Positions 1-64,000 of a DNA stretch of 64,000 nt are shown piece by piece. The notes below the pieces were generated by a model, which was not told where the DNA came from, ran no database searches, and worked only from the letters and a program-made list of their open reading frames with translations. The stretch's first letter is position 1; every line of letters starts with the position of its first letter. The position numbers and the translations under genes were made by a program. Source of the stretch: Rhodocyclaceae bacterium (GTDB lineage: Bacteria; Pseudomonadota; Gammaproteobacteria; Burkholderiales; Rhodocyclaceae); NCBI GenBank assembly GCA_020445745.1, contig JAGRGB010000028.1, positions 1-64,000 on the forward strand, read 5' to 3'.

Positions 1-89
1 CCCGACGTGATGAAGAGGTCGGAACCCTTCTTCTGCGTCATCAGCCGCAGCAGGTCGTGCATGAATTTGAGGGCCTGATCGCGTTCCAT
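1..89 (-). CDS. pilU: PilU, twitching motility ATPase (N-terminus only, cut by window edge)
   Basis: Only the first 29 codons are inside the window. They read from ATG at 89 and begin MERDQALKFMHDLLRLM, followed by a K-K-G-S-D-L-F segment typical of the N-terminus of PilU, the PilT paralogue that assists type IV pilus retraction. It lies 85 bases downstream of pilT in the same direction, which is the usual pilT-pilU arrangement. The catalytic domain lies outside the window, so the assignment rests on the N-terminal motif and synteny. Confidence 0.8.
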   Translation of the reverse strand, partial: MERDQALKFMHDLLRLMTQKKGSDLFITS

Positions 90-174
90 GGATTACTCCG
101 ATCTTGCGTGCCGTGCCGGCATTATCGCCAAAGCGGGGCCGGCCGGGGGTCGATTGGTGGGTGCCGGGCGCCGC

Positions 175-1218
175 TCAGGCGATGAAGTTGTCCTTGTTCT
201 GCGCGCGGATCTTGGCCTCGGCGGCGGAGATCACGTTGCGGCGGACAAGGTCGGCGAGGTTCTGGTCGAGGGTCTGCATGCCGACGTTCTGACCGGTCTG
301 GATCGCCGAGTACATCAGGGCGATCTTGCTCTCGCGGATCAGGTTGCGGATGGCGGGGGTGCCGATCATGATTTCGTGGGCGGCGACCCGTCCGCTGCCG
401 TCCTTGGTCTTCAGCAAGGTCTGCGAGATCACTGCCCGCAGCGATTCGGACAGCATCGACCGCACCATGTCCTTCTCGGCCGCCGGGAAGACGTCGACGA
501 TGCGGTCGATGGTCTTGGCCGCCGACGACGTGTGCAGGGTGCCGAACACCAGGTGGCCGGTCTCGGCTGCGGTCAGCGCCAGCCGGATCGTTTCGAGGTC
601 GCGCATCTCGCCGACCAGGATCACGTCCGGGTCCTCGCGCAGTGCCGACCGCAAGGCGTTGGAGAAGGACAGCGTATGCGGGCCGACCTCGCGCTGGTTG
701 ATCAGGCAGCGCTTGGCCTCGTGCACGAATTCGATCGGATCCTCGACGGTCAGGATGTGGCCGTAGTCGTTCTCGTTGATGTAGTCGATCATCGCCGCCA
801 GCGTCGTCGACTTGCCCGAGCCGGTCGGGCCGGTGACCAGGCAGATGCCGCGCGGGGTCTCGGCGATCTCCTTGAAGATCTTCGGGCAGTTGAGGTCCTC
901 GAGGGTCAGTACCTTGGTCGGAATCGTCCGGAACACCGCGGCGGCGCCCCGGTTCTGGTTGAAGGCATTGACGCGGAAGCGCGCCAGGTTGGGCACCGCG
1001 AACGAGAAATCGCACTCGAGGTGTTCCTCGAACTGCTTGCGCTGGCCGTCGTTCATGATGTCGTACACCATCGCGTGTACGTCCTTGTGTTCCATCGGCG
1101 GCAGGTTGATCCGGCGCACGTCGCCATGCACGCGGATCATCGGCGGCAGTCCGGCCGACAGATGGAGGTCGGAGGCCTTGTTCTTGACCGAGAAGGCGAG
1201 CAGTTCTGTGATGTCCAT
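175..1218 (-). CDS. pilT: PilT, type IV pilus retraction ATPase
   Basis: 347-residue hexameric ATPase that powers pilus depolymerisation at the inner membrane, giving twitching motility. The N-terminus (MDITELLAFSVKNKASDLHL) is the PilT PAS-like domain. The RecA-like domain carries Walker A GPTGSGKST, an Asp box with EDPIEF, Walker B with ILVGEMRD, and the His box GHLVFGTLHTSSA. The AIRNLIRE motif near the C-terminus, typical of PilT and needed for retraction in other species, is also present. Length matches the family (about 344-347). The start is ATG at 1218; the reading frame continues upstream but the conserved N-terminus begins here. It is divergent from yggS across a short spacer, a common arrangement in beta- and gammaproteobacteria. 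Confidence 0.97.
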   Translation of the reverse strand: MDITELLAFSVKNKASDLHLSAGLPPMIRVHGDVRRINLPPMEHKDVHAMVYDIMNDGQRKQFEEHLECDFSFAVPNLARFRVNAFNQNRGAAAVFRTIPTKVLTLEDLNCPKIFKEIAETPRGICLVTGPTGSGKSTTLAAMIDYINENDYGHILTVEDPIEFVHEAKRCLINQREVGPHTLSFSNALRSALREDPDVILVGEMRDLETIRLALTAAETGHLVFGTLHTSSAAKTIDRIVDVFPAAEKDMVRSMLSESLRAVISQTLLKTKDGSGRVAAHEIMIGTPAIRNLIRESKIALMYSAIQTGQNVGMQTLDQNLADLVRRNVISAAEAKIRAQNKDNFIA

Positions 1219-1311
1219 GGATGGCTCGGGGGAAGTGGCTGGCGGAGCATCGTATAACGGCCGGGTGGTATACTTTTTTAGGGCCGACCGACCGAGCGGG
1301 TGCCCCCGGAT

Positions 1312-2007
1312 ATGACAACAATCGCCTCCCGCCTGCAAGCCGTTCGTGGCCGTATCGCCGACGCCGCCCGACGGCACGGCAGAAATCCCGAGGACATTTC
1401 TCTGCTGGCCGTCAGCAAGACCTGGCCGGCCGCTGCGGTGCGTGCAGCGGCGGCCGCCGGGCAGCGCAGTTTCGGCGAGAACTACGTTCAGGAGGCGGTC
1501 GCCAAGATCGCCGCACTCGCCGACGCCGGGCTCGACTGGCACTTCATCGGCCCGCTCCAGAGCAACAAGAGCGGCGAGGTCGCGATGGCCTTCCAGTGGC
1601 TGCATTCCCTCGACCGGGCGAAGCTCGCGCAGCGCCTGTCGCGGCAGCGTCCGGCGACGTTGCCGGCGCTGAACCTGTGCATCCAGGTCAATGTCAGCGG
1701 CGAGGCCAGCAAGAGCGGCATCGACCCGCCGGCCCTCGACGCGCTGGCCGACCAGGTCGCCGGGCTGCCGGGGCTGCGCCTGCGGGGCCTGATGTGCGTG
1801 CCGGAACCGAGCGACGACGCGGTGCTGCTGCGCAGCCGTTTCGCGCGCCTGCGCGAGCTGCGCGACGGACTCAATGGGCGGGGCTTCGCGCTCGATACGC
1901 TGTCGATGGGGATGTCCCACGATCTCGAGGCGGCGATCGCCGAAGGGGCGACGATCGTGCGCGTCGGCACTGCGATTTTCGGCGAGCGCGTATATCCTCG
2001 GCCCTGA
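1312..2007 (+). CDS. yggS: YggS family PLP homeostasis protein
   Basis: 231-residue PLP-binding protein of the YggS/PROSC family (COG0325), a single TIM-barrel domain related to alanine racemase that buffers pyridoxal phosphate and influences amino acid pools. The PLP lysine is K36 in LLAVSKTWPA, followed by FGENYVQEA, WHFIGPLQSNK and MGMSHDLEAAI, all diagnostic. I start at ATG 1312; an in-frame GTG at 1300 would add four residues and has no better ribosome site. It is the first gene of yggS-proC-yggT-yggU. A TATACT sequence at 1269-1274 could be a -10 element but no convincing -35 was seen. Confidence 0.95.
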   Translation: MTTIASRLQAVRGRIADAARRHGRNPEDISLLAVSKTWPAAAVRAAAAAGQRSFGENYVQEAVAKIAALADAGLDWHFIGPLQSNKSGEVAMAFQWLHSLDRAKLAQRLSRQRPATLPALNLCIQVNVSGEASKSGIDPPALDALADQVAGLPGLRLRGLMCVPEPSDDAVLLRSRFARLRELRDGLNGRGFALDTLSMGMSHDLEAAIAEGATIVRVGTAIFGERVYPRP

Positions 2008-2029
2008 CCAAACTGAACGGGCGCAACAG

Positions 2030-2845
2030 ATGAAGATCGTTTTCCTCGGCGGCGGCAACATGGCAACCGCGCTGATCGGCGGCATGCTCGGTACCGGATT
2101 CGATCGCGAATCCATCACCGTGATCGAAAAGGTGGCCGCGTCCGGTACGCGCCTGGCCGAGCGCTTCGGCGTCCGTGTCGTGACGACCGCGGCGGACGCC
2201 GCGCTGCCGGCAGATGCGCTGGTGCTGGCGGTCAAGCCGCAGCAGATGAAGGAAGCCGTGGCGGGCCTCGCCGGGCGGCTCGACGCCACGCTGGTGGTCA
2301 GCATCGCCGCCGGACTGCGCGCCACCGACATCGGGCGCTGGCTGGGTGGCCACCGGCGGCTGGTGCGCTGCATGCCCAACACGCCGGCGCTGATCGGCGC
2401 CGGCATCACCGGCCTCTACGCCGACCCGACGGTCGATGCCGGGGGCCGGGCCCTGGCCGAGCGCCTGCTGCAGGCGGTCGGGACCACGGTGTGGGTCGCC
2501 GACGAGGCGGCGATCGACGCGGTGACCGCGATCTCCGGCAGCGGTCCCGCCTACGTGTTTCATTTCATCGAGGCACTGGAAGCCGCCGCGACCGGACTCG
2601 GCTTCGATGGGGCCACCGCGCGCAGGCTGGCGATCGACACCGTCCTCGGCGCCGCCCGGCTGGCGGCCGACAGCGAGGATTCGCCGGCAACCCTGCGCGA
2701 GCGGGTCGCCTCGAAGGGCGGCACCACCGCCGCGGCGCTCGAGGTGATGCGGCAACGGGATCTGGTCGGGCTGGTCGCCGCGGCGGCGCAGGCCGCCGAG
2801 CATCGTGGGCGCGAGCTGGGTGTGGAACTGGGCAGGGAGGCATAG
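2030..2845 (+). CDS. proC: Pyrroline-5-carboxylate reductase
   Basis: 271-residue enzyme that performs the last step of proline synthesis, reducing pyrroline-5-carboxylate with NAD(P)H in the cytosol. The N-terminal Rossmann fold has VFLGGGNMATALIGG. Further conserved parts are VLAVKPQQM, RCMPNTPALIGAGITG and the dimerisation/substrate segment AISGSGPAYVFHFIEAL, followed by ATL-REKV-like ATLRERVASKGGTT. Length fits the family. Start is ATG 2030, 22 bases after the yggS stop; proC following yggS is a widely conserved pair. Confidence 0.97.
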   Translation: MKIVFLGGGNMATALIGGMLGTGFDRESITVIEKVAASGTRLAERFGVRVVTTAADAALPADALVLAVKPQQMKEAVAGLAGRLDATLVVSIAAGLRATDIGRWLGGHRRLVRCMPNTPALIGAGITGLYADPTVDAGGRALAERLLQAVGTTVWVADEAAIDAVTAISGSGPAYVFHFIEALEAAATGLGFDGATARRLAIDTVLGAARLAADSEDSPATLRERVASKGGTTAAALEVMRQRDLVGLVAAAAQAAEHRGRELGVELGREA

Positions 2846-2851
2846 GCGGAC

Positions 2852-3421
2852 ATGCTGGCGAACATCTTCACACTGATTCTTTCGGCCGTTTCGGGATTGC
2901 TGACCATGGTGCTGCTGGCGCGCTTCTTCATGCAGTGGCAGCGCCTGCCGTTCCGCAACCAGCTGGGCCAGTTCATCGCGGCCACCACCAACTGGATCGT
3001 GCTGCCGTTGCGCCGGGTGATTCCCGGCCTCGGCGGCCTCGACCTGGCCAGCCTGGTCGCCGCCTGGCTGGTGCAGGCGCTGGCGATCGGCATCGAGTAC
3101 GCGCTGCGCGGGGCGGGTGTCGGCGGCGGCCTGCTGATCGCGATGGTCGCCGTCGGCTTCTTCGAAGTGCTGCGGATGATGGTCTACCTGCTGATCGGCG
3201 TGGTGATCTTCTCGGCGGTGCTGTCGTGGATCAACCCCCACGCGCCGATCGCGCCGCTGATCAACGGCCTGGCGGCCCCCTTCCTGCGTCCGTTCCGGCG
3301 GATCATCCCGCCGATCGCCGGCGTGGACCTGTCGCCGCTGGCGCTGCTGCTGGTGCTGCAGGTGGTGCTGATGGTGATCGGCAATGTCCAGGCCTCGGCG
3401 CTGCCGGCGCTGCTGCGCTGA
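2852..3421 (+). CDS. yggT: YggT family integral membrane protein
   Basis: 189-residue membrane protein with two YGGT repeats. Residues about 5-25 and 65-85 form the first pair of hydrophobic segments and about 100-120 and 160-180 the second; the F-RPFRRIIPP motif is present in the second repeat and a related LRRVIPGLGG in the first. YggT proteins are linked to membrane and cell-envelope homeostasis, including osmotic stress, but the biochemical role is not established. It starts six bases after proC and its stop overlaps the yggU start by one base. Confidence 0.93.
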   Translation: MLANIFTLILSAVSGLLTMVLLARFFMQWQRLPFRNQLGQFIAATTNWIVLPLRRVIPGLGGLDLASLVAAWLVQALAIGIEYALRGAGVGGGLLIAMVAVGFFEVLRMMVYLLIGVVIFSAVLSWINPHAPIAPLINGLAAPFLRPFRRIIPPIAGVDLSPLALLLVLQVVLMVIGNVQASALPALLR

Positions 3422-3714
3422 TGGCCTGGCTGGACGAGACCGCAGACGGTGCCGTGCTGCTGTCGCTGCGGGTCCAGCCCAATGCCCGCCGCACCGAATT
3501 CTGCGGGCGCTACGGCGAGGCGATGAAGCTGCGGCTGGCTGCGCCGCCGGTGGACGGCAAGGCCAACGCGGCGCTGCTCGCGTTTCTCGCCGAGTTCTGC
3601 GAGCTGCCGCGCAGTGGCGTCACACTGGTCGGCGGCGCGACGGCGCGGGCCAAGCGCGTGCGCCTGTTTCCGGCGTCCGCGGCGCTGCTGGGACGCCTGC
3701 GCGCGCTCGGCTGA
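3421..3714 (+). CDS. yggU: YggU family (DUF167) protein
   Basis: 97-residue small basic protein of the DUF167/YggU family. The signature is LRVQPNARRTEF near the N-terminus and LAAPPVDGKANAALLAFLAE in the middle, then the G-x-x-x-R-x-K segment GGATARAKRVRL. No catalytic role is established for the family. Translation appears coupled to yggT (TGATG junction at 3419-3423). It closes the yggS-proC-yggT-yggU run; the next gene has its own strong ribosome site more than 100 bases away. Confidence 0.92.
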   Translation: MAWLDETADGAVLLSLRVQPNARRTEFCGRYGEAMKLRLAAPPVDGKANAALLAFLAEFCELPRSGVTLVGGATARAKRVRLFPASAALLGRLRALG

Positions 3715-3828
3715 ATCGCCGGACCCCCGCTTCGCGCTTGCTGCCGGAATGCTGCGCCCGGCCATGAGTGCGGCGTGAATCTGCGCTAGGCTTGTGGAAG
3801 GAGGCCGAACCAGCAGGAGGAGGCCGCG

Positions 3829-5481
3829 ATGGTGGAGGACCGCTACCACGAAATTTGCCGGGCGCATCGCTGGCAGGTGCCTGAGCCGTTCAACATCGTC
3901 GAGGTGTGCTGCAGGCGCTGGACCAGCGACCGCGAGCGCACCGCGTTGATCGCGGTCGGCGAGGACGGCACGGTGACCCGCCATGCCTACGCCGAAGTCC
4001 AGCAGGCGGTGGACCGCGTCGCCGCGGCACTGAGCGCGCGCGGTGTCGGCCGCGGCGAGCGGGTCGCGGTGGTGCTGCCGCAGCGTCTCGAGACCGTCGT
4101 CAGCCTGCTCGCGTTGCTGCAGATCGGCGCGGTGGCGATGCCGCTGTCGATCCTGTTCGGACCGGATGCGCTCGCCTACCGCCTCCAGGACAGCGACGCG
4201 GTCGGCGCCATCTGTGACCGGCGGGCGTTGCCGGGCCTGGTCGAGGTGCGCGGCCGGTGCCCGGCACTGAAGTCCCTTTGGACCGTCGATTGCGACGGCG
4301 AGGGCGAGGACTGGCGCGCGCTGCTGGCCGACGAGCACGCGCCGCTGCCGCCCTGCCAGACCGCAGCGCACGACCCGGCGGTGCTGATCTACACCAGCGG
4401 CACCACCGGGCCGCCGAAGGGGGCGCTGATCCCGCATCGGGCGATGATCGGCAACCTGTCCGGCTTCGTCGCCAGCCAGGACGATTTTCCGCAGCCCGGC
4501 GACGTCTTCTGGTCGCCCGCCGACTGGGCGTGGACCGGTGGCCTGTGGGACGCGCTGATGCCGACACTGTATTTCGGCATGCCGATCGTCGGCTTCGACG
4601 GCCGCTTCTCGCCCGAAGTCGCGTTCCGCCTGATGCAGGATCATCACGTCACCAACAGCTTCCTGTTCCCGACCGCCCTGAAGGCGATGATGAAGGCCTT
4701 TCCACAGCCGCGCGAGCAATTCGAGCTGAGGCTGCGGGCGATCATGAGCGCCGGCGAGGCGCTCGGCGACACGGTCTTCGAGTGGTGCCGCGCAGCGCTC
4801 GGCGTGACCGTCAACGAGATGTTCGGCCAGACCGAGATCAATTACATCGTCGGCAACAGCCACCGCCACTGGCCCGCGCGGCCGGGCTCGATGGGGCGCG
4901 GCTATCCCGGCCACCGGGTGGCGGTGATCGACGCCGCCGGCGCGCCGGTGGCGCCGGGCCGGGAAGGGGAGATCGCGGTGCATCGCTGCGACATCCACGG
5001 CGACCCGGACCCGGTGTTCTTCCTCGGCTACTGGAAGAACGACGTCGCCACCGCGCGGAAATTCACCGGTGACTGGTGCCGCACCGGCGATCTGGCGGTG
5101 GCCGACGAGGACGGTTATCTGTGGTACCGCGGCCGCGCCGACGACGTCTTCAAGGCGGCGGGCTACCGCATCGGCCCGAGCGAGATCGAGAACTGCCTGG
5201 TCAAGCACCCGGCAGTCGCCAACGCCGCGGTGGTGCCGAAGCCGGATCGCGAGCGCGGCGCGCTGGTCAAGGCCTATGTCGTGCTGGCTGCCGGATTCGA
5301 GGCCTCCGAGGGCCTGATCGGCGAGATCCAGCAGCATGTGCGCGGGCTGCTGGCCCCCTACGAGTACCCGAAGGAGATCGAATTCCTCGACGCGCTGCCG
5401 ATGACCACCACCGGCAAGGTCCAGCGGCGGGTGCTGCGACTGCAGGAGGAAGAGCGGGCGCGGGCGGAGGGGCGCATCTGA
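3829..5481 (+). CDS. AMP-dependent acyl-CoA synthetase (medium-chain/acetyl-CoA synthetase-like)
   Basis: 550-residue member of the ANL adenylating superfamily, which activates a carboxylic acid as acyl-AMP and transfers it to CoA. The P-loop A3 motif YTSGTTGPPKG is at about residues 187-197, the A5-like motif is NEMFGQTE, A7 is WCRTGDLA, the A8 hinge is GRADDVFKAAGYRIGP and the A10 lysine lies in MTTTGKVQRR. The N-terminal form (HRWQVPEPFNIVEVCC) resembles acetyl-CoA/medium-chain acyl-CoA synthetases rather than long-chain FadD. The substrate cannot be read from the sequence. A strong GGAGGAGG ribosome site precedes ATG 3829. Its stop overlaps the start region of the following HlyD gene, so the ligase may be co-transcribed with the exporter, though a functional link is only inference. 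Confidence 0.88.
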   Translation: MVEDRYHEICRAHRWQVPEPFNIVEVCCRRWTSDRERTALIAVGEDGTVTRHAYAEVQQAVDRVAAALSARGVGRGERVAVVLPQRLETVVSLLALLQIGAVAMPLSILFGPDALAYRLQDSDAVGAICDRRALPGLVEVRGRCPALKSLWTVDCDGEGEDWRALLADEHAPLPPCQTAAHDPAVLIYTSGTTGPPKGALIPHRAMIGNLSGFVASQDDFPQPGDVFWSPADWAWTGGLWDALMPTLYFGMPIVGFDGRFSPEVAFRLMQDHHVTNSFLFPTALKAMMKAFPQPREQFELRLRAIMSAGEALGDTVFEWCRAALGVTVNEMFGQTEINYIVGNSHRHWPARPGSMGRGYPGHRVAVIDAAGAPVAPGREGEIAVHRCDIHGDPDPVFFLGYWKNDVATARKFTGDWCRTGDLAVADEDGYLWYRGRADDVFKAAGYRIGPSEIENCLVKHPAVANAAVVPKPDRERGALVKAYVVLAAGFEASEGLIGEIQQHVRGLLAPYEYPKEIEFLDALPMTTTGKVQRRVLRLQEEERARAEGRI

Positions 5482-6485
5482 GCCAGCCATCCGCGACATC
5501 GTCCCCAGACCGCGGCGGAACCGCCGGGCGCCGTGGCCGGCTGCTGCTGGCGTTGCTGGCCGCGCTGTCGCCGCTGGCCTGCACGGCGCCTCCGGACGAC
5601 GGCTACCACGGCTACATCGAAGGCGAATACACCTATGTCTCGGCACCCTTCGCCGGCTACCTGGCGGAGCTCAAGGTGGCTCGGGGCCAGCCGGTGACGG
5701 CCGGCCAACTGCTGTTCGTGCTCGACGCCGAACCCCAGGCGCATACGCTGGCCGAGGCCGAAGCGGTCGCCCAGGCCGCCCGCGCCGAGGCCGACAACCT
5801 GCTCGACACCCGCCGAGCCGAGGAGATCGCCGGGCTGCGCGCCGAGGTGAATGCCGCGGACGCCGCGGTCGAGCTGGCGCGCAGTCGCCTGCAGCGGGAG
5901 CGGGACCTGGTTCAGCGCGAGTTCGTCTCACAGGCGCGCCTGGACGAGCTGCAGAGTCAGCTCGAACAGGCCACCGCGCAGCGCGCCCAGGCCAGGGCGC
6001 AGCTCGCGCTGGCCCGTGACCCCCTCGGCCGCCATGACGAATACCGCGCCGCCGACGCCGGCTACCGCGCCGCCCAGGCCCGGGTCGCGCAGCAGCGCTG
6101 GCTGTTCGCGCGGCGCGAAGCGACCGCGCCGCTCGCCGGCGAGCTGGTCGATACCTATTTCAGGCCGGGCGAGTGGGTGCCGGCCGGCCAGCCGGTGGCC
6201 AGCATCCTGCCGCCGGCTGGCCGGCGGGTCCGCTTCTTCGTGCCCGAGACCGAACTCGCGCGGCTGCAACCCGGCGTGCGGGTCAGCGTGCGCTGCGACG
6301 GCTGCCAGGCGCCGCTGACGGCGATCATCGACTACGTGTCGCCGACGGCCGAATACACGCCACCGGTGATCTACAGCCGGGGCAGCCGCGAGCGGCTGGT
6401 GTTCCGCGTCGAGGCGGTGCCGCAGGGGGGCGACGGGCGGCTGCCGCCCGGCCTGCCGGTGGACGTGATGCGGTCCGATCGATGA
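5478..6485 (+). CDS. HlyD-family periplasmic adaptor of an ABC-2 export system
   Basis: About 335 residues. A short arginine-rich N-terminus is followed by a hydrophobic segment (RLLLALLAALSPLACTAPP) that serves as signal or anchor, with a poor lipobox at the Cys. The mature part begins YIEGEYTYVSAPFAGYLAEL, the first half of the lipoyl/barrel-sandwich domain, then an alpha-helical coiled-coil hairpin (about residues 90-190) and the second lipoyl half (TAPLAGELVDTYFRPGEWVPAGQPVASI). This matches YbhG/YhiI-type membrane fusion proteins. There is no ATG, GTG or TTG before the hydrophobic segment in this frame. The best candidate is CTG at 5478, preceded by GGAGG at 5466-5470 and overlapping the upstream stop as CTGA. 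The downstream junction with the ATPase is ATGA. Confidence 0.85.
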   Translation: MSQPSATSSPDRGGTAGRRGRLLLALLAALSPLACTAPPDDGYHGYIEGEYTYVSAPFAGYLAELKVARGQPVTAGQLLFVLDAEPQAHTLAEAEAVAQAARAEADNLLDTRRAEEIAGLRAEVNAADAAVELARSRLQRERDLVQREFVSQARLDELQSQLEQATAQRAQARAQLALARDPLGRHDEYRAADAGYRAAQARVAQQRWLFARREATAPLAGELVDTYFRPGEWVPAGQPVASILPPAGRRVRFFVPETELARLQPGVRVSVRCDGCQAPLTAIIDYVSPTAEYTPPVIYSRGSRERLVFRVEAVPQGGDGRLPPGLPVDVMRSDR

Positions 6486-7414
6486 ACGTGCCGGACCCGG
6501 TCATCGACGTGCGCGGGCTCAACAAGCGCTTCGGCGACAAGACCGTCGTGGACGGGCTGTCGCTGCAGGTCGCCAAGGGCGAGATCCACGGCTTTCTGGG
6601 CCCCAACGGCAGCGGCAAGACGACCACCATCCGCATGCTGTGCGGCTTGCTGACGCCGGATGGCGGCGCGGGTTGCTGCCTGGGCCACGACGTGCTGCGC
6701 GAGAGCGCCGCGATCAAGCGCGAGGTGGGCTACATGACGCAGCGCTTCTCCCTGTGGGACGACCTCAGCATCGAGGAGAACCTGCATTTCGTCGGCCGCA
6801 TGTTCGGCATCGCCGGGCGCCGCCGGCGCGTGGACCAGGCCCTCGACGGGCTCGGACTGGGTGGCCGCCGCCGGCAGTTGGCCGGCACCCTGTCGGGGGG
6901 CTGGAAGCAGCGCCTGGCGCTGGCGTCGTGCCTGCTGCACGAGCCGCGGCTGCTGCTGCTCGACGAACCGACGGCCGGCGTCGACCCGAAGGCCCGGCGC
7001 GACTTCTGGGAGGAAATCCATCGCCTGTCGGCGTCCGGCATCACCGTGCTCGTCTCCACCCACTACATGGACGAGGCCGAACGCTGCCACCGCCTCTCCT
7101 ACCTGGCCTATGGCCGCCTGCTGGCCACCGGCAGCGCCGCCGAGATCGTCGCCGCCCAGCGGCTCAGCACCTGGGCGCTGGCAGGCGAGGGCGTCGAGCA
7201 CCTGGCCGACGAGCTGCGACGGCTGCCGGGCGTCGAGCAGGTGGCCAGCTTCGGCGTCCAACTGCATGTCAGCGGGCGTGACGCGGTACCTCTGCAGGCC
7301 GCCCTCGAGCACTTCGCGACTGGCCACGGGCTGCGCCTGGAGGCCGCGGAGCCGTCGCTGGAGGACGTCTTCATGCACCTGATGAGGGGTGCTCGCGACC
7401 CGCTGGGGCAGTGA
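6482..7414 (+). CDS. ABC transporter ATP-binding protein (YbhF/CcmA type)
   Basis: 310-residue nucleotide-binding subunit that energises the adjacent ABC-2 permease. Walker A is GPNGSGKT at residues 40-47, the Q-loop follows in YMTQRFSLWDDLS, the signature is LSGGWKQR (W in place of the usual Q), Walker B is LLLLDEP with a D-loop AGVDP, and the switch His is in VSTHYMDEAERC. The STHYMDEAE form is typical of ABC-2 drug/multisubstrate exporters. The start ATG overlaps the HlyD stop by four bases. Together with the flanking genes it forms a three-part exporter across the inner membrane; the cargo is unknown. Confidence 0.93.
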   Translation: MNVPDPVIDVRGLNKRFGDKTVVDGLSLQVAKGEIHGFLGPNGSGKTTTIRMLCGLLTPDGGAGCCLGHDVLRESAAIKREVGYMTQRFSLWDDLSIEENLHFVGRMFGIAGRRRRVDQALDGLGLGGRRRQLAGTLSGGWKQRLALASCLLHEPRLLLLDEPTAGVDPKARRDFWEEIHRLSASGITVLVSTHYMDEAERCHRLSYLAYGRLLATGSAAEIVAAQRLSTWALAGEGVEHLADELRRLPGVEQVASFGVQLHVSGRDAVPLQAALEHFATGHGLRLEAAEPSLEDVFMHLMRGARDPLGQ

Positions 7415-7418
7415 GGCC

Positions 7419-8540
7419 GTGGCCGGCTTCTCGCTCTCCCGCTGGCTCGGCATCCTGATCAAGGAGTTCATCCAGCTGCGCCGCGACCGGCTCACCTTCG
7501 GCATGATCGTCGGCATCCCGATCCTGCAGCTGGTGCTGTTCGGTTTCGCGATCAACTCGGATCCCAGGCACCTGCCCACCGCGGTGGTGATGGCCGAGCC
7601 CGGTCCGGCGGCCCGCGCCTACGTCGCGGCGATGGAGAACAGCGCCTATTTCGACGTGCTCGGTCGCGTCGACGAGCGCGCGGCCGAGCAGGCGCTGGCC
7701 CGCGGCGAGGTCCAGTTCGTGGTCCGCTTTCCGCCCGGCTTCGAGCGCGACCTGGTGCGCGGCCGGCCCACCACGATCGCCGTCGAGGCGGATGCCACCG
7801 ACCCGCAGGCCACCAGCGGCGCGATCGCGGTGCTGAACCAGCTCGGCGCGGGATTGTTCGCGCCGGACCTGCCCGGCCCGCGCCTGGCCGCCAACGCGCC
7901 GGTCGAGCTGGTCGTGCTGCGCCGCTACAACCCGGAGGGCATCACCGCCTACAACATCGTGCCCGGCCTGCTGGGCGTCATCCTGACCATGACGATGGTG
8001 CTGATGACCGGTCTGGCGATGACCCGCGAGCGCGAGCGCGGCACCTTCGAGAATCTGCTGGCGACTCCGGCGACGCCGCTCGAGGTGATCACCGGCAAGC
8101 TGGTGCCCTACGTGCTGATCGGACTGCTGCAGGTGACCCTGGTACTGCTCGCCGCGCGCTGGATCTTCCAGGTGCCGATGCTGGGCAGCATCCCGCTACT
8201 CTACGGCGTGGTGCTGATCTTCATTCTCGCCAACCTGGTGCTCGGCATCACCTTCAGCTCGATCGCGCGCAATCAGCTGCAGGCGATGCAGCTGACCTTC
8301 TTCTTCTTCCTGCCGTCGATGCTGCTCTCCGGCTTCATGTTCCCGTTCCGTGGCATGCCCGAGTGGGCGCAGGCGGTCGGCAGCCTGTTGCCGCTGACCC
8401 ATTTCCTGGTGCTGGTGCGCGGCATCCTGCTGAAGGCCAGCGGCGTGTCGCTGCTGTGGCCCAGCCTGTGGCCGATCCTGCTGTTCACTGTCGTCGTGCT
8501 GGCGGTCGGACTGCGGACTTTCCGGCGCACGCTGGACTGA
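7419..8540 (+). CDS. ABC-2 type permease
   Basis: About 373 residues. One transmembrane helix near residues 25-45 (LTFGMIVGIPILQLVLFGFA) is followed by a large extracytoplasmic domain of about 140 residues and five more hydrophobic segments from about residue 180 on. The conserved ABC-2 parts are TRERERGTFENLLATPATPLEVITGKLVPY and the terminal LVLVRGILLKASG region. This is the YbhS/YhhJ layout. I prefer GTG at 7419, five bases after the ATPase stop; a GTG at 7389 would add ten residues and overlap the ATPase gene by 26 bases. It is the last gene of the export operon and converges on the DUF3106 gene 26 bases away. Confidence 0.9.
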   Translation: MAGFSLSRWLGILIKEFIQLRRDRLTFGMIVGIPILQLVLFGFAINSDPRHLPTAVVMAEPGPAARAYVAAMENSAYFDVLGRVDERAAEQALARGEVQFVVRFPPGFERDLVRGRPTTIAVEADATDPQATSGAIAVLNQLGAGLFAPDLPGPRLAANAPVELVVLRRYNPEGITAYNIVPGLLGVILTMTMVLMTGLAMTRERERGTFENLLATPATPLEVITGKLVPYVLIGLLQVTLVLLAARWIFQVPMLGSIPLLYGVVLIFILANLVLGITFSSIARNQLQAMQLTFFFFLPSMLLSGFMFPFRGMPEWAQAVGSLLPLTHFLVLVRGILLKASGVSLLWPSLWPILLFTVVVLAVGLRTFRRTLD

Positions 8541-8566
8541 GCGTCGCCGCCGGCGATGGCGCTCCG

Positions 8567-9064
8567 CTACTCCTGCCGCCGTGCCCGCTCGCGTGCCCGC
8601 TGCCGCTCCAGGGCGCGCTGCATCACCCGCGCGCGTTGCGCCTCGTCCATGTCGCGCCACTTGTCACGCAGTTCCGCGCGGCGTGCAGGGGGCAGCGCGC
8701 GCAAGCGCTTCAGCACCTTGCGAAAGCGCAGCTTGTCTTCCGCCGACAGGCTGCGGTAGCGCTCCAGGTTGTGGCGTGCGCGGTCCCGCTGATCGGGCGA
8801 CATCGCCTGCCACTTGTCGAGGCGCCGGCGCGCCCGCTGTCGTTGTTCCGGATCCATCTCCTGCCAGCGCGCGGCACCCCTGAGAAGTCGATGCCGGCGT
8901 TCCTCCGGCAGGTCGTCCCACTGCCCCTGCAGGGGTGCCAGGATTCTCCGCTGCTCGGCGTCGAGCCGTGCCCAGTCGGGACTCGCGGCGATCGCCAGCG
9001 CCGGCAGCAGGCTGGCCAGGGCGGCCAGCAGCAGCCGGCGCATTTGTCGATCTTCAGTCTTCAT
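8567..9064 (-). CDS. DUF3106 family exported protein
   Basis: 165-residue protein with a signal peptide (MRRLLLAALASLLPALAIA within the first 27 residues) and a highly charged helical body. The body contains short repeats built on W-x-x-M-x-P-E-Q-R-x-R and W-Q-A-M-S-P-D-Q-R-D-R, as in DUF3106 proteins of betaproteobacteria. No catalytic motif is visible; a periplasmic binding or scaffold role is possible but unproven. I start at ATG 9064, which has a good GGAGG ribosome site about eight bases upstream and overlaps the previous stop by 11 bases; an internal ATG at 9043 is the alternative. It ends the sigma factor operon. Confidence 0.8.
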   Translation of the reverse strand: MKTEDRQMRRLLLAALASLLPALAIAASPDWARLDAEQRRILAPLQGQWDDLPEERRHRLLRGAARWQEMDPEQRQRARRRLDKWQAMSPDQRDRARHNLERYRSLSAEDKLRFRKVLKRLRALPPARRAELRDKWRDMDEAQRARVMQRALERQRARERARRQE

Positions 9065-9266
9065 CGGAAGCCTCCGCGGTCGGCACCGGGGCGTCGTCCG
9101 TGGCGAGGATGTCGAGTTGCGCGATCGCGTCCTCGTCGTCGGCGAGTTCGCCGAGCAACTCGAGCAGTTCGGGGCTGGGTGGCGCATCGGTGGCGCTTGC
9201 CGTCCGCAGCGGCAACAGGCAGCCGGCGAGCAACAGCAGGGCGGCGCCGAGCCGTTCAGCCGGCAT
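9054..9266 (-). CDS. Small exported acidic protein, function unknown
   Basis: 70 residues: a signal peptide (RLGAALLLLAGCLLPLRTASA) followed by a strongly acidic tail rich in Asp and Glu with few other features. A Cys falls inside the hydrophobic stretch but the context is not a convincing lipobox. It overlaps the DUF3619 gene by 11 bases at its start and the DUF3106 gene by 11 bases at its end, so it is embedded in a translationally coupled operon. I do not recognise a family; its position between DUF3619 and DUF3106 suggests a part in the same envelope-related function. Confidence 0.7.
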   Translation of the reverse strand: MPAERLGAALLLLAGCLLPLRTASATDAPPSPELLELLGELADDEDAIAQLDILATDDAPVPTAEASDED

Positions 9267-9639
9267 CGCTGCCGTCCCCGGCCGACAATTGCTCGTCGAC
9301 CCACAGGTAGAAGTCCGGGTCCTCGGTGAGTTCGTCGGGATCCTGGACCGCCAGCAGGTCGAGCAGGTCGAGGTCGCCGTCGGCGAGTATCGGCAACGGG
9401 TCGTCGGCCGGATCAACGGCCCACGGCACGATGCCGACCGCGATCACGAGGCCGACGGCGAGGGCGGCGGCCGGTGCCGCGAAGGCGCGCCAGCGGCGCG
9501 CGCGCGGCTGCCGGCCGGAGAGGGCGCGCCGGCGCGCCGCGGCCAGCTGCGCGCGGGTGCGCTGGTCCAGGGCGTCGACGCTGCGGTCGAGACTGGCGCC
9601 GGCACGGCGGACGAAGGCGTCGTCACCGGGATCGCTCAT
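9256..9639 (-). CDS. DUF3619 family membrane protein
   Basis: 127 residues. The N-terminal cytosolic part (FVRRAGASLDRSVDALDQRTRAQL) matches the DUF3619 pattern found next to ECF sigma factors in betaproteobacteria. One transmembrane helix lies at about residues 54-75 (AAPAAALAVGLVIAVGIVPWA), followed by an acidic periplasmic tail with a D-P-D-F-Y-L-W-V-D element. The single-pass layout with an N-terminal cytosolic region resembles an anti-sigma factor. That role is inferred from layout and from the ATGA overlap with the sigma gene. Confidence 0.82.
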   Translation of the reverse strand: MSDPGDDAFVRRAGASLDRSVDALDQRTRAQLAAARRRALSGRQPRARRWRAFAAPAAALAVGLVIAVGIVPWAVDPADDPLPILADGDLDLLDLLAVQDPDELTEDPDFYLWVDEQLSAGDGSDAG

Positions 9640-10196
9640 TTCAAGTCCTCCAGCTCGTCGCGCAGCCGCTGCAGCGCCCGGGCGTAGTGGGTCTTGGCGC
9701 TGGTCACTGCGCAGCCCATCGCCGCAGCCGTCCGGGCGCTGTCCAGGCCTTCCCAGGCGCGCAGCAGGAAGGCCTGCTGCTGGCGCAGCGGCAAGGCGGC
9801 CAGGGCGGCGTCGAGGCGCGCCGAGAACTGGCCGTCCTCGACGCGGCGCGACGGCTCCCACGACGCGTCGGCCGGCAGCCGCGCGAACGCATCCTCCTCG
9901 CCGTCGCCGAGGAACGGCGCGAGCCAGTGGCGCAAGCGCTTGCGTACGGTCTGGCGCCGGTGCCAGTCGCGGATGCGCGATTGCAGGATCGTCAGGAACA
10001 GCGGTCGCCACTCGGCCGGCTCACGGTCGGCGTATTTCTCCACCAGTTTCATCATCGCATCCTGTACCAGCTCGAGCGCATCGTCGCGATTGCCGGTGGC
10101 GAAGCGCGCCATGCGAAAGGCCCGCCCCTCGACGTCGGCGAGGAAGGCGGGCAGGTCCTGCGCGGCGGCACGGTCGTCATCGGCGGCGGTGGCCAT
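9636..10196 (-). CDS. ECF-type RNA polymerase sigma factor
   Basis: 186-residue sigma-70 family protein with region 2 (residues about 20-85, with DDALELVQDAMMKLVEKY and IRDWHRR) and region 4 (about 130-180, with LPLRQQQAFLLRAWEGLD and the recognition helix TAAAMGCAVTSAKTHYARAL). No sigma-1.1 or region 3 is present, consistent with an ECF factor. Start is ATG 10196 with GGAAGGA five bases upstream; a GTG at 10214 is possible. Its stop overlaps the DUF3619 start (ATGA). It probably regulates its own operon, which would include the upstream repeat protein, but no promoter was identified. Confidence 0.9.
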   Translation of the reverse strand: MATAADDDRAAAQDLPAFLADVEGRAFRMARFATGNRDDALELVQDAMMKLVEKYADREPAEWRPLFLTILQSRIRDWHRRQTVRKRLRHWLAPFLGDGEEDAFARLPADASWEPSRRVEDGQFSARLDAALAALPLRQQQAFLLRAWEGLDSARTAAAMGCAVTSAKTHYARALQRLRDELEDLK

Positions 10197-10228
10197 CCGT
10201 GTCCTTCCGGCCACCGGTGCCGGCGCGT

Positions 10229-10627
10229 TCAGTCGCCACGGTGCGTGACTCGGCGCGAACGACGGTCGAGGCGGTCGTCGATGCGCTCGCCGCGCCTGTC
10301 GAGACGGTGGTCGACGCGCGCGCCGCTGCGGTCGATGCGCGCGTCGATGCGCTCGCCCTTCTTCTGCAGGCGCCTCGCGAGCTGGTCGTGGCCGGCCTCA
10401 CCGGCGCGGTCGGCGCGGCGGTCGAAGCGCTCCTCGATGCGATTGCCGCGGACGTCGCGACGTTCCTCGATGCGATCGCCGCGTCGGTCGAGGCGCTGCT
10501 CGATGCGGTCGCCGCGTTCGTCCAGGCGCTGTGCGATGCGCTCCCGGTCGGCCGCGACCGCCGAGGTCGCCAACAGCACGCCGGTCGCCAGCACGACGGT
10601 CAAGCGCTCGATTCGATTCCTGATCAT
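10229..10627 (-). CDS. Exported protein of 11-residue (hendecad) coiled-coil repeats
   Basis: 132 residues with a cleavable signal peptide (LTVVLATGVLLATSAVA, residues about 9-25). The rest is built of 11-residue units of the type R-I-E-Q-R-L-D-R-R-G-D. Four consecutive copies occupy about residues 30-73; after an irregular 17-residue spacer, three or four more cover about 90-126. The 11-residue period with hydrophobic I/L positions and alternating Arg/Glu/Asp predicts a right-handed or nearly straight coiled coil stabilised by salt bridges. The start ATG has a clear AGGAG site. It lies 32 bases upstream of the sigma gene in the same direction, so it may head that operon. No family is recognised. 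Confidence 0.75.
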   Translation of the reverse strand: MIRNRIERLTVVLATGVLLATSAVAADRERIAQRLDERGDRIEQRLDRRGDRIEERRDVRGNRIEERFDRRADRAGEAGHDQLARRLQKKGERIDARIDRSGARVDHRLDRRGERIDDRLDRRSRRVTHRGD

Positions 10628-10828
10628 GATGTTCTCCTGGTCGTTGGTGGTTGGGCTCCCGGCCGTGAGAGCGGGTACTTATGGCAGGGAACGCATCCGC
10701 CGCCGGGTGGACGACAAGCAGGTCGAATTTTCTTGACGATCGGGCGCTCGCTCTCCGTTCGGGCCGCGCGGCGCCTGCGGGAGCGGGTCACGACCGCCCG
10801 TCGCAGGCGGTGCGAGGATCCTGCGGAA

Positions 10829-13800
10829 TCATTCGGCAGGCTGCGATATGCCTTCTGCGTGGGCGGCGACGTACTCGCGAAATTCGTCGATCGGGAGTGG
10901 CTCGCTGAACAGGAATCCCTGGGCGTAGGTGCAGCCCTGCTGGCGCAGAAACTCGAGCTGCTCCGGGGTCTCCACCCCTTCGGCGACGGTCTGCATGCCG
11001 AACGCGTTGGCCAGTTGCACGATCGCCTTGATGGTCGCGGCGTCGGTCTCGTCCGAGGTGATGTCGGAAACGAACGAGCGATCGATCTTGATGATGCGCA
11101 CGGGCATGCGCTTGAGATACGAGAGCGACGAAAAGCCGGTGCCGAAGTCGTCGACGGCGATGCTGCAGCCCATGCCGTTCAGGCGTCTGAAGATGTCCAC
11201 GAACTCCTCGCTGTCCGACAGCTTGAGGCTCTCGGTGATCTCCAGCGTGACCTTGCCACCCCTGGCCAGGTCGCTTTTGTCGAGGAGCATCAGCATCTGG
11301 TCGATGTGGTCCTTGGCGACGAACTGGGCCGCGGACAGGTTGAATGCCAGTGACAGCCCGTAGACTTCGTCGCGCCAGTCCGCCAGCCCGACCCGCAGGA
11401 TCCACTCGCTGAGCCTGCTGATCATGCCGTTCTGTTCGGCGACCGGAATGAAGACTTCCGGCGAGATGTAGCCCTTCGCCGGGTGCTTCCATCTCAGCAA
11501 TGCCTCGGCCCCGGCGAGCGTCATCGTCTCCAGATGGATTATCGGCTGGTAATGAACCGCGAGGTGATCGGCGTCGACGGCGATTTCCAGTTCGGAATTG
11601 ATCCAGTGGCGCCGGTTGGCCTCGTCCTGGAGGCGGTTGGTGAAGAAGCAGGCCTTGTTGCGGCCGAGCTTCTTGGCTTCGTACATGGCGCTGTCCGCGT
11701 TCTTCAGCAGCACTTCCGGCGTATCGCCGTCCATCGGATAGACGGTGATGCCGATGCTGGCGGGGGCACGCACGACGCTGCCCTGTATGACCACCGGCTC
11801 ATGCAACCTGGCGAGGATCTTGTCGGCGATCGGCACCACGTCGTCGACGCTCTTCAGGTTGCCGAGCAGCACGATGAATTCGTCGCCGCCCATCCGGCCG
11901 ACGGAATCGGACTCGCGAAGCACGCTCCTGATGCGCTTGGCGGTTTCGACCAGCAATTCGTCGCCGGCGGCATGCCCGAGGGCATCGTTGATCGACTTGA
12001 AATTGTCGAGATCGAGGAAAAGGACGGCGAAGATCGTGCCCGAGCGGCGTGCCGCGGCCAGCACCTGCCCCATGCGGTCGAGGGTCAGATTCCGGTTGGC
12101 CAGCCCGGTCAGGCTGTCGTAGGTGGCCTGGCGTTCGATGGTCTGCTGGGCCAGCTTGATGTCGGTGATGTCGCGGAACACGCCGATGTGGCGATGGATC
12201 TTGCCGCTTGCGTCGCGAATCACGTTTATCGACAGGTGTTCGACGTAATTCTGTCCATTCTTGCGCCGGTTCTTGATCTCCCCCTGCCAGCAGCCTTTCC
12301 GGTCTATCGTCTGCCACAGGTTGTCGTAGAACTCGCGGGAATGCTCGCCAGAACTCAGGATGTGCGGCGTGCGGCCGATGACCTCGCTCGCCAGGTAGCC
12401 GGTGATCCTGGTGAAGGCGGGGTTGACGGCGACGATCTTGTTGGCGGCGTCGGTGATCATCGCTGCTTCGGAACCGTATTCGAAGACCGAGGCAGACAGT
12501 CTCAGCTGTTCCTCGGCACTCTTCTTTTCGGTGACGTTCACGATCATCAGCACCGCACCGTTCACCCTCTTGCGGCCGGTCGCCAGATAGGGCGCCAGGC
12601 GCATCAGATACGTCTGGTTGCCGTTTCCGCTGAATTCGATCTCGTGCTGTCGACCGTGGTCGATGACGTCGCGCACGGTTTCGATCAGCGCCGGTATCCG
12701 GCAGCGGGTCCGCACGGAGGTCAGATTCTCGCTGGCGTCCGCGGCGATATTGAAGAAATCGAGGGCGTTCCGGTTGTAGCGCGTGATCGCCAACCGGGAA
12801 TCGACGACGACCAGGCCCTGCTGCATGCTTTCGACGACGTTCTTGAGATCGTCGTTGATGTCGGCCAGCTCGCCGGAGCGGGTGCCCAGTTCGTCATTGA
12901 CGGTGATCAACTCTTCGTTCGAGGCCTGCAATTCCTCGTTGGCGGTCTCCAGTTCTTCGTTGGAGGCCTGGAGTTCCTCGTTGGAAGCCTGCGCTTCTTC
13001 GTTGAGCGCCTGCAATTCCTCGTTGGCGGTCTCAAGTTCCTCGATGACGGTCTGCAGGTTCTCGCGATTGAGGACGACTTCCTGCTCCAATTCGGCAATG
13101 CGCGCTTCTCGTCCGGGGTCGGCGCCCTGCGCATCATGGTCGCCGGCCCGCTCGTCCGCCGCTTCGAAGCACACCAGAAGCAGACAGCCGTCGTTCGATC
13201 CGGTGTCGCCGGCGTAATGCACCGTGACACGCCAGCGCGACACCTCGCCGTTGAGGGACACCTCGATCGCACTCGACTGGGCGCTCTTGCGCGATCGGGC
13301 GACGCGGTGCGCAAAGGCTCTCAGCTCGGCCCGGAAAGCCTCCTTGATCAGCGAGAACGCGTTGAAGTCGGCGCGTCCCTTGCGCACGCCGAGAAAGTCG
13401 CCGCATTCGCCATAGACCTCGAGGATCTCGCCGGTCGCGGTCATCAGCATGCTCGCCGGCGCGTACAGTTCGAACAGCCGATCCTGTCCGATCGTCGTCA
13501 GCGACCTCGTATCCAGGGCCCGCGGGCTCGCCGCGCCGGCATCGGCACCGTGTTCGCGCTGCTGCGAGAAGCCGCCCACCGCGGGTGACGGCACCATGCG
13601 CCGCACGTAGATCTTGTTCTTGCGGTCCCGCTCGGCGAACAGCGTACCCAATCGACCGACCGATTCCGATTTCCCGAGGAACAGGATGCCGCCTTCGTGG
13701 AGCGCGTAATGAAATATCTTCATCACGCGCTCCTGCAATTCGCTCTTGAAGTAGATCAGGAGGTTCCGGCAACTGATCAAGTCCAGGCGCACGAACGGCG

Positions 13801-15118
13801 GATCCTGCACCAGGTCCTGGCGCGCGAACAGGATCATCTCGCGGAGACTGCGATCGATCTGGTAGAGGCCTTCGTCCGCCGTGAAATAACGGGCAACCAG
13901 CGCAGCGTCCATGCCACTGAGGGCTGCCTCCGGAAAGATTCCTGCGCGGGCGCTCGAGACGGCCTCGCCATTGATGTCGGTGGCGAAGATCTGGATCCGG
14001 TAGCGGTCGCAACGGTTGCCCAGGGCTTCCGCGACCAGGATCGCGATCGAATAGACTTCCTCGCCGGTCGCGCATCCCGGTACCCAGACGCGAATCTCGT
14101 CGCCCGGACTCTTCGCTGCGAGCATGTCGACGACGAGCTTGCGAAGCGCGTCGAAGGCCTCGGGATCGCGGAAGAAGGAGGTGACACAAATCAGGAAGTT
14201 GCCGGCCAGCTCGGTCAGCTCGTTGCGGTTGCTGGCGATGTAGCTGCCGTAGGCCTCGAGGCTCGGAATCTGCATCGCCGCCATTCGTCGCAGCACCTGG
14301 CGTGACAGCGTGGATTCCTTGTAGTTGGAGAAATCCATGCCGGTCGTCACGCGGATCTGCCGCACCAGTCCGAGAATCGTCGATGGTGGCTCTTCTTCCG
14401 CTTCGACGACGATCGGTGGTCGCGGGCGCTGGACGATCGCGCTCAATTGATTGGCGATCTCCTGGGGTGGCAACACGAGGTCGGCGCCGCCGGCGCGGAT
14501 CGCCGCGGTCGGCATGCTGTCGTACTTGGCGGATTTCGGCTCCTGGGCGATGGAGATGCCGCCGGCGGCCTTGATCGCCTTGATGCCACGGGCGCCGTCG
14601 GAGCCGGTGCCCGACAGGATGATGCCGATCGCACGGTCCTCCTGATCGTCCGCGAGGCTGATCAGAAATCTGTCCACCGAGGGCCTCGGGCCGATCGTGT
14701 TGGTCGGCTTGCTGATCCGCAGCTTGCCCTTGACCACGGTCAGGTCGGCGTTGGGCGGCGCAACGTAGATCGTATCCGCCTTGGGAACCCGATGGTTGCT
14801 TGCTTCCTCGACCCGGAGACCGGTTTCGCGGGCCAGCAGTTCGACCATCATGCTGCGGTGGGCCGGCGACATGTGCTGGGCGACCAGATAGGTCATGTTG
14901 GCGTGGTCGGGGAGGGCTGCGACGAAGGGTCGCAGCGCCTCGAGTCCGCCCGCCGACGCGCCGATGCCGACATAGAACAGCGAGTTGTCCGACGGATTCG
15001 CCGAGGCGGACTTGCTGGCCTTGGCGGCGGGCCTGGAACGCGCCGCTGCCGTGGCTGGTCCCTGCGGGCTCGCCCGCTTTTGCGCCGGGCTTGTTGCGCG
15101 CGCTGCCTTGGTGGTCAT
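10829..15118 (-). CDS. CheB-CheR-PAS-GGDEF-EAL fusion signalling protein
   Basis: 1429 residues. The N-terminal 45 residues are Ala/Lys/Pro rich. The CheB methylesterase domain (about 46-230) keeps Ser55 (GASAGG), His82 (QHMSP) and Asp174 (TGSDGARG). The CheR domain (about 248-500) has the SAM motif WVPGCATGEEVYS at 345-357 and LISCRNLLIYF. A long coiled coil of N-E-E-L-Q/E repeats spans about 672-746. Two PAS domains follow. The GGDEF domain has GRMGGDEF near 1077 with an upstream R-x-x-D inhibitory site. The EAL domain has EALLRWKHP near 1205, DDFGTGFSSLSYL and VAEGVET. All catalytic signatures look intact, so it may both make and degrade c-di-GMP. No response-regulator domain is present in CheB. 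It is monocistronic; the start is ATG 15118. Confidence 0.93.
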   Translation of the reverse strand: MTTKAARATSPAQKRASPQGPATAAARSRPAAKASKSASANPSDNSLFYVGIGASAGGLEALRPFVAALPDHANMTYLVAQHMSPAHRSMMVELLARETGLRVEEASNHRVPKADTIYVAPPNADLTVVKGKLRISKPTNTIGPRPSVDRFLISLADDQEDRAIGIILSGTGSDGARGIKAIKAAGGISIAQEPKSAKYDSMPTAAIRAGGADLVLPPQEIANQLSAIVQRPRPPIVVEAEEEPPSTILGLVRQIRVTTGMDFSNYKESTLSRQVLRRMAAMQIPSLEAYGSYIASNRNELTELAGNFLICVTSFFRDPEAFDALRKLVVDMLAAKSPGDEIRVWVPGCATGEEVYSIAILVAEALGNRCDRYRIQIFATDINGEAVSSARAGIFPEAALSGMDAALVARYFTADEGLYQIDRSLREMILFARQDLVQDPPFVRLDLISCRNLLIYFKSELQERVMKIFHYALHEGGILFLGKSESVGRLGTLFAERDRKNKIYVRRMVPSPAVGGFSQQREHGADAGAASPRALDTRSLTTIGQDRLFELYAPASMLMTATGEILEVYGECGDFLGVRKGRADFNAFSLIKEAFRAELRAFAHRVARSRKSAQSSAIEVSLNGEVSRWRVTVHYAGDTGSNDGCLLLVCFEAADERAGDHDAQGADPGREARIAELEQEVVLNRENLQTVIEELETANEELQALNEEAQASNEELQASNEELETANEELQASNEELITVNDELGTRSGELADINDDLKNVVESMQQGLVVVDSRLAITRYNRNALDFFNIAADASENLTSVRTRCRIPALIETVRDVIDHGRQHEIEFSGNGNQTYLMRLAPYLATGRKRVNGAVLMIVNVTEKKSAEEQLRLSASVFEYGSEAAMITDAANKIVAVNPAFTRITGYLASEVIGRTPHILSSGEHSREFYDNLWQTIDRKGCWQGEIKNRRKNGQNYVEHLSINVIRDASGKIHRHIGVFRDITDIKLAQQTIERQATYDSLTGLANRNLTLDRMGQVLAAARRSGTIFAVLFLDLDNFKSINDALGHAAGDELLVETAKRIRSVLRESDSVGRMGGDEFIVLLGNLKSVDDVVPIADKILARLHEPVVIQGSVVRAPASIGITVYPMDGDTPEVLLKNADSAMYEAKKLGRNKACFFTNRLQDEANRRHWINSELEIAVDADHLAVHYQPIIHLETMTLAGAEALLRWKHPAKGYISPEVFIPVAEQNGMISRLSEWILRVGLADWRDEVYGLSLAFNLSAAQFVAKDHIDQMLMLLDKSDLARGGKVTLEITESLKLSDSEEFVDIFRRLNGMGCSIAVDDFGTGFSSLSYLKRMPVRIIKIDRSFVSDITSDETDAATIKAIVQLANAFGMQTVAEGVETPEQLEFLRQQGCTYAQGFLFSEPLPIDEFREYVAAHAEGISQPAE

Positions 15119-15275
15119 GAAACCGCGGTGCCCTCGAAATGCCGCTACGACCGCGACAAGATGCGGTTCGCCGGAGGAGCTGTCAATCCCCGTCTACGAC
15201 AACGTCATCGTTCGGCGGGCGTCCCACGGTGGCGACGCAATGCCGCGAGCCCCTGCGAAGACCTCGCCCCGCCCC

Positions 15276-16181
15276 TCAGCGTCGTCGCAGACGGGTCGCC
15301 AGGATGCTGCCGTCCGTCGCGACCACGCCGCGCACCTCGACCCGGTCGCCGAGGCGCGGCCGCTTGTCGATGCGGGTGTCGGCGCCGACGCTGATCGGCG
15401 TCCCGTCGATCGCCCACCGGCCGGTCAGCGTCCCCTCGAAGCGCAGCCGTGCTCCGACCGGGATCGGGGCCTCCTCGCCTTTCGCGTTGCGTGCACCGTC
15501 GGCGATCCAGCGCTCGATCAGTGCGATCTCGTCTTCGTCGAGCCACGGCGGCCCGTCGAACGGCATGCGCGGTCGCGACAGACCGCGGATGCGGCGTAGC
15601 AGTTCGCTGGCGCCGGGCACGCCGGGCACCACCCGCACGCGCTCGGCGGCCGACAGCGTCGCCGGGTAGGACGTCAGGCGGAAGCCCTCCGGCGGCGCAC
15701 CCATCAGTCCGTTGTCGGTATGGCACTTGGCGCAGCGGGTGGCGAAGATCGGCGCCACATCGGCGTAGCTGACCTTTTCTCCGGGCCCGGGCCGCGGCGC
15801 GGTAGCAACGGCAGCGGTCGCGGCCGGGTCCGCCGCCGGCATGCCGGCGGCGATCCAGGCCTCGATCACCGCCACCTCCGGGTCGTTCAGCCACGGCGGG
15901 CCGGTCATCGGCATGCGCGGCAGGCTGTCGCCGCGAATGCGCCGCAGCAGTTCGCTGCCGGCGGCATCGTCGGCGCGCACCACCGGTCCGTTGCGGCTGC
16001 CTGCCGTGAGGCCGTCGAGCGAGTCGAGGCGCAGGCCCAGCGGCGCTGCCTCGCCGCTGTGGCACATCACGCAGCGGGCCCGGAGGATCGCCGCGACCTC
16101 GGCGTAGTCCGGTGCCGCCGCGCCGGCCAGCCCGGCGGCCCAGAACAGCACGGCGGCGGCGCCGTGCCGTGCCGCCGTCAT
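15276..16181 (-). CDS. Di-haem cytochrome c (planctomycete-type cytochrome domains)
   Basis: 301 residues with a signal peptide ending near residue 23. Two c-type haem sites, CVMCH (about residue 37) and CAKCH (about 140), each sit in a domain with the G-L-R-L-D-S-L-D or G-F-R-L-T-S-Y form and the later motif R-I-R-G-x-S-x-P-R-M-P-x-x-G-P-P-W-L. The two domains are clear internal duplicates resembling the PSCyt1 type. The C-terminal 65 residues form a beta-rich domain like DUF5666. It is likely periplasmic; redox partner unknown. The start overlaps the pyrX stop (ATGA), an odd companion for pyrimidine genes. Confidence 0.8.
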   Translation of the reverse strand: MTAARHGAAAVLFWAAGLAGAAAPDYAEVAAILRARCVMCHSGEAAPLGLRLDSLDGLTAGSRNGPVVRADDAAGSELLRRIRGDSLPRMPMTGPPWLNDPEVAVIEAWIAAGMPAADPAATAAVATAPRPGPGEKVSYADVAPIFATRCAKCHTDNGLMGAPPEGFRLTSYPATLSAAERVRVVPGVPGASELLRRIRGLSRPRMPFDGPPWLDEDEIALIERWIADGARNAKGEEAPIPVGARLRFEGTLTGRWAIDGTPISVGADTRIDKRPRLGDRVEVRGVVATDGSILATRLRRR

Positions 16182-17461
16182 CGCGCTTCGCCGTACATGA
16201 TCTGGCCCTCGACGATCGTCGTACGCACCCGTCCGGGCAGGCACAGGCCGAGGAACGGCGTGTTCTTGCCCTGGCTGCGGAGGGTCTCGCGCGCGACCAG
16301 CGTCTCGCCGGCCGGATCGAAGATGCAGACGTCGGCGCGGGCGTCGACCGACAGGTGGCCGCCGCGCTGGCTGCCGATGATGCGGGCGGCGTCCGACGTC
16401 ACCCGGGCCAGGGCGTCCAGCAGCGGCACCGAGCACTGTTCGGCCCACTTCAGGGTCAGGGGCAGCAGCAGTTCGAGCCCGGTGGCGCCGGGCTCGGCCT
16501 CGGAGAACGGGCACTGCTTGGCGTCGTCGTCCACCGGCGTGTGGTTGGAGCACAAGGCGTTGATGTCGCCGTCGGCGAGGCCACGCCGCAGCGCGTCGCG
16601 GTCGCGCTGGCTGCGCAGCGGCGGTATCAGGCGACAATGGGGATTGAAGTAGCCGATGTCCATGTCGCACAGGTGCAGCTGGTTGATCGACACGTCGCAG
16701 GTGATGTCGACGCCCTCGCGGCGGGCCCACTTGATCATCTTGAGGCCTTCGGCGCTCGACAGCCGGGTCACGTGCAGCCGGCAGCCGGCCAGCCGCGCGA
16801 GTTCGATATGGGTGTACAGGCCGATCGTCTCTGCCGCGGTCGGGATGCCGGCCAGGCCGAGGCGGGACGCCACCTCGCCGTCATGGGCGACACCTCCGCG
16901 CGAAAGGAAGGGCGCCATTGGCTGCAGCCAGACCGGGAAATCGAAGGTGGCGGCATATTCCATCGCGTGCAGCAGCACCTTGTTGTCGGTCATCGGCACG
17001 TTGGCCTGGCTGAAGGCGACACAGCCGGCGTCGGTGAGCTCGGCCATCTCGGACAGCCGCTCGCCGGCGAGCCCGACCGTCAGCGCGCCGACCGGGTAGA
17101 TGTGGGCGCGATTGAGGCGCTTGGCCCGGTAGCGCAGCATCTCGACCAGTCCCGGTTCGTCGAGCACCGGGTCGGTGTCGGGCGGGATCGCGAGGCTGGT
17201 GACGCCGCCGGCCATCGCCGCCTCCATCTCGGACTCGAGGGTGGCGCGGTACTCGAAGCCGGGTTCGCGCAGGCGGGCGGCGATGTCCACCAGGCCCGGG
17301 CAGACCACCAGCTCGCGCGCATCGATCTCGCGGTCGGCGACGAAGCCGTCCGGCGCCTCGCCGACCGCAGCCACCCGGCCGTCGGCGATGTAGAGGTCCT
17401 GCTCGGTGTCGACGCGGTTGGCCGGGTCGATCAGGCGGCCATGGGCGATTCGGATCTTCAT
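16178..17461 (-). CDS. pyrX: Dihydroorotase-like protein PyrX (PyrC'), zinc site lost
   Basis: 427 residues with the type I dihydroorotase amidohydrolase fold. The usual zinc motif D-x-H-x-H after P-G-L-V-D is replaced by D59-I-A-A-R63, the H-A-E-D-like site is Q-P-M-A, and the S-D-H-A-P-H motif is S-N-H-T-P-V. The enzyme is therefore almost certainly inactive as a dihydroorotase. In pseudomonads such PyrC' proteins are needed to assemble active aspartate transcarbamoylase with PyrB. The gene begins at ATG 17461, one base beyond the pyrB stop; TTG at 17476 is a weaker alternative. A catalytic PyrC should be encoded elsewhere in the genome. Confidence 0.92.
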   Translation of the reverse strand: MKIRIAHGRLIDPANRVDTEQDLYIADGRVAAVGEAPDGFVADREIDARELVVCPGLVDIAARLREPGFEYRATLESEMEAAMAGGVTSLAIPPDTDPVLDEPGLVEMLRYRAKRLNRAHIYPVGALTVGLAGERLSEMAELTDAGCVAFSQANVPMTDNKVLLHAMEYAATFDFPVWLQPMAPFLSRGGVAHDGEVASRLGLAGIPTAAETIGLYTHIELARLAGCRLHVTRLSSAEGLKMIKWARREGVDITCDVSINQLHLCDMDIGYFNPHCRLIPPLRSQRDRDALRRGLADGDINALCSNHTPVDDDAKQCPFSEAEPGATGLELLLPLTLKWAEQCSVPLLDALARVTSDAARIIGSQRGGHLSVDARADVCIFDPAGETLVARETLRSQGKNTPFLGLCLPGRVRTTIVEGQIMYGEAR

Positions 17462-17462
17462 C

Positions 17463-18422
17463 TCAGTTTCCTGCAAGCATGCTCATGACCGCCATCCGCA
17501 CCGCGATGCCGAAGGTCACCTGCGGCAGGATCACCGCCTGCCCGCCGTCGGCTACCGTCGAGTCGATCTCGACGCCCCGGTTCATCGGCCCCGGGTGCAA
17601 CACGATCGCGTCGGCCTTGGCCAGCGCGAGTTTCTCCGGCGTCAGGCCCCAGACCTTGAAATATTCCTGCGGACTGGGCAGCAGCGCCCCGTTCATGCGC
17701 TCGTTCTGCAGGCGCAGCATCATCACCACGTCGGCGCCGCGCAGGCCCTCGTTCATGTCGTGGCAGACGCGTACCCCCATGCGTTCGACCTCGGTCGGCA
17801 GCAGCGTCCGCGGTCCGACCACGCGCACTTCGGGGACGCCGAGCGTGGTCAGCGCGGCGAGTTGGGAGCGGGCCACCCGCGAGTGCAGGACGTCGCCGAC
17901 GACGACCACGATCAGGTTGTGGAATTCCTTCTTGAAGTGGCGGATCGTGTACATGTCCAGCAGGCCCTGGGTGGGGTGGGCATGACGCCCGTCGCCGGCG
18001 TTGATGACGTGGATGTGGTCGCGCCCGGTGGCGTGCAGGTGATCCGCGATCAGATACGGCGCGCCGCTCGATTCGTGGCGCACGACGAACATGTCGGCCT
18101 GCATCGCGCACAGGTTGTCGATGGTGTCGAGCAGGGTTTCGCCCTTCTTCGTCGACGAGGTCGATACGTTCAGGTTGATGACGTCCGCCGACAGGCGCTT
18201 GGCGGCGATCTCGAAGGTCGTGCGGGTGCGGGTCGAATTCTCGAAGAACAGGTTGAACACGCTCTTGCCGCGCAGCAGCGGCAGCTTCTTGATCTCCCGC
18301 TCGGCGACTTCGGTGAATGGTGCCGCAATGTCGAGGATCGCGCCGAGGATCGACAGCGGCAGCCCGTCGAGGGAGAGCAGGTGCTGCAGCTCGCCGTGCT
18401 TGTTCAGTTGCGGGTTACGCAT
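17463..18422 (-). CDS. pyrB: Aspartate carbamoyltransferase catalytic chain
   Basis: 319 residues. This enzyme condenses carbamoyl phosphate and aspartate, the committed step of pyrimidine synthesis. The carbamoyl phosphate site [13 protein letters not shown] is present near residues 60-72, followed by [18 protein letters not shown] and the aspartate-binding region [14 protein letters not shown]. Length is typical. It overlaps pyrR by eight bases and is one base from pyrX, forming the pyrR-pyrB-pyrX unit seen in beta- and gammaproteobacteria whose ATCase is a PyrB-PyrX complex. Confidence 0.97.
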
Positions 18423-18921
18423 CGATCAACCTCAGGGACAGGGTGCCGGTGGCGTCCCGGGACAGGCGCAGGGTACGGCTGGCCGGCAATGGCTGGGGCA
18501 GCGTGAATGCGCAGTAGCGGGCGCCGATCGGCAGTTCGCGGCCATGGCGGTCGCACATCACGGCAAGGTCGACCCGGCCGGGGCGGCCATAGTCGAACAG
18601 TTCGTTGAGGGCCGCCCGGGTGGTACGCCCGGTATACAGGACGTCATCGACGATGATGATGTCGGCGCTCTCGACGTCGAACGGGATGTCCGAGCGCTTG
18701 GGCCGCGGGTGCAGGCCGCGCGAACCGTAGTCGTCGCGGTAGAACGAGACGTCGATCGTGCCGAGGGGCGCCTTGATGCCGAGCTGGCGGTGCAGGCGGC
18801 GGGCAAGCCAGGCGCCTCCGGTATGGATGCCGACCAGCGCGGTGCGCTCGCTGAGGTCGGGACGAATCTGCTCGACCATGCGGGCGAGCAGGGTTTCGGC
18901 ATTCGGCAGTTCAATCGGCAT
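18415..18921 (-). CDS. pyrR: PyrR bifunctional regulator / uracil phosphoribosyltransferase
   Basis: 168 residues of the type I phosphoribosyltransferase family. The PRPP loop is [19 protein letters not shown], preceded by [15 protein letters not shown] and IDVSFYRDD, which are PyrR signatures. In pseudomonads and relatives PyrR acts on pyrimidine gene expression; whether it binds RNA here cannot be told. Start is ATG 18921, overlapping the ruvX stop by 11 bases. No attenuator-like leader is possible inside this tightly packed operon, so control of pyrB by local attenuation looks unlikely. Confidence 0.93.
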
Positions 18922-19363
18922 GGGCTCTCGCGTCCAGGAATTGCTGCAGGATGATTCGGGCGGCGGCCGCATCGAGGCGCGGCTTCGCAGACCGGCCGCG
19001 GTGGCCGCTGGCGGCCAGCTCGCCTTCGGCGGCGCAGCTGCTGAAGCGTTCATCGACCAGTTGCACCGGCAGTCCGAAGCGACCGTGCAGCTGGTTGGCG
19101 AAACGGCGGCAGCGGCGGCTCAGGTCGTGCTCGCTGCCGTCGGGCCGGGTCGGCAGCCCGACCACCAGGCCCACCGGCCGCCATTCGGCGAGCAGCGCCG
19201 CGATGCGCGCGAAGCGGGCATTGCCGCCCTCCTCGGCGATCGTCGCGACGGCATGGGCGGTGCCCGATTCGAGTTCGCCGACGGCGACGCCGATGCGGGC
19301 GAGGCCGAAGTCGAATGCCAGGATGCTGCCCCGTCGGGGCCACGTCCCGGCGCAGTCAGGCAT
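18911..19363 (-). CDS. ruvX: Holliday junction resolvase-like protein RuvX (YqgF)
   Basis: 150-residue RNase H-fold protein. The first acidic motif is [16 protein letters not shown], the second region [14 protein letters not shown] contains the conserved G-L-P, and the third [11 protein letters not shown] carries the D-E-R-x-T/S-like motif. The family processes the 5' end of pre-16S rRNA in several bacteria and was first predicted to be a resolvase. It overlaps yqgE by eight bases upstream and pyrR by 11 bases downstream; yqgE-ruvX-pyrR-pyrB is a conserved string. Confidence 0.95.
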
Positions 19364-19922
19364 GGCCGGCGATCTCCGACAACGACGCGTAGTCGACGCC
19401 GATCAGCTGCAGCGCCGCGGCGAAGCGCTCCTCGGGCGGCAGCTCGAAGACGATCGACAGATCCGCCGGCACCGTCAGCCAGGCGTTCTGCGCCAGCTCC
19501 TGCTCGAGCTGGCCCGGCGACCAGCCGGCGTAGCCGAGGGTGACCAGCACCTCACTGGGTCCGCCGCCGCTGCCCACCGATTGCAGGATGTCCTTCGAGC
19601 TGGTCAGCGCAGCGTCGTCGCCGATCGCCAGGCTGGAGTGCCAGTCGCCTGCCGGCCGGTGCAGCACGAAGCCACGGTCGGTCTGCACCGGCCCGCCGAA
19701 ATAGACCGGCTGGCCGGCCGTTTCCCCGTCTTCGATCGGCAGGTCGATGCGCTCGAACAGCGTCGCCAGGTCCATGTCCAGCGGGCGATTGACGATCACA
19801 CCGAGGGCCCCCTGGTCATTGTGTTCCGCGATCAGCGTGACGGTGCGCGCGAAATTGGGATCGACCAGCGCAGGCATGGCGATCAGGAAATGCTTGGTCA
19901 GATTGCTGGTCGGCGAGATCAT
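19356..19922 (-). CDS. yqgE: YqgE/AlgH family protein
   Basis: 188 residues. Family signatures are [21 protein letters not shown] near the N-terminus, [16 protein letters not shown], and [17 protein letters not shown], then [18 protein letters not shown]. The biochemical role is not settled; AlgH is linked to alginate control in Pseudomonas. Start chosen at ATG 19922; an in-frame ATG at 19931 adds three residues. It is the first gene of the yqgE-ruvX-pyrR-pyrB-pyrX-cytochrome run and diverges from the photolyase gene. Confidence 0.95.
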
Positions 19923-20054
19923 GACCGCCATTCTACGATGCTCTGCGCGCCCCGGTGGCGCGACCTTGCCGTGGCTCGGGCACAGCTCGCTGCGCGGAAC
20001 CCGGACCGCGGCCGATGGTCGCACCGGCGCAGACCTTCCCACGGGGAACAGTGT

Positions 20055-21506
20055 ATGAGTGATGCCGCCCTGGTGTGGCTGCGGCGCGACCTGCGCGCCG
20101 ACGACAACGCCGCCCTTCATCATGCGCTGACGCGCTCGCGACGGGTGTACTGCGTCTTCGTGTTCGACACGACGATCCTCGACCGCCTGGTGGACCGCGA
20201 CGATCGCCGCGTCGAATTCATCCTGGCCAGCCTCGCCGAACTCGACCGCCGGCTGGCCGAGTCGTCGCGCGCCGCCGGCGGCGGCAGCAGCGGCGTGATC
20301 GTGCGCCACGGTGATCCGGTGGAGCGCATTCCGGCGCTGGCGCTCGAGCTCGCCGTGGACGAAGTGCACTGCAACCGCGACTACGAGCCCGACGCGCTGC
20401 GGCGCGACGCCGCGGTGGCCGACCGCCTCGCGAGTGCCGGCATCACCCTGCACACCCACAAGGACCAGGTGATCTTCGAAAAGGACGAGGTGCTGACCCG
20501 CCAGGGCAGGCCGTACACCGTGTACACGCCGTACTGCCGCGCGTGGCTGGCGCGCCTGACGCCGGCCGCTATCCGCGCCTACCCGATCGACGGGCAGGCC
20601 GCGGTGCTGGCCCCGAAGCCGGCCGGCGAGACGCTGCCGGGCCTGTCGGAAATCGGCTTCCGGGCGAGCGATCCGGCGTCGCTGCCGATCCTGCCCGGCA
20701 GCGACGCCGGGCAGGCCTTGCTGGCCGACTTCGTAGGGCGGATGGGGCGCTACCACGAGGCGCGGGACTTCCCGGCCGTGAACGGCGTGTCCTGCCTGTC
20801 GGTGCACCTGCGCTTCGGCACCGTGTCGATCCGCGCGCTGGCGCGCGCGGCGCTCGGCCAAGCCGGCGAGGGCGCCCGCGTCTGGCTCGGCGAGCTGATC
20901 TGGCGGGAGTTCTATCAGCAGTTGCTGTGGCATCACCCCCACGTCGTCGACCGGGCGTTCAAGCCGGCCTTCGACGCGGTCCGCTGGGCGGACGACCCGG
21001 CCGCCTTCGAGGCCTGGTGCGAGGGCCGCACCGGCTACCCGCTGGTGGACGCCGCGATGCGGCAGCTGAACACCACCGGCTACATGCACAACCGGCTGCG
21101 CATGGTCGCCGCGTCGTTCCTGACCAAGGACCTGGGGCTGGACTGGCGCCTCGGCGAGCGTTACTTCGCGCGCCGCCTCAACGACTACGATCTGGCGGCC
21201 AACAACGGCGGCTGGCAGTGGGCGGCGTCGTCCGGCTGTGACGCCCAACCATGGTTTCGCATCTTCAATCCGGTGACCCAGTCGAAGAAGTTCGATCGCG
21301 ACGGGCGCTTCATCCGGCGCTATCTGCCGGAACTCGCCGCTGTGCCGGCGCCCTTCGTGCACGCACCGTGGGAGATGGACGAGGGCCGGCAGCGAAGCTG
21401 CGCTTGCACCGTCGGCCGCGACTATCCGCTGCCGATCGTCGACCACGCCGAGGCGAGGGCGCGTACGCTGGCGCGTTTCGAGGCCGTCCGCCAGGCGTCC
21501 GACTGA
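20055..21506 (+). CDS. phrB: Deoxyribodipyrimidine photolyase
   Basis: 483 residues. The N-terminal antenna domain starts [21 protein letters not shown]. The C-terminal FAD domain includes [51 protein letters not shown] and the flavin/DNA signature [24 protein letters not shown]. These identify a class I CPD photolyase that repairs UV dimers using blue light. The length is right for the family. It diverges from yqgE across about 130 bases. A Cys-rich turn ([18 protein letters not shown]) near the end is typical of the subgroup. Confidence 0.95.
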
Positions 21507-21545
21507 GCGGCGCAGCGAGGCCCGCCCCACCTCCAGGAGAATGCG

Positions 21546-22715
21546 ATGAGCAAGCACAGAGTTGCCCCCCGCACCCAGGCGATCCACGGAGATCACGACC
21601 CGTCGGTGGCCGACGTCGCGCCGCCGATCCACCTCAGTTCGACCTATCGCGCCGCGGACTCCGCCGAGTTCGCACAGATCGCCGCCGCCGATCGCCCGAG
21701 TCGCTTCTATACCCGCTACGGCAACCCGACGGTGGCCCGCGCCGAGCGCCTGCTCGCCGGGCTAGAAGATTGCCAGTCGGCCCTGCTGTTCGCCTCCGGC
21801 ATGGGCGCGGTGTCCACCACCGTGCTGGCGCTGCTGTCCTCCGGCGATCACGTCGTCGCCCAGCGCGACCACTACATGGGCACGCTGCGCCTGCTCACCG
21901 AGCTGTTGCCGAGGTTCGGCATCGCGCACACGCTGGTGGACCAGACCGACGCCGCCGCGTTTGCCGCCGCGATCCGCCCCGAGACGCGGCTGGTGATCGT
22001 CGAGACACCGTCGAACCCGATGCTCCGCCTGACCGATCTCGCCGCGGTCGCCGGCCTGGCCCGGGCGCGCGGCATCGTGACGCTGGCCGACAACACCTTC
22101 GCCAGCCCCCTCAACCAGCGCCCGGCGGAATGCGGCATCGACCTGGTGGTGCATTCGGCCACCAAGTACCTCGGCGGCCACAGTGACCTGCTGGCCGGTG
22201 TGCTGTGCGGCCCGGCCGAGCTGGTGGACCGGGTGTGGTCGCAGTCCATCGTGCTCGGCGCCTGCAGCAATGGCTTCGACGCCTACCTGCTGCTGCGTGG
22301 CCTGCGTACGCTGCCGCTGCGGGTCGAACGCCAGAGCGAGACGGCGCTCGCGCTGGCGCGCCACCTGGAGGGCCGTGCCGGCATCACCCGGGTTCATTAT
22401 CCGGGCCTCTCAAGCCATCCCCAGCACGAACTGGCCGAGCGCCAGATGACAGCCTTCGGCGGCGTTCTCAGCTTCGAGCTCGAAGCCGGCGCCGGGGGCG
22501 CGCGGTCGTTCGTGGACGCCCTCGATCTGGTCGCCAACGCGGTCAGCCTCGGTGGCGTCGAAACGCTGGCGAGCCACGTCGGTTCGATGTGGCATGCCGC
22601 CGACGGCCAGGGCGCGATGCCGGCCGGCCTGATCCGCCTCGCGGTCGGACTCGAGCACCCGGACGACATCGTCCGCGACATCGAGCGTGGACTGGCGGCG
22701 GCCGCCAAGGCGTAA
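21546..22715 (+). CDS. Trans-sulfuration family PLP enzyme (cystathionine synthase/lyase-like)
   Basis: 389 residues of the Cys/Met metabolism PLP family. The cofactor lysine is K207 in [16 protein letters not shown]; the N-terminal YTRYGNPTV and [14 protein letters not shown] and the C-terminal [17 protein letters not shown] are all family motifs. Members act as cystathionine gamma-synthase, gamma- or beta-lyase, or O-acyl-homoserine sulfhydrylase, and sequence inspection does not separate these. Ribosome site CCAGGAG precedes ATG 21546. It lies 39 bases after the photolyase gene in the same direction, without obvious functional link. Confidence 0.87.
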
Positions 22716-23668
22716 GGGCTCGGATCGGGCACGAATCGACTCTCGCCCCGGCAAAGAAACCTCGGCATGCCGTGGCGGTTCCCGGTTGGCGTCGCCGGGT
22801 CGCTCACCGCTCCCGATGGCAGCCGTTCGCTTCAGCCTTCCCCGAGGCGAAAACCATCCGCCTGGTCGCGCCAGGTCTGCTGCCGACGAGCTGGTACGCA
22901 TCGCGCCGGCGGCGCTTTGCGGACCGACCCGAGCGAAAGAAGGCAGCCGGCCGCCGTGGGGCGCGGAGTTCGTGTTGTGCCGACTCGGTGGCAATCGCGC
23001 CGACCGAAAGCCCTCGATGCGCCCCCGCCGCTGTCGCGCCGAGCGGAACGATGCTGCCGTCGATCCAGGCTACCGCGTCAGGCTCCAGTGCCGGCGGCCA
23101 CTGTTCCAGCCAGCGCTGCACCGCCCCTTCGAATGCTTTCCGAGCGCCGCGGGCGGACACTCGCCGACGGCGACATGCGGGGGATTTTGAAGCGCAAGCG
23201 CCAGGGTGCCCCTGAAGCCCCTGCTGCGGGCCGGCCGCTGGCCGTCGCCGAGCCGGACGCTCCAACAACCCCCTGCAAGCCAGGGCGGCCCGCCGGACAT
23301 GGACGTGGAAGACGCCGATCGCCAACGAGCGGCGCGATCCGCGGCCTGCCCCCGGTCTACCGAGGGCTTTGGCCGTGGTCGTCACGCGGTGGTCGTTCAC
23401 GAGCAGCGCCAATGGCGGCCTGCAAGGACGAAGTTGACGTTGCCAGCGATGGCAAGGGAGCATGTGATCGGCAATTCCCCCTTCCCTGGTCGTGGAAGCA
23501 CGGTGAACTGTAGAACAGGGCGGGGTGGACAAGCGTCATCGGGTCCTTGGCCAGGGACTCGTCGCCTGAACGACAGCGCAGTCGCTGCCAGCGATCGCCA
23601 GGCAAACGAAATAGCTGCCAATCGCCAACAGGGTGGACATCGTCAGTCAAGAATAATTGGGAAGTTCG
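22716..23668 (+). other. Long intergenic stretch with no supported gene
   Basis: About 950 bases between the trans-sulfuration gene and the acyltransferase gene, unusual in a window packed with overlapping genes. Open frames exist on both strands but their translations are Arg/Pro/Ala rich and match no family I recognise. The best is on the minus strand, 22804-23532, where a segment around 22850-23130 reads more like real protein (W-L-E-Q-W-P-P-A-L-E-P-D-A-V-A-W-I-D). It could be a decayed gene or chance. No inverted terminal repeats, tRNA or transposase motif were found. Confidence 0.6.
22804..23532 (-). pseudogene. Possible decayed or spurious gene, function unknown
   Basis: A 242-codon open frame on the minus strand in the otherwise gene-free stretch. 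The N-terminal two thirds are composition-biased. The region around residues 130-185 has a more balanced composition with aromatic and acidic residues. Neighbouring frames contain other plausible fragments, which would fit a frameshifted gene remnant. No family, catalytic motif or convincing ribosome site is visible. It is listed because nothing else occupies the region. Confidence 0.2.
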
Positions 23669-25603
23669 TTGCGTACCGATATCCAATTTCTCCGGGGCAT
23701 CGCGGTCATGTCCGTGGTGCTGTACCACGCTCGTGTCCTGGCCTTGAACGGTGGATTTCTCGGTGTCGATGTCTTCTTCGTGATTTCTGGATTCCTGATC
23801 ACGTCAAACATCCTGAAGGATCTCGAGAACGACCATTTCTCGTTCCGCGGGTTCTATGTCCGACGAGCCAAGCGCTTGTTGCCGGCAGCCTACTCCACCC
23901 TGATCGTCACCACCTTGGCTGCCTATGCGTTTCTTACACAGGACGAATGGCGTGACTATCTGTTCCAGTTGCTTGGTACGGTGACTTTCTCGGCGAACCT
24001 GTTTCTGCCTTTCCAGACCGGGTATTTCGAAAGCGCGGCGGATGGAAAGCCTTTGCTCCACACATGGTCGCTGTCGCTGGAAGAACAGTATTATCTGGTC
24101 ATCCCCCTGCTGTTGTGGATCACGTCACCCCGCGCCAGAGGCTGGGTCCTGGCGTTCATTGCCACTGCCAGCCTGGTGCTGTGCTATGCCTTCGTAACCG
24201 CGCACTTCACATATTGGCGATTGCCGGCCATCGATTCCTCCACGTTTGCGTTCTACACGCTTCCGGGCCGCGCGTGGGAACTCCTGGTCGGATCTTTGCT
24301 GGCATGGTTGTCACGACACAAGCTCATGCCGGCCCCCGCTCCCCTCGTCAAGTACGTGGCACTTGTCATCCTCGCTTTCTGCCTCGTGCAGCCACTCGAC
24401 AACTTGCACCCGCGGGGAGACGCCACCTTGGCAGTCCTCGCCACGGCCATTCTGATCGCGGGCAGGGGCGACTGGCTGCCGGTCAATGCCTGGACCGGCG
24501 GCCTGATCAAGGTTGGCGACTGGTCCTATTCCCTATATCTGGTCCATTGGCCGCTGTTTGCATTTGCCCATATCAGCCACCTCGGTACGGTTCCGATGCT
24601 GGTCGGTGCCATGCTCGTTCCCCTTGCAATCCTGCTCGCCTATCTGCAATTCCAATTTGTGGAGCAGCGGTTCCGCTACGGCTGGCACGCCAGGCCGGAG
24701 CGCACGATCCAATGGCTCGCCGCTGCATCGCTGATGGTGTTCCTGTTTCCATTGCCCGCCATGTTGCAGGGGAAGGCCCTGGGCCCGGAGCGCGACGATA
24801 CGGACAATTACGTCCTCGGCATGGACAAGCGCTGCGGGCAACAGGACGACCTGATTGGCGCCGCGATCTGCATGACCTCGCCAGAACCCAGATTCGCCCT
24901 GTGGGGCGACAGTTACGCCATGCACCTGGTGCCTGGATTGCTCAAGATCTCCGGTATTGGTGACTCGCTGGTGCAAATCACCAAAGCTTCGTGTGCCCCG
25001 ATCCTTGGCTTGGCTGCCATCGAGCCCCCTTATTTTCGTGAATCCTGGGCCCCGTCCTGTCTGAAATTCAACGCGGAAGCTCTCCAATACATCCGCAACA
25101 CCAGTTCCATTCGCTACGTGCTACTGAGTTCGCCGTTCGCAGCCTATTTCAGGCCGGGCGAACTCCCGCTCTACCACGACGGACAGACTTGGAACGGCGA
25201 CCGCTCCGATGCCATCGCCCGCATGCGGAAAACCATCGAAGCCATCAGGCAGGCGGGCAAGCAGCCCATCCTGATCACCCCGCCACCCAAGGCGGGGTTC
25301 GACATCGGAGAATGTTGGCGGCGACGCAATGGCGGCTTGCTGACTTTCGGGCACCAGGAATGCACCTTCAGCATCTCTGAATATCACGCTTACGAACGTG
25401 GCATCATTGACGCGATCGCTGAAATCGAAGCCCACGACGGCCTTGAGGTGGTGTGGCTCGATCGCGCGTTTTGCCGCGCCGGACGCTGTCAAACCAGCGA
25501 GGGCGGTCGCGCTCTTTATCGGGACAATGGGCACCTCACCGCACAGGGGGCGGCGTTCATCGTTCCAATACTGAGCCCCCTTGCCGACAAGGCATCCCAG
25601 TAG
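23669..25603 (+). CDS. OafA-type membrane O-acyltransferase with C-terminal SGNH domain
   Basis: About 644 residues. The N-terminal acyltransferase-3 domain has RTDIQFLRGIAVMSVVLYHA with the catalytic His of that motif, FLGVDVFFVISGFLI, the R-R-x-x-R-L-L-P segment and about ten transmembrane helices up to about residue 365. The C-terminal extracytoplasmic SGNH domain has the GDSYAMHL nucleophile motif and LYRDNGHLT near the end with Asp/His. Such fused proteins acetylate cell-surface or secreted polysaccharides. I choose TTG 23669, with GGGAAG just upstream; TTG 23657 is an alternative, and ATG 23708 would cut the first helix. Its base composition is visibly less GC-rich than that of its neighbours, and long non-coding flanks suggest horizontal acquisition. 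Confidence 0.88.
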   Translation: MRTDIQFLRGIAVMSVVLYHARVLALNGGFLGVDVFFVISGFLITSNILKDLENDHFSFRGFYVRRAKRLLPAAYSTLIVTTLAAYAFLTQDEWRDYLFQLLGTVTFSANLFLPFQTGYFESAADGKPLLHTWSLSLEEQYYLVIPLLLWITSPRARGWVLAFIATASLVLCYAFVTAHFTYWRLPAIDSSTFAFYTLPGRAWELLVGSLLAWLSRHKLMPAPAPLVKYVALVILAFCLVQPLDNLHPRGDATLAVLATAILIAGRGDWLPVNAWTGGLIKVGDWSYSLYLVHWPLFAFAHISHLGTVPMLVGAMLVPLAILLAYLQFQFVEQRFRYGWHARPERTIQWLAAASLMVFLFPLPAMLQGKALGPERDDTDNYVLGMDKRCGQQDDLIGAAICMTSPEPRFALWGDSYAMHLVPGLLKISGIGDSLVQITKASCAPILGLAAIEPPYFRESWAPSCLKFNAEALQYIRNTSSIRYVLLSSPFAAYFRPGELPLYHDGQTWNGDRSDAIARMRKTIEAIRQAGKQPILITPPPKAGFDIGECWRRRNGGLLTFGHQECTFSISEYHAYERGIIDAIAEIEAHDGLEVVWLDRAFCRAGRCQTSEGGRALYRDNGHLTAQGAAFIVPILSPLADKASQ

Positions 25604-26098
25604 CTTGCCAGACCGAGGCTCCGGGCCAGGTCCACTGGAGCACTCGAGCGCGCGTTCACGTTCCTGCGGATTTCGGGCAGTTACAGGGGTGGAGCGGTAA
25701 TGCAAGGGGCAGGTTCATCGGAACGGTGAAGGTCTCGCAGGGGTTCATCGCCGAACTGGCCTCCCTGTGGGGCAAAGTGCGCTCCTGGCCGGCTGCCGCC
25801 CGGCAAGATCCCGGTGGATCCGATGAAATCGGTCGGCCTGTTTCGTGATCGGTTGCGGAGCACGCCAAGCGTATTGTCGCGCGCACCACACGAGGCCGCG
25901 GGCGCGCCTCGACATGGGCATGTGTCGTGAAGCGAGTGCCGTCGCGTCCGGGGTGGCGTGAGGTGGGCGGACCGCTGCCGATCGGAACAGGAGCCGACAC
26001 GCCGACCTCGCCGTCAGGCAAATGCGTGCCCGCCGCTATGCACCGAACCGGTGCCGGCGACCGGCCCCGGGGAAGCACCGGGGCCGGTTGTCTCGCTG
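25604..26098 (+). other. Intergenic stretch with no supported gene
   Basis: About 495 bases between the convergent acyltransferase gene and chpA. Short open frames are present but none has a recognisable product or a good start. The one structured element is the hairpin at 26060-26088, listed separately. Together with the 950-base stretch upstream of the acyltransferase, this makes an isolated gene in about 1.4 kb of non-coding sequence. Confidence 0.6.
26060..26088 (-). terminator. GC-rich hairpin, probable end of the pil-chp transcript
   Basis: A perfect 11-base-pair inverted repeat (ACCGGCCCCGG / CCGGGGCCGGT) with a seven-base loop lies 10 bases beyond the chpA stop. No run of T follows in the chpA direction, so it is not a textbook intrinsic terminator. 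It could instead stabilise the 3' end or act bidirectionally between the two convergent genes. Confidence 0.5.
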
Positions 26099-29000
26099 TC
26101 AGTGGACGGCGGTCGCGAGGGGGGCGTAGCCGGCGATCAGTTCCAGCAGGTGCTGCTCGTCGTAGGGCTTGCCGAGGTAGTGCTGGACGCCGATCTCGCG
26201 GGCGTATTCCTTGTGCTTGTCGGCGAGACGGGACGTGATCATGATGATCGGCAGCTCCTTCAGGCGGTGATCCGAGCGGATGTTGCGGGCCAGGTCGAAG
26301 CCGTCCATGCGCGGCATCTCGATGTCGGACAGCACCACGTCCGGGATCTCGTCGATCAGCCGTTCGAGGGCGTCGACGCCGTCCTTGGCGGTCAGCACGC
26401 GGTAGCCTTCGCGTTCCAGCAGGCGGCCGGTGATCTTGCGCACCGTCAGCGAGTCGTCCACCACCATCACGGTCGGCACGTGGCTGGTTTCGCTGGCCGC
26501 GGTGGCGACGCTGTGATCCTCGTCGAGGACGTCCGGACGGGTGGCGAGGGCGACCGGGTTGATGATCAGAACGATCTCGCCGTCGCCCATCACCGTGGCG
26601 CCGGAGATGCCGACGATGCGGGCGAGGTGCGGCCCGGCGTTCTTGACGACGATCTCCTGGTTGCCGCGCAAGCTGTCGACGTGCAGCGCCACGGTCTGGG
26701 CGCCGGCCCGCAGCAGCAGCACCCAATTGAAGCGCTGTACCTGGGGCTGTGTTTCGCCGTCGCCGACCAGGCGCGGCAGGTAGCGGTAGCCGTAATCCTC
26801 GTCCTGCCACTCGAGGCTGCGGGTGCTGCGCAACTGCTCGATCTCGTCAGCCCGCAACTCGCGGACCTGGGCGATCATCGTCGACGGAATCGCATAGGTG
26901 CGCGGGCCGGCACGCACCAGCAGGGCCTGGGTGACCGCGAGATTGACCGGTAGATAGATGCGGAAGCGGGTGCCCTGGCCCGGCTCGCTGTCGATCTCGA
27001 TGCGTCCGCCGACCGCCGCCGTCTCGCTCTTGACGACGTCCATGCCGACCCCGCGGCCGGAGACCTGGGACAGGCTGCTGGCGGTCGAGAAGCCCGGCAT
27101 GAAGATCAGGTTGGTCAGGCGCTTCTCGTCGAGGTCGTCGCCGGCCTGGATCAGGCCGTTGTCGAGGGCACGCTGACGAATGCGCTGGAAGTCCAGGCCG
27201 GCGCCGTCGTCGGACAGCTCGATCAGGATTTCGTTGCCTTCCTGGGCGAGTCGCAGGGTGATCTGCCCGATCCGTGCCTTGCCGGTGGTCTCGCGTGCGT
27301 CCGGTGCCTCGATGCCGTGGGCGATCGAGTTGCGCAGCAGGTGCTCGAGGGGCGCGGTCATGCGCTCCAGCACACTGCGGTCGATCTCGGTGTTGCCGGC
27401 GCGGATGTCGAGCGTGACCTGCTTGGCCATGTCCTTGCCACCCTGGCGCACGATGCGATGCAGGCGGTCGGCGATGCTGGCGAACGGCACCATGCGTACC
27501 CGCATCAGCGCCTGCTGCAGGTCCCGGCTCAGGCGCGCCTGGGAACTCAGGGCGGATTCGGCACCATCGAGGTTCTTGAGCAGGTTGTGCTGCACCGTGG
27601 TGACGTCGTTGACGCTCTCCGCCATCATCCGGGTGAGTTCCTGCAGGCGCGTGAAGCGGTCCAGTTCGAGCGGGTCGAATTCACCTTCGGCGCCGGCCGA
27701 CAGCGCGATCCGCGACTGCAGCTGGGTCTCGGCCTGGATTTCGATCTCGCGCAACTGGTTGCGCAGTCGAATGACGTTCTCGGTCAGGTCGAGCAGCGAG
27801 CGCCGCAGGGTGCGCAATTCACCGTCGATGCGGGTCCGCGCGATGCCGATCTCGCCAGCCTCATTGACGAACTTGTCCACCAGATCCGCGCGCACGCGCA
27901 GGTTGGCGGTGGTCGGGGCGGCGCTCTCGGCCACGGCGGCGGCTACTTCGAAGGACGGGGTTGCCGCTGCCGGCGGCTGGCCGGCGGATTCCTCTGCCGG
28001 GGGTGGTGCCGCGGGCTCGGGCCCGGCCGCGATGCGGTCGAGATCGGCGCTGACCTTGTCGAGGCCGTTCTCGATTTCGTCGATCAACCGTGGGGCCGGT
28101 CCGTCGAATTCCTCGAGCCGGGTCTCCAGGCCATGGACGTATTCGCCCAGGCTCATCGCGCCGGCCATCCGTGCGCTGCCCTTGAGGGTATGCAGCAGGC
28201 GTGCGATGCCCGGCGTGTGGGCTTCGCTGTCGGGTTCTTCGCGCCAGGTCCGCACCGTGGCCTGCAGCTGTTCCAGCAGCTCGGCCGCCTCTTCCATGAA
28301 GATCGGCAGCAGTTGCTCGTCGAATTCGTCGGTCAGTGCCGGCGCCTCGGGGGCCGCTTCGTGCTGCTGTTCGTCGACAAGTTCGCCGCCAAGCTCGACG
28401 GTCCCGACTGCTGCCAGCGCTTCGCTGTCGCCGCGCAGCAGCGCGTCGAGTTGTTCGACCAGTTCGGGCACCGCCAGCGGCAGGCTGGTGTCGGCGACCT
28501 CGACCAGCATCGCCTCGAGCGTGTCGACACTGCGCGCCAGCAGGTCGGTCTGTTCCGCGGCCGGCGACTGGTCGGAGTCGCGGAAGCGCGCCTGGGCGTG
28601 CTCCAGCGACTTGGCCAGCGTCTGCACCGCATCGACATGGGCCGTGCCCGAAATACCCGCCAGGGTATGGGCGGCACGCACCGACGCCTCCGGCGGGCGC
28701 AGCGTGGGATTGTTGCGCAGGTGACCGATCTCGCGCTTCAGCGTGTCGAGGTGCTGGCCGGCTTCCGACACGTAGAGTTCGAACAGCGGGCGCGAAATCT
28801 GGTGAGCGCCGAGCGTGACCTGATCCGGCTCGCTGTCCAGCGGCGGCGCCGCGGCAAGTGTCTCGTCGACCTGCAGGTCGAGCGGCGCGGTCTCGGGTGC
28901 GGCTTCGATGGCTTCGATGTCGGAGACTTCCTCCTCGTCGGCCAGGGTCGCCAGATCGCCGTCGTCCTCGTCCTCGTCCTCGTCGCCGTCGAGGGATATC

Positions 29001-31822
29001 GCCTCGATCTCGTCGTCGACCGACGCTTCGGCCGCCAGCATTTCCTCGGCTTCGGATTCCTCGGCCGAGGCTTCGGGCAGGGCTTCGAGGTCGCCGAAGT
29101 CGATCTCCTCGATGTCGATCGAGGCCGGCGACTCGGTGTCGGTCGGTGTCTCGCACTCGAGTTCCGCCTCGATGACGTCGAGGGATGTTTCGACGCCGGT
29201 GAACGACGGCTCCTCGTCGAGCGGTTCGTCGTCCCAAGGAGACCCGCCGTCATCGCCGAACTCGAGCGAGGTTTCGCGCAGCGCGCTGTCGTCGTCCTCG
29301 GCGAAGTCAGCGGCGTTGGCTGCGTTGTCGTTGCCCGGCGGCAGCATGCCGTCGCCCAGTTCGAGGGCTTCCGGCGGCGGCAGGTCGGGCATCCGCAGGT
29401 CCGGCTCGGCATCGGCGGCCAATTCGTCGAGCGAGATCTCTTCGACCATCTCGGGCGCCGTCGCGTCCTCGTCGCTGATCTCTAGGGGCTCGGCCTCGGG
29501 TTCCTCCGCGGGCGTGTCCTTGCCCAGTGCACTTTCCTCGATCGCGTGCTCGGATTCCCTCAGGCGCTGGGCTTCGGCCAGCAAGGCCGCGGCATCGCGC
29601 GAGACGCCCCCGCCGGATGCGAGCTGTTCTATCCAGCCGTCGAACAGGACGTGGGCGGCAGCGATCAGCTCGTGCATGGCCGGCGTCGGTTCCCATTCGA
29701 GCTGCAGCCAGCGGTTCATGGTCTGTTCCATGCCCCATGCGGCCTCGCCGAGATCCGTCAGTCCGACCATCCGGCCGCTGCCCTTGAGGGTGTGGAAGCC
29801 GCGCCGGATCGTCGTCACCAGCTCGTTGTCGTGGGGGTTGGCCCGCGACTTGGCGAGGTTGCTGCCGATCGCATCGACCACCTCCCGGCCTTCCTCGAGG
29901 AAGATGTCGAGCAGTTCCGAGTCGATCGCTTCGTCGCTCGATTGCAGCAGTTCTTTTGCCGGCGGCGGTGGCACCGGCGCCGCGGTGTCGGGTACGCCGT
30001 GGGCCTGTTGCCCGCCCTCGTCGTCGACCTCGTCCGCGCCCCCGGCGCCCGCGGCCGGCGTTGCCTCGACTGGGCCGGCCGGCTCGTCGACGGCGGCTTC
30101 CGCCACGCCGACGGCGGTTTCATGTTCGTCGACGGTTTCTGTCGGCGCATCACCCCTCAGGATTCGGTCGAGGTCGGCATTGCCGCGCTGCAGATCCTGG
30201 ACGAAGAAGCCGAAAGCGGAAAGATGGTGGGCGAGGTACTCGAATTCGCCTTCAGGTGCCGGTTGCGCGCTCTCGGCAAGGGCGACGATGCGCTTGCCGC
30301 AATCCTTCAGCACTTCGAGGGCGCGGTCCTCGCCGAGCACGGTGAGCACGCCCTCGATCTGGCGCAACGGCGCATCGAGACCGGCCAGATTGCCCTTGCG
30401 TTCCGGGTGGCGGAAGAAGTCGTCGAGGTTCTGCTCGATCTGCGCGAGGTTCACCTGCATCTCGCGCGCGAGCTGTCCCAGCGCCATGCGCTCCTGGGCC
30501 TCGCGGGCGGCATCCGGCAGCTCGGCACCGCCGGTGTCGAGGGCGGTCAGGTCTTCGCCGGCCAACAGCGCCTTGAGGCGCGATTCGGCACGCGCCACCT
30601 GGGCGGTGAAATTGGTGTCGGGTACCCGCCCGGTTTCCAGCGCGGTCTCGGCCAGCATCACCGCCGACGCCACCTCCAGCCCGACCTGATCGTTGATCCG
30701 CAGCGGATCCTTGCGCAGCCACTGCACGACCTCGGAGAGGGTGTCGAGCAGGTGGCGGAATGCGGGGCGACCGAGCGGGGCGCTGGCCTCGATCGCGGCG
30801 CGCAGATCCTCGTCGAACTGGGGCAGGGCGGCGGCGGCGCCGCTGACGAAGTGATCCCAGGTATCGCGCGCGGCCGCGAACAGCGTGCGCAGGCGGGCCA
30901 TCAACGGGGCCAGCGGCTGGTCGCAGAGCGTGCTTCCCGCTGGCGGCAGCAGTGTTTCGAGGGCGTAGGCGTCGCGCACCTCGCGTCCTTCGGGGCCGAC
31001 CTCGGGCGCGGTGGCGATGACGTACAGCATCTCGCGATGCAGGCGGTCCGGTGGCGTCAATTGGCCGGCGGCGATGCGTTTCAGTTGCAGGTCGATCCGC
31101 GAGGCGACGTACTTGGCGAAGGGGTCGCCGCCGGTACCGCCGCTGGCGAGCGTTTCGAAGAAGGCGCTGGCGGTCCACCAGAAGCTGCGCGCGGTCGGCG
31201 CCGGCTGCAGCGCCTGGATCTCGGAGCACACGGCAGCCATCGCCTGCGGCCCGGCGCCGTCGTTGGGCTTGCGCAGCCAGCTCAACAGCCCGGACTGGAA
31301 CTGGGTGCGCAGGTGGCGGATCTTGTCGGCCAGGCGGCGGGCACCGTCGGGACCCGGGCGCTCGCCCGGCCGTGGCGCCGCCTGCGAGAGATCGGGGAAG
31401 AACAGCTCGGCAGGCTTCGGACGGTTCTGGCCGCGTGCGCTGACGAGGGCGTCGTAGAGCGGCAGCAGCCTGAGTGCCTGGTCCGGCACGCCATGACTGA
31501 GTTCGTCGAGGTAATTGCCGATCGCCGCCAGCGCGCGCAGGCACAGGTCGGCGAGTTCGTCGCTGTACGGGCGCTCGCTGCGGGCAAGTTCGGCGAGCAG
31601 GCGGTCGAGCGCATCGGTCAGCGCGGTCAGGCCGTCGAGACCGACGATCGACAGCGCGCCACGGACCTGATGCAGATGGGTCTGTGCGAACTGCAGGTTG
31701 CCGTTGCGGTCCTGATCGGCGCGGGCGGCCGCCACGGCCTCGCCGGCGCGACCGAGGGCGAGGTCGATCTCGCCCTTGACCCAGGTCAGCGGACCTGCGT
31801 GGAGATCAGTCGTTGCATTCAT
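26099..31822 (-). CDS. chpA: ChpA/PilL hybrid CheA-type histidine kinase of the Pil-Chp system
   Basis: 1907 residues. The N-terminal half contains several histidine phosphotransfer domains. Two have the canonical HTLKGS motif (about residues 677 and 1212), one is HTLAGIS (about 1050), and an N-terminal copy is degenerate (HQVRGALSIVG). They are joined by long acidic Glu/Asp/Ser/Thr linkers. The CheA core follows: dimerisation, HATPase with HLLRNSIAHGIEAP (about 1500) and GRGVGMDVV, and a CheW-like domain. The C-terminal receiver (about 1785-1900) has VVDDS and Asp in LSDIEMPRMDG. The family phosphorylates PilG and PilH to control pilus extension/retraction and, in pseudomonads, cAMP. It is the last gene of the operon, 245 bases after pilJ. 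Confidence 0.95.
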   Translation of the reverse strand: MNATTDLHAGPLTWVKGEIDLALGRAGEAVAAARADQDRNGNLQFAQTHLHQVRGALSIVGLDGLTALTDALDRLLAELARSERPYSDELADLCLRALAAIGNYLDELSHGVPDQALRLLPLYDALVSARGQNRPKPAELFFPDLSQAAPRPGERPGPDGARRLADKIRHLRTQFQSGLLSWLRKPNDGAGPQAMAAVCSEIQALQPAPTARSFWWTASAFFETLASGGTGGDPFAKYVASRIDLQLKRIAAGQLTPPDRLHREMLYVIATAPEVGPEGREVRDAYALETLLPPAGSTLCDQPLAPLMARLRTLFAAARDTWDHFVSGAAAALPQFDEDLRAAIEASAPLGRPAFRHLLDTLSEVVQWLRKDPLRINDQVGLEVASAVMLAETALETGRVPDTNFTAQVARAESRLKALLAGEDLTALDTGGAELPDAAREAQERMALGQLAREMQVNLAQIEQNLDDFFRHPERKGNLAGLDAPLRQIEGVLTVLGEDRALEVLKDCGKRIVALAESAQPAPEGEFEYLAHHLSAFGFFVQDLQRGNADLDRILRGDAPTETVDEHETAVGVAEAAVDEPAGPVEATPAAGAGGADEVDDEGGQQAHGVPDTAAPVPPPPAKELLQSSDEAIDSELLDIFLEEGREVVDAIGSNLAKSRANPHDNELVTTIRRGFHTLKGSGRMVGLTDLGEAAWGMEQTMNRWLQLEWEPTPAMHELIAAAHVLFDGWIEQLASGGGVSRDAAALLAEAQRLRESEHAIEESALGKDTPAEEPEAEPLEISDEDATAPEMVEEISLDELAADAEPDLRMPDLPPPEALELGDGMLPPGNDNAANAADFAEDDDSALRETSLEFGDDGGSPWDDEPLDEEPSFTGVETSLDVIEAELECETPTDTESPASIDIEEIDFGDLEALPEASAEESEAEEMLAAEASVDDEIEAISLDGDEDEDEDDGDLATLADEEEVSDIEAIEAAPETAPLDLQVDETLAAAPPLDSEPDQVTLGAHQISRPLFELYVSEAGQHLDTLKREIGHLRNNPTLRPPEASVRAAHTLAGISGTAHVDAVQTLAKSLEHAQARFRDSDQSPAAEQTDLLARSVDTLEAMLVEVADTSLPLAVPELVEQLDALLRGDSEALAAVGTVELGGELVDEQQHEAAPEAPALTDEFDEQLLPIFMEEAAELLEQLQATVRTWREEPDSEAHTPGIARLLHTLKGSARMAGAMSLGEYVHGLETRLEEFDGPAPRLIDEIENGLDKVSADLDRIAAGPEPAAPPPAEESAGQPPAAATPSFEVAAAVAESAAPTTANLRVRADLVDKFVNEAGEIGIARTRIDGELRTLRRSLLDLTENVIRLRNQLREIEIQAETQLQSRIALSAGAEGEFDPLELDRFTRLQELTRMMAESVNDVTTVQHNLLKNLDGAESALSSQARLSRDLQQALMRVRMVPFASIADRLHRIVRQGGKDMAKQVTLDIRAGNTEIDRSVLERMTAPLEHLLRNSIAHGIEAPDARETTGKARIGQITLRLAQEGNEILIELSDDGAGLDFQRIRQRALDNGLIQAGDDLDEKRLTNLIFMPGFSTASSLSQVSGRGVGMDVVKSETAAVGGRIEIDSEPGQGTRFRIYLPVNLAVTQALLVRAGPRTYAIPSTMIAQVRELRADEIEQLRSTRSLEWQDEDYGYRYLPRLVGDGETQPQVQRFNWVLLLRAGAQTVALHVDSLRGNQEIVVKNAGPHLARIVGISGATVMGDGEIVLIINPVALATRPDVLDEDHSVATAASETSHVPTVMVVDDSLTVRKITGRLLEREGYRVLTAKDGVDALERLIDEIPDVVLSDIEMPRMDGFDLARNIRSDHRLKELPIIMITSRLADKHKEYAREIGVQHYLGKPYDEQHLLELIAGYAPLATAVH

Positions 31823-32067
31823 AGGGTTCGGTCTCTCGTCGCGTTAGGCCGGAAATTTCATCGGGTCGCGGGGTGAACGTGTGCCCCGATGCAAGCGGTT
31901 TCGCGTGTTCGGCGTCGCGCCGAAGCCGGATTGCGAAGCGCCGTCATCGGAGCAGCTGGCGCCTGTGAACCCTGGCGTTTCGCCATGGCTCACGGCGCAG
32001 CGTTGCGAAGATCCGGATAACACGCGGTCTGTCTCCGCCCTGGTGGCCGGTCTGGTGTGTTTCCGGG

Positions 32068-34197
32068 TCAAACCTTGAAGCCGGAAACCGACCCTTTCAG
32101 TTCGACCGCGAGGTCGGCGAGCTGTCCGATCGACACCGCGGTCTGCTGGGTGCCGTTGGCGGCCTCTTCGGTTGCCGACAGGATCTCCTCCATCGAGTCG
32201 GCGACCTTGGTGGCGTTTCCGGATTGCTCCAGGGTGTCGCGGGAGATTTCCTCGATCAGGCGTGCCGCCTCGTTCGACACCGCGCCGATCTCGCCGAGGG
32301 CCTGACCGGCGGCGTCGGACAGCTTGGCTCCGTCCACCACGTCGCGGGTGGCCAGCTCCATGGCGCCGACCGCGTCCTGGGTATCGGTCTGAATCGTCTT
32401 GACGATCGCGGCGATCTGCTTGGTGGCCTCGGCCGAGCGCTCGGCCAGGCGCTGCACCTCTTCGGCAACCACCGTGAAGCCGCGGCCCGCCTCGCCGGCA
32501 GATGCAGCCTGGATCGCCGCGTTCAACGCGAGCACGTTGGTCTGTTCGGTAATGTCCGAGATCAGTTCGACGATCTCGCCGATCTCCTGCGAGGACTCGC
32601 CGAGGCGCTTGATCCGCTTGGAGGTGTCCTGGATCTTCTCGCGGATGCCGTTCATGCCCTGGATGGTGTTCTGCACCGCTTCGGTGCCCTTGTGGGCCGC
32701 CTCCAGCGAACGGCGTGCGACCTGGGCCGATTCGCGGGCGCGCTGGGAGGCCTCGGACATCGAGGTAGCCATCTTCTGAACGGTCGCGCCGACGGTCCGG
32801 ATCTGCAGCGACTGCCGCTCGGCGACCTCGATCAGCATGCCCGATGTCTTGCGGGCGGACTCGGTGGCCGAGGTCACGCGGCTCGCCGCGTCGTTGATCC
32901 GTCGCACCAGCACCGACAGCTCTTCGATGGTGTAGTTGACCGAATCGGCGATCGCGCCGGTGATGTCTTCGGTAACCGTCGCCCGCACCGTGAGGTCGCC
33001 GTCGGCGAGATCGCCCATTTCGTTCATCAGCCGCAGAATCGCCTGCTGGGTATGGTTGCGCTCGTTCTCGGCGCTGCGCCGCTGGCCTTCCACTTCCGAC
33101 CGACGCTCGGACTGGTCGTCCTTGTAGGTCTTGGCCATCACCAGCAGCACCACCAGTGCGACCACGGCGACGATCGCGGCGAGTATCGCCTTGCCGCTCA
33201 AGCCGTGGTGGGCGGCGTTGATCTCCGCCGCCAGGGTTTCGGTGGCCGCCAGCAGTTCCGAGGAATCGTTGAAGATCCGCGAGCCGGCCTGCTTCGCCTG
33301 CACCACCCGCTGGATGTTGCCGAGGATGCCGGTCACCGCTGCCTGCGTCGTCGACCAGCTCTTGGCCAGTTCGGCGAGGGGCTCGCGCAGTTCGGGCGCT
33401 CCCAGATTGACCTGCAGCTGGGCCAGCATGTGGCGGAACGTGTTGGTGTCCTTGCCCAGCAGGAACGACACCTCCGGATCGATGGCGTCGGCGACACGCA
33501 GCGCGTTGGCGTTCTTGGCGATGCGCTGCGACAGCATCGACAGGCGGAACGACGCGCGTTCGTCCTCCGGCGCGGCGCGGGTGAATTCGGCCAGCGCAGC
33601 CACTTCATCGGCGGATTCGAGCAGCGCGGCGTTGTGCTCGTTGATGGTCTGCACCGAGTCGTTGAGCTTGACCAGGTTGGGCTCCTGGGCCAGCAATTGA
33701 CCGGCGCTGGCGTCGACACGTGTCCAGATCGTCTTGATCTGTGCCAGCAACTCGGCGTCATGGCCGGACAAGGCGTCGGTATTGCGCCCCATGATCGTGC
33801 CGCCTTCGGTCAGGCCGGTGACGATGCCGGCGAATTCGTCGCGCGAGGTCTTCAGTTGGGCAAACACTTCCGCCTTGCCCGACATGGCGAACTGGGCCGC
33901 CTTGGCGATGCGCTCGGACAGCGTCCGCATCTGACCGGTGGCGTCGACCTGGGCGGTGACCACCCGACTGTCCCGGGTCTGGAGCACCATCAGCACCGCG
34001 AACAGGACCATCAGGATGCCGAACACCAATCCCAGCATCTTCAGACGGTCGCCGGCGCTCTTGCTGCCCAGTCCGCCGGGCTTGCGGGGCTTTGCCGGGG
34101 CATCGGCGGGTGCGGACGCGCTCTCCATCGGAAGGGCCTGCTTGTCGCGGGACTTTTCAGCGGGGGCGCGGTTGGTAAAGGGAATCGAAATCGCCAT
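32068..34197 (-). CDS. pilJ: PilJ, methyl-accepting chemotaxis protein of the Pil-Chp system
   Basis: 709 residues. A cytosolic Pro/Lys/Ala-rich N-terminus is followed by TM1 (about residues 52-73, [21 protein letters not shown]), a periplasmic region of about 270 residues with two PilJ-type sensing segments (both with the M-L-S-Q-R-I-A-K or L-S-E-R-I-A-K element), TM2 (about 343-362), a HAMP region and the signalling domain. The signalling hairpin is [20 protein letters not shown] followed by [18 protein letters not shown]. PilJ senses pilus retraction or surface signals and activates ChpA. It lies 49 bases after pilI. No pilK methyltransferase gene follows. Confidence 0.96.
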
Positions 34198-34246
34198 GTC
34201 TAGAACTCCGTGGCAGCGTCACGCCGCCGGGTGAATCCGTGATCGT

Positions 34247-34765
34247 TCAGGCTGCGCTGGCCTCCAGGAAACTGCGATCGGTGAGCAGCGCGGGTATCAG
34301 CAAGCGTGTCCAAAGGCGGCCGGTGGTGTCGCGCATGCGCGCACCGCGCCACGGCTCGCCGGCCTCGGCGGTGTTGTCCGGCTCCGCTTCGAAGTCCTCG
34401 ACGCCGCGCAGGCCGGTGGTGCGCGACACGAGCAGTGCGCAGTTGCTGCCGAGCCGTGCGCCCACCAGGATCAGTCGGGCCTCGCCGGCCGGCAGGATCT
34501 GTTCGCCACCGTGAAAGGCCGAGAAATCCACGGTGCTGAACAGCGTGCCGCGCACGTTGGCGAGCCCGCGCATCCAGGGCTTGGCCAGCGGCACCGGCGT
34601 CAGATCGGGCACCGGCAGGATCTCGCCGGCCTCGGGGAGGGCGATCAGCCAGTGGTCGTTGCCGCTCTGCAGCCCCAGCAGCGCCCGGGGCTGGGCGCTG
34701 CCCGCCTCGGCGAGCCGTCGCGCCAGCGACTCCTGGAACTCGCGAAGACTTGTCCGGCGTGCCAT
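34247..34765 (-). CDS. pilI: PilI, CheW-like adaptor
   Basis: 172 residues forming one CheW domain. The parts include ALLGLQSGNDHWLIALPEAGEILPVPDLTPVPLAKPWMRGLANVRGTLFSTVDF (first and second beta barrels) and LLVSRTTGLRGVEDFE. The P-W-M-R-G-L-A-N-V-R-G motif is typical of PilI/CheW. It couples PilJ to ChpA. The start is four bases beyond the pilH stop, which is consistent with the pilG-pilH-pilI-pilJ operon order. Confidence 0.95.
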   Translation of the reverse strand: MARRTSLREFQESLARRLAEAGSAQPRALLGLQSGNDHWLIALPEAGEILPVPDLTPVPLAKPWMRGLANVRGTLFSTVDFSAFHGGEQILPAGEARLILVGARLGSNCALLVSRTTGLRGVEDFEAEPDNTAEAGEPWRGARMRDTTGRLWTRLLIPALLTDRSFLEASAA

Positions 34766-34769
34766 GGTG

Positions 34770-35135
34770 TCAGCCGATCGCCCGGATTCGGTCGAGCAGG
34801 GCCTGGTGGTCCACCGGCTTGACCAGGTAGTCGAGGGCGCCTTGCCGCATGCCCCAGATCCGGTCGGTCTCCTGGCCCTTCGACGTGCACATGATGATCG
34901 GGATCGCGCATGTGGCGTTGTCGCGGGCGATCGTGCGGGTCGCCTGGTAGCCGTTCATGCCCGGCATCACGACATCCATCAGGATCAGGTCGGGCAGTTC
35001 GGCCTTGCTCTTGACGATGGCCTCTTCGCCGCTGTCTGCGGTGACCACGTTGAAGCCGTTCTTGGACAGCAATTCCAGCATTGCGAGGCGCTCGGTCGGC
35101 GAATCGTCCACCACCATGATTTTCTTGATCGGCAT
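34770..35135 (-). CDS. pilH: PilH, single-domain response regulator
   Basis: 121 residues, a lone receiver domain. Acidic pocket VVDDS at residues 8-12, phosphoacceptor Asp in LILMDVVMPGMNGYQATR, conserved Thr/Ser in MCTSKGQETD, and Lys in YLVKPVD. In Pseudomonas PilH counters PilG, favouring retraction or acting as a phosphate sink. It lies 20 bases after pilG. Confidence 0.95.
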   Translation of the reverse strand: MPIKKIMVVDDSPTERLAMLELLSKNGFNVVTADSGEEAIVKSKAELPDLILMDVVMPGMNGYQATRTIARDNATCAIPIIMCTSKGQETDRIWGMRQGALDYLVKPVDHQALLDRIRAIG

Positions 35136-35155
35136 GAGTGCGCTCTTTTCGTTGG

Positions 35156-35542
35156 CTATTCGGCCCGCTCGGGGGCGTAGGTTGCGACGGCCTTGAGCAG
35201 GCTGTCCTTGGTGAATGGCTTGGTCAGGTACTCGTCGGAACCGACCATGCGACCGCGGGCCCGGTCGAACAGGCCGTCCTTGGACGACAGCATGATCACC
35301 GGCGTCTCGCGCAGGCGCTGATTCTTCTTGATCAGCGAACATGTCTGGTAGCCGTCGAGCCGCGGCATCATGATGTCGACGAAGATGACATCAGGCTGGT
35401 GATCGGCGATCTTGGCGAGCGCGTCGAAGCCGTCCTCCGCGAGCAGCACCTGGCAACCGACCTGGGCAAGGAAGATCTCGGCGCTGCGCCGGATCGTGTT
35501 GCTGTCGTCGATGACCATTACCTTGAGGCCGTTCAGATTCAC
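35156..35542 (-). CDS. pilG: PilG, single-domain response regulator
   Basis: 128 residues, a lone receiver domain with VIDDSNTIRRSAEIFL, the phosphoacceptor Asp in VIFVDIMMPRLDGYQTC, Ser in IMLSSKDGLFDRARGRMVGSDEYLTKPF and the switch Lys. The D-G-L-F-D-R-A-R-G-R segment marks PilG rather than PilH. It promotes pilus extension in the Pil-Chp pathway. First of the chemosensory genes; rubredoxin lies 123 bases upstream in the same direction. Confidence 0.95.
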   Translation of the reverse strand: MNLNGLKVMVIDDSNTIRRSAEIFLAQVGCQVLLAEDGFDALAKIADHQPDVIFVDIMMPRLDGYQTCSLIKKNQRLRETPVIMLSSKDGLFDRARGRMVGSDEYLTKPFTKDSLLKAVATYAPERAE

Positions 35543-35665
35543 ATCGCTACTCCTGAAATTGGGCGCTGGCGTGGACCGGGGCCACGCGTGCCCTTGCGAC
35601 GAGTGTTTATCGTCCGCCGGCGGAGCGACTTTAGGTTCGTCCGATCCGGCCGGCCCGACCGTTCG

Positions 35666-35845
35666 TCAGATCTCGACCATGTCGAAGTCGTCCTTGCGCG
35701 CGCCGCACTCCGGGCATGTCCAGTTCGGCGGCACGTCCTCCCAGGGCGTGCCCGGGGCGATGCCTTCCGCCGGCAGGCCGGACTCTTCACTGTAGAGAAA
35801 GCCGCAGATCAGGCACATGTAGGTCTTGAATTCGCTGGACGACAT
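35666..35845 (-). CDS. Rubredoxin
   Basis: 59-residue iron protein with the two Cys pairs C-L-I-C-G (near residue 11) and C-P-E-C-G (near 44) that bind a single iron, plus the conserved Y-x-C and P-P-N-W-T-C-P segments. It carries electrons between cytosolic redox enzymes. The start is ATG 35845. Rubredoxin upstream of pilG and divergent from thiD is a repeated arrangement in betaproteobacteria; a functional tie to twitching is not established. Confidence 0.95.
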   Translation of the reverse strand: MSSSEFKTYMCLICGFLYSEESGLPAEGIAPGTPWEDVPPNWTCPECGARKDDFDMVEI

Positions 35846-35868
35846 CGGGATTCGTTTCGGCGACCGAA

Positions 35869-35897
35869 TTGACGATAGAATCGCCCGAATCTTACAG
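35869..35897 (+). promoter_or_regulatory. Candidate sigma-70 promoter for thiD-thiE-hemL
   Basis: TTGACG at 35869-35874 and TTACAG at 35892-35897 are separated by 17 bases, the ideal spacing, about 40 bases before thiD. The -35 is a five-of-six match; the -10 is weak. It lies in the divergent spacer with the rubredoxin gene. No TPP riboswitch core is visible in the spacer. Confidence 0.35.
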
Positions 35898-35938
35898 CAT
35901 TTCCGGGGCCTGGCCGGCCACCCGCCCGGCGCTTCCCG

Positions 35939-36760
35939 ATGAGCTCTGACATGGCAGTTTTTCCCCCGCCGGTGCTGGTTTTCGACGGCAGCGATCCGAC
36001 CGGCGCCGCCGGCCTGCAGGGTGCGGCGCTGACCTTGGCCGCGCGGGGCTGCCTGCCGCTGTCGGTGGCTACCGCGATCTACTGCGGCGACACCCGCGGC
36101 CTCGAGCACGTCTATGAGCTGGATGCGGAATGGGTTGCCGAACAGGCGCGCCCGCTGCTCGAGGACATCCCGGTCGCGGCGCTGCTGGTGGGTGACCCGG
36201 GCTGTCCCGACAGCGTCGGCGTGATCGCCGAGATCGCCGCCGACTATTCGGCGCCACTGGTGTTCGCGCCGGGCAGCCTGCGCGACTCGCCCGATCCCGA
36301 CGAGGCCGACGATCTGGTGGTGGCGAGCATCGAACTGCTGTTGCCGCAGACTGCGGTGCTGGTGGTCGATGGCACGGTGGCGATGCGCATCGTCGCCGCC
36401 GGCGATGACGACGGAGACTGCGGCAGCGCCCACGAAGCCGCCCGGCTGTTGCTCGGCTGTGGCGCCGAACGGGTGCTGTTGGCCGACGGCCGGGATGCGG
36501 CGATGCAGTCCACCGATCTGCTGATCGGTCCTGACGGCGTGATCCGCAAGGATCCGCGTCGCTGGCCGCAGATGCCGGTCAGCGGCAGCCTGTCGGTGCT
36601 CGCGGCGGCCGTCGCGGCCGGCCTGGCGCAGGGCCTGGATTGCATGCAGGCGGTGGGCGAGGCGCACCGATACCTGGCCGCGACCCTCGCATCGCCGGTA
36701 CGACCCGGCATGGGCGCCGCCCAGGCCGACCGCTTCGCGGCGAGCCGCGGCGGCTCATGA
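35939..36760 (+). CDS. ThiD-like hydroxymethylpyrimidine kinase homologue, active-site Cys missing
   Basis: 273 residues of the ribokinase-like ThiD family, which normally phosphorylates HMP and HMP-P in thiamine synthesis. The N-terminal substrate motif FDGSDPTGAAGLQGAAL is conserved. The usual H-G-T-G-C anion-hole/catalytic motif near residue 210 is replaced by V-S-G-S-L-S before LAAAVAAG, so the catalytic Cys is absent. Activity may be altered or lost. ATG 35939 is used; ATG 35951 is an alternative. Its stop overlaps the thiE start (ATGA), which keeps it tied to thiamine synthesis by context. Confidence 0.82.
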   Translation: MSSDMAVFPPPVLVFDGSDPTGAAGLQGAALTLAARGCLPLSVATAIYCGDTRGLEHVYELDAEWVAEQARPLLEDIPVAALLVGDPGCPDSVGVIAEIAADYSAPLVFAPGSLRDSPDPDEADDLVVASIELLLPQTAVLVVDGTVAMRIVAAGDDDGDCGSAHEAARLLLGCGAERVLLADGRDAAMQSTDLLIGPDGVIRKDPRRWPQMPVSGSLSVLAAAVAAGLAQGLDCMQAVGEAHRYLAATLASPVRPGMGAAQADRFAASRGGS

Positions 36761-37401
36761 GCTGGCGCGACGGCGGTCTCTACCTGGTGACCCGGGACTG
36801 CACGGCGAGCGACGCCCTGCTGGCCGAAGTGGCCGAGGCCCTCGGCGGCGGGCCGGCTTTGCTGCAGTATCGCTGCAAGCTGCCCGACCGCGAGCTGCGC
36901 TGCCGGCAGGCGGGCCAGGTGCTGGCGCTGTGCCGCAGCCGAGGCGTGCCGATGCTCGTCAATGACGATGTCGCTCTGGCCATCGCGATCGGTGCGGACG
37001 GTGCCCACATCGGCGGTGCCGACGGAGATCCCGCCGAGGCGCGCGCGGCGCTCGGCGAGGGCCGGATTCTCGGCGTGTCGTGCTACGACCGGATCGAGCG
37101 GGCGCGGGCGGCGCAGCGGGCGGGCGCCGACTACGTCGCGTTCGGCGCGATGTACCCGTCGTCGACCAAGCCGGACGCGGTCCACGCACCGATTTCCCTG
37201 ATACGGCGTGCGGCCGGCGAACTGACGGTGCCGGTGGCAGCGATCGGCGGGATCACCCTGGACAATGCCGCCGCCCTGGTGGCGGCCGGGGCGTCGCTGC
37301 TGGCGGTGATCAGCGATGTCTTCGAAGATCCGTCGCCGGCCGGCAGGGCTGCCGCCTACCGCGCCCTGTTCGATCGGCCGGCGCCACCGAACAATCCTTG
37401 A
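36757..37401 (+). CDS. thiE: Thiamine-phosphate synthase
   Basis: 214-residue TIM-barrel enzyme joining HMP pyrophosphate and thiazole phosphate to give thiamine phosphate. Substrate-binding motifs are LLQYRCK, PMLVNDDVALA, GADGAHIGGAD, the YVAFGAMYPSSTK loop and PVAAIGGIT. Length is typical. It overlaps thiD by four bases and is followed by hemL after 27 bases. Confidence 0.94.
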   Translation: MSWRDGGLYLVTRDCTASDALLAEVAEALGGGPALLQYRCKLPDRELRCRQAGQVLALCRSRGVPMLVNDDVALAIAIGADGAHIGGADGDPAEARAALGEGRILGVSCYDRIERARAAQRAGADYVAFGAMYPSSTKPDAVHAPISLIRRAAGELTVPVAAIGGITLDNAAALVAAGASLLAVISDVFEDPSPAGRAAAYRALFDRPAPPNNP

Positions 37402-37428
37402 ATCGAGATCTCACAGGAGACCATCTGG

Positions 37429-38712
37429 ATGAGTCGAAACCACCAATTGTTCGAGCGTGCCCAGCGCACCATCCCGGGCGGCGTCAATTCGCCCGTGCGG
37501 GCATTCCGCTCGGTCGGCGGCGATCCGCGTTTCATCGAGCGCGCCAAGGGCTGCCGGGTGTGGGATGCCGACGGCAACGCCTACATCGACTACGTCGGCT
37601 CGTGGGGCCCGGCGATCGTCGGCCATGCCCATCCCGAGGTCGTCGATGCGGTCAAGCGCGCCGCCGAGCGCGGCCTGTCCTACGGTGCCCCGACCGAAGC
37701 CGAGATCGAGATCGCCGAACTGCTGTGCGAGCGCCTGCCCAGCCTCGACATGGTGCGCCTGGTCAGTTCCGGCACCGAGGCGACGATGAGCGCGATACGG
37801 CTGGCCAGAGGCTTCACCGGCCGCGACGCGATCGTCAAGTTCGAGGGCTGTTACCACGGCCACGCCGACTGCCTGCTGGTGAAGGCCGGTTCCGGCCTGC
37901 TGACCTTCGGGAACCCGTCGTCCGGCGGCGTGCCGGACGACTTCGCGAAGCACACGATCGTGCTCGACTACAACGACGCGGCGCAGCTGGGCGAGGTCTT
38001 CGCGGCGCGCGGCGACGACATCGCCGCGGTGATCGTCGAGCCGGTGGCCGGCAACATGAACCTGGTGCGGCCGAGCGACGAATTCATGCACGAGTTGCGA
38101 CGCCTGTGTACCGCCCACGGCGCCGTGCTGATCTTCGACGAAGTGATGACCGGCTTCCGGGTCGGGCCCCGGGGCGCCCAGGGGCTGTTCGGGGTGACCC
38201 CCGACCTGACCACGCTGGGCAAGGTCATCGGTGGCGGCATGCCGGTCGGCGCGTTCGGTGGCCGGCGCGACATCATGGAGCGAATCGCGCCGCTGGGCAG
38301 CGTCTACCAGGCCGGCACCCTGTCCGGCAGCCCGGTGGCCGTCGCCGCCGGCCTGGCATCGCTTCGTCTGATCGCCGGCGATGGCTTCTACGAGAGGCTG
38401 GCGGCGCGCACCACGCGCCTGGTCGAGGGCCTCAAGGCCGCCGCCGGCCGCCATCGCGTGACCTTCACCGCCCAGTCGCTGGGCGGCATGTTCGGCCTGT
38501 ACTTTTCCGCGGCGTGCCCCGCGGGTTATGCTGACGTGATGGCGGGCGACCGCGACGCCTTCAACCGCTTCTTCCACGCGATGCTGGAAGCCGGGCACTA
38601 CTTCGCGCCGTCGGCCTTCGAGGCGGGCTTCGTGTCTGCCGCCCATGGCGACGACGACATCGATCTCACCGTGTCGGCCGCCGACGCCGTGTTCGCGGGC
38701 ATGGCCGGGTGA
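37429..38712 (+). CDS. hemL: Glutamate-1-semialdehyde 2,1-aminomutase
   Basis: 427 residues. Converts glutamate-1-semialdehyde to 5-aminolevulinate in the C5 haem pathway with PLP/PMP. N-terminal [19 protein letters not shown], the PLP-phosphate region [20 protein letters not shown], the [16 protein letters not shown] segment and cofactor Lys265 in [17 protein letters not shown] are all present, as is the gating loop region [13 protein letters not shown]. An AGGAG ribosome site precedes the start. thiE-hemL adjacency is common in betaproteobacteria. Confidence 0.97.
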
Positions 38713-38761
38713 CTCCCCCGGGTCGCCGCAGGGATCGCATCGAGGGAGCGGAATATCGGAA

Positions 38762-39379
38762 ATGACGACGAGCAAGGGTGAGCGTACCCGCAGCACGATC
38801 CTCGACGCAGCCGTCGCGCTGGCCTGCGTGCAGGGATTCGAGGCCTTGTCGATCGGCTCGCTGGCCGATCGCGTGGGGATGTCCAAGAGCGGTCTGTTCG
38901 GCCATTTCGGCTCCCGCGAAGAGCTGCAGATCGCTGCCATCGAGGCCGCGGCGGAGCGCTTCGCGGTGCTGGTCTATCGGCCGGCCCTCGAGGCGCCGCG
39001 CGGTCTGGCGCGGCTCAACGCGCTGATCGACAACTGGCTGACCTGGGTCGAGCGCTGCGGTTGGGACGGCGGCTGTCCGCTGGAAGGCGCGATCCACGAA
39101 TTCGACGATCGTCCGGGGCCGGTCAAGGCCGCGGTGGTCAGGCATTTCAGCCGGCTCGAACGCGAACTCGCGCGCACCATCCGCCTTTGTGTGGATACCG
39201 GGGAATTCGACCGTGATCTCGACGTCGATCTGTTCGTGTTCCGCCTGATGGGGGTGGTGATGGCATTCCACTACCGTCGGCGGCTGATGGGCGGCACCCG
39301 TGCCGAGGCGGTGACCCGCGGCGCCTTCGCGATGCTGATCAAGGAATCCGCACCGGGCCGGGTCCGGCTCGACCAGTAG
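38762..39379 (+). CDS. TetR family transcriptional regulator
   Basis: 205 residues. The N-terminal helix-turn-helix is clear (TILDAAVALACVQGFEALSIGSLADRVGMSKSGLFGHFGSREEL, residues about 11-55). The C-terminal ligand domain contains L-T-W-V-E-R-C-G-W-D-G-G-C-P-L-E, a C-P-rich pattern found in a TetR subgroup with TetR_C_33-like C-termini. Ligand unknown. GGGAGCGGA precedes ATG 38762. It is 49 bases after hemL and converges on mgtE. Target genes cannot be assigned; none of the immediate neighbours is an obvious efflux or metabolic target. Confidence 0.9.
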   Translation: MTTSKGERTRSTILDAAVALACVQGFEALSIGSLADRVGMSKSGLFGHFGSREELQIAAIEAAAERFAVLVYRPALEAPRGLARLNALIDNWLTWVERCGWDGGCPLEGAIHEFDDRPGPVKAAVVRHFSRLERELARTIRLCVDTGEFDRDLDVDLFVFRLMGVVMAFHYRRRLMGGTRAEAVTRGAFAMLIKESAPGRVRLDQ

Positions 39380-39400
39380 CCGTCGCCGCGCTGCCGCGCG

Positions 39401-40843
39401 TCACACCAGGAACAGGGTTGCCAGACCGAGAAAGATGAAGAATCCGCCGGAGTCGGTGCAGGCGGTGATCAGTACGCTCGAGCCGAGTGCCGGATCGCGC
39501 CCCAGGCGCTGCATCGTCATCGGGATGAACACCCCCATCGCCGCCGCCAGCAACAGGTTCAGCGTCGTCGCGGCGGTCATCACCAGACCCAGCTGCCAGC
39601 CACCGTAGAGCAGCCACGCGACGACGCCGAGCAGGCTGCCCCACACCAGGCCGTTGAACAGGGCGACGCCGGTCTCCTTCTTGAGCAGTCGGATCGCGCT
39701 GTCGCCGCCGAGTTGGCCCATCGCCATCGAGCGCACGATCATCGTGATCGTCTGGTTGCCGGAATTGCCACCGATGCCGGCGACGATCGGCATCAGCGCA
39801 GCCAGTGCCACCAGCTTCTCGATCGATCCCTCGAACATGCCGATGACCCGCGACGCGACGAAGGCCGTCACCAGGTTCACCGCCAGCCACGCCCAGCGGT
39901 TCTTCACCGAGTCGAACACCGGCGCGAAGATGTCCTCGCCCTCGCGCAGGCCGGCATGGCTGAGGATCTCGGCGTCGGCGTCCTCGCGGATGAAATCGAC
40001 GACGTCGGCCACCGTCACCCGCCCCATCAGGCGGCCTTCGGCGTCGACCACCGGCGCCGAGACGAGGTCGTAGCGCTCGAAGGCGCTGGCCGCCTCCTCG
40101 GCCTTGTCGTCCGGCCGCAGGCATAGCGGCTCGGCGATCATGACCTCGGCGACGGTGTGCTCGGGATCGTTGATCAGCAGCGAATTCACCGGCAGCACAC
40201 CGCGCAACTGCTCGGCGCGGTCGATCACGAACAACTGGTCGGTATGGTCCGGCAGTTCCTCGAAGCGCCGCAGATAGCGCAGCACCACCTCGAGGCTCAC
40301 GTCCTCGCGGATCGTGACCATCTCGAATTCCATCAGCGCGCCGACGGCGTCCTCGGCATAGGACATCGCCGCCCGCAGTCGGGCCCGCTCGTCGAGGTCG
40401 AGGGAGAGATAGACATCCTCCATGACCTCTTCCGGCAGATCCGGCGCCAGATCCGCCAGTTCGTCGGCGTCGAGGGTCTCGGCGGCGGCCTTGAGCTCTT
40501 CCGGCGCCATCGTCTCGATCAGCGATTCGCGAACCGCGTCGGAGACTTCGAGGAGGATGTCGCCGTCGCGCTCGGCGCGCACCAGCTCCCAGACGAACAG
40601 GCGCTCGTCGAGGGGCAGGGTCTCGAGGAGGTCGGCGATGTCGGCCGGGTGGAGCGCGTCGAGGCGCTCGCCGAGTTCGGCGACGTGCTGCTTGTGCACC
40701 AACCCCTCGACCAGATCGTGGCGCGGCATCTCCTGACGATGGACCAGGCCCTCGACCAGGCGATGCCGGGAGAGCAGTTCCTGGACCTCCTTGAGCTGCT
40801 GCAGGACCTCTTCGCGGGAGCGGGGCTGTTCGGCTTCGGCCAT
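39401..40843 (-). CDS. mgtE: MgtE magnesium transporter
   Basis: 480 residues. The MgtE N domain (about 60-160, with LHPADIADLLETLP), two CBS domains (about 165-285, with DDKAEEAASAFERYDLVSAPVVD and GRLMGRVTVADVVDFI), and a five-helix transmembrane pore region from about 310, with the motif GIGGNSGNQTITMIVRSMAMG and the terminal TACTDSGGFFIFLGLA. The CBS and N domains sense cytosolic Mg and gate the channel in known homologues. Before the N domain sits a short direct repeat of R-H-x-L-V-E-G-L-V-H-x-Q (about residues 26-52), which is not part of the core family. Confidence 0.95.
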   Translation of the reverse strand: MAEAEQPRSREEVLQQLKEVQELLSRHRLVEGLVHRQEMPRHDLVEGLVHKQHVAELGERLDALHPADIADLLETLPLDERLFVWELVRAERDGDILLEVSDAVRESLIETMAPEELKAAAETLDADELADLAPDLPEEVMEDVYLSLDLDERARLRAAMSYAEDAVGALMEFEMVTIREDVSLEVVLRYLRRFEELPDHTDQLFVIDRAEQLRGVLPVNSLLINDPEHTVAEVMIAEPLCLRPDDKAEEAASAFERYDLVSAPVVDAEGRLMGRVTVADVVDFIREDADAEILSHAGLREGEDIFAPVFDSVKNRWAWLAVNLVTAFVASRVIGMFEGSIEKLVALAALMPIVAGIGGNSGNQTITMIVRSMAMGQLGGDSAIRLLKKETGVALFNGLVWGSLLGVVAWLLYGGWQLGLVMTAATTLNLLLAAAMGVFIPMTMQRLGRDPALGSSVLITACTDSGGFFIFLGLATLFLV

Positions 40844-41020
40844 GATCCTCGTTCGCTGGGGGTTTGACCGCTGTCCTGCGCGACCAGGCAGGCGGCGCTC
40901 GGGGCGGCAGCCGGCGCGGCGAGTCGTCGCCCGCGGCCGGTCGCGATGCTGCGGCGCGTAAGCCGCGATTCTACGGGCTTTGGGGCGGCTGCCGCGAGTC
41001 CGCCCGGGGCGGCGGGGCGC

Positions 41021-41713
41021 TCAGGGGATTTCGGAGCGGTGCATGCGGCGGCGCACGCTGTCGGCGTGGGCCGCCAGGCGCGGGCCGAAATCCCGCTCGT
41101 AGCGGCGTGGATTGGGCAGCATCACGGCCAGCCGGGCGGCCTGGGCGGGGCCGAGTTCGGCGGCAGGGATGCCGAAGTATCGGTGTGCCGCGGCCTCGGC
41201 GCCGAACACCCCTTGTCCCCACTCGACGACGTTCAGGTAGACCTCGAGGATGCGCCGCTTGCTCCACAAGCCCTCGATCATCAGCGTGATCACCGCCTCC
41301 TCGGCCTTGCGCAGGTAGCTCTTGCCCGGCCACAGGAACAGGTTCTTGGCCAGTTGCTGGCTGATCGTCGAGCCGCCGGCGGCCGGGCGGCCACGGCGCT
41401 GGTTGCGTTCGATGGCGCGCTGGATGCCGTCCCAGTCGAAGCCCTCGTGGTCGACGAACTTGTCGTCCTCGGCGGCGACCACGGCGCGCTTGAGGTGCAC
41501 CGAAATGCGCTCGTAGGGCACCCAGTGGTGGCGTAGCCGGGCGTCGGGGTCGTCGGCCCGCATCGCCGCCAGGCGCAGCTCCATGAAGCGGGTGCGCGCA
41601 GGATCGAAACGGCTCCACCAGATCAGCTGCGAGAGGATCACCGCGTGGACCAGCACCGCCACCGCCACCAGGCCCAGCAGCGCGATTCCGAGCCATCGCA
41701 TCAGCCTGCGCAT
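41021..41713 (-). CDS. mtgA: Monofunctional biosynthetic peptidoglycan transglycosylase
   Basis: 230 residues. One N-terminal membrane anchor (about 7-33) and a GT51 glycosyltransferase domain. Catalytic Glu82 lies in AEDDKFVDHEG, followed by GGSTISQQLAKNLFLWPGKSYLRKAEE, MIEGLWSKRRILEVYLNVVEWG and FGAEAAAHRYFG. It polymerises lipid II into glycan strands without a transpeptidase domain. It lies 43 bases after the TonB-like gene. Confidence 0.95.
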   Translation of the reverse strand: MRRLMRWLGIALLGLVAVAVLVHAVILSQLIWWSRFDPARTRFMELRLAAMRADDPDARLRHHWVPYERISVHLKRAVVAAEDDKFVDHEGFDWDGIQRAIERNQRRGRPAAGGSTISQQLAKNLFLWPGKSYLRKAEEAVITLMIEGLWSKRRILEVYLNVVEWGQGVFGAEAAAHRYFGIPAAELGPAQAARLAVMLPNPRRYERDFGPRLAAHADSVRRRMHRSEIP

Positions 41714-41756
41714 CGCCGAGCCTCAGGGCCGCCGCCGGCGGCGTCCGGCCCGGGCG

Positions 41757-42653
41757 CTAGCGCGCGGTGAGGGTGTCCGCATTGGTGAAGTTCCAGGTAC
41801 GCACGATCTCGATCTGGTCGGTGTCGCGGCGGATGTCCGGTGGGAACTCGGCGAACGGACTGGCCAGTTCGACGATGCGGCGGGCGGCGGCGTCGAGGAT
41901 GTCGTGGCCGCTGGAGCGGACCACGTCGATCTTCACGACGCTGCCGTCGTCGCGCAGGATGACCGACAGCAGCAGGCTGCCGTAGACCTTGCCGCGGGCC
42001 GCCTCGGGATAGTTCAGGGTGCCCACCCGCTCGATCTTCTGGCGCCAGTCCTCGACGTACTGGGCAAAGCGGTATTCCTTGGTGCGCGCGCCGACGAACT
42101 TGCGGCGCGGGCGCCTGGCGTATTCCTGCAGGCGTTTCTCGACCCGGGCTTCGAGCCGCGCAATCGCCGCCGCGCTGTCGAGCAGATCCTGGCCGGATAC
42201 CCGGGCCTCCTCCGGCTGCTGTTGCTGCTGCTGTCTGGCGACCACCCGGGTCTCGGCCCTGGCCCGGGTCAGCAACTCGCGCTGGGCGGCCTCGAGCTGC
42301 TGCACCCGGCGCTGCGCCTGGAGCAGGGCGTCGCCGCGGACGTCCTGCTGCTTGGCCGGCAGCGGGCTGGCGGCGTGCACGTCGCTGTCGGTGTTGCCGC
42401 CGCCGTCGAGGTTCGCCTGGGCGAGCGCCTCGGGCTTGTCCGACGGCCGTTCGTGGCGGGCATTGACCAGCACCACTTCGAGGCCGCGGTCGCGGAACGG
42501 CTTGTCGAGTTCGGGCAACTTGAAGCGGATCGACAGGATCAGGCCGTGCACCAGGATCGAAGCGAGGATCGCGAAGTGCAGCGCGTAGCGGGACACCGCC
42601 ACCGGTGGCGGCAGGGTGCTGGGACGCGACGCCCGGGAGCGCTTGCGGGCCAT
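41757..42653 (-). CDS. TonB-like energy transducer protein
   Basis: 298 residues. An N-terminal membrane helix (about 23-42, YALHFAILASILVHGLILSI) is followed by a periplasmic linker with a coiled coil and a Gln run (about 105-145), and a TonB C-terminal domain (about 205-298) with YPEAARGKVYGSLLLSVILRDDGSVVKIDVVRSSG and the aromatic end IVRTWNF. It has the S-x-x-x-H-pattern region in helix one (SILVHG). It would transmit proton-motive energy to outer membrane receptors, but no exbB/exbD or receptor gene is next to it, so the partner is unknown. It lies between mtgA and an RNase gene in one direction. Confidence 0.85.
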   Translation of the reverse strand: MARKRSRASRPSTLPPPVAVSRYALHFAILASILVHGLILSIRFKLPELDKPFRDRGLEVVLVNARHERPSDKPEALAQANLDGGGNTDSDVHAASPLPAKQQDVRGDALLQAQRRVQQLEAAQRELLTRARAETRVVARQQQQQQPEEARVSGQDLLDSAAAIARLEARVEKRLQEYARRPRRKFVGARTKEYRFAQYVEDWRQKIERVGTLNYPEAARGKVYGSLLLSVILRDDGSVVKIDVVRSSGHDILDAAARRIVELASPFAEFPPDIRRDTDQIEIVRTWNFTNADTLTAR

Positions 42654-42657
42654 GGAT

Positions 42658-44562
42658 TCAGAATTCCAGTTCCGTGGTCAGCTCGTCGTCGCTCGGTGCC
42701 GACAGGACCTCGATGAAGCGTGCGTGGAGTTCGATGTCGATCAGGTCGCTGCCGGTGATCGCCAGCCTGACGCGGCTGCCCGGCAACTGCAGCGGCATCG
42801 ACGGCACCTTGAACACGAACGGCGCGTGCTCGAGCCGTACCACGTTGTCGCGCAGCACGCGCACGACGACCTCGCCGGCCTCGTCCTGACGCAGCCAGCG
42901 CAGGCACCAGTAGCGCTCCATCATCCGCTGGAACTCGGCGTAGGCGGCGTAGGTCACTTCGAAGTCGCGCATCGCCGCCATCAGGTCGGGCGACTTGTCG
43001 GCGAATGGCGGCGCTTCGCCACGAAGCGTCGCCAGCAGCTGCCACTGGTTGACCAGATCGACATAGCGGCGCAACGGCGAGCTGCTCCAGGCATAGCTGT
43101 CGACGCCCAGTCCCTCGTGGGGGCCGCTGACCGTCGACATCCGCACCTTGCCGCCGGCCTGGACCCGGTAGAGGCCCGACACGCCGTGCTCGGCGAGTTC
43201 TCGGCCCCAGGTGGCATTGGCCAGGATCATCAGCTCGGCGACCAGCTTGTCCATCGGCGAACCCCGCTGCCGTTCGGTGATGGTGACGAAGCCGGGCCCG
43301 TCGCGACTCTCGCTCTGCCAGTCGACATAGAAGCTGAAGTCGGTCTGCCGAGGCTGGCTCGAGGCCTTGCCGCGGCCGGCTTCGAGCACCGTCGCCAGTT
43401 CCCAGAGCAGGGTCAGTTCCCGCTTCCACGGGTAGTCCTCGCCGTGGTCGCTGGTCAGGCTCTCTTCGTTGAACAGCGGCTCGATGTCGTGGTGGCGCAG
43501 ATTGGCCACCACCGGAACCAGCTCGATCCGGGTCTGGTGGGCCGAGATCGCCAGGGCCGGGCTGAGGTCCAGGTACAGCGACAAGGCCGGGCGGGTGTGG
43601 CCGGCCGACAGCGTGAAGGATTCGACCACGGCATCGGGCAGCATCGTGATCTTGCGCCCCGGCATGTACACCGTGGACAGGCGCTCGCGGGCGATGGTGT
43701 CGAGCGTCGAGCCGCGTCCAAAGCCGAGCGCCGGCGCCGCGATGTGGATGCCGACCCGCCAGCCGCCGCCGTCCACTGCGGTCACCGAGAACGCGTCGTC
43801 GATTTCGGTGGTGGTGGCATCGTCGATCGAAAATGCCGAGACTGCGGCCACCGGCAGGTCGTCCGGCAACTCGGGCGCGACCCCGGGCGGGAAGTCGGTG
43901 CCGTCCGGGAAGTGCTCGAACAGGAAGCGCCCGAAGTGCAGGTCGTGTGACGACGACACCGCGCCACAGCGCAGCAGCAGGCGCGCGGTCGACAGGCCGG
44001 CGTCCACGCTCGCGGCCTCCAGGGCCTTGACCTCGAGCCGGTTGCGGTCGGGTCGGAACATGATCTGGTCGAGCATCGGCGCGAACTCTTCCGGCAGCCG
44101 GCCTTCGAGCAGGGTGTCCCGCATGCGGGAGACGGCCTCGGCCTGCTGCTGCTTCTTCTCGAGCCCGGTGAGCGCCGCCTGCAGGATCTCGGCGGGGGCC
44201 TTGCGGTAGCGGCCGCGGCCCTTGCGGTGGAAATAGACCGGCGCCGCGTGGAGGGCCATCAGTACCGCCGCCGACTCCACCGCGCTCGGCGCACGGCCGT
44301 GATACTCCCGCGCGAAATCTTCGAAGCCGAATTCGTCGTCGCCGCAGACCTCCCACAGGAAGGGCACGTCCTGTTCCGCCGACTCGGCCTGGGCCTGCTC
44401 GAGCAGCGCCGGGGGCGTGGGGCTGTCGAAGCGCAGCAGGGCGTGGGCAGCCTTGAGCTTGAGGCGCTTGCCATGGGTGTTCTCCACCTGCAGCGAGGCG
44501 CCGCCGTCCTGCAGGATGGTACCGGCCTTGAAATGACCGTCCTCTTCGAAAAGTACGTACAT
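42658..44562 (-). CDS. RNase II/R family exoribonuclease (RNB domain)
   Basis: 634 residues. The central RNB domain begins FSIDDATTTEIDDAFSV (about residues 245-262), carrying the acidic residues that bind catalytic Mg, followed by GIHIAAPALGFGRGSTLDTIARERLSTVYMPGRKITMLP, and ends with SSSPLRRYVDLVNQWQLL, the conserved RNA-clamping region. The C-terminal portion could form a small OB-type domain. It is shorter than RNase R (about 750-820) and lacks the basic lysine-rich tail, so it may be an RNase II-like 3'-5' exonuclease of a divergent subgroup. The start is ATG 44562. Four bases separate it from the TonB-like gene. Confidence 0.9.
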   Translation of the reverse strand: MYVLFEEDGHFKAGTILQDGGASLQVENTHGKRLKLKAAHALLRFDSPTPPALLEQAQAESAEQDVPFLWEVCGDDEFGFEDFAREYHGRAPSAVESAAVLMALHAAPVYFHRKGRGRYRKAPAEILQAALTGLEKKQQQAEAVSRMRDTLLEGRLPEEFAPMLDQIMFRPDRNRLEVKALEAASVDAGLSTARLLLRCGAVSSSHDLHFGRFLFEHFPDGTDFPPGVAPELPDDLPVAAVSAFSIDDATTTEIDDAFSVTAVDGGGWRVGIHIAAPALGFGRGSTLDTIARERLSTVYMPGRKITMLPDAVVESFTLSAGHTRPALSLYLDLSPALAISAHQTRIELVPVVANLRHHDIEPLFNEESLTSDHGEDYPWKRELTLLWELATVLEAGRGKASSQPRQTDFSFYVDWQSESRDGPGFVTITERQRGSPMDKLVAELMILANATWGRELAEHGVSGLYRVQAGGKVRMSTVSGPHEGLGVDSYAWSSSPLRRYVDLVNQWQLLATLRGEAPPFADKSPDLMAAMRDFEVTYAAYAEFQRMMERYWCLRWLRQDEAGEVVVRVLRDNVVRLEHAPFVFKVPSMPLQLPGSRVRLAITGSDLIDIELHARFIEVLSAPSDDELTTELEF

Positions 44563-44575
44563 CGGTGACTCCGGA

Positions 44576-45487
44576 CTAGCCCGCCAGTGTACCGGATGCC
44601 CGGGCCCGTTGGCGCGAGGCTCGCCAGAGGTCCGCCGAATAGACGGCCAACGCCAGCCAGATCAGTGCGAAGGCGGCCAGGCGGCCGCTTTCGAAAGGTT
44701 CGTGGAAGACCAGCACCGCCAGCAGGAAGTTCAGGCTCGGCGCCAGATACTGGGAGAAGCCGACGGTGGTCAATGGCAGCCGGCGGGCGCCGTAGGCGAA
44801 CAGCATCAGCGGAACCGCGGTGATCAGCCCGGCCATCGGCAGCAGCAAGCCGAGCCCGATCACCGCTGTGGTGTCGATTTGGCCGCGCTGGGCCTGCCAG
44901 CCGAGCCAGACCAGGGCGGGCACGCTGAGCAGCGCCGACTCTATCAGCAGGCCGTCGACCGCATCCACCGGCGCGCGCTTGCGCAGCAAGCCGTACAGCC
45001 CGAAGGTGAGCGCGAGGAACAGTGCGATCCACGGCATGCTGCCGACCTGCCACACCCGCAGCAGCACGCCGGCGACCGCGATCGCCGCGGCCAGCCGTTG
45101 CGCCGGGCGCAGTCGCTCGCCGAGCAGCAGTGCGCCGAGCAGCATGCTGAACAGCGGGTTGATGAAATATCCGAGACTGGCTTCGAGGGTGCGGCCGGCA
45201 TTGATCGCCCAAACGAACGCGAGCCAGTTGGCGCCGCTCAGCAGCGCGGTGGCGGCCAGGGTCGCGGCGAGCCCCGGATGCGCCGCGAGCTGACGCCGGA
45301 CGCCGCCGATCCGCCCGGCGAGGGCCAGCACGGTGGCCAGCAGCAGCGCCGACCACAGGGCCCGGTGGGCGACGATGTCCTCCGCCGGCAGGGCCGCGAC
45401 CGCCTTGAAGTACAGCGGTGACAGCCCCCAGATCGCGAAGGCGGTGACGATCGCGACGAGCGCCGGCCGCTGGCGCTCGTCATTCAC
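44576..45487 (-). CDS. rarD: RarD/EamA family membrane transporter
   Basis: 303 residues, ten predicted transmembrane helices in two EamA repeats. RarD hallmarks are the opening FAIWGLSPLYFKAVAALPAEDIVAHRALWS and NWLAFVWAINAGRTLEASLGYFINPLFSMLLG, then LPLTTVGFSQYLAPSLNFLLAVLVFHEPF. The transported substrate of RarD proteins is not well established. It starts with GTG at 45487, overlapping the methyltransferase stop as GTGA. Confidence 0.9.
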   Translation of the reverse strand: MNDERQRPALVAIVTAFAIWGLSPLYFKAVAALPAEDIVAHRALWSALLLATVLALAGRIGGVRRQLAAHPGLAATLAATALLSGANWLAFVWAINAGRTLEASLGYFINPLFSMLLGALLLGERLRPAQRLAAAIAVAGVLLRVWQVGSMPWIALFLALTFGLYGLLRKRAPVDAVDGLLIESALLSVPALVWLGWQAQRGQIDTTAVIGLGLLLPMAGLITAVPLMLFAYGARRLPLTTVGFSQYLAPSLNFLLAVLVFHEPFESGRLAAFALIWLALAVYSADLWRASRQRARASGTLAG

Positions 45488-46317
45488 TTGTGCGCCAGCG
45501 CCAGCAACACCCGATTGCTGGTGGCATAGCCGTCGCCGTCGCGGCAGGGCTGCAGGTCGCGGGCGACTTCGTCGGCGAGCTCGCGACCGACTGCCTCCGG
45601 CAGGCGCGCGATCGCCTCGGCGGCGCCGCCGGCGAGATCGAGGAAGGCCTGCCAGTAGTCGCCGGCATCCGCGAAACGGCAGTCCAGCCGGTAGTCGGTG
45701 ATGTCGGTGGTGCCGAAGCCGGCGTCGCCCAGCAGCCGGGCCAGCACCGGCGCCTCGCCAAAGCGGAACACCGACGGACGTGGCACCCGGGGCGGAGGCA
45801 GCAGGCGGGCGATGCAGGCCTGGGCGTGGCTGATCAGCGGTACTGTGTCGGCCGGCCCCCAGACCGACAGCGCCACCCTCCCGTCCGCCACCAGCACCCG
45901 CCTGACTTCGGCCAGTGCCGCCGACGGGTCCGGCAGGATGAACAGGCCGAGGCCGATCGTGACCAGGTCGAAGCAATCGTCGGCGAACGGCAGTGTCTCG
46001 GCATCGGCCGCGCAATAGACCATCGGCGCCGGTGCTTCGTGGGCCAGCGCATCGCGGCCGCAGGCGAGCATCGCCTCGGCGATGTCGCTCGCCACCACCA
46101 GGCCGCCGTCGCCGATCCGGGCGGCGGCGTCGGCCGCCAGCAGGCACGGACCGCTGGCGAGATCGAGGATGCGTTCGCCGGGAGCGGGGGCGGCCAGCTC
46201 GACCAGGGCCTGCTGCAAGGCCTGGCGCGCCGCCGCACCGGCCAGATAGCGCCCGGCGATGCGGTTGAAGCCGGCGCGCTCGTTGGCCTTGAAGCGCTCC
46301 GAGTCGAACCCGCTCAT
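45484..46317 (-). CDS. Class I SAM-dependent methyltransferase
   Basis: 277 residues. A Rossmann methyltransferase of the UbiE/Methyltransf_11 type with motif I ILDLASGPCLLAADAAARIG, motif II VVASDIAEAMLACGRDAL, and the post motifs AADAETLPFADDCFDLVTIGLGLFILPDPSAALAEVRRVLVADGRVALSVWGP. The acceptor is not determined. Start is ATG 46317 within a longer open frame, chosen because the upstream codons are composition-biased and unconserved. It is coupled to rarD. Confidence 0.88.
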   Translation of the reverse strand: MSGFDSERFKANERAGFNRIAGRYLAGAAARQALQQALVELAAPAPGERILDLASGPCLLAADAAARIGDGGLVVASDIAEAMLACGRDALAHEAPAPMVYCAADAETLPFADDCFDLVTIGLGLFILPDPSAALAEVRRVLVADGRVALSVWGPADTVPLISHAQACIARLLPPPRVPRPSVFRFGEAPVLARLLGDAGFGTTDITDYRLDCRFADAGDYWQAFLDLAGGAAEAIARLPEAVGRELADEVARDLQPCRDGDGYATSNRVLLALAHK

Positions 46318-46459
46318 CGGTCCGCCCACGCGTTGCGGTGCGGCTGCCCGCGCCCGGACCGCCATGGCCGGCCCGTGCGGCGGGCCTGAAGCGGTGCTTC
46401 GCGCACCAGGGCGGCGCTGGGTCGCCGTGCCAAGACGCCGCGGGGCGATGCAGGGTGTG

Positions 46460-47029
46460 TCATGGCGCCAGGCCTGCGAAGCGCAGGACCTCGTCGAGGT
46501 AGTCGTCCCAGCGGGTGAAGCTGTGGTCGCCGCCGTCGAGGACCGTCTGCCGTGCGCCGGCGTATCTGGCGACGGCATGGCGGTAGTCCAGCACCTCGTC
46601 GCCGGTCTCGACCATCAGCCAGTAGCGCTCCGGCCGGCTTATGCTCGCGACCTCGATCGCGCGCAGCTGTTCGATGTGCTCACGGGTGAACTCGAAGGTC
46701 TCGCCGGTGAAGAAGTTGTCGAGCACACCGATCCAGGGCTCCAGCGACATGTAGGACAGCACCCCGGGATTGACCAGTACCGCGCGCAGGCCGCGCCGTT
46801 CGGCGAGCCAGGTGGCGTAGTAGCCGCCGAGCGAACTGCCCACCAGGGTCGGCGAGCCGCCGACCCGGTCGAGGGTGTCGTCGAGCAGCGCGATCGCCTC
46901 GGCCGGCACCGGCGACAGTTGCCCGCACCAGTAGTGTTCGCCGAGCCCCCTGGCCTGCATGTGCTCGCGCAGGCGGGTCGCCTTGTGGGATGCCGGCGCC
47001 GAGCGGAATCCGTGCAGGTAGAGAATCAC
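46460..47029 (-). CDS. YqiA-like esterase (alpha/beta hydrolase)
   Basis: 189 residues of the UPF0227/YqiA group. Starts [17 protein letters not shown]; the nucleophile is Ser in [18 protein letters not shown], with Asp in [10 protein letters not shown] and His in [13 protein letters not shown]. These are the catalytic triad positions of a small esterase. The start is GTG at 47029, overlapping the uppP stop (GTGA). Its natural substrate is not known. Confidence 0.9.
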
Positions 47030-47850
47030 GACGTGCTCCAGTCCACCCAGCCGAATTGCCAGCTGCCCAGCACGAACAGGCCGAAGGCGATCCGGTACCA
47101 GGCAAAGGGCGCGAAGCTGTTGTGCGAAACATAGCGGACGAAGGCCTTGACCGCCACGATCGCGGCGAGGAAGGAGCAGACGAAGCCGACGCCGAACACC
47201 GCGGCGTCGTCGATGCTCAACAGCGCGCGATTGCGATAGACATCGTACACGGTGGCGGCCAGCATCGTCGGAATCGCCAGAAAGAACGAGAATTCCGCGG
47301 CGGCCTTGCGCGACAGGCCGAGCAGCAGGCCGCCCATGATCGTCGCGCCGGAACGGGAGACGCCCGGAATCATCGCCATCGCCTGGGCGAAGCCGACCTT
47401 GAGGGCCAGCGGCCAGCGCATCCGGTCGACCGTGTCGACTTCCGGATGGTAATGGCCGCGCTCGATCCAAAGGATCAGCAGGCCGCCGACGATCAGCGCG
47501 GTGGCGACGGTCAGCGGATTGAACAGGTAGTGCTTGATGATGCTGTAGAACAGCAGGCCGAGCACTGCCGCCGGCAGGAATCCGACGAACAGGTTCATCA
47601 CGAAGCGGTTGGCCTCGGGGGAGCGGCCGATGCCGGCAGCGACGTCGATGACCCGCTCCCGATAGTCCCAGCACACCGCCAGGATCGCCGCCAGCTGGAT
47701 CACGATCTTGAAGACCTTGCTGCGCTCGTCGGTGTAGGAGAGCAGGTCGCCGAAGATGATCAGGTGGCCGGTGGACGAGACCGGCAGGAACTCGGTGAGC
47801 CCCTCGATCACGCCGAGCGCGGCGGCTTTCAGAATGAGCAGGATGTCCAT
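47026..47850 (-). CDS. uppP: Undecaprenyl-diphosphatase UppP (BacA)
   Basis: 274-residue integral membrane enzyme that dephosphorylates undecaprenyl diphosphate to recycle the lipid carrier for peptidoglycan and other polysaccharides. The two active-site motifs are present: [15 protein letters not shown] (Glu and His) and [20 protein letters not shown] (Arg). Eight or so membrane segments are evident. ATG 47850 is the conserved N-terminus ([17 protein letters not shown]). It diverges from the HD-GYP gene across about 220 bases. Confidence 0.96.
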
Positions 47851-48067
47851 CGGCGATGCTGCACTGCGAAAGGCTTGGATTATCCTGGAAACCGCCGATC
47901 GATGCGCCGAAGTGTTGCCCGGATGAACACCCTTGCCGCGGCGGCGACGGTACCGCCGCGGTGGTCCCCATCGCCGGGCGGCCCGGCGAAGGAGGTTCCG
48001 GCGACGCGCCGCGGTCCGTTGCGGGCAGCCGGATCCAGCCATCAAGCCGGCGCCGGCCCGGCCGTAG

Positions 48068-49318
48068 ATGCCCTGCATGGGGAACGACTGTCAGGCGATG
48101 TTCAAGAAAATTCCGATCGACCGCCTCCGGCGCGGCATGTACATCCAGGATATCTGCGGCGACTGGATGTCCCATCCGTTCTGGCGCCGCAGTTTTCTGC
48201 TGAAGGACGAACGGGACATAGATCGATTCCGCGAGGCCGGAATCGGCGAGGTGTATATCGACACCGCCCGCGGCCTCGACGATGCCGAGGGTGTCGATGC
48301 TGCCGAGGTCAAGCAGGCCGTTCAGCAGCAGATCGTGGAGGCGGTCGTGCAGGCGCAACCGCCGCTGCGCACGCGAACCCTGGCCGAAGAGATGCCGCGC
48401 GCCCGCGGCATCCACGCGCAGGCCAACCGGGTCGTGCGCGACATGATGCGGGACGTCCGCCTGGGCAGGGCGGTCTCGCTCGATGACGTCGAGCCGCTGG
48501 TCGACGCGGTCACCGAATCGATCCTCAGCAACGGCAACGCCTTGCTGGGACTGATCGGCATCAAGAACAAGGACGACTATACGTTCCAGCATTCGGTCAG
48601 CGTGTGCACGCTGATGGTCACCTTCGGCCGCTCCCTCGGCATGCCGGCGGACGAGCTGCGGGAGGCAGGCATCGGCGGCCTGGTCCACGACATCGGCAAG
48701 ATGCGGGTGCCCGAGGAAGTGCTCAACAAGCCGGGGCGGCTGACCGACGAGGAATTCGATCTGATCCGGCGTCATCCCGGCGACGGCCACGAGATCCTGC
48801 TCGACCTCGGTGGCGTCGGCGAGGTCGCGCTCGACATCACCCGCCATCACCACGAGCGCATCGACGGCAGCGGCTATCCGGACCGCCTGGCGGACGAGCA
48901 GATCAGCACGATGGCCCGGATGGCGGCGATCGTCGACGTCTATGACGCGATCACCGCCGATCGCTGCTATCACAAGGGAATGCCGGCGACCGAGGCGCTG
49001 CGCAAGATGTGGGAATGGAGCACCAACCACTTCGACCGGAAGCTGCTGGCGGCCTTCGTGCGCTGCGTCGGCATCTATCCGGTCGGCAGCCTGGTGCGCC
49101 TCGAATCCGGGCGCCTCGGGGTGGTCATCGCCCAGTCGCCGGAAGAAGCCCTGATGCCGGTGGTCAGGACATTCTTCAACACTCGCGCCAACGCCTACGT
49201 CACGCCCGATGTCGTCGATCTGGCCAGTCCGCGATGCGGTGACCGCATCGTCTCGGACGAATCGCCGCGGCGCTGGAAGGTCGACCCGCGCCGCTTCATG
49301 GACCCGGAGGCGGCATGA
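48068..49318 (+). CDS. HD-GYP domain protein with N-terminal DUF3391 (probable c-di-GMP phosphodiesterase)
   Basis: 416 residues. The N-terminal DUF3391 region starts [32 protein letters not shown]; a linker leads to the HD-GYP domain (about 175-330) with [40 protein letters not shown] and [15 protein letters not shown]. The HD metal residues and the GYP motif are intact, so hydrolysis of c-di-GMP is expected. A C-terminal tail (about 340-416) with [13 protein letters not shown] is common to this subgroup. ATG 48068 is used; ATG 48077 or 48098 (MFKKIPID) are alternatives. The 3' end overlaps the convergent methyltransferase-like gene by 23 bases. Confidence 0.92.
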
Positions 49319-50060
49319 GGATCCCGGCCGGCGGACGGTGGCCCGCGCCGCCACTGCCGGGCGGGCGGTGAACGACCCACTCGATCAGGTGCCAGCGGCC
49401 CGCGGCGAGCGGCCATAGCGCATAGCCGGCGGGCTGCGAAGGACCGGCCAGGCGAAAGGTGTCGTGATCGACCAGCGCGAGTTCGCCGCCGGCCCAGAAT
49501 CGTGCCAGGACGTCCTCCAGCCGGCTTGCGTCGCTGACGACCGGCGACGCGCCACGGAGCGGCCGCGCCTCGGTCGACACGACATCGTGGTAGCTGGCCC
49601 AGTGCTGGCCGCGGAGGGCATCGGCGAGCCGCTCATGCCAGCGACCGCCAGCGGCTGGCGCCACCTGTCCGAGCACATTGCAGAACAGCACGGCGGCATC
49701 GGGAAAGCCGGAGGTCAGCCCGCGCAGCGGATCCCAGCCGCCCAGCACGTCGCGCCCGTCGAAGCGCAGGGGCAGGCTGCGGGCGCGCCAGGCCAGCCAG
49801 CGTCGTGCGATCGGATCGGGCTCGAGTGCGACGATCTCTGTGAATCCGGCCATCTCGGCCAGTGGCAAGGTGTGGCCGGCGCTCGGCCCGACCAGGACGA
49901 GTCGTCGGCAGGGCGGCCGCCAGGCATCGAACCAGTTCGCCAGCGTGTCGCGGAACGGGCGCCAGCGGCGATCCCGGTGACACATCGCGCGCAAGTGGTA
50001 GCGCACGCCTCCGGCGTCGGAGAGCCAGTCAGTTCGTAGGATTCCAGCGGGTGGCGCCAT
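49296..50060 (-). CDS. Methyltransferase-like protein, function unknown
   Basis: 254 residues. A Rossmann-like N-terminal segment reads LVLVGPSAGHTLPLAEMAGFTEIVALEPDPIARRWLAWR, which resembles SAM-binding motif I and the acidic residue of motif II. The rest, with AVLFCNVLGQVAP and a W-H-L-I-E-W-V-V end, fits a methyltransferase fold but I see no definite acceptor motif. ATG 50060 is the likely start; the open frame runs further upstream. It diverges from the hemerythrin gene and converges on the HD-GYP gene with a 23-base overlap. Confidence 0.65.
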   Translation of the reverse strand: MAPPAGILRTDWLSDAGGVRYHLRAMCHRDRRWRPFRDTLANWFDAWRPPCRRLVLVGPSAGHTLPLAEMAGFTEIVALEPDPIARRWLAWRARSLPLRFDGRDVLGGWDPLRGLTSGFPDAAVLFCNVLGQVAPAAGGRWHERLADALRGQHWASYHDVVSTEARPLRGASPVVSDASRLEDVLARFWAGGELALVDHDTFRLAGPSQPAGYALWPLAAGRWHLIEWVVHRPPGSGGAGHRPPAGILMPPPGP

Positions 50061-50242
50061 GGCTCGCGGCTGCAGGTGGCGGGCCGCGCCCCGCCGTTCG
50101 GTCACGGAACGCCGGTCGGCGATCCGCCGGAGCGGGGCCCGTGGCCGGCATCTGATCAAGTATCATTCACGTTTCGCAGATCTGTCGAGCCGGAGCCGCG
50201 GCGGCGGGCCGGCCAGGCAGGGTTCGCCGGGGAGCCGAGGGC

Positions 50243-50683
50243 ATGCCGAAACCGATCCGCTGGAACGATTCGATGCTGACCGGAATCGACGAGATCGACC
50301 GCCAGCACCGCGTCCTGGTCAATACGCTCAACGAGCTGATCACCCATCTGCCCGACGCCGCCAGCGAAGAACTGGCAGAGCGCATCACCCGCGACCTGTT
50401 GAGCTACACGCTGTACCACTTCGATGCCGAGCAGGGGCTGATGCAGGCCTACGGCTACGTGGACGCCTGCGGCGACGACGCGGCGCGCCACCTGGCGCAG
50501 CACCGGGCATTCTCCGAGCGTGTCGAGTCGTTGCGCGACCAGATCAATCGCGGCGAGGCGCTCGACCTGTCGAAGGTGGTCAAATTCCTGCAGAACTGGC
50601 TGGTCGGGCACATCATGAACACCGATCTGCGCTTCGGCGAATTCGTCCGGCGGGCCCGTACCACCAGCGCCGGCCCGACTTGA
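50243..50683 (+). CDS. Bacteriohemerythrin
   Basis: 146 residues forming a four-helix di-iron oxygen-binding protein. All ligand positions are present: His22, His59, Glu63, His83, His87, His123 and Asp128, in the motifs D-R-Q-H-R, H-F-D-A-E, H-L-A-Q-H and H-I-M-N-T-D. N-terminal IRWNDSMLTGIDEIDRQH is the family signature. GGAGCCGAGGG precedes the start. Single-domain proteins like this store or deliver oxygen or act as sensors. Confidence 0.96.
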   Translation: MPKPIRWNDSMLTGIDEIDRQHRVLVNTLNELITHLPDAASEELAERITRDLLSYTLYHFDAEQGLMQAYGYVDACGDDAARHLAQHRAFSERVESLRDQINRGEALDLSKVVKFLQNWLVGHIMNTDLRFGEFVRRARTTSAGPT

Positions 50684-50705
50684 ACCTGCCGCTGCCGCGC
50701 GGCCC

Positions 50706-51812
50706 TCAGGCGGCGCCGGCGGGATGGACCAGCAGGCCACGGCGATCACCCGCCGCGACATTCCACGCGCAGCCGGCGAGCGCCGCCTGGGCGTCCCGGC
50801 GACCCGCCCGGCGGCGTTTGTCGACCCGTTCCGGCACGAACTCGATGTCCTTGGTCTGGTCTTCGCCGGGCAGATGGGGCGATTCGAGCCGGATCACGTG
50901 ATAGGTCGAATCGCAGCCGAGCGCCGCCGCGGCCCGGCTGTCGTCGTCATGCAGCGCGGGCGGCAGCCGGTTGGCAAGCAGTGTCACCGCGCGGCGCAGG
51001 GCCTGCAACTGGGCTTCGACCTCGAGCACATTCTGGTCGCGCGACGCGAACTGGATGTCCTTGGCGCGCTCGAGCACGTCGCGCAGATTGTCGGGTGCCG
51101 CTCCGGTGACCGGCCACAGGGTCGCGAGGAAGCACAGCGAGTCGCGTCGAGGCTGGTCCTGCAGAACGTATTCAAGCGGGGTGTTCGAATAGAGCCCGCC
51201 GTCCCAGTAGTGGCGCTCGCCGATCGCGACGGCCGAAAAGGCCGGCGGCAGGGCGCCGCTGGCGAGGATGTGGTCCACGCCGATTCGCTCCTCGCGATTG
51301 TCGAAGTAGCGCATCCGTCCGCTCTCGACGTCCACCGCGCCGACCGACAGGCGAATCGGCGAATGGGCGAGAAAATCGAAATCGACGAGTTTTTCCAGGG
51401 TCCGCCGCAACGGCGCGACGTCGTAATAGCTGGCGGTACCGGCCTCGGTCCGCAGCCCGAGCGGGAAGTAGCTACCCATGCGCGGGAAGAAGAAGCCGGG
51501 CTGGCCGGCAACGATCGTCCGCCATGACTGCCACAGACCGATCACGCCGGCCGCGGTCGGATCGTCGCCGCGGGCCCCGCCGTGGGAGATCGTGTCCCAG
51601 AAGGCCTGCAGTCGTTCGAGACGGCGGTGGGGCTGGTTGCCCGCCAGCAGGGCACCATTGATCGCGCCGATCGATGTGCCGACGATCCATTCGGGGACCT
51701 TGCCGCCCGCGAGCAGTGCTTCGATGACGCCCAACTGATAGGCGCCCAGTGCACCGCCGCCCTGCAACAGGAGGACATTCCGTAGCCGGTCCGGGGGCGA
51801 TAGGTCATTCAT
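50706..51812 (-). CDS. Patatin-like phospholipase
   Basis: 368 residues. The oxyanion-hole loop LLLQGGGALGAYQLGVIEALL (residues about 14-34), nucleophile Ser47 in VGTSIGAINGALLAGN, and Asp204 in HYWDGGLYSNTP form the Ser-Asp dyad of bacterial patatins. The residues after about 230 follow the DUF3734 type, with LERAKDIQFASRDQN. It probably hydrolyses acyl lipids. The start has AAGGAAGG upstream and overlaps the metallophosphatase-like stop by eight bases, so it is the fourth gene of the radical SAM operon. Confidence 0.9.
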   Translation of the reverse strand: MNDLSPPDRLRNVLLLQGGGALGAYQLGVIEALLAGGKVPEWIVGTSIGAINGALLAGNQPHRRLERLQAFWDTISHGGARGDDPTAAGVIGLWQSWRTIVAGQPGFFFPRMGSYFPLGLRTEAGTASYYDVAPLRRTLEKLVDFDFLAHSPIRLSVGAVDVESGRMRYFDNREERIGVDHILASGALPPAFSAVAIGERHYWDGGLYSNTPLEYVLQDQPRRDSLCFLATLWPVTGAAPDNLRDVLERAKDIQFASRDQNVLEVEAQLQALRRAVTLLANRLPPALHDDDSRAAAALGCDSTYHVIRLESPHLPGEDQTKDIEFVPERVDKRRRAGRRDAQAALAGCAWNVAAGDRRGLLVHPAGAA

Positions 51813-52746
51813 GGCGCCTTCCTTTGTGACTGGGCTGATGATCCGGGCCTTCCAGGATACGCCGGTAATAGGAATTGTGCGCCGCGCTATCGACTGGCCA
51901 GGACGCCGAGAACTGCCGCACCCAGCGATCATGGTCGTAGCCGAGCGGCAGCGCGTCGACGTGCAGCGCGCCGATGTGCGTGCCGTACATTGGCGGCAGC
52001 GACGAAGGGGTGCATGACAGACGGCTCACCAGCCCTTCGCGGCGACCCGTGAAGTTGGGCATGCCGGCCGCGCCGTTGTTGATCACCACCTGTCGCTCGG
52101 CGCCACGGTCGAACCAGCGCAGCAGCGGCAGGCAGGTATGGCTACTGGCGAACAAGCGGACAGCGGCCCTGCGGAAGGCCTCGCGCCGCCAGTGCTCGTC
52201 GCCGGGATCGTCGATCGCCGCGAGGCCGAAGCGCCACCCCGCGAGACTGTCGGCGTCGCCATGTACCACGCCGATGTCGATGTCCGCGATCCGGTACCGC
52301 CGATGCATCGGCAGCCCCGCGAGGTGGGTCATGGCGGCCGCATCGCGGTGGGCGGTTTCCTTGAGGCGGGCATGGATCTGGTTGGAGCGGGCCACCGTGG
52401 CGTCGTCCACGTCCGCGGGGTAGGCACAACCGCAACCGGCCGAGTCGTCGACGCTCAGCAGTTCGGCCTCGACGTTGCCAAGGATCGCGTCATGGCTCGC
52501 GACGAAGCGGTCGACCGCGCCGAAATCATCGCCGTCGACGTCGAACCAGTGGAAGTCGCCGTTGAAGCACACCCGCACCGGAGCGGGCTCGGCCGCCAGC
52601 ATTGCCTCCAGCGCGTCCAGTGCGGCCCGGTTGCCGTACAGTCCGCCGACCACGTACAGCGTCGTCGCGGGGATCGGTGGCGCGGTGGCGATCGCCGCCG
52701 CGCCGTAGCCGTAGCGCCGCGGGCACACCCGACCTGCCAGGCTCAC
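51805..52746 (-). CDS. Metallophosphatase-like protein in the ArsS operon
   Basis: About 313 residues. After a non-conserved N-terminus the domain begins LYVVGGLYGNRAALDALEAML, then VCFNGDFHWFDVD, ILGNVEAELL, IGVVHGDADSLAGWRFG, FASSHTCLPLLRWF and VVINNGAAGMPNF. These segments follow the order of calcineurin-like phosphoesterase motifs (the G-D-x-H/N, G-N-x-E, G-H/S-H-T blocks), though the first D-x-H is G-x-Y-G-N and so is atypical. Start GTG 52746 overlaps the symporter stop (GTGA). Substrate unknown; context points to the same pathway as the radical SAM enzyme. Confidence 0.68.
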   Translation of the reverse strand: MSLAGRVCPRRYGYGAAAIATAPPIPATTLYVVGGLYGNRAALDALEAMLAAEPAPVRVCFNGDFHWFDVDGDDFGAVDRFVASHDAILGNVEAELLSVDDSAGCGCAYPADVDDATVARSNQIHARLKETAHRDAAAMTHLAGLPMHRRYRIADIDIGVVHGDADSLAGWRFGLAAIDDPGDEHWRREAFRRAAVRLFASSHTCLPLLRWFDRGAERQVVINNGAAGMPNFTGRREGLVSRLSCTPSSLPPMYGTHIGALHVDALPLGYDHDRWVRQFSASWPVDSAAHNSYYRRILEGPDHQPSHKGRRHE

Positions 52747-54146
52747 GAGGCGCTTGCCGTGGCCGGACGCCGTCGGCCGACGGCCAGCGGCAGCAGGAAG
52801 CCGGCAAAGCAGATCGCCAGTCCGTAGAGGTTGGTGCCGAGCAGCAGCGCGTACTTGCCGTCGCCGATAGCCCAGCTGGCCGGAATCTGGCCGGCCGCCA
52901 GCAGCACGCCGAGGATCATGCCGCTCCAGAACGACAGGTGGAACGACAGGGGCGAATGGGCGATGCGACCGGACAGCAGGAAGACCGGCGCCAGGCCGAT
53001 CACCATCGTGCCGCTGATCGTCGTCGCCTTGAGGATGTCGGTGCCGAGCATCATCGGCAGATTGCCGACGACCGCCAGCGCCACCATCGCCAGCGCGCCG
53101 ATGCCGACTGCCCTCGATGGCGGTTGGCGGCCGGCCAGCAGCGGCAGTTCGCGGGCGACCATGCGCGACAGCGAGGCGAAGGTCGAGTCGAGGGTCGACG
53201 CGGCCGACGACACCATCACCGCAATCATCGCGAAGAATCCCAGGCTGCCGAGCGTGCGGGCCAGGGCCGCCGGAACGTTGCCGCCGCCGGCGATCCCCTC
53301 CAGCCGTGCATGGACCCCGATCAGCGAGAAGGCGAGGATCGAAACGAAACCGAGCACGCCGGCCACCGTGAACGCGCGCAGCATGGTCTTCTCGTCGGTG
53401 ATGAAGCCGCGATCGGTCAGGACCGGATCGTGGAACGGATAGGACAGCACCTGCAGCAGCGCCACCAGCAGCAGGTCGAGCCCCATCGACAGCGCCAGCT
53501 CGCCCTCGCCGAGCAGGGCCAGCGTGCCATGGGCCGGCAGCACCTGGGCCAGCACCAGCGCCAGGAACACGACGAAGATCACCGCCTGGATGCCGTCGGT
53601 GAAGATCGAACTGCGCAGGCCGCCCTTGAGACTGTAGAACAGCACCGCGGCCGTGAACAGCAGGGCCGCGGCGACGAATGCGGTCGACCCGGCCGCGCCG
53701 TAATAGCCGCCGACCACCGCGGTGTTGCTCCATACCTCGTTGAACAGGCGCACCAGGATCGCCGCCGCGAAAGCCAGCGCCGCGGCACGGCCGTACTTGG
53801 TGATCAGCCACGGTACGATGCCGGTCGCGCCATCGCGCCGTCGCAAGCGATAGATGACCCAGCCGGCGAACGGGATCGACAGCCAGTAGGTGGCATAGGC
53901 GAGGCCGCCGACGACGCCGTAGGCCGCGCCGAGATTGGCCGCGTTGGTGACCGACTTGGCGAAGATCCAGCTGATGAACACGCTCGCGGTCAGCGCCCGG
54001 CTCGACGTCGGGCGTCCGGATTCGTCGTGGCCGAGGAAGAAGCCCGACTCCGAGCGCACCCGCGGCGCGAGCAGATACATCAGGCCGCCGAAGACCAGCA
54101 GGAAGCCCCAAAAGAAGATGCCCTGTAGGGTCAAGGACTGGTTCAT
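52743..54146 (-). CDS. Sodium:solute symporter family transporter
   Basis: 467 residues with 12-13 transmembrane helices. It belongs to the SSS superfamily (sodium-coupled uptake), judged from LAYATYWLSIPFAGWVIYRLRRR, IFTDGIQAVIFVVFLAL, the SYPFHDPVLTDRGFI loop and AVMVSSAASTLDSTFASLSRM, which resembles the core Na-binding S-A-x-S-T-x-x-S helix. Substrate unknown. ATG 54146 is ten bases after the radical SAM stop and its own stop overlaps the metallophosphatase-like start, so it is the second gene of that operon and may import the pathway substrate or its product. Confidence 0.88.
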   Translation of the reverse strand: MNQSLTLQGIFFWGFLLVFGGLMYLLAPRVRSESGFFLGHDESGRPTSSRALTASVFISWIFAKSVTNAANLGAAYGVVGGLAYATYWLSIPFAGWVIYRLRRRDGATGIVPWLITKYGRAAALAFAAAILVRLFNEVWSNTAVVGGYYGAAGSTAFVAAALLFTAAVLFYSLKGGLRSSIFTDGIQAVIFVVFLALVLAQVLPAHGTLALLGEGELALSMGLDLLLVALLQVLSYPFHDPVLTDRGFITDEKTMLRAFTVAGVLGFVSILAFSLIGVHARLEGIAGGGNVPAALARTLGSLGFFAMIAVMVSSAASTLDSTFASLSRMVARELPLLAGRQPPSRAVGIGALAMVALAVVGNLPMMLGTDILKATTISGTMVIGLAPVFLLSGRIAHSPLSFHLSFWSGMILGVLLAAGQIPASWAIGDGKYALLLGTNLYGLAICFAGFLLPLAVGRRRPATASAS

Positions 54147-54156
54147 GCGGGATGCC

Positions 54157-55119
54157 TCACGCCAGCGCGCCGCCGCAGCTCGAACCCTGGCCGGCAGTGC
54201 AACCGAAACAGTGGTCGGCAACCCGGATAGGCCGTTGGTCGAGTTCCGCAGCGGTGATCTCCGACAGATGCAAGCGGGTCTGGCCCGGGCGCATGCCGAG
54301 ACCGAGCTGCTGGTTGAAGTCGCAGTCGTAGACATAGCCCTGCCAGTCCACCGAGATCAGCGAGCGGCACATCACCGCCGCCAGGTTGGCGTCGTTGTGG
54401 GCTGACTTCAGCACTTCCATGTAGTGGTTGAATTCGCCTTTCGAGATCAGCGTCGAGCCGAAGCGCTGGATCGGCATGTTGGCGAGGGTGAACAAGCTGT
54501 TGAAGACAATGCCGAACCGTGATCCCAGGGCCTCCCTGTAGGCGGCCTCGAGTTCGGCCTGGGGCGGTGGCAGGCTGGCGCCCAGCGGGTTGTAGACCAG
54601 GTTCAGTTCGAGCTCGCTGTCGGCCTGCCCGTAGCCCAGCCGGTTCAGCCTGCGCAGTGCCTCGATGCTGGCACCGAACACGCCCTTGCCGCGCTGTCGG
54701 TCCACATTGTCTTCGAGATAGCACGGCAGCGATGCCACGACGACGACCCGCTGCGCGGCGAGAAACGCCGCCAGATCCTCCTGCCCGGGCTCCTCGAGGA
54801 TCGTCAGATTGCAGCGGTCCATGACCGATCGCCCCCGTTCGCGGGCGGCACGCACCAGCCGCCGGAAGTGCCGGTTCAATTCGGGGGCGCCGCCGGTCAG
54901 GTCGAGGGACTTCACGGACGGGCTGGCGGCGAGGAACTCGATCACCCCATCGACGTTGGTGGCATCCATCTCCTCGGTGCGACGGGGGCCGGCATTGACA
55001 TGGCAATGCACACAACTCTGGTTGCACCGGTAGCCGAGGTTGACCTGGAGTGTCTCCAGGGCGTGACGACGGATCGCGGGGAAACGGGTGCCGGTGAGCA
55101 GCGGCAAAGTGGCGTGCAT
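54157..55119 (-). CDS. arsS: ArsS-like radical SAM protein with Cys-rich C-terminus
   Basis: 320 residues. The radical SAM cluster motif is C32-x3-C36-x2-C39 (GYRCNQSCVHCHV) near the N-terminus, followed by SLDLTGGAPELNRHF. The C-terminal DUF3641-type domain contains a second set of Cys (CRSLISVDWQGYVYDCDFNQQ) and the end motif HCFGCTAGQGSSCGG. This layout matches the rSAM/(seleno)Cys family that includes ArsS, implicated in arsenosugar formation. Some relatives carry selenocysteine at the G-S-S-C position; here it is Cys. No arsM methyltransferase is adjacent in this window, so the arsenic role is inference. AGGAG precedes ATG 55119; it is the first gene of a four-gene minus operon. Confidence 0.88.
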   Translation of the reverse strand: MHATLPLLTGTRFPAIRRHALETLQVNLGYRCNQSCVHCHVNAGPRRTEEMDATNVDGVIEFLAASPSVKSLDLTGGAPELNRHFRRLVRAARERGRSVMDRCNLTILEEPGQEDLAAFLAAQRVVVVASLPCYLEDNVDRQRGKGVFGASIEALRRLNRLGYGQADSELELNLVYNPLGASLPPPQAELEAAYREALGSRFGIVFNSLFTLANMPIQRFGSTLISKGEFNHYMEVLKSAHNDANLAAVMCRSLISVDWQGYVYDCDFNQQLGLGMRPGQTRLHLSEITAAELDQRPIRVADHCFGCTAGQGSSCGGALA

Positions 55120-55270
55120 GCAGGGCTCCTGTGGACTCTCATCGAATGTGACGGCTTGCCGGTAACGCACCTTACACCGGGCATGCCGTCGCCGCGCTTT
55201 CCGCGCGCCCGCCACGCACGGAAAGCCGTCCTCGCGCCAGCCGCGAGGGCCCCTGCCCGGGGTGCGGGCC

Positions 55271-55299
55271 GGGGGATTGGGGAATTGGGGAATTGGGGG
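55271..55299 (+). repeat. G-rich tandem repeat, canonical G-quadruplex motif
   Basis: Four runs of four or five G separated by ATT, AATT and AATT, so both a short tandem repeat of GGGGAATT-type units and a textbook four-tract G4 motif on the plus strand. It lies about 150 bases upstream of the radical SAM start and about 125 bases before the sigma-54-like promoter. A structural or regulatory role is inferred; variable copy number is possible. Confidence 0.75.
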
Positions 55300-55401
55300 A
55301 ATCTTTCCCTCACCAAAATATTGGCGATATCCCCCATGACCCCATTGCGCGGCGGCAGCGAAATGTCCAGGAAATTCGATAAGTATATGATCACAAAGGA
55401 A

Positions 55402-55416
55402 TGGGAAATTTTCCCA
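55402..55416. promoter_or_regulatory. 15-base palindrome, possible operator
   Basis: The sequence TGGGAAATTTTCCCA is an odd-length perfect inverted repeat (seven-base arms around one central base). It ends seven bases before the -24 element of the sigma-54-like promoter. That is too close for a normal enhancer site but suits a repressor or auxiliary factor. The regulator is unknown. Confidence 0.5.
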
Positions 55417-55422
55417 CTGGCA

Positions 55423-55438
55423 TGGCACGGTACATGCT
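55423..55438 (+). promoter_or_regulatory. Sigma-54-type (-24/-12) promoter
   Basis: TGGCACGGTACATGCT has the invariant GG and GC dinucleotides at the correct 12-base spacing and matches the TGGCACG-N4-TTGC consensus with one mismatch (ATGC for TTGC). Transcription would begin near 55450, about 55 bases upstream of the P-loop NTPase start at 55507. An enhancer-binding activator would be needed; none is encoded in the window, though an NtrB/AtoS-type kinase gene lies downstream at 59346. Confidence 0.6.
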
Positions 55439-55506
55439 CTTGATGGCTCAGGTGGCCGCAACAGGGAATGGCCGCGACCCTTGCCCCCGGAACCGAGGAG
55501 AAAGAC

Positions 55507-56586
55507 ATGGACTGCCAGAACATCAGCCTGCTCAATGCAAAGCGTATCGAAAGCCTGAAGACACCATTCGCGACCCGGCGCGTGCCGCGCAGCGCTTTCG
55601 CCACGCTGCTGACCGGCAATCTCGAGCCGCGCGCCGGGGACCTGGTGCTGTGCCGGGTCGAGAAGATCGGCCAGCATCGCCACCTCGAGCTGGTCAGCGG
55701 TCGGCGTGCCAGGCTCTACCCGGGCGACGAGATCCTGCTGGCCTACGGCAACCGCTATGCGCCGGACCAGTTCGAGTCGCTGGTACCCGAGGATCTCGGA
55801 CGCTGCCAGATGGTGGCCGCCGGCGGCATCGCGTCGAAGGTTATGACCAAGCACGGGCGCATGAAGAATGCGACCAACGTCCTACCCCTGGGCCTGGTCG
55901 GCGACCGCCACGGCAAGCCCATCAACCTGGCCGATTTCGCCCTCCCGGAGCCGGCGCCGCAGACTGCCTGTCCGTTCGTGATCTCGGTGCTCGGCACCTC
56001 GATGAACGCAGGCAAGACCGAGACCGCGGCGCAGATCATCCGCGGCCTGCGGACCGCCGGGCTGCGGGTCGGGGCGGCCAAGGTCACCGGCACCGGTTCC
56101 GGCGGCGACGTCTGGTCGATGAACGATGCGGGCGCGGAGACGGTGCTGGACTTCACCGATGCCGGCCTGCCCTCGACCTACCTGGCCGATGGCGTCGAGG
56201 TCATCCGGGTGATGGACACGCTGATCGGCTACCTCGGTGCCAGTGGCGTCGACGTGGTGGTGTTCGAGGTCGCCGACGGACTGTTCCAGCGGGAGACCGC
56301 GGAACTGGTCAAGTCGCCCGAGTACGCTGACGCCGTCGATGCGGTGGTGTTCGCTGCCGGCGACGCGATGGGCTCGGCCGGTGGCATCCAGTGGCTGCGC
56401 TCCCTCGGCCTGCCGGTGCGCGCCGCGACCGGTGTGCTCACCGCGTCGCCGCTGGCGGCCCGCGAGGCGGCGCTGGTGACCGGTCTGCCGGTGCTCGGCC
56501 TCGACGAGTTGTCGAGCGCAGAAATTTCCGAGCATCTCGGCTATGCGGCGCGCCGGGCCTTGCTGCAGGTCGGGGGCGCCCAGTGA
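55507..56586 (+). CDS. P-loop NTPase-domain protein, function unknown
   Basis: 359 residues. The first 150 form a beta-rich domain of unclear family (VLCRVEKIGQHRHLELVSGRRARLYPGDEILLAYGNRYAPDQFE). Walker A is G163-T-S-M-N-A-G-K170-T171. The region after it (RTAGLRVGAAKVTGTGSGGDVWSMNDAGA) resembles MobB- or BioD-like P-loop enzymes, and VDVVVFEVADGLFQRET looks like a Walker B-type strand. No substrate motif is recognised. GAGGAGA precedes ATG 55507, chosen over an upstream in-frame start at 55468. Its stop overlaps the ABC gene start (GTGA). First gene behind the sigma-54-like promoter. Confidence 0.8.
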   Translation: MDCQNISLLNAKRIESLKTPFATRRVPRSAFATLLTGNLEPRAGDLVLCRVEKIGQHRHLELVSGRRARLYPGDEILLAYGNRYAPDQFESLVPEDLGRCQMVAAGGIASKVMTKHGRMKNATNVLPLGLVGDRHGKPINLADFALPEPAPQTACPFVISVLGTSMNAGKTETAAQIIRGLRTAGLRVGAAKVTGTGSGGDVWSMNDAGAETVLDFTDAGLPSTYLADGVEVIRVMDTLIGYLGASGVDVVVFEVADGLFQRETAELVKSPEYADAVDAVVFAAGDAMGSAGGIQWLRSLGLPVRAATGVLTASPLAAREAALVTGLPVLGLDELSSAEISEHLGYAARRALLQVGGAQ

Positions 56587-58319
56587 CGGCTCGGCGCGTG
56601 CCGCAATTGCTGGCCGGGCCGCGGCGCGCGATGCTCGGCCGCCTGGTCGCCATCGGCGTCGCCCAGGCCGCGATGACGCTGGCCAGCGCCTGGCTGGTAC
56701 ATGCTTTCTTCGACCACGCGGTGCAGGGCCAGAATGTGGCGAGTGCGGTCAGTTGGCTGATCGTCGCGTTGATTGCCGCAGGCGGGGCGCTCGCCTGGCT
56801 ACGCACGATCGAGCGGGTGCAGGCCGAAAGCATGGGCCAGCACTATGCCGCCGAACTGCGGCTGTCGCTGTTCGACGGGCTGGCGGGGCAGTCGCCGCGG
56901 CGACTCCAGTCGCGCAGCCGGGGCGGCACCCTGTTGCGCTTCATGGGCGACGTCAAGGGAGTGAGGCGCTGGGTGAGCCTGGGTCTGCCGCGGCTGGCGG
57001 TCGGTGGCCTTGCTGCCGGGCTGGCGCTGATCGTGCTGGCGGCGGTCGATCCCTGGCTGTCGCTGGCGGCGGTCTGCGGCTTCGCGCTGTCGGGTCTCGC
57101 GCTGGCCTGGCTGACGACGCGGGTCGAACCGGCGGTACGGGAGGCGCGCCGGCGCCAGGCGCGCCTCGCCGCCGATGTCAATGACCGGATCGCGGCGATC
57201 GCGGTCGTCCAGGTGTTCGATCAGGCAGCGCGCGAGAAGCGCCGCCTGGGCCGCCAGTCGGATGCCCTCGCCCACGCCATGGTGGATCAGATGCGAGGCA
57301 TGTCGCTGTTGCGCTCGGCGGCGGAATTCGGCGGCGCGCTCGCTTCCGCGCTGGTGCTGTTCGTCGGTGCCGTGGAGGTCGGGCGCGGCATGATCGAACC
57401 GGCCGACGTGGTCGGCGCGCTGACCGTCGCCGGCCTGATCGCCCCGGCCTTCCGCGACCTCGGTCAGGTGCTCGGCCACTGGCGCAGCGCCTTGGTGTCG
57501 CTGGCCAAGATCGAGGAATTCCTGGCCGCACCGAAACTGGCGATCCAAGCGGCCGGCGGCGAGACGCCGCGGTTGCCGGGCCACGGCAGGCCGATCGCGG
57601 TAGATTTCCGCGCCGTCTCGGTCGGCGAGGCGCTGCGCGAATTCTCTGCGCGGGTCTGCGCCGGGCAAAAGGTCGCGATCGTCGGGCCGAACGGCTCCGG
57701 CAAGTCGACCGTGCTCGGCCTGGTGGCGCGTCTGATCGAAGCAGATGGCGGTGAGGTTCTGCTCGATGGCCACCGGGTGCAGGAATATGCGCTGTCGGAC
57801 CTGCGCGCCCGGCTCGGCGTGGTGACGCCGGATCTGCCTCTGCTGCGCGGCTCGATCGAGCGCAACCTGGTCTACCGCAAGCCGCGGGCCGGCCGCCGGG
57901 AGCGGGCCCAGGTCGAGGCCATGTGCGGTGTCGACGAGCTGCTCGCCACCCTTCCCGAGGGCGGCTCGACGCGGGTCGGCGAGGGTGGTGGCAACCTGTC
58001 GTTCGGCCAGCGCCAGCGCATCGCGTGGGCTCGCGCACTGCTGGGCCGCCCGGGCTTGCTGTTGCTCGACGAGGCGGATGCCAACCTCGATCCGGTGTCG
58101 GCAACGCGACTCGGCGAAACGCTGGACGAATACGACGGGACGGTACTGATGGTGACGCACCAGCTGGCGCGTGTGATGCAGGCCGACGAGGTGTGGTATC
58201 TGGAGGCGGGCCGGCTTGTCGAGCACGGCGCGCCGCAGGATCTGCTCGCGCGCGACAGTGCGACCAGGCGAATGTTCCGCCGGGCGTTGCGCCCGGTGAT
58301 GTCGGAGTGCGTGGCATGA
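56583..58319 (+). CDS. ABC half-exporter (fused membrane and ATPase domains)
   Basis: 578 residues. The membrane domain (about 15-310) has five or six helices and an ICL-like SRGGTLLRFMGDVKGVRRWVS. The ATPase domain has Walker A VGPNGSGKST (near 370), the signature LSFGQRQR (F replacing the usual G), Walker B LLLLDEADANLDP and the switch His in VTHQLAR. It would work as a homodimer or with another half. GTG start 56583 overlaps the NTPase stop and its own stop overlaps the hydrolase start (ATGA). The three genes are thus translationally coupled; export of the product of the neighbouring enzymes is a plausible but untested role. Confidence 0.88.
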   Translation: MTARRVPQLLAGPRRAMLGRLVAIGVAQAAMTLASAWLVHAFFDHAVQGQNVASAVSWLIVALIAAGGALAWLRTIERVQAESMGQHYAAELRLSLFDGLAGQSPRRLQSRSRGGTLLRFMGDVKGVRRWVSLGLPRLAVGGLAAGLALIVLAAVDPWLSLAAVCGFALSGLALAWLTTRVEPAVREARRRQARLAADVNDRIAAIAVVQVFDQAAREKRRLGRQSDALAHAMVDQMRGMSLLRSAAEFGGALASALVLFVGAVEVGRGMIEPADVVGALTVAGLIAPAFRDLGQVLGHWRSALVSLAKIEEFLAAPKLAIQAAGGETPRLPGHGRPIAVDFRAVSVGEALREFSARVCAGQKVAIVGPNGSGKSTVLGLVARLIEADGGEVLLDGHRVQEYALSDLRARLGVVTPDLPLLRGSIERNLVYRKPRAGRRERAQVEAMCGVDELLATLPEGGSTRVGEGGGNLSFGQRQRIAWARALLGRPGLLLLDEADANLDPVSATRLGETLDEYDGTVLMVTHQLARVMQADEVWYLEAGRLVEHGAPQDLLARDSATRRMFRRALRPVMSECVA

Positions 58320-59272
58320 GCGGATCGATCTTGCATCCGGAACATCTTTCCGCAGCGATCGCGGGGTTCATCGGAACCGGTTTGGTGGCCGGTGGGATGG
58401 GGGTCCTGGCCGATGTCCCCGCGTTCGCTGCGACCTTGCAGCGAACGGGCGAGGCCCGCGAGCGGGCTCACGGCGCGGCGCGCGGCGAAATCCTGACGAT
58501 GCGGCTCGACGAAGACCGACGCTTTCGCTACCTGGCCTACATTCCCGAGAGCGCCACGGCGGGCGCCAGGATGCTGGTCACCGTTCACGGCATATCGCGC
58601 AACGCGCGCGAGCACCTGCGGATGATGGCGCCGCTGGCCGAACGCTTCGGTGTCGTCATGCTGGCGCCGTGCTACGGCCGCCAACGCTTCCCGAGCTATC
58701 AGCGTCTGCTGCCGGACGACAAGGGCATGCGGCCCGACGTCCTGCTGCGCGCCGCGGCGCGCGAACTCGCACAGCTGAGCGGCGCCAGCGACCGGCTGCT
58801 CTATCTGTTCGGTTACTCGGGCGGTGCCCAGTTCGTCCATCGCTTCGCGATGCACTGGCCGGCGCGAGTGGCACGCTATGCCCTCGGCGCCGCCGGCTGG
58901 TATACCTTCCCGGACGCAGGGCAGCGATATCCCTACGGCCTGGCGCGCAGCCAGCGCCACGACCTGGGCGAGATCGACCTCGAAGCCTTCCTCAAGCTGC
59001 CGGGCCTGGTATTGGTGGGCGAGCGAGACGTCCACAAGGACAGCGCGCTGCGCGACTCGCGCCGCCTGGAACGCCAGCAGGGCGGTTCGCGGATGGAGCG
59101 GGCCGGCAACTGGGTCGCCGCCGTCAACTCGGCGGCGCACCTGCGCTCGATGCCGGCACCGGTGCGCTTCGATACCCTCGCGCGTTCGCCCCATTCCTTT
59201 TCCCGCAGCATGCGCCGGGGCGACATGGGAGAGAAAGTGTTTCGACATTTCTTCGGCGCTGCGCCGCGCTAG
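58316..59272 (+). CDS. Alpha/beta hydrolase, function unknown
   Basis: 318 residues. A hydrophobic N-terminus (SAAIAGFIGTGLVAGGMGVLADV) is followed by the hydrolase fold: MLVTVHGISRNAREHLRMMAPLAERFGVVMLAPCYG, the nucleophile elbow LFGYSGGAQFVHRFAMHWP and LVLVGERDVHKDSALRDS with the Asp; a C-terminal H-S-F motif (ARSPHSFSRSM) offers the His. The architecture resembles bacterial polyhydroxyalkanoate/feruloyl esterase-like enzymes, but the substrate is unknown. It is the last gene of the operon and overlaps the ABC gene by four bases. Confidence 0.8.
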   Translation: MSGSILHPEHLSAAIAGFIGTGLVAGGMGVLADVPAFAATLQRTGEARERAHGAARGEILTMRLDEDRRFRYLAYIPESATAGARMLVTVHGISRNAREHLRMMAPLAERFGVVMLAPCYGRQRFPSYQRLLPDDKGMRPDVLLRAAARELAQLSGASDRLLYLFGYSGGAQFVHRFAMHWPARVARYALGAAGWYTFPDAGQRYPYGLARSQRHDLGEIDLEAFLKLPGLVLVGERDVHKDSALRDSRRLERQQGGSRMERAGNWVAAVNSAAHLRSMPAPVRFDTLARSPHSFSRSMRRGDMGEKVFRHFFGAAPR

Positions 59273-59345
59273 GCGGCGGCGTTAGCGTACGATTCCGTCG
59301 TCGAGTTCGGATCCGGCCTGCGGAGCCGGGTCGGGGAGATCAAGC

Positions 59346-60713
59346 ATGGCCACGCCCAAGCCGCGTCAACCGGTCGTCAGATCCTTCAACCTCAACCGCT
59401 GGTTCGCGATCGTCGGCCTGATTTCGATCGCGACGATCTCGGCCCTTGCCGGCTGGGCACTGTCGCGCTTCGTCAGCGACGAGATGCTGAAGCAGGAAGG
59501 CGAGCTGACCCAGCAGTTCGTGCAGACCCTGGTTTCGACCGAGCGGTCGCTGCAGAGCTATTTCGCGTTCGGCGAAGCCGAGGATTCGCTCGAACTCGAG
59601 CTGGCGATGTCCCACATCTCGCGCATGCAGGACATGTTGCGGGCGAATGTCTATAACGTCGATGAGCGGGTGATCTGGTCGAGCGATCGCCAACTCGAGG
59701 GCCACACCTTCGGCCCCAACGACGAACTGGAGGAGGCGCTCGCCGGGCACCTGGTCGTGCACACCGACGTCCATCACAAGCACGGCGGCAAGACCGAGCA
59801 TCGGAACCTGGAAAAGCGCGCCGACCTGTTCGTCGAGATCTATGTGCCGGTGCGCGACCCGGGCTCCGGCGAGGTCGTCGGGGCGATCGAGTTCTACAAG
59901 AATCCCCAGCCCCTGTTCCATGCACTGCAGCGGATGCGCTACTACATCGCGCTCGGTGCCGCACTGGCGGGTGGTTTCCTTTATCTGGCGCTGGCCGGTT
60001 TGGTGCGTCGCGCCGATGGCCTGATGCGGGCGCAGGAGCGCCGCCTGATCGATACCGAGACGCTGGCGGTGATCGGCGAGATGAGTTCGGCGGTGGCCCA
60101 CGGCATTCGCAATCCGCTGGCGTCGATCCGCAGCTCCGCGGAAGTGATCCAGGTCGCCGATCTGGCGGTGGCACGCGAGGCCGGCGCCGACATCGTGTCC
60201 GAATCGGACCGCCTCGAGGCCTGGGTGCGCGAATTGCTCTCGTTCTCCCGGCCGCTCGAGGACGAGCCCGAGCCGGTGCAGGTGGCACCGCTGATCGAGC
60301 GCTGCATCGAGGATTTCGGGCGCGATCTGGAGAAGCGCCGCATCGACTGCCGGGTGGATTCGGTCGACGGCCTGCCCGAGGTGCGGGGCGATGCCCTGCT
60401 GCTCGGCCAGGTCCTGCACAGCCTGGTCTCGAACGCGGTCGAGGCGATCAACCGGGACGGTTGCCTGACCCTGCGCGCGGCGGGCAATCGTGGCAGCGGC
60501 GAGGTGATGCTGGCGATCGGCGATACCGGCCCGGGCATGAACCCGGAGCAGCTTTCCCTGGTCGGCAAGCCCTTCTATACCACCAAGGCGCGCGGTCTCG
60601 GCGTCGGCCTGTCCCAGGTGCGGCGCATCGTCGAGCGCTACGGCGGTCGGATCGAGATCGACAGCGAACCGGGGCGGGGCACCGAGGTCCGCCTGTACCT
60701 GCTGGCGGCCTGA
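59346..60713 (+). CDS. NtrB/AtoS-type sensor histidine kinase
   Basis: 455 residues. Two transmembrane helices (about 21-42 and 199-219) flank a periplasmic sensor region of about 155 residues. The HisKA box is ETLAVIGEMSSAVAHGIRNPLASIRSSAEVI with phosphoacceptor His252, followed by an HATPase domain with LVSNAVEAINRDG, IGDTGPGMNPEQL and GLGVGLSQVRRIVERYGGRI. The A-V-A-H-G-I-R-N-P-L form is common in kinases that phosphorylate sigma-54 activators. No response regulator gene is in the window. GGGGAG is close upstream of the ATG. It converges on the AlgE-like gene with five bases between stops. Confidence 0.88.
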   Translation: MATPKPRQPVVRSFNLNRWFAIVGLISIATISALAGWALSRFVSDEMLKQEGELTQQFVQTLVSTERSLQSYFAFGEAEDSLELELAMSHISRMQDMLRANVYNVDERVIWSSDRQLEGHTFGPNDELEEALAGHLVVHTDVHHKHGGKTEHRNLEKRADLFVEIYVPVRDPGSGEVVGAIEFYKNPQPLFHALQRMRYYIALGAALAGGFLYLALAGLVRRADGLMRAQERRLIDTETLAVIGEMSSAVAHGIRNPLASIRSSAEVIQVADLAVAREAGADIVSESDRLEAWVRELLSFSRPLEDEPEPVQVAPLIERCIEDFGRDLEKRRIDCRVDSVDGLPEVRGDALLLGQVLHSLVSNAVEAINRDGCLTLRAAGNRGSGEVMLAIGDTGPGMNPEQLSLVGKPFYTTKARGLGVGLSQVRRIVERYGGRIEIDSEPGRGTEVRLYLLAA

Positions 60714-60718
60714 ACACT

Positions 60719-62221
60719 TCAGAAATTGACGGTCAGCACCAGCTCGCCGAGCCAGGCGCGCTCGCCGCTGCGCGGGCCGAAGGCGGAACCCGCGCGGAAG
60801 GTCGCGAGGCTGACCAGCACCTCGGCGCGCGCTGACTCGCGGACTGCGGCGAACAGGTCCACCTCCTGTCCGAGCGCACGGCTCTCGCCCCCGGGCGAGG
60901 CCGTGATCCGGCTGGCGGCGAGATCCTCGCCGGCTTCGCGCTGGCGGTAGTCGTGCACCACCACATCTATCGAACTCTTCTTCCAGAAACGCAGGCTGCC
61001 GCCGATCGATCGGATGTCGAGGTTCGACAGGCTCGGCCGCAGTAGCTCGCCGTAGTAGCGGAAGCGCTTGACACCGCCGAAGCGCGCCTTGTTCTCCTCG
61101 AGCCCGGACTGCCGGAAAGCGTGGTCGCGGTCGTCGTCCTTGTCGTCGCCCGAGCCCACCGCCCAGCCTGCCCACAGGGTCGGCCGCGCGCGGCCCGGCC
61201 ACGACCAGCGCGCACCGATGTCCCAGGCATGGGCGCGGACCGACCGCCGGCTGGTGCCATCTGCCACTTCCCGGTTGCCACCGGCAGCGTCGAAATCGGT
61301 GACCCTGTCGGTGCCCGACAGGCGGGCGAGATCGACCCAGTAGCCGAAGCGGTGGCCGCCGTCGAGCTTCTCCTCGCCGCCGGCCCGCAGGCCGATCCAG
61401 GTCAGGTCGGCGTCGGACTCGTCTACCCGGCGTTCGTGAATCACGGCGCCCTGCGCCGGCTGGCCGGAGTGGTCGCGACTCACCAGCAGGAAGGCCTCGA
61501 GGGTGTGCTTCCTGCGCCAGGCCCACCCGGCGTGGGCAAACCAGCGGGTCAGGCCGTCCTCCCCGGCATCGACGACGCCGCGCTCCGCAGTGGTGACCGG
61601 AAGCCATTGGCGGGCGACGCCGGTCTCCAGCACCCAGTCGCTGCTGCCGAAGAACAGGCGCAAGGCGTCGAGGTCGTCGTCCCACCACCAACTTCGATTC
61701 TCGACCAGGCTGATGCGGCCGAGCTGTAAGTCGAACGGCTGGCCTGCGGGCTGCGACACGAACACCCACGTCTGGCCGCGCTCGATCTCGCCGAAGCTCT
61801 CCACAGGCCCGTTTTCGCGCAGGGTTTCGAATTCGCTGTTGGCGATCAGTTGCAAAAACACGGCGCCGGCATCGCCGAGCGCGGCCGAGGCCTCGATCTT
61901 GAATTCCTGCTCGAGGGTGCCCCGGTCGCGGCGTTGGTCCTCGTCCAGGTCGTGGTTGATGCGGCTCTCGTGACCGATCTCCCATTCGCCGGCGATCCGC
62001 AGCGGGGTGTCGAAAAGGGTGATCTCCCGCGCGCTGGCACGCCGTCGCTCGTCCGGGCGCCTGGCCAACTCGCCGGTCGCGGCGCGCGGGCGGCGGGGCT
62101 GCACGTCGGCGCTGGTCTCGTCGTCGTCCTGGGCGAACGCCCGCGGGGTGCCGACCACACAGGCGAGCGCCAGCGCCAGCGCCAGCGGTCGCGCCGGCAT
62201 GATCCGGAACGGGCTCTTCAT
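60719..62221 (-). CDS. AlgE-like outer membrane protein (alginate export family)
   Basis: 500 residues. A signal peptide (PLALALALACVVGTPRAFA) precedes a short acidic-basic linker and a region of alternating aromatic and charged strands to the end, with F-D-L-Q-L-G-R, W-W-W-D-D-D-L-D-A-L-R and L-V-L-T-V-N-F as the C-terminal strand ending in Phe, as expected for an outer membrane barrel. The layout matches the alginate_exp family, which exports polysaccharide or takes up small molecules. Its start overlaps the deacetylase stop (ATGA), consistent with a polysaccharide operon. Confidence 0.82.
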   Translation of the reverse strand: MKSPFRIMPARPLALALALACVVGTPRAFAQDDDETSADVQPRRPRAATGELARRPDERRRASAREITLFDTPLRIAGEWEIGHESRINHDLDEDQRRDRGTLEQEFKIEASAALGDAGAVFLQLIANSEFETLRENGPVESFGEIERGQTWVFVSQPAGQPFDLQLGRISLVENRSWWWDDDLDALRLFFGSSDWVLETGVARQWLPVTTAERGVVDAGEDGLTRWFAHAGWAWRRKHTLEAFLLVSRDHSGQPAQGAVIHERRVDESDADLTWIGLRAGGEEKLDGGHRFGYWVDLARLSGTDRVTDFDAAGGNREVADGTSRRSVRAHAWDIGARWSWPGRARPTLWAGWAVGSGDDKDDDRDHAFRQSGLEENKARFGGVKRFRYYGELLRPSLSNLDIRSIGGSLRFWKKSSIDVVVHDYRQREAGEDLAASRITASPGGESRALGQEVDLFAAVRESARAEVLVSLATFRAGSAFGPRSGERAWLGELVLTVNF

Positions 62222-62988
62222 GGGGCGGCGGCCGATGGCTCGGCCGTCAGGCGCTCGCCGGACAGCAGATCCTTCATCGCCACGCAACGGCACATCGGGT
62301 GCCGGCGCAGCAGCGGCAGCAGTTGGTCCAGCAACGCGAGGTCGGCATCGTCCATCACGGCATGATGCAGCATGATGCCGCAGTGCTCCACCGCGAGGGC
62401 GTCGCCGATGCGTGCCGCGAGGGCTTGCGGCGCGGCACCCGCCGGATGCAGCTTGCACCAGTCCACCGCCACCGGGATCTCGCTGATGGTGGCACCTTCG
62501 AGGGGCCGCGCGGTGACGTCCCGCGACAGGGCGGCGAAGCCCAGATCCCGCAGCGCGCGTTCGGTGTCGGCGGTGCATCGATTCCATGGCGGCGTGAAGA
62601 TGCGGTCGGCGAGTGAGCCGAAACTGGCCACCAGCACGCCGTGGCCCGATTCGATGCTCTCGCGCTGGGCTGCGTAGTCACGACTCGCGCCGAATTCGCA
62701 CTTGCGGCCCTGCGTTTCGTGATTGACGTGGGTGTGACCGTGCTGGTGCACGCCGATGCCGTTGCGGCCGTGCCGTCCGATGCGCTGCAGCAGGGCGTTC
62801 GCCAGGGCCGGCGTCAGCGCTGCCGGAATCACCGCCAGGTCGATCGCCACCCCATGGCGTGCAAAGAGGTCGAGCAGCGCGAACAGGCGACGATCCTCCC
62901 AGCCGGCGTCGTCGTCGCGGAAGAAGACCTTGCACGGCGTGCGGCGCTGGTCGAGCGCCGTCGTGATCGGATGGCACCAGTCAGGCAT
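62218..62988 (-). CDS. Polysaccharide deacetylase-like protein
   Basis: 256 residues. Beginning VFFRDDDAGWEDRRLFALLDLFARHGVAIDLAVIP, with the D-D metal motif in the first strand, followed by GIGVHQHGHTHVNHE (H-x-x-x-H-like metal site) and FTPPWNRCT. The overall order follows the NodB-homology fold of carbohydrate esterase family 4. The catalytic residues look present although the domain is divergent. ATG 62988 overlaps the glycosyltransferase stop by eight bases. Confidence 0.8.
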   Translation of the reverse strand: MPDWCHPITTALDQRRTPCKVFFRDDDAGWEDRRLFALLDLFARHGVAIDLAVIPAALTPALANALLQRIGRHGRNGIGVHQHGHTHVNHETQGRKCEFGASRDYAAQRESIESGHGVLVASFGSLADRIFTPPWNRCTADTERALRDLGFAALSRDVTARPLEGATISEIPVAVDWCKLHPAGAAPQALAARIGDALAVEHCGIMLHHAVMDDADLALLDQLLPLLRRHPMCRCVAMKDLLSGERLTAEPSAAAP

Positions 62989-64000
62989 GGGCAGGCTTCC
63001 AGGAGGGTTCGTCGACATGCAGCAGGTCGCGCAGCAGGCCGGCCGTGCGCGGGGCGCCGTCGAGGGCGAGTGCCGCAGGTCGTGGACGGAAATCGAGGGC
63101 ATCCGCGATCGCCGCGGCGAAGGCCGGAGTGTCCGCCAGCGTGCCTTCGAAGTGGCGTACGGCGCCGAGCTCGGCCAGCGCCGTGCAACGGCGGGATTGT
63201 TCGTTCTCGCCCTTGGCGGCGTAGGGCACCAGCAGTGCCGGCACGCCCGAGACCACCACGTCGAGGGCGGTGTTGTAGCCGCACTGGCTGATCGACAGCC
63301 GCGCCCGGCGCATTTCCGCAACCATGTCCGGCACGTGGCGCACCAGTTCGACTCCCGGCCGATCGCCGGCTTCGTGGCACACCGCCTGCCATTCGGCCTC
63401 CGGCAGGAACGGGCCGGCGATGATGCGCATCGGCACGCGTCGTTGCGGCCACAACTGCGCGTGGGCCGCCAGGGCGGCGGTGAACAGCGGGTAGCCGACG
63501 ATGCCGCCGCCTGCAGAGACCAGCACCGCGTCGCCACGCGTGGCACCGTCGGGCTCGTCGCGGCGGGGCACGACATAGCCGGTGTATTCGAGGCGCGTGA
63601 CGAGGGGCTTGCTCGGCCGGAAGCTCTCGTCGATGCGGGCGAAGGCGGGATCGGAGTGCACCACGATGGCGTCGAAGTAGCGGTTCGCCAGCCAGCGCGC
63701 CCGGTCGTCGTGGCGTTGCTGGTCGCGCCGGGCATCGACCAGGATGTCGCGCACGCTGCACACCACCCGGGCGGGATGGCGCTGGCGGCGGACCGAGCGG
63801 ATCATCGGCAGGATCTCGGATGCGAACTTCTTGCGGCCGAACGGAAACAGTTCCACCAGCAGCAGCGCCGGCCGGTGCTCCGCAATGGCGTCCTGAATCA
63901 TCCCGCGGCGCGTCTGGCGGGCGTCGTCGACGCTGTGCGCGCCGCCACGGCTGACCAGATTGTGGGATTCGTCCATGCCCAGCGACGGCAGGTCGATCAT
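62981..64000 (-). CDS. Glycosyltransferase of the COG4671/MurG-like type (N-terminus beyond window)
   Basis: At least 340 residues are visible, entering from the window edge, so the N-terminal part of the first Rossmann domain is missing. The visible part has LLLVELFPFGRKKFASEILPMI, RVVCSVRDILVD, DAIVVHSDP, AVLVSAGGGIVGYPLFTAAL and the acceptor/donor region SISQCGYNTALDVVVSGVPALLVPYAAKGENEQSRR, which matches GT28-type C-terminal domains. A Met codon at the edge should not be taken as the start. It forms an operon with the deacetylase and AlgE-like genes. Confidence 0.85.
   Translation of the reverse strand: MIDLPSLGMDESHNLVSRGGAHSVDDARQTRRGMIQDAIAEHRPALLLVELFPFGRKKFASEILPMIRSVRRQRHPARVVCSVRDILVDARRDQQRHDDRARWLANRYFDAIVVHSDPAFARIDESFRPSKPLVTRLEYTGYVVPRRDEPDGATRGDAVLVSAGGGIVGYPLFTAALAAHAQLWPQRRVPMRIIAGPFLPEAEWQAVCHEAGDRPGVELVRHVPDMVAEMRRARLSISQCGYNTALDVVVSGVPALLVPYAAKGENEQSRRCTALAELGAVRHFEGTLADTPAFAAAIADALDFRPRPAALALDGAPRTAGLLRDLLHVDEPSWKPAHA

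What the first reader, a model, noticed from the sequence alone, without database searches (positions are those of the whole stretch)
55120..59272. P-loop NTPase / ABC half-exporter / alpha-beta hydrolase operon behind a sigma-54-like promoter
Three genes overlap by four bases each (GTGA at 56583-56586, ATGA at 58316-58319), so they act as one translationally coupled unit. None has a recognisable specific function: the NTPase has an unassigned N-terminal domain, the ABC protein has LSFGQ in place of LSGGQ, and the hydrolase has an N-terminal hydrophobic segment. A -24/-12 promoter sits just upstream. This looks like a self-contained system, perhaps making, modifying and exporting a small product under nitrogen, carbon or stress control. 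This is the best candidate here for an undescribed system.
Basis: partly seen in the sequence, partly recalled or inferred. Interest (0 to 1): 0.72.

Follow-up and report, generated by a model that had tools for sequence, protein, structure and literature searches.

The report
Conserved sigma-54-controlled export operon, unknown product
A set of neighbouring bacterial genes, found together in many other proteobacteria, probably makes, exports and trims a small amino-acid-like molecule when a membrane sensor calls for it, and its first enzyme belongs to an uncharacterised family.

Summary
The NTPase, ABC half-exporter and hydrolase genes overlap by four bases each, and an exact sigma-54 element lies at 55423-55438. 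The block is conserved: in the NTPase clade holding the window protein, 33 of 39 loci have the ABC gene directly downstream and 29 of 39 a related hydrolase in the fetched stretch. The sigma-54 element is present in all 11 betaproteobacterial loci of the window's sub-clade. LSFGQ is not special. The NTPase resembles BioD/MobB only around its P-loop; its N-terminal domain is unassigned, and it is not a DUF1611 member. The hydrolase has a full triad and is closest to poly(aspartic acid) hydrolase and LpqC. Best reading, partly inferred: an inducible make-export-trim system for an amide-type product. Two side findings are more surprising: a sister NTPase clade lies next to argC in nine genomes without detectable ArgA or ArgJ, and the ABC partner has lost its ATPase motifs in several lineages.

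The parts
55402..55416 (.). Perfect palindrome TGGGAAATTTTCCCA beside the -24 box, candidate activator site
   Evidence: 0 mismatches here and in L008-L010, 1 in L013-L016; absent in L011, L012, L017. Palindrome plus sigma-54 pattern found once in each of 4 congeneric genomes at 0-1 mismatches, not in the 2 genomes of another genus searched; the reversed control gave 3 hits in 6 genomes at up to 3 mismatches. On the minus strand it also scores as a terminator-like hairpin.
55423..55438 (+). Sigma-54 (-24/-12) promoter element TGGCACGGTACATGCT
   Evidence: expected start about 55449 by spacing (inference)
55495..55504 (+). Shine-Dalgarno-like GAGGAGAAAG
   Evidence: Read
55507..56586 (+). P-loop NTPase, 359 aa: unassigned N-terminal domain (about 1-150) and a BioD/MobB-like P-loop half (GTSMNAGKT, KVTG, DFTDAG, FEVADG)
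56583..58319 (+). ABC half-exporter, 578 aa, all ATPase motifs present (GPNGSGKST, LSFGQRQR, LLLLDEAD, THQL)
   Evidence: PF00664 68.1 bits and PF00005 91.6 bits, both over cut-off
58316..59272 (+). Alpha/beta hydrolase of the poly(Asp) hydrolase/LpqC type, 318 aa, triad S168-D238-H293, hydrophobic N-terminus (probable export signal)
59346..60713 (+). Sensor histidine kinase, 455 aa: two hydrophobic segments around a periplasmic-size loop, HisKA, HATPase_c
   Evidence: next to the block in W, L008-L015, divergent in L017

Best explanation
It is an inducible make-export-trim operon. Shown by comparison: the NTPase, ABC and hydrolase genes are inherited as a block, in betaproteobacteria behind a conserved sigma-54 element and with a cognate kinase (and, in Aromatoleum, a sigma-54 activator). 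Inferred: the kinase senses something in the periplasm; its response regulator (in this genome most likely the gene about 14 kb beyond the kinase on the same contig) starts transcription at about 55449. The BioD-like NTPase uses ATP or an activated acyl group to form an amide or N-acyl bond on an amino-acid-type molecule. The ABC protein, as a homodimer, moves the product across the inner membrane. The exported hydrolase, related to a beta-amide-cleaving poly(Asp) hydrolase, cuts or matures it in the periplasm or outside; in 11 of 39 loci a Porin_O_P gene in the neighbourhood could let it through the outer membrane. The block architecture and sigma-54 control are about 0.9 likely; the amide-type chemistry and the direction of flow about 0.35.
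For: ABC directly downstream in 33 of 39 loci of the clade, related hydrolase in 29 of 39, Porin_O_P in 11 of 39, and none of 13 loci of the two other clades with a hydrolase or porin hit. Sigma-54 element in 11 of 11 loci of the window's sub-clade and a sigma-54 activator in the Aromatoleum operon. Best regulator match in the own genome, 73% identity, on the same contig. BioD-type P-loop region. Hydrolase triad present in most loci and nearest solved relatives 6ve6 and 9o7u poly(Asp) hydrolase-1, with LpqC almost equal; PahZ1 cleaves beta-amide bonds of Asp oligomers (PMC4456602, passages seen). Amino-acid contexts of the sister clades.
Against: No substrate, product or transcript is known. 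BioD likeness covers only about 48 profile positions around the P-loop. LpqC, annotated as a putative PHB depolymerase, is as close as poly(Asp) hydrolase, so an ester is as possible as an amide. Sister clades share only 24-31% identity with the window protein. The hydrolase is not seen in 10 of 39 loci (2 of these end inside the ABC gene). The ABC partner lacks ATPase motifs in several lineages, which does not fit a simple export pump.
Confidence: 0.4

Rival explanations
1. Detoxification or self-protection: the NTPase modifies a harmful amino-acid-like compound, the ABC protein pumps it out and the secreted hydrolase destroys it; the kinase senses the compound.
For: The ABC protein resembles multidrug and lipid exporters of the ABCB/MsbA kind. 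The block is patchy: found in 4 of the 6 congeneric genomes listed and 7 of 199 family genomes, and on alphaproteobacterial plasmids.
Against: Nothing points to a toxin target or a biosynthetic cluster next to the window block; PADLOC gives no hit for NTPase or hydrolase, and for the ABC protein only ATPase-type matches to defence models. A porin beside the block in 11 of 39 loci would increase entry.
Confidence: 0.2
2. The NTPase acts on the transporter (motor, loader or assembly factor) rather than making a product; in lineages where the ABC protein has lost its ATPase motifs the NTPase supplies the nucleotide-driven step.
For: The ABC gene is directly downstream of the NTPase in 33 of 39 loci. 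Walker A and Walker B are gone in L019, L067, L101, L102, L105 and L106, and the signature and Walker B are altered in L082, L083 and L086, while the NTPase keeps its P-loop. At least 2 changes between the two states on the NTPase tree.
Against: In the window both proteins have complete motifs. The sister clades keep the NTPase with no ABC gene at all, so its chemistry does not need one. A second, intact ABC subunit elsewhere in those genomes was not searched for. L019 has no Pfam match at all; it is called ABC by position and blastp clustering only.
Confidence: 0.15
3. Scavenging: the porin and exported hydrolase break down an external polyamide or polyester and the cytoplasmic genes process the fragments; the ABC protein imports or balances them.
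For: Hydrolase kin of poly(Asp) hydrolase and PHB depolymerase-like LpqC; Porin_O_P in 11 of 39 loci; environmental hosts.
Against: The ABC fold is of the exporter type (PF00664), and no substrate-binding protein was noticed beside the block; no catabolic gene is conserved with it in the clusters listed.
Confidence: 0.15

Closest known systems
Dethiobiotin synthetase (BioD) and MobB P-loop enzymes
   Same: P-loop, following helix and the K-x-TG motif (3fgn E 5e-4, 2f1r E 0.004)
   Different: Match limited to about 48-60 positions; extra N-terminal domain without Pfam or PDB match; no bioD model among the NCBIfam matches; different gene context
DUF1611 (PF07755) proteins
   Same: P-loop and following helix; NCBI names some plasmid homologues so
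   Different: Window protein below the gathering score (17.3 against 25); profile-profile match to 12 real members covers 38 columns, probability 20%
MsbA/ABCB-type ABC half-exporters
   Same: Transmembrane and ATPase domains in one chain, complete motifs
   Different: Best specific models far below cut-off (MsbA 241.5 of 602, CydD 221.1 of 435); fixed partnership with the NTPase; several relatives without ATPase motifs
Poly(aspartic acid) hydrolase-1 (PahZ1) and LpqC
   Same: Triad, GxSxG-G-xQFVHR and AGWYTxPD...YPYGL blocks
   Different: Substrate unknown; sits in an export operon
PrsK/PrsR-RpoN control of PEP-CTERM genes
   Same: Kinase plus sigma-54 activator with a TGGCAC -24 box; mapped example in Aquincola (PMC9850573, passages seen)
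   Different: Kinase and Aromatoleum regulator score below the PrsK and PrsR cut-offs (88.3 of 300; 366 of 502.6)

Membership tests
Dethiobiotin synthetase (BioD) | P-loop with following K-x-TG motif | tested here: met
Dethiobiotin synthetase (BioD) | Whole-protein match to a BioD model | tested here: not met
   NCBIfam at E up to 0.1 gives only MobB-type models, all below cut-off
DUF1611 (PF07755) | Pfam gathering score | tested here: not met
   17.3 against 25 bits; profile-profile 38 columns
ABC half-exporter | ABC_membrane and ABC_tran domains over cut-off, all ATPase motifs | tested here: met
MsbA or CydD/CydC | Curated equivalog cut-off | tested here: not met
   241.5 of 602; 221.1 of 435; 161.2 of 329
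PahZ1/LpqC-type alpha/beta hydrolase | Ser-Asp-His triad and shared core blocks | tested here: met
   Ser in 25, Asp in 24 and His in 25 of 27 sequences; L066 and L079 were left out of the count, 29 aligned
PahZ1/LpqC-type alpha/beta hydrolase | Cleavage of beta-amide (PahZ1) or ester bonds | not testable with these tools
   Needs enzyme assay
Sigma-54 promoter | GG and GC 12 bases apart in a TGGCAC-N5-TTGCW-like site, conserved upstream | tested here: met
   11 of 13 first loci; one mismatch to TTGC in the window
Sigma-54 promoter | RpoN-dependent transcript start | not testable with these tools
   Needs RNA work
NtrC-type two-component system | Receiver, sigma-54 activation domain and Fis-type HTH in the regulator; HisKA plus HATPase_c in the kinase | tested here: met
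   Regulators of Aromatoleum and of the own genome; kinase

The most novel reading that the evidence does not exclude
The NTPase belongs to a new class of P-loop amino-acid N-acyl (amide-forming) enzymes. One sister clade supplies the missing first step of arginine synthesis (an unrecognised N-acetylglutamate synthase beside argC), and the window clade uses the same chemistry to make an N-acylated or amide-linked amino-acid product that is exported by a partner ABC protein which in some lineages no longer hydrolyses ATP, and is cut by a poly(Asp)-hydrolase-like enzyme.
Probability: 0.22. Interest if true: 0.82.

Novelty: new variant of a known kind. Interest (0 to 1): 0.56.

Why it matters
[quoted passage not shown] The ABC proteins without ATPase motifs would make it possible to test directly whether an exporter-fold protein can work beside a separate NTPase.

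Tried and rejected
Rejected: LSFGQ as a special feature. Rejected: NTPase as a DUF1611 member, hence as an acetyltransferase by simple homology; that some DUF1611 proteins are D-glutamate N-acetyltransferases (DgcN) is recalled and was not found in the library. Rejected: arsenosugar gene arsS as part of the block. It is divergent, and P0004 matched only the four Rhodocyclaceae loci (W, L008-L010), not L011-L017. No Rfam match in 55000-60900. No sigma-70-like promoter in 55100-60900 and no excess of terminator-like sites. PF04768 search was uninformative, since nothing rang in the controls either. N-terminal domain: no PDB match better than E 0.2.

Results against the reading: outside the betaproteobacterial sub-clade the sigma-54 element is mostly absent. 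Of 44 other loci scanned, only L077 and L081 score about as high, at other distances. The palindrome is missing in L011, L012 and L017; L015 has it at another spacing; L073, L075, L076 and L080 have it without a clear sigma-54 element. ABC-less members of the clade: L065 and L070; L066, L068, L069 and L078 are rearranged.

Rows dropped: near-duplicates L009, L012, L014, L072, L082 from the 50-row alignment and tree (55 loci in all); L108 from the tree (its reading frame runs on into a transposase); weak matches at E 8e-6 to 5e-4 were not pursued; 12 of the 16 places were used.

Full report
Observation. In the window alone the promoter motif is not significant. Across relatives it is: 11 of 13 loci first collected, window included, carry a TGGCACG-type element 62-89 nt before the NTPase match, in otherwise diverged DNA, and in those 11 loci shuffled sequence reached the same score in 0 to 2 of 200 trials. 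In a related betaproteobacterium a mapped RpoN-dependent start has TGGCAC and CTGCTT as its -24 and -12 boxes (PMC9850573, passages seen).

Conservation of the block. Relatives came from the family (7 of 199 genomes), named genome contigs (12 loci), the order (18 of 399 at E up to 0.001, of which 8 genomes at E below 1e-80; the rest are short P-loop matches), the class (28 of 369), the phylum (5 of 398) and plasmids (8 records). These counts include the window's own genome. A tree of 54 NTPases shows three groups: clade A with the window protein, clade B (9 rows, 99/98) and clade C (4 rows, 100/99). In clade A, leaving out the long-branched L089, 33 of 39 rows have the ABC gene directly downstream (24 with intact visible motifs, two of which were judged on part of the gene or a plasmid record; 8 degenerate; 1 cut by the contig end), 29 of 39 have a related hydrolase in the fetched stretch (28 by the script, plus the hypothetical protein before the Sulfitobacter NTPase, 34% identity in the same call) and 11 of 39 a Porin_O_P gene. 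Two of the ten rows without a hydrolase end inside the ABC gene. None of the 13 rows of clades B and C has a hydrolase or porin hit.

Regulation. A histidine kinase follows the hydrolase in W and L008-L015, and HK plus regulator lie divergently upstream in L017. In Aromatoleum the next gene is a response regulator with a sigma-54 activation domain and Fis-type HTH. Searching the window's own genome with it gives 112 matches; the best, 73% identity over the whole length, lies on the same contig at C145:75047-76426, and the next best is 53% on another contig. Between kinase and regulator lie about 14 kb of minus-strand genes with Alginate_exp, GT28, ABC exporter, APH-like, heparinase-like and glycosyltransferase domains. 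That this regulator is the partner is inferred from identity and position. A palindrome TGGGAAATTTTCCCA sits directly before the -24 box; together with the promoter it is found once in each of four congeneric genomes at 0-1 mismatches, in neither of two genomes of another genus of the family, with 3 hits of the reversed control pattern in the same six genomes. Other lineages show other regulators nearby, such as ECF sigma factors with S8 peptidases in Paracoccus.

The NTPase. Pfam and NCBIfam give only MobB and DUF1611 matches below cut-off. A 50-row profile finds BioD (3fgn, E 5e-4) and MobB (2f1r, E 0.004) around the P-loop. Against 12 true DUF1611 proteins, profile comparison aligns 38 columns at 20% probability, so it is kin at superfamily level at most. 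The N-terminal domain has no PDB match better than E 0.2.

The ABC protein and hydrolase. The window's ABC protein has all ATPase motifs; the third letter of LSxGQ varies freely. In L019, L067, L101, L102, L105 and L106 Walker A and Walker B are gone; in L082, L083 and L086 Walker A is kept but the signature and Walker B are altered. Pfam still sees ABC_membrane over cut-off in L067, L101, L102 and L106, a little below it in L105 (26.6 of 28), and nothing in L019. The NTPase keeps its P-loop in these loci, and the NTPase tree needs at least 2 changes between the two ABC states. The hydrolase aligns with poly(Asp) hydrolase-1 (6ve6, E 1.2e-19; 9o7u, 8.7e-18) and LpqC (3d0k, 1.1e-17); its triad S168, D238, H293 is kept in 25, 24 and 25 of 27 counted relatives, L068 and L069 having lost it. 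Hydrophobic N-termini suggest export (by eye).

What it does. PahZ1 cleaves beta-amide bonds in Asp oligomers (PMC4456602, passages seen). Clade B sits directly before argC in 9 of 9 loci and directly after argG in 8 of 9 (L103 has an ArgR-type gene there instead). In a sample locus argG, argC, N-acetylornithine carbamoyltransferase, argB and argH pass their cut-offs; the argD-type gene does not (334.6 of 410), nor does ArgR in a second locus. Their genomes have no full-length ArgA over cut-off (0 of 9) and no ArgJ (0 of 9), while 4 of 4 clade A genomes searched alongside have both. Four of the nine have weak GNAT-only matches (E 7e-8 to 4e-4), and short or unrelated synthases exist (PMC4490483, passages seen), so the gap is suggestive, not proven. 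Clade C follows an M20 peptidase gene, in three of four loci with a flavin-reductase-like gene before that. These contexts make an amino-acid N-acyl or amide chemistry the likeliest family trait, which I carry over to the window protein as an inference.

Print. Searches (terms DUF1611, domain, acetyltransferase, dethiobiotin synthase, ABC transporter) showed no paper on this operon among the titles listed; the library lacks most subscription journals.

Noticed in passing
L090-L094, L096-L098, L103, NTPase relative before argC: A sister NTPase clade is linked to argC in 9 of 9 loci whose genomes show no full-length ArgA and no ArgJ; candidate for an unrecognised N-acetylglutamate synthase.
   Followed up: partly
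L019:11056-12600, L067:6323-7873, L101:8203-9753, L102:8370-9968, L105:9041-10621, L106:9050-10573: ABC-type partner proteins without Walker A and Walker B motifs beside an intact NTPase.
   Followed up: partly
window 60719 onwards and L121:719-14694: A minus-strand polysaccharide-type cluster of about 14 kb lies between the kinase and its likely response regulator.
   Followed up: partly
L109:4832-13520: Priestia megaterium plasmid cluster with PEP mutase-like, TPP-dependent, ATP-grasp and M20 genes around a distant NTPase relative; looks like a phosphonate-type pathway (annotation only).
   Followed up: no
L108:7998-9761: In Microvirga ossetica the NTPase reading frame runs on into a Mutator-type transposase domain and is annotated as transposase.
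   Followed up: no
window 54157-55119: Divergent neighbour is ArsS, arsenosugar radical SAM protein (TIGR04167, 457 of 300 bits).
   Followed up: no
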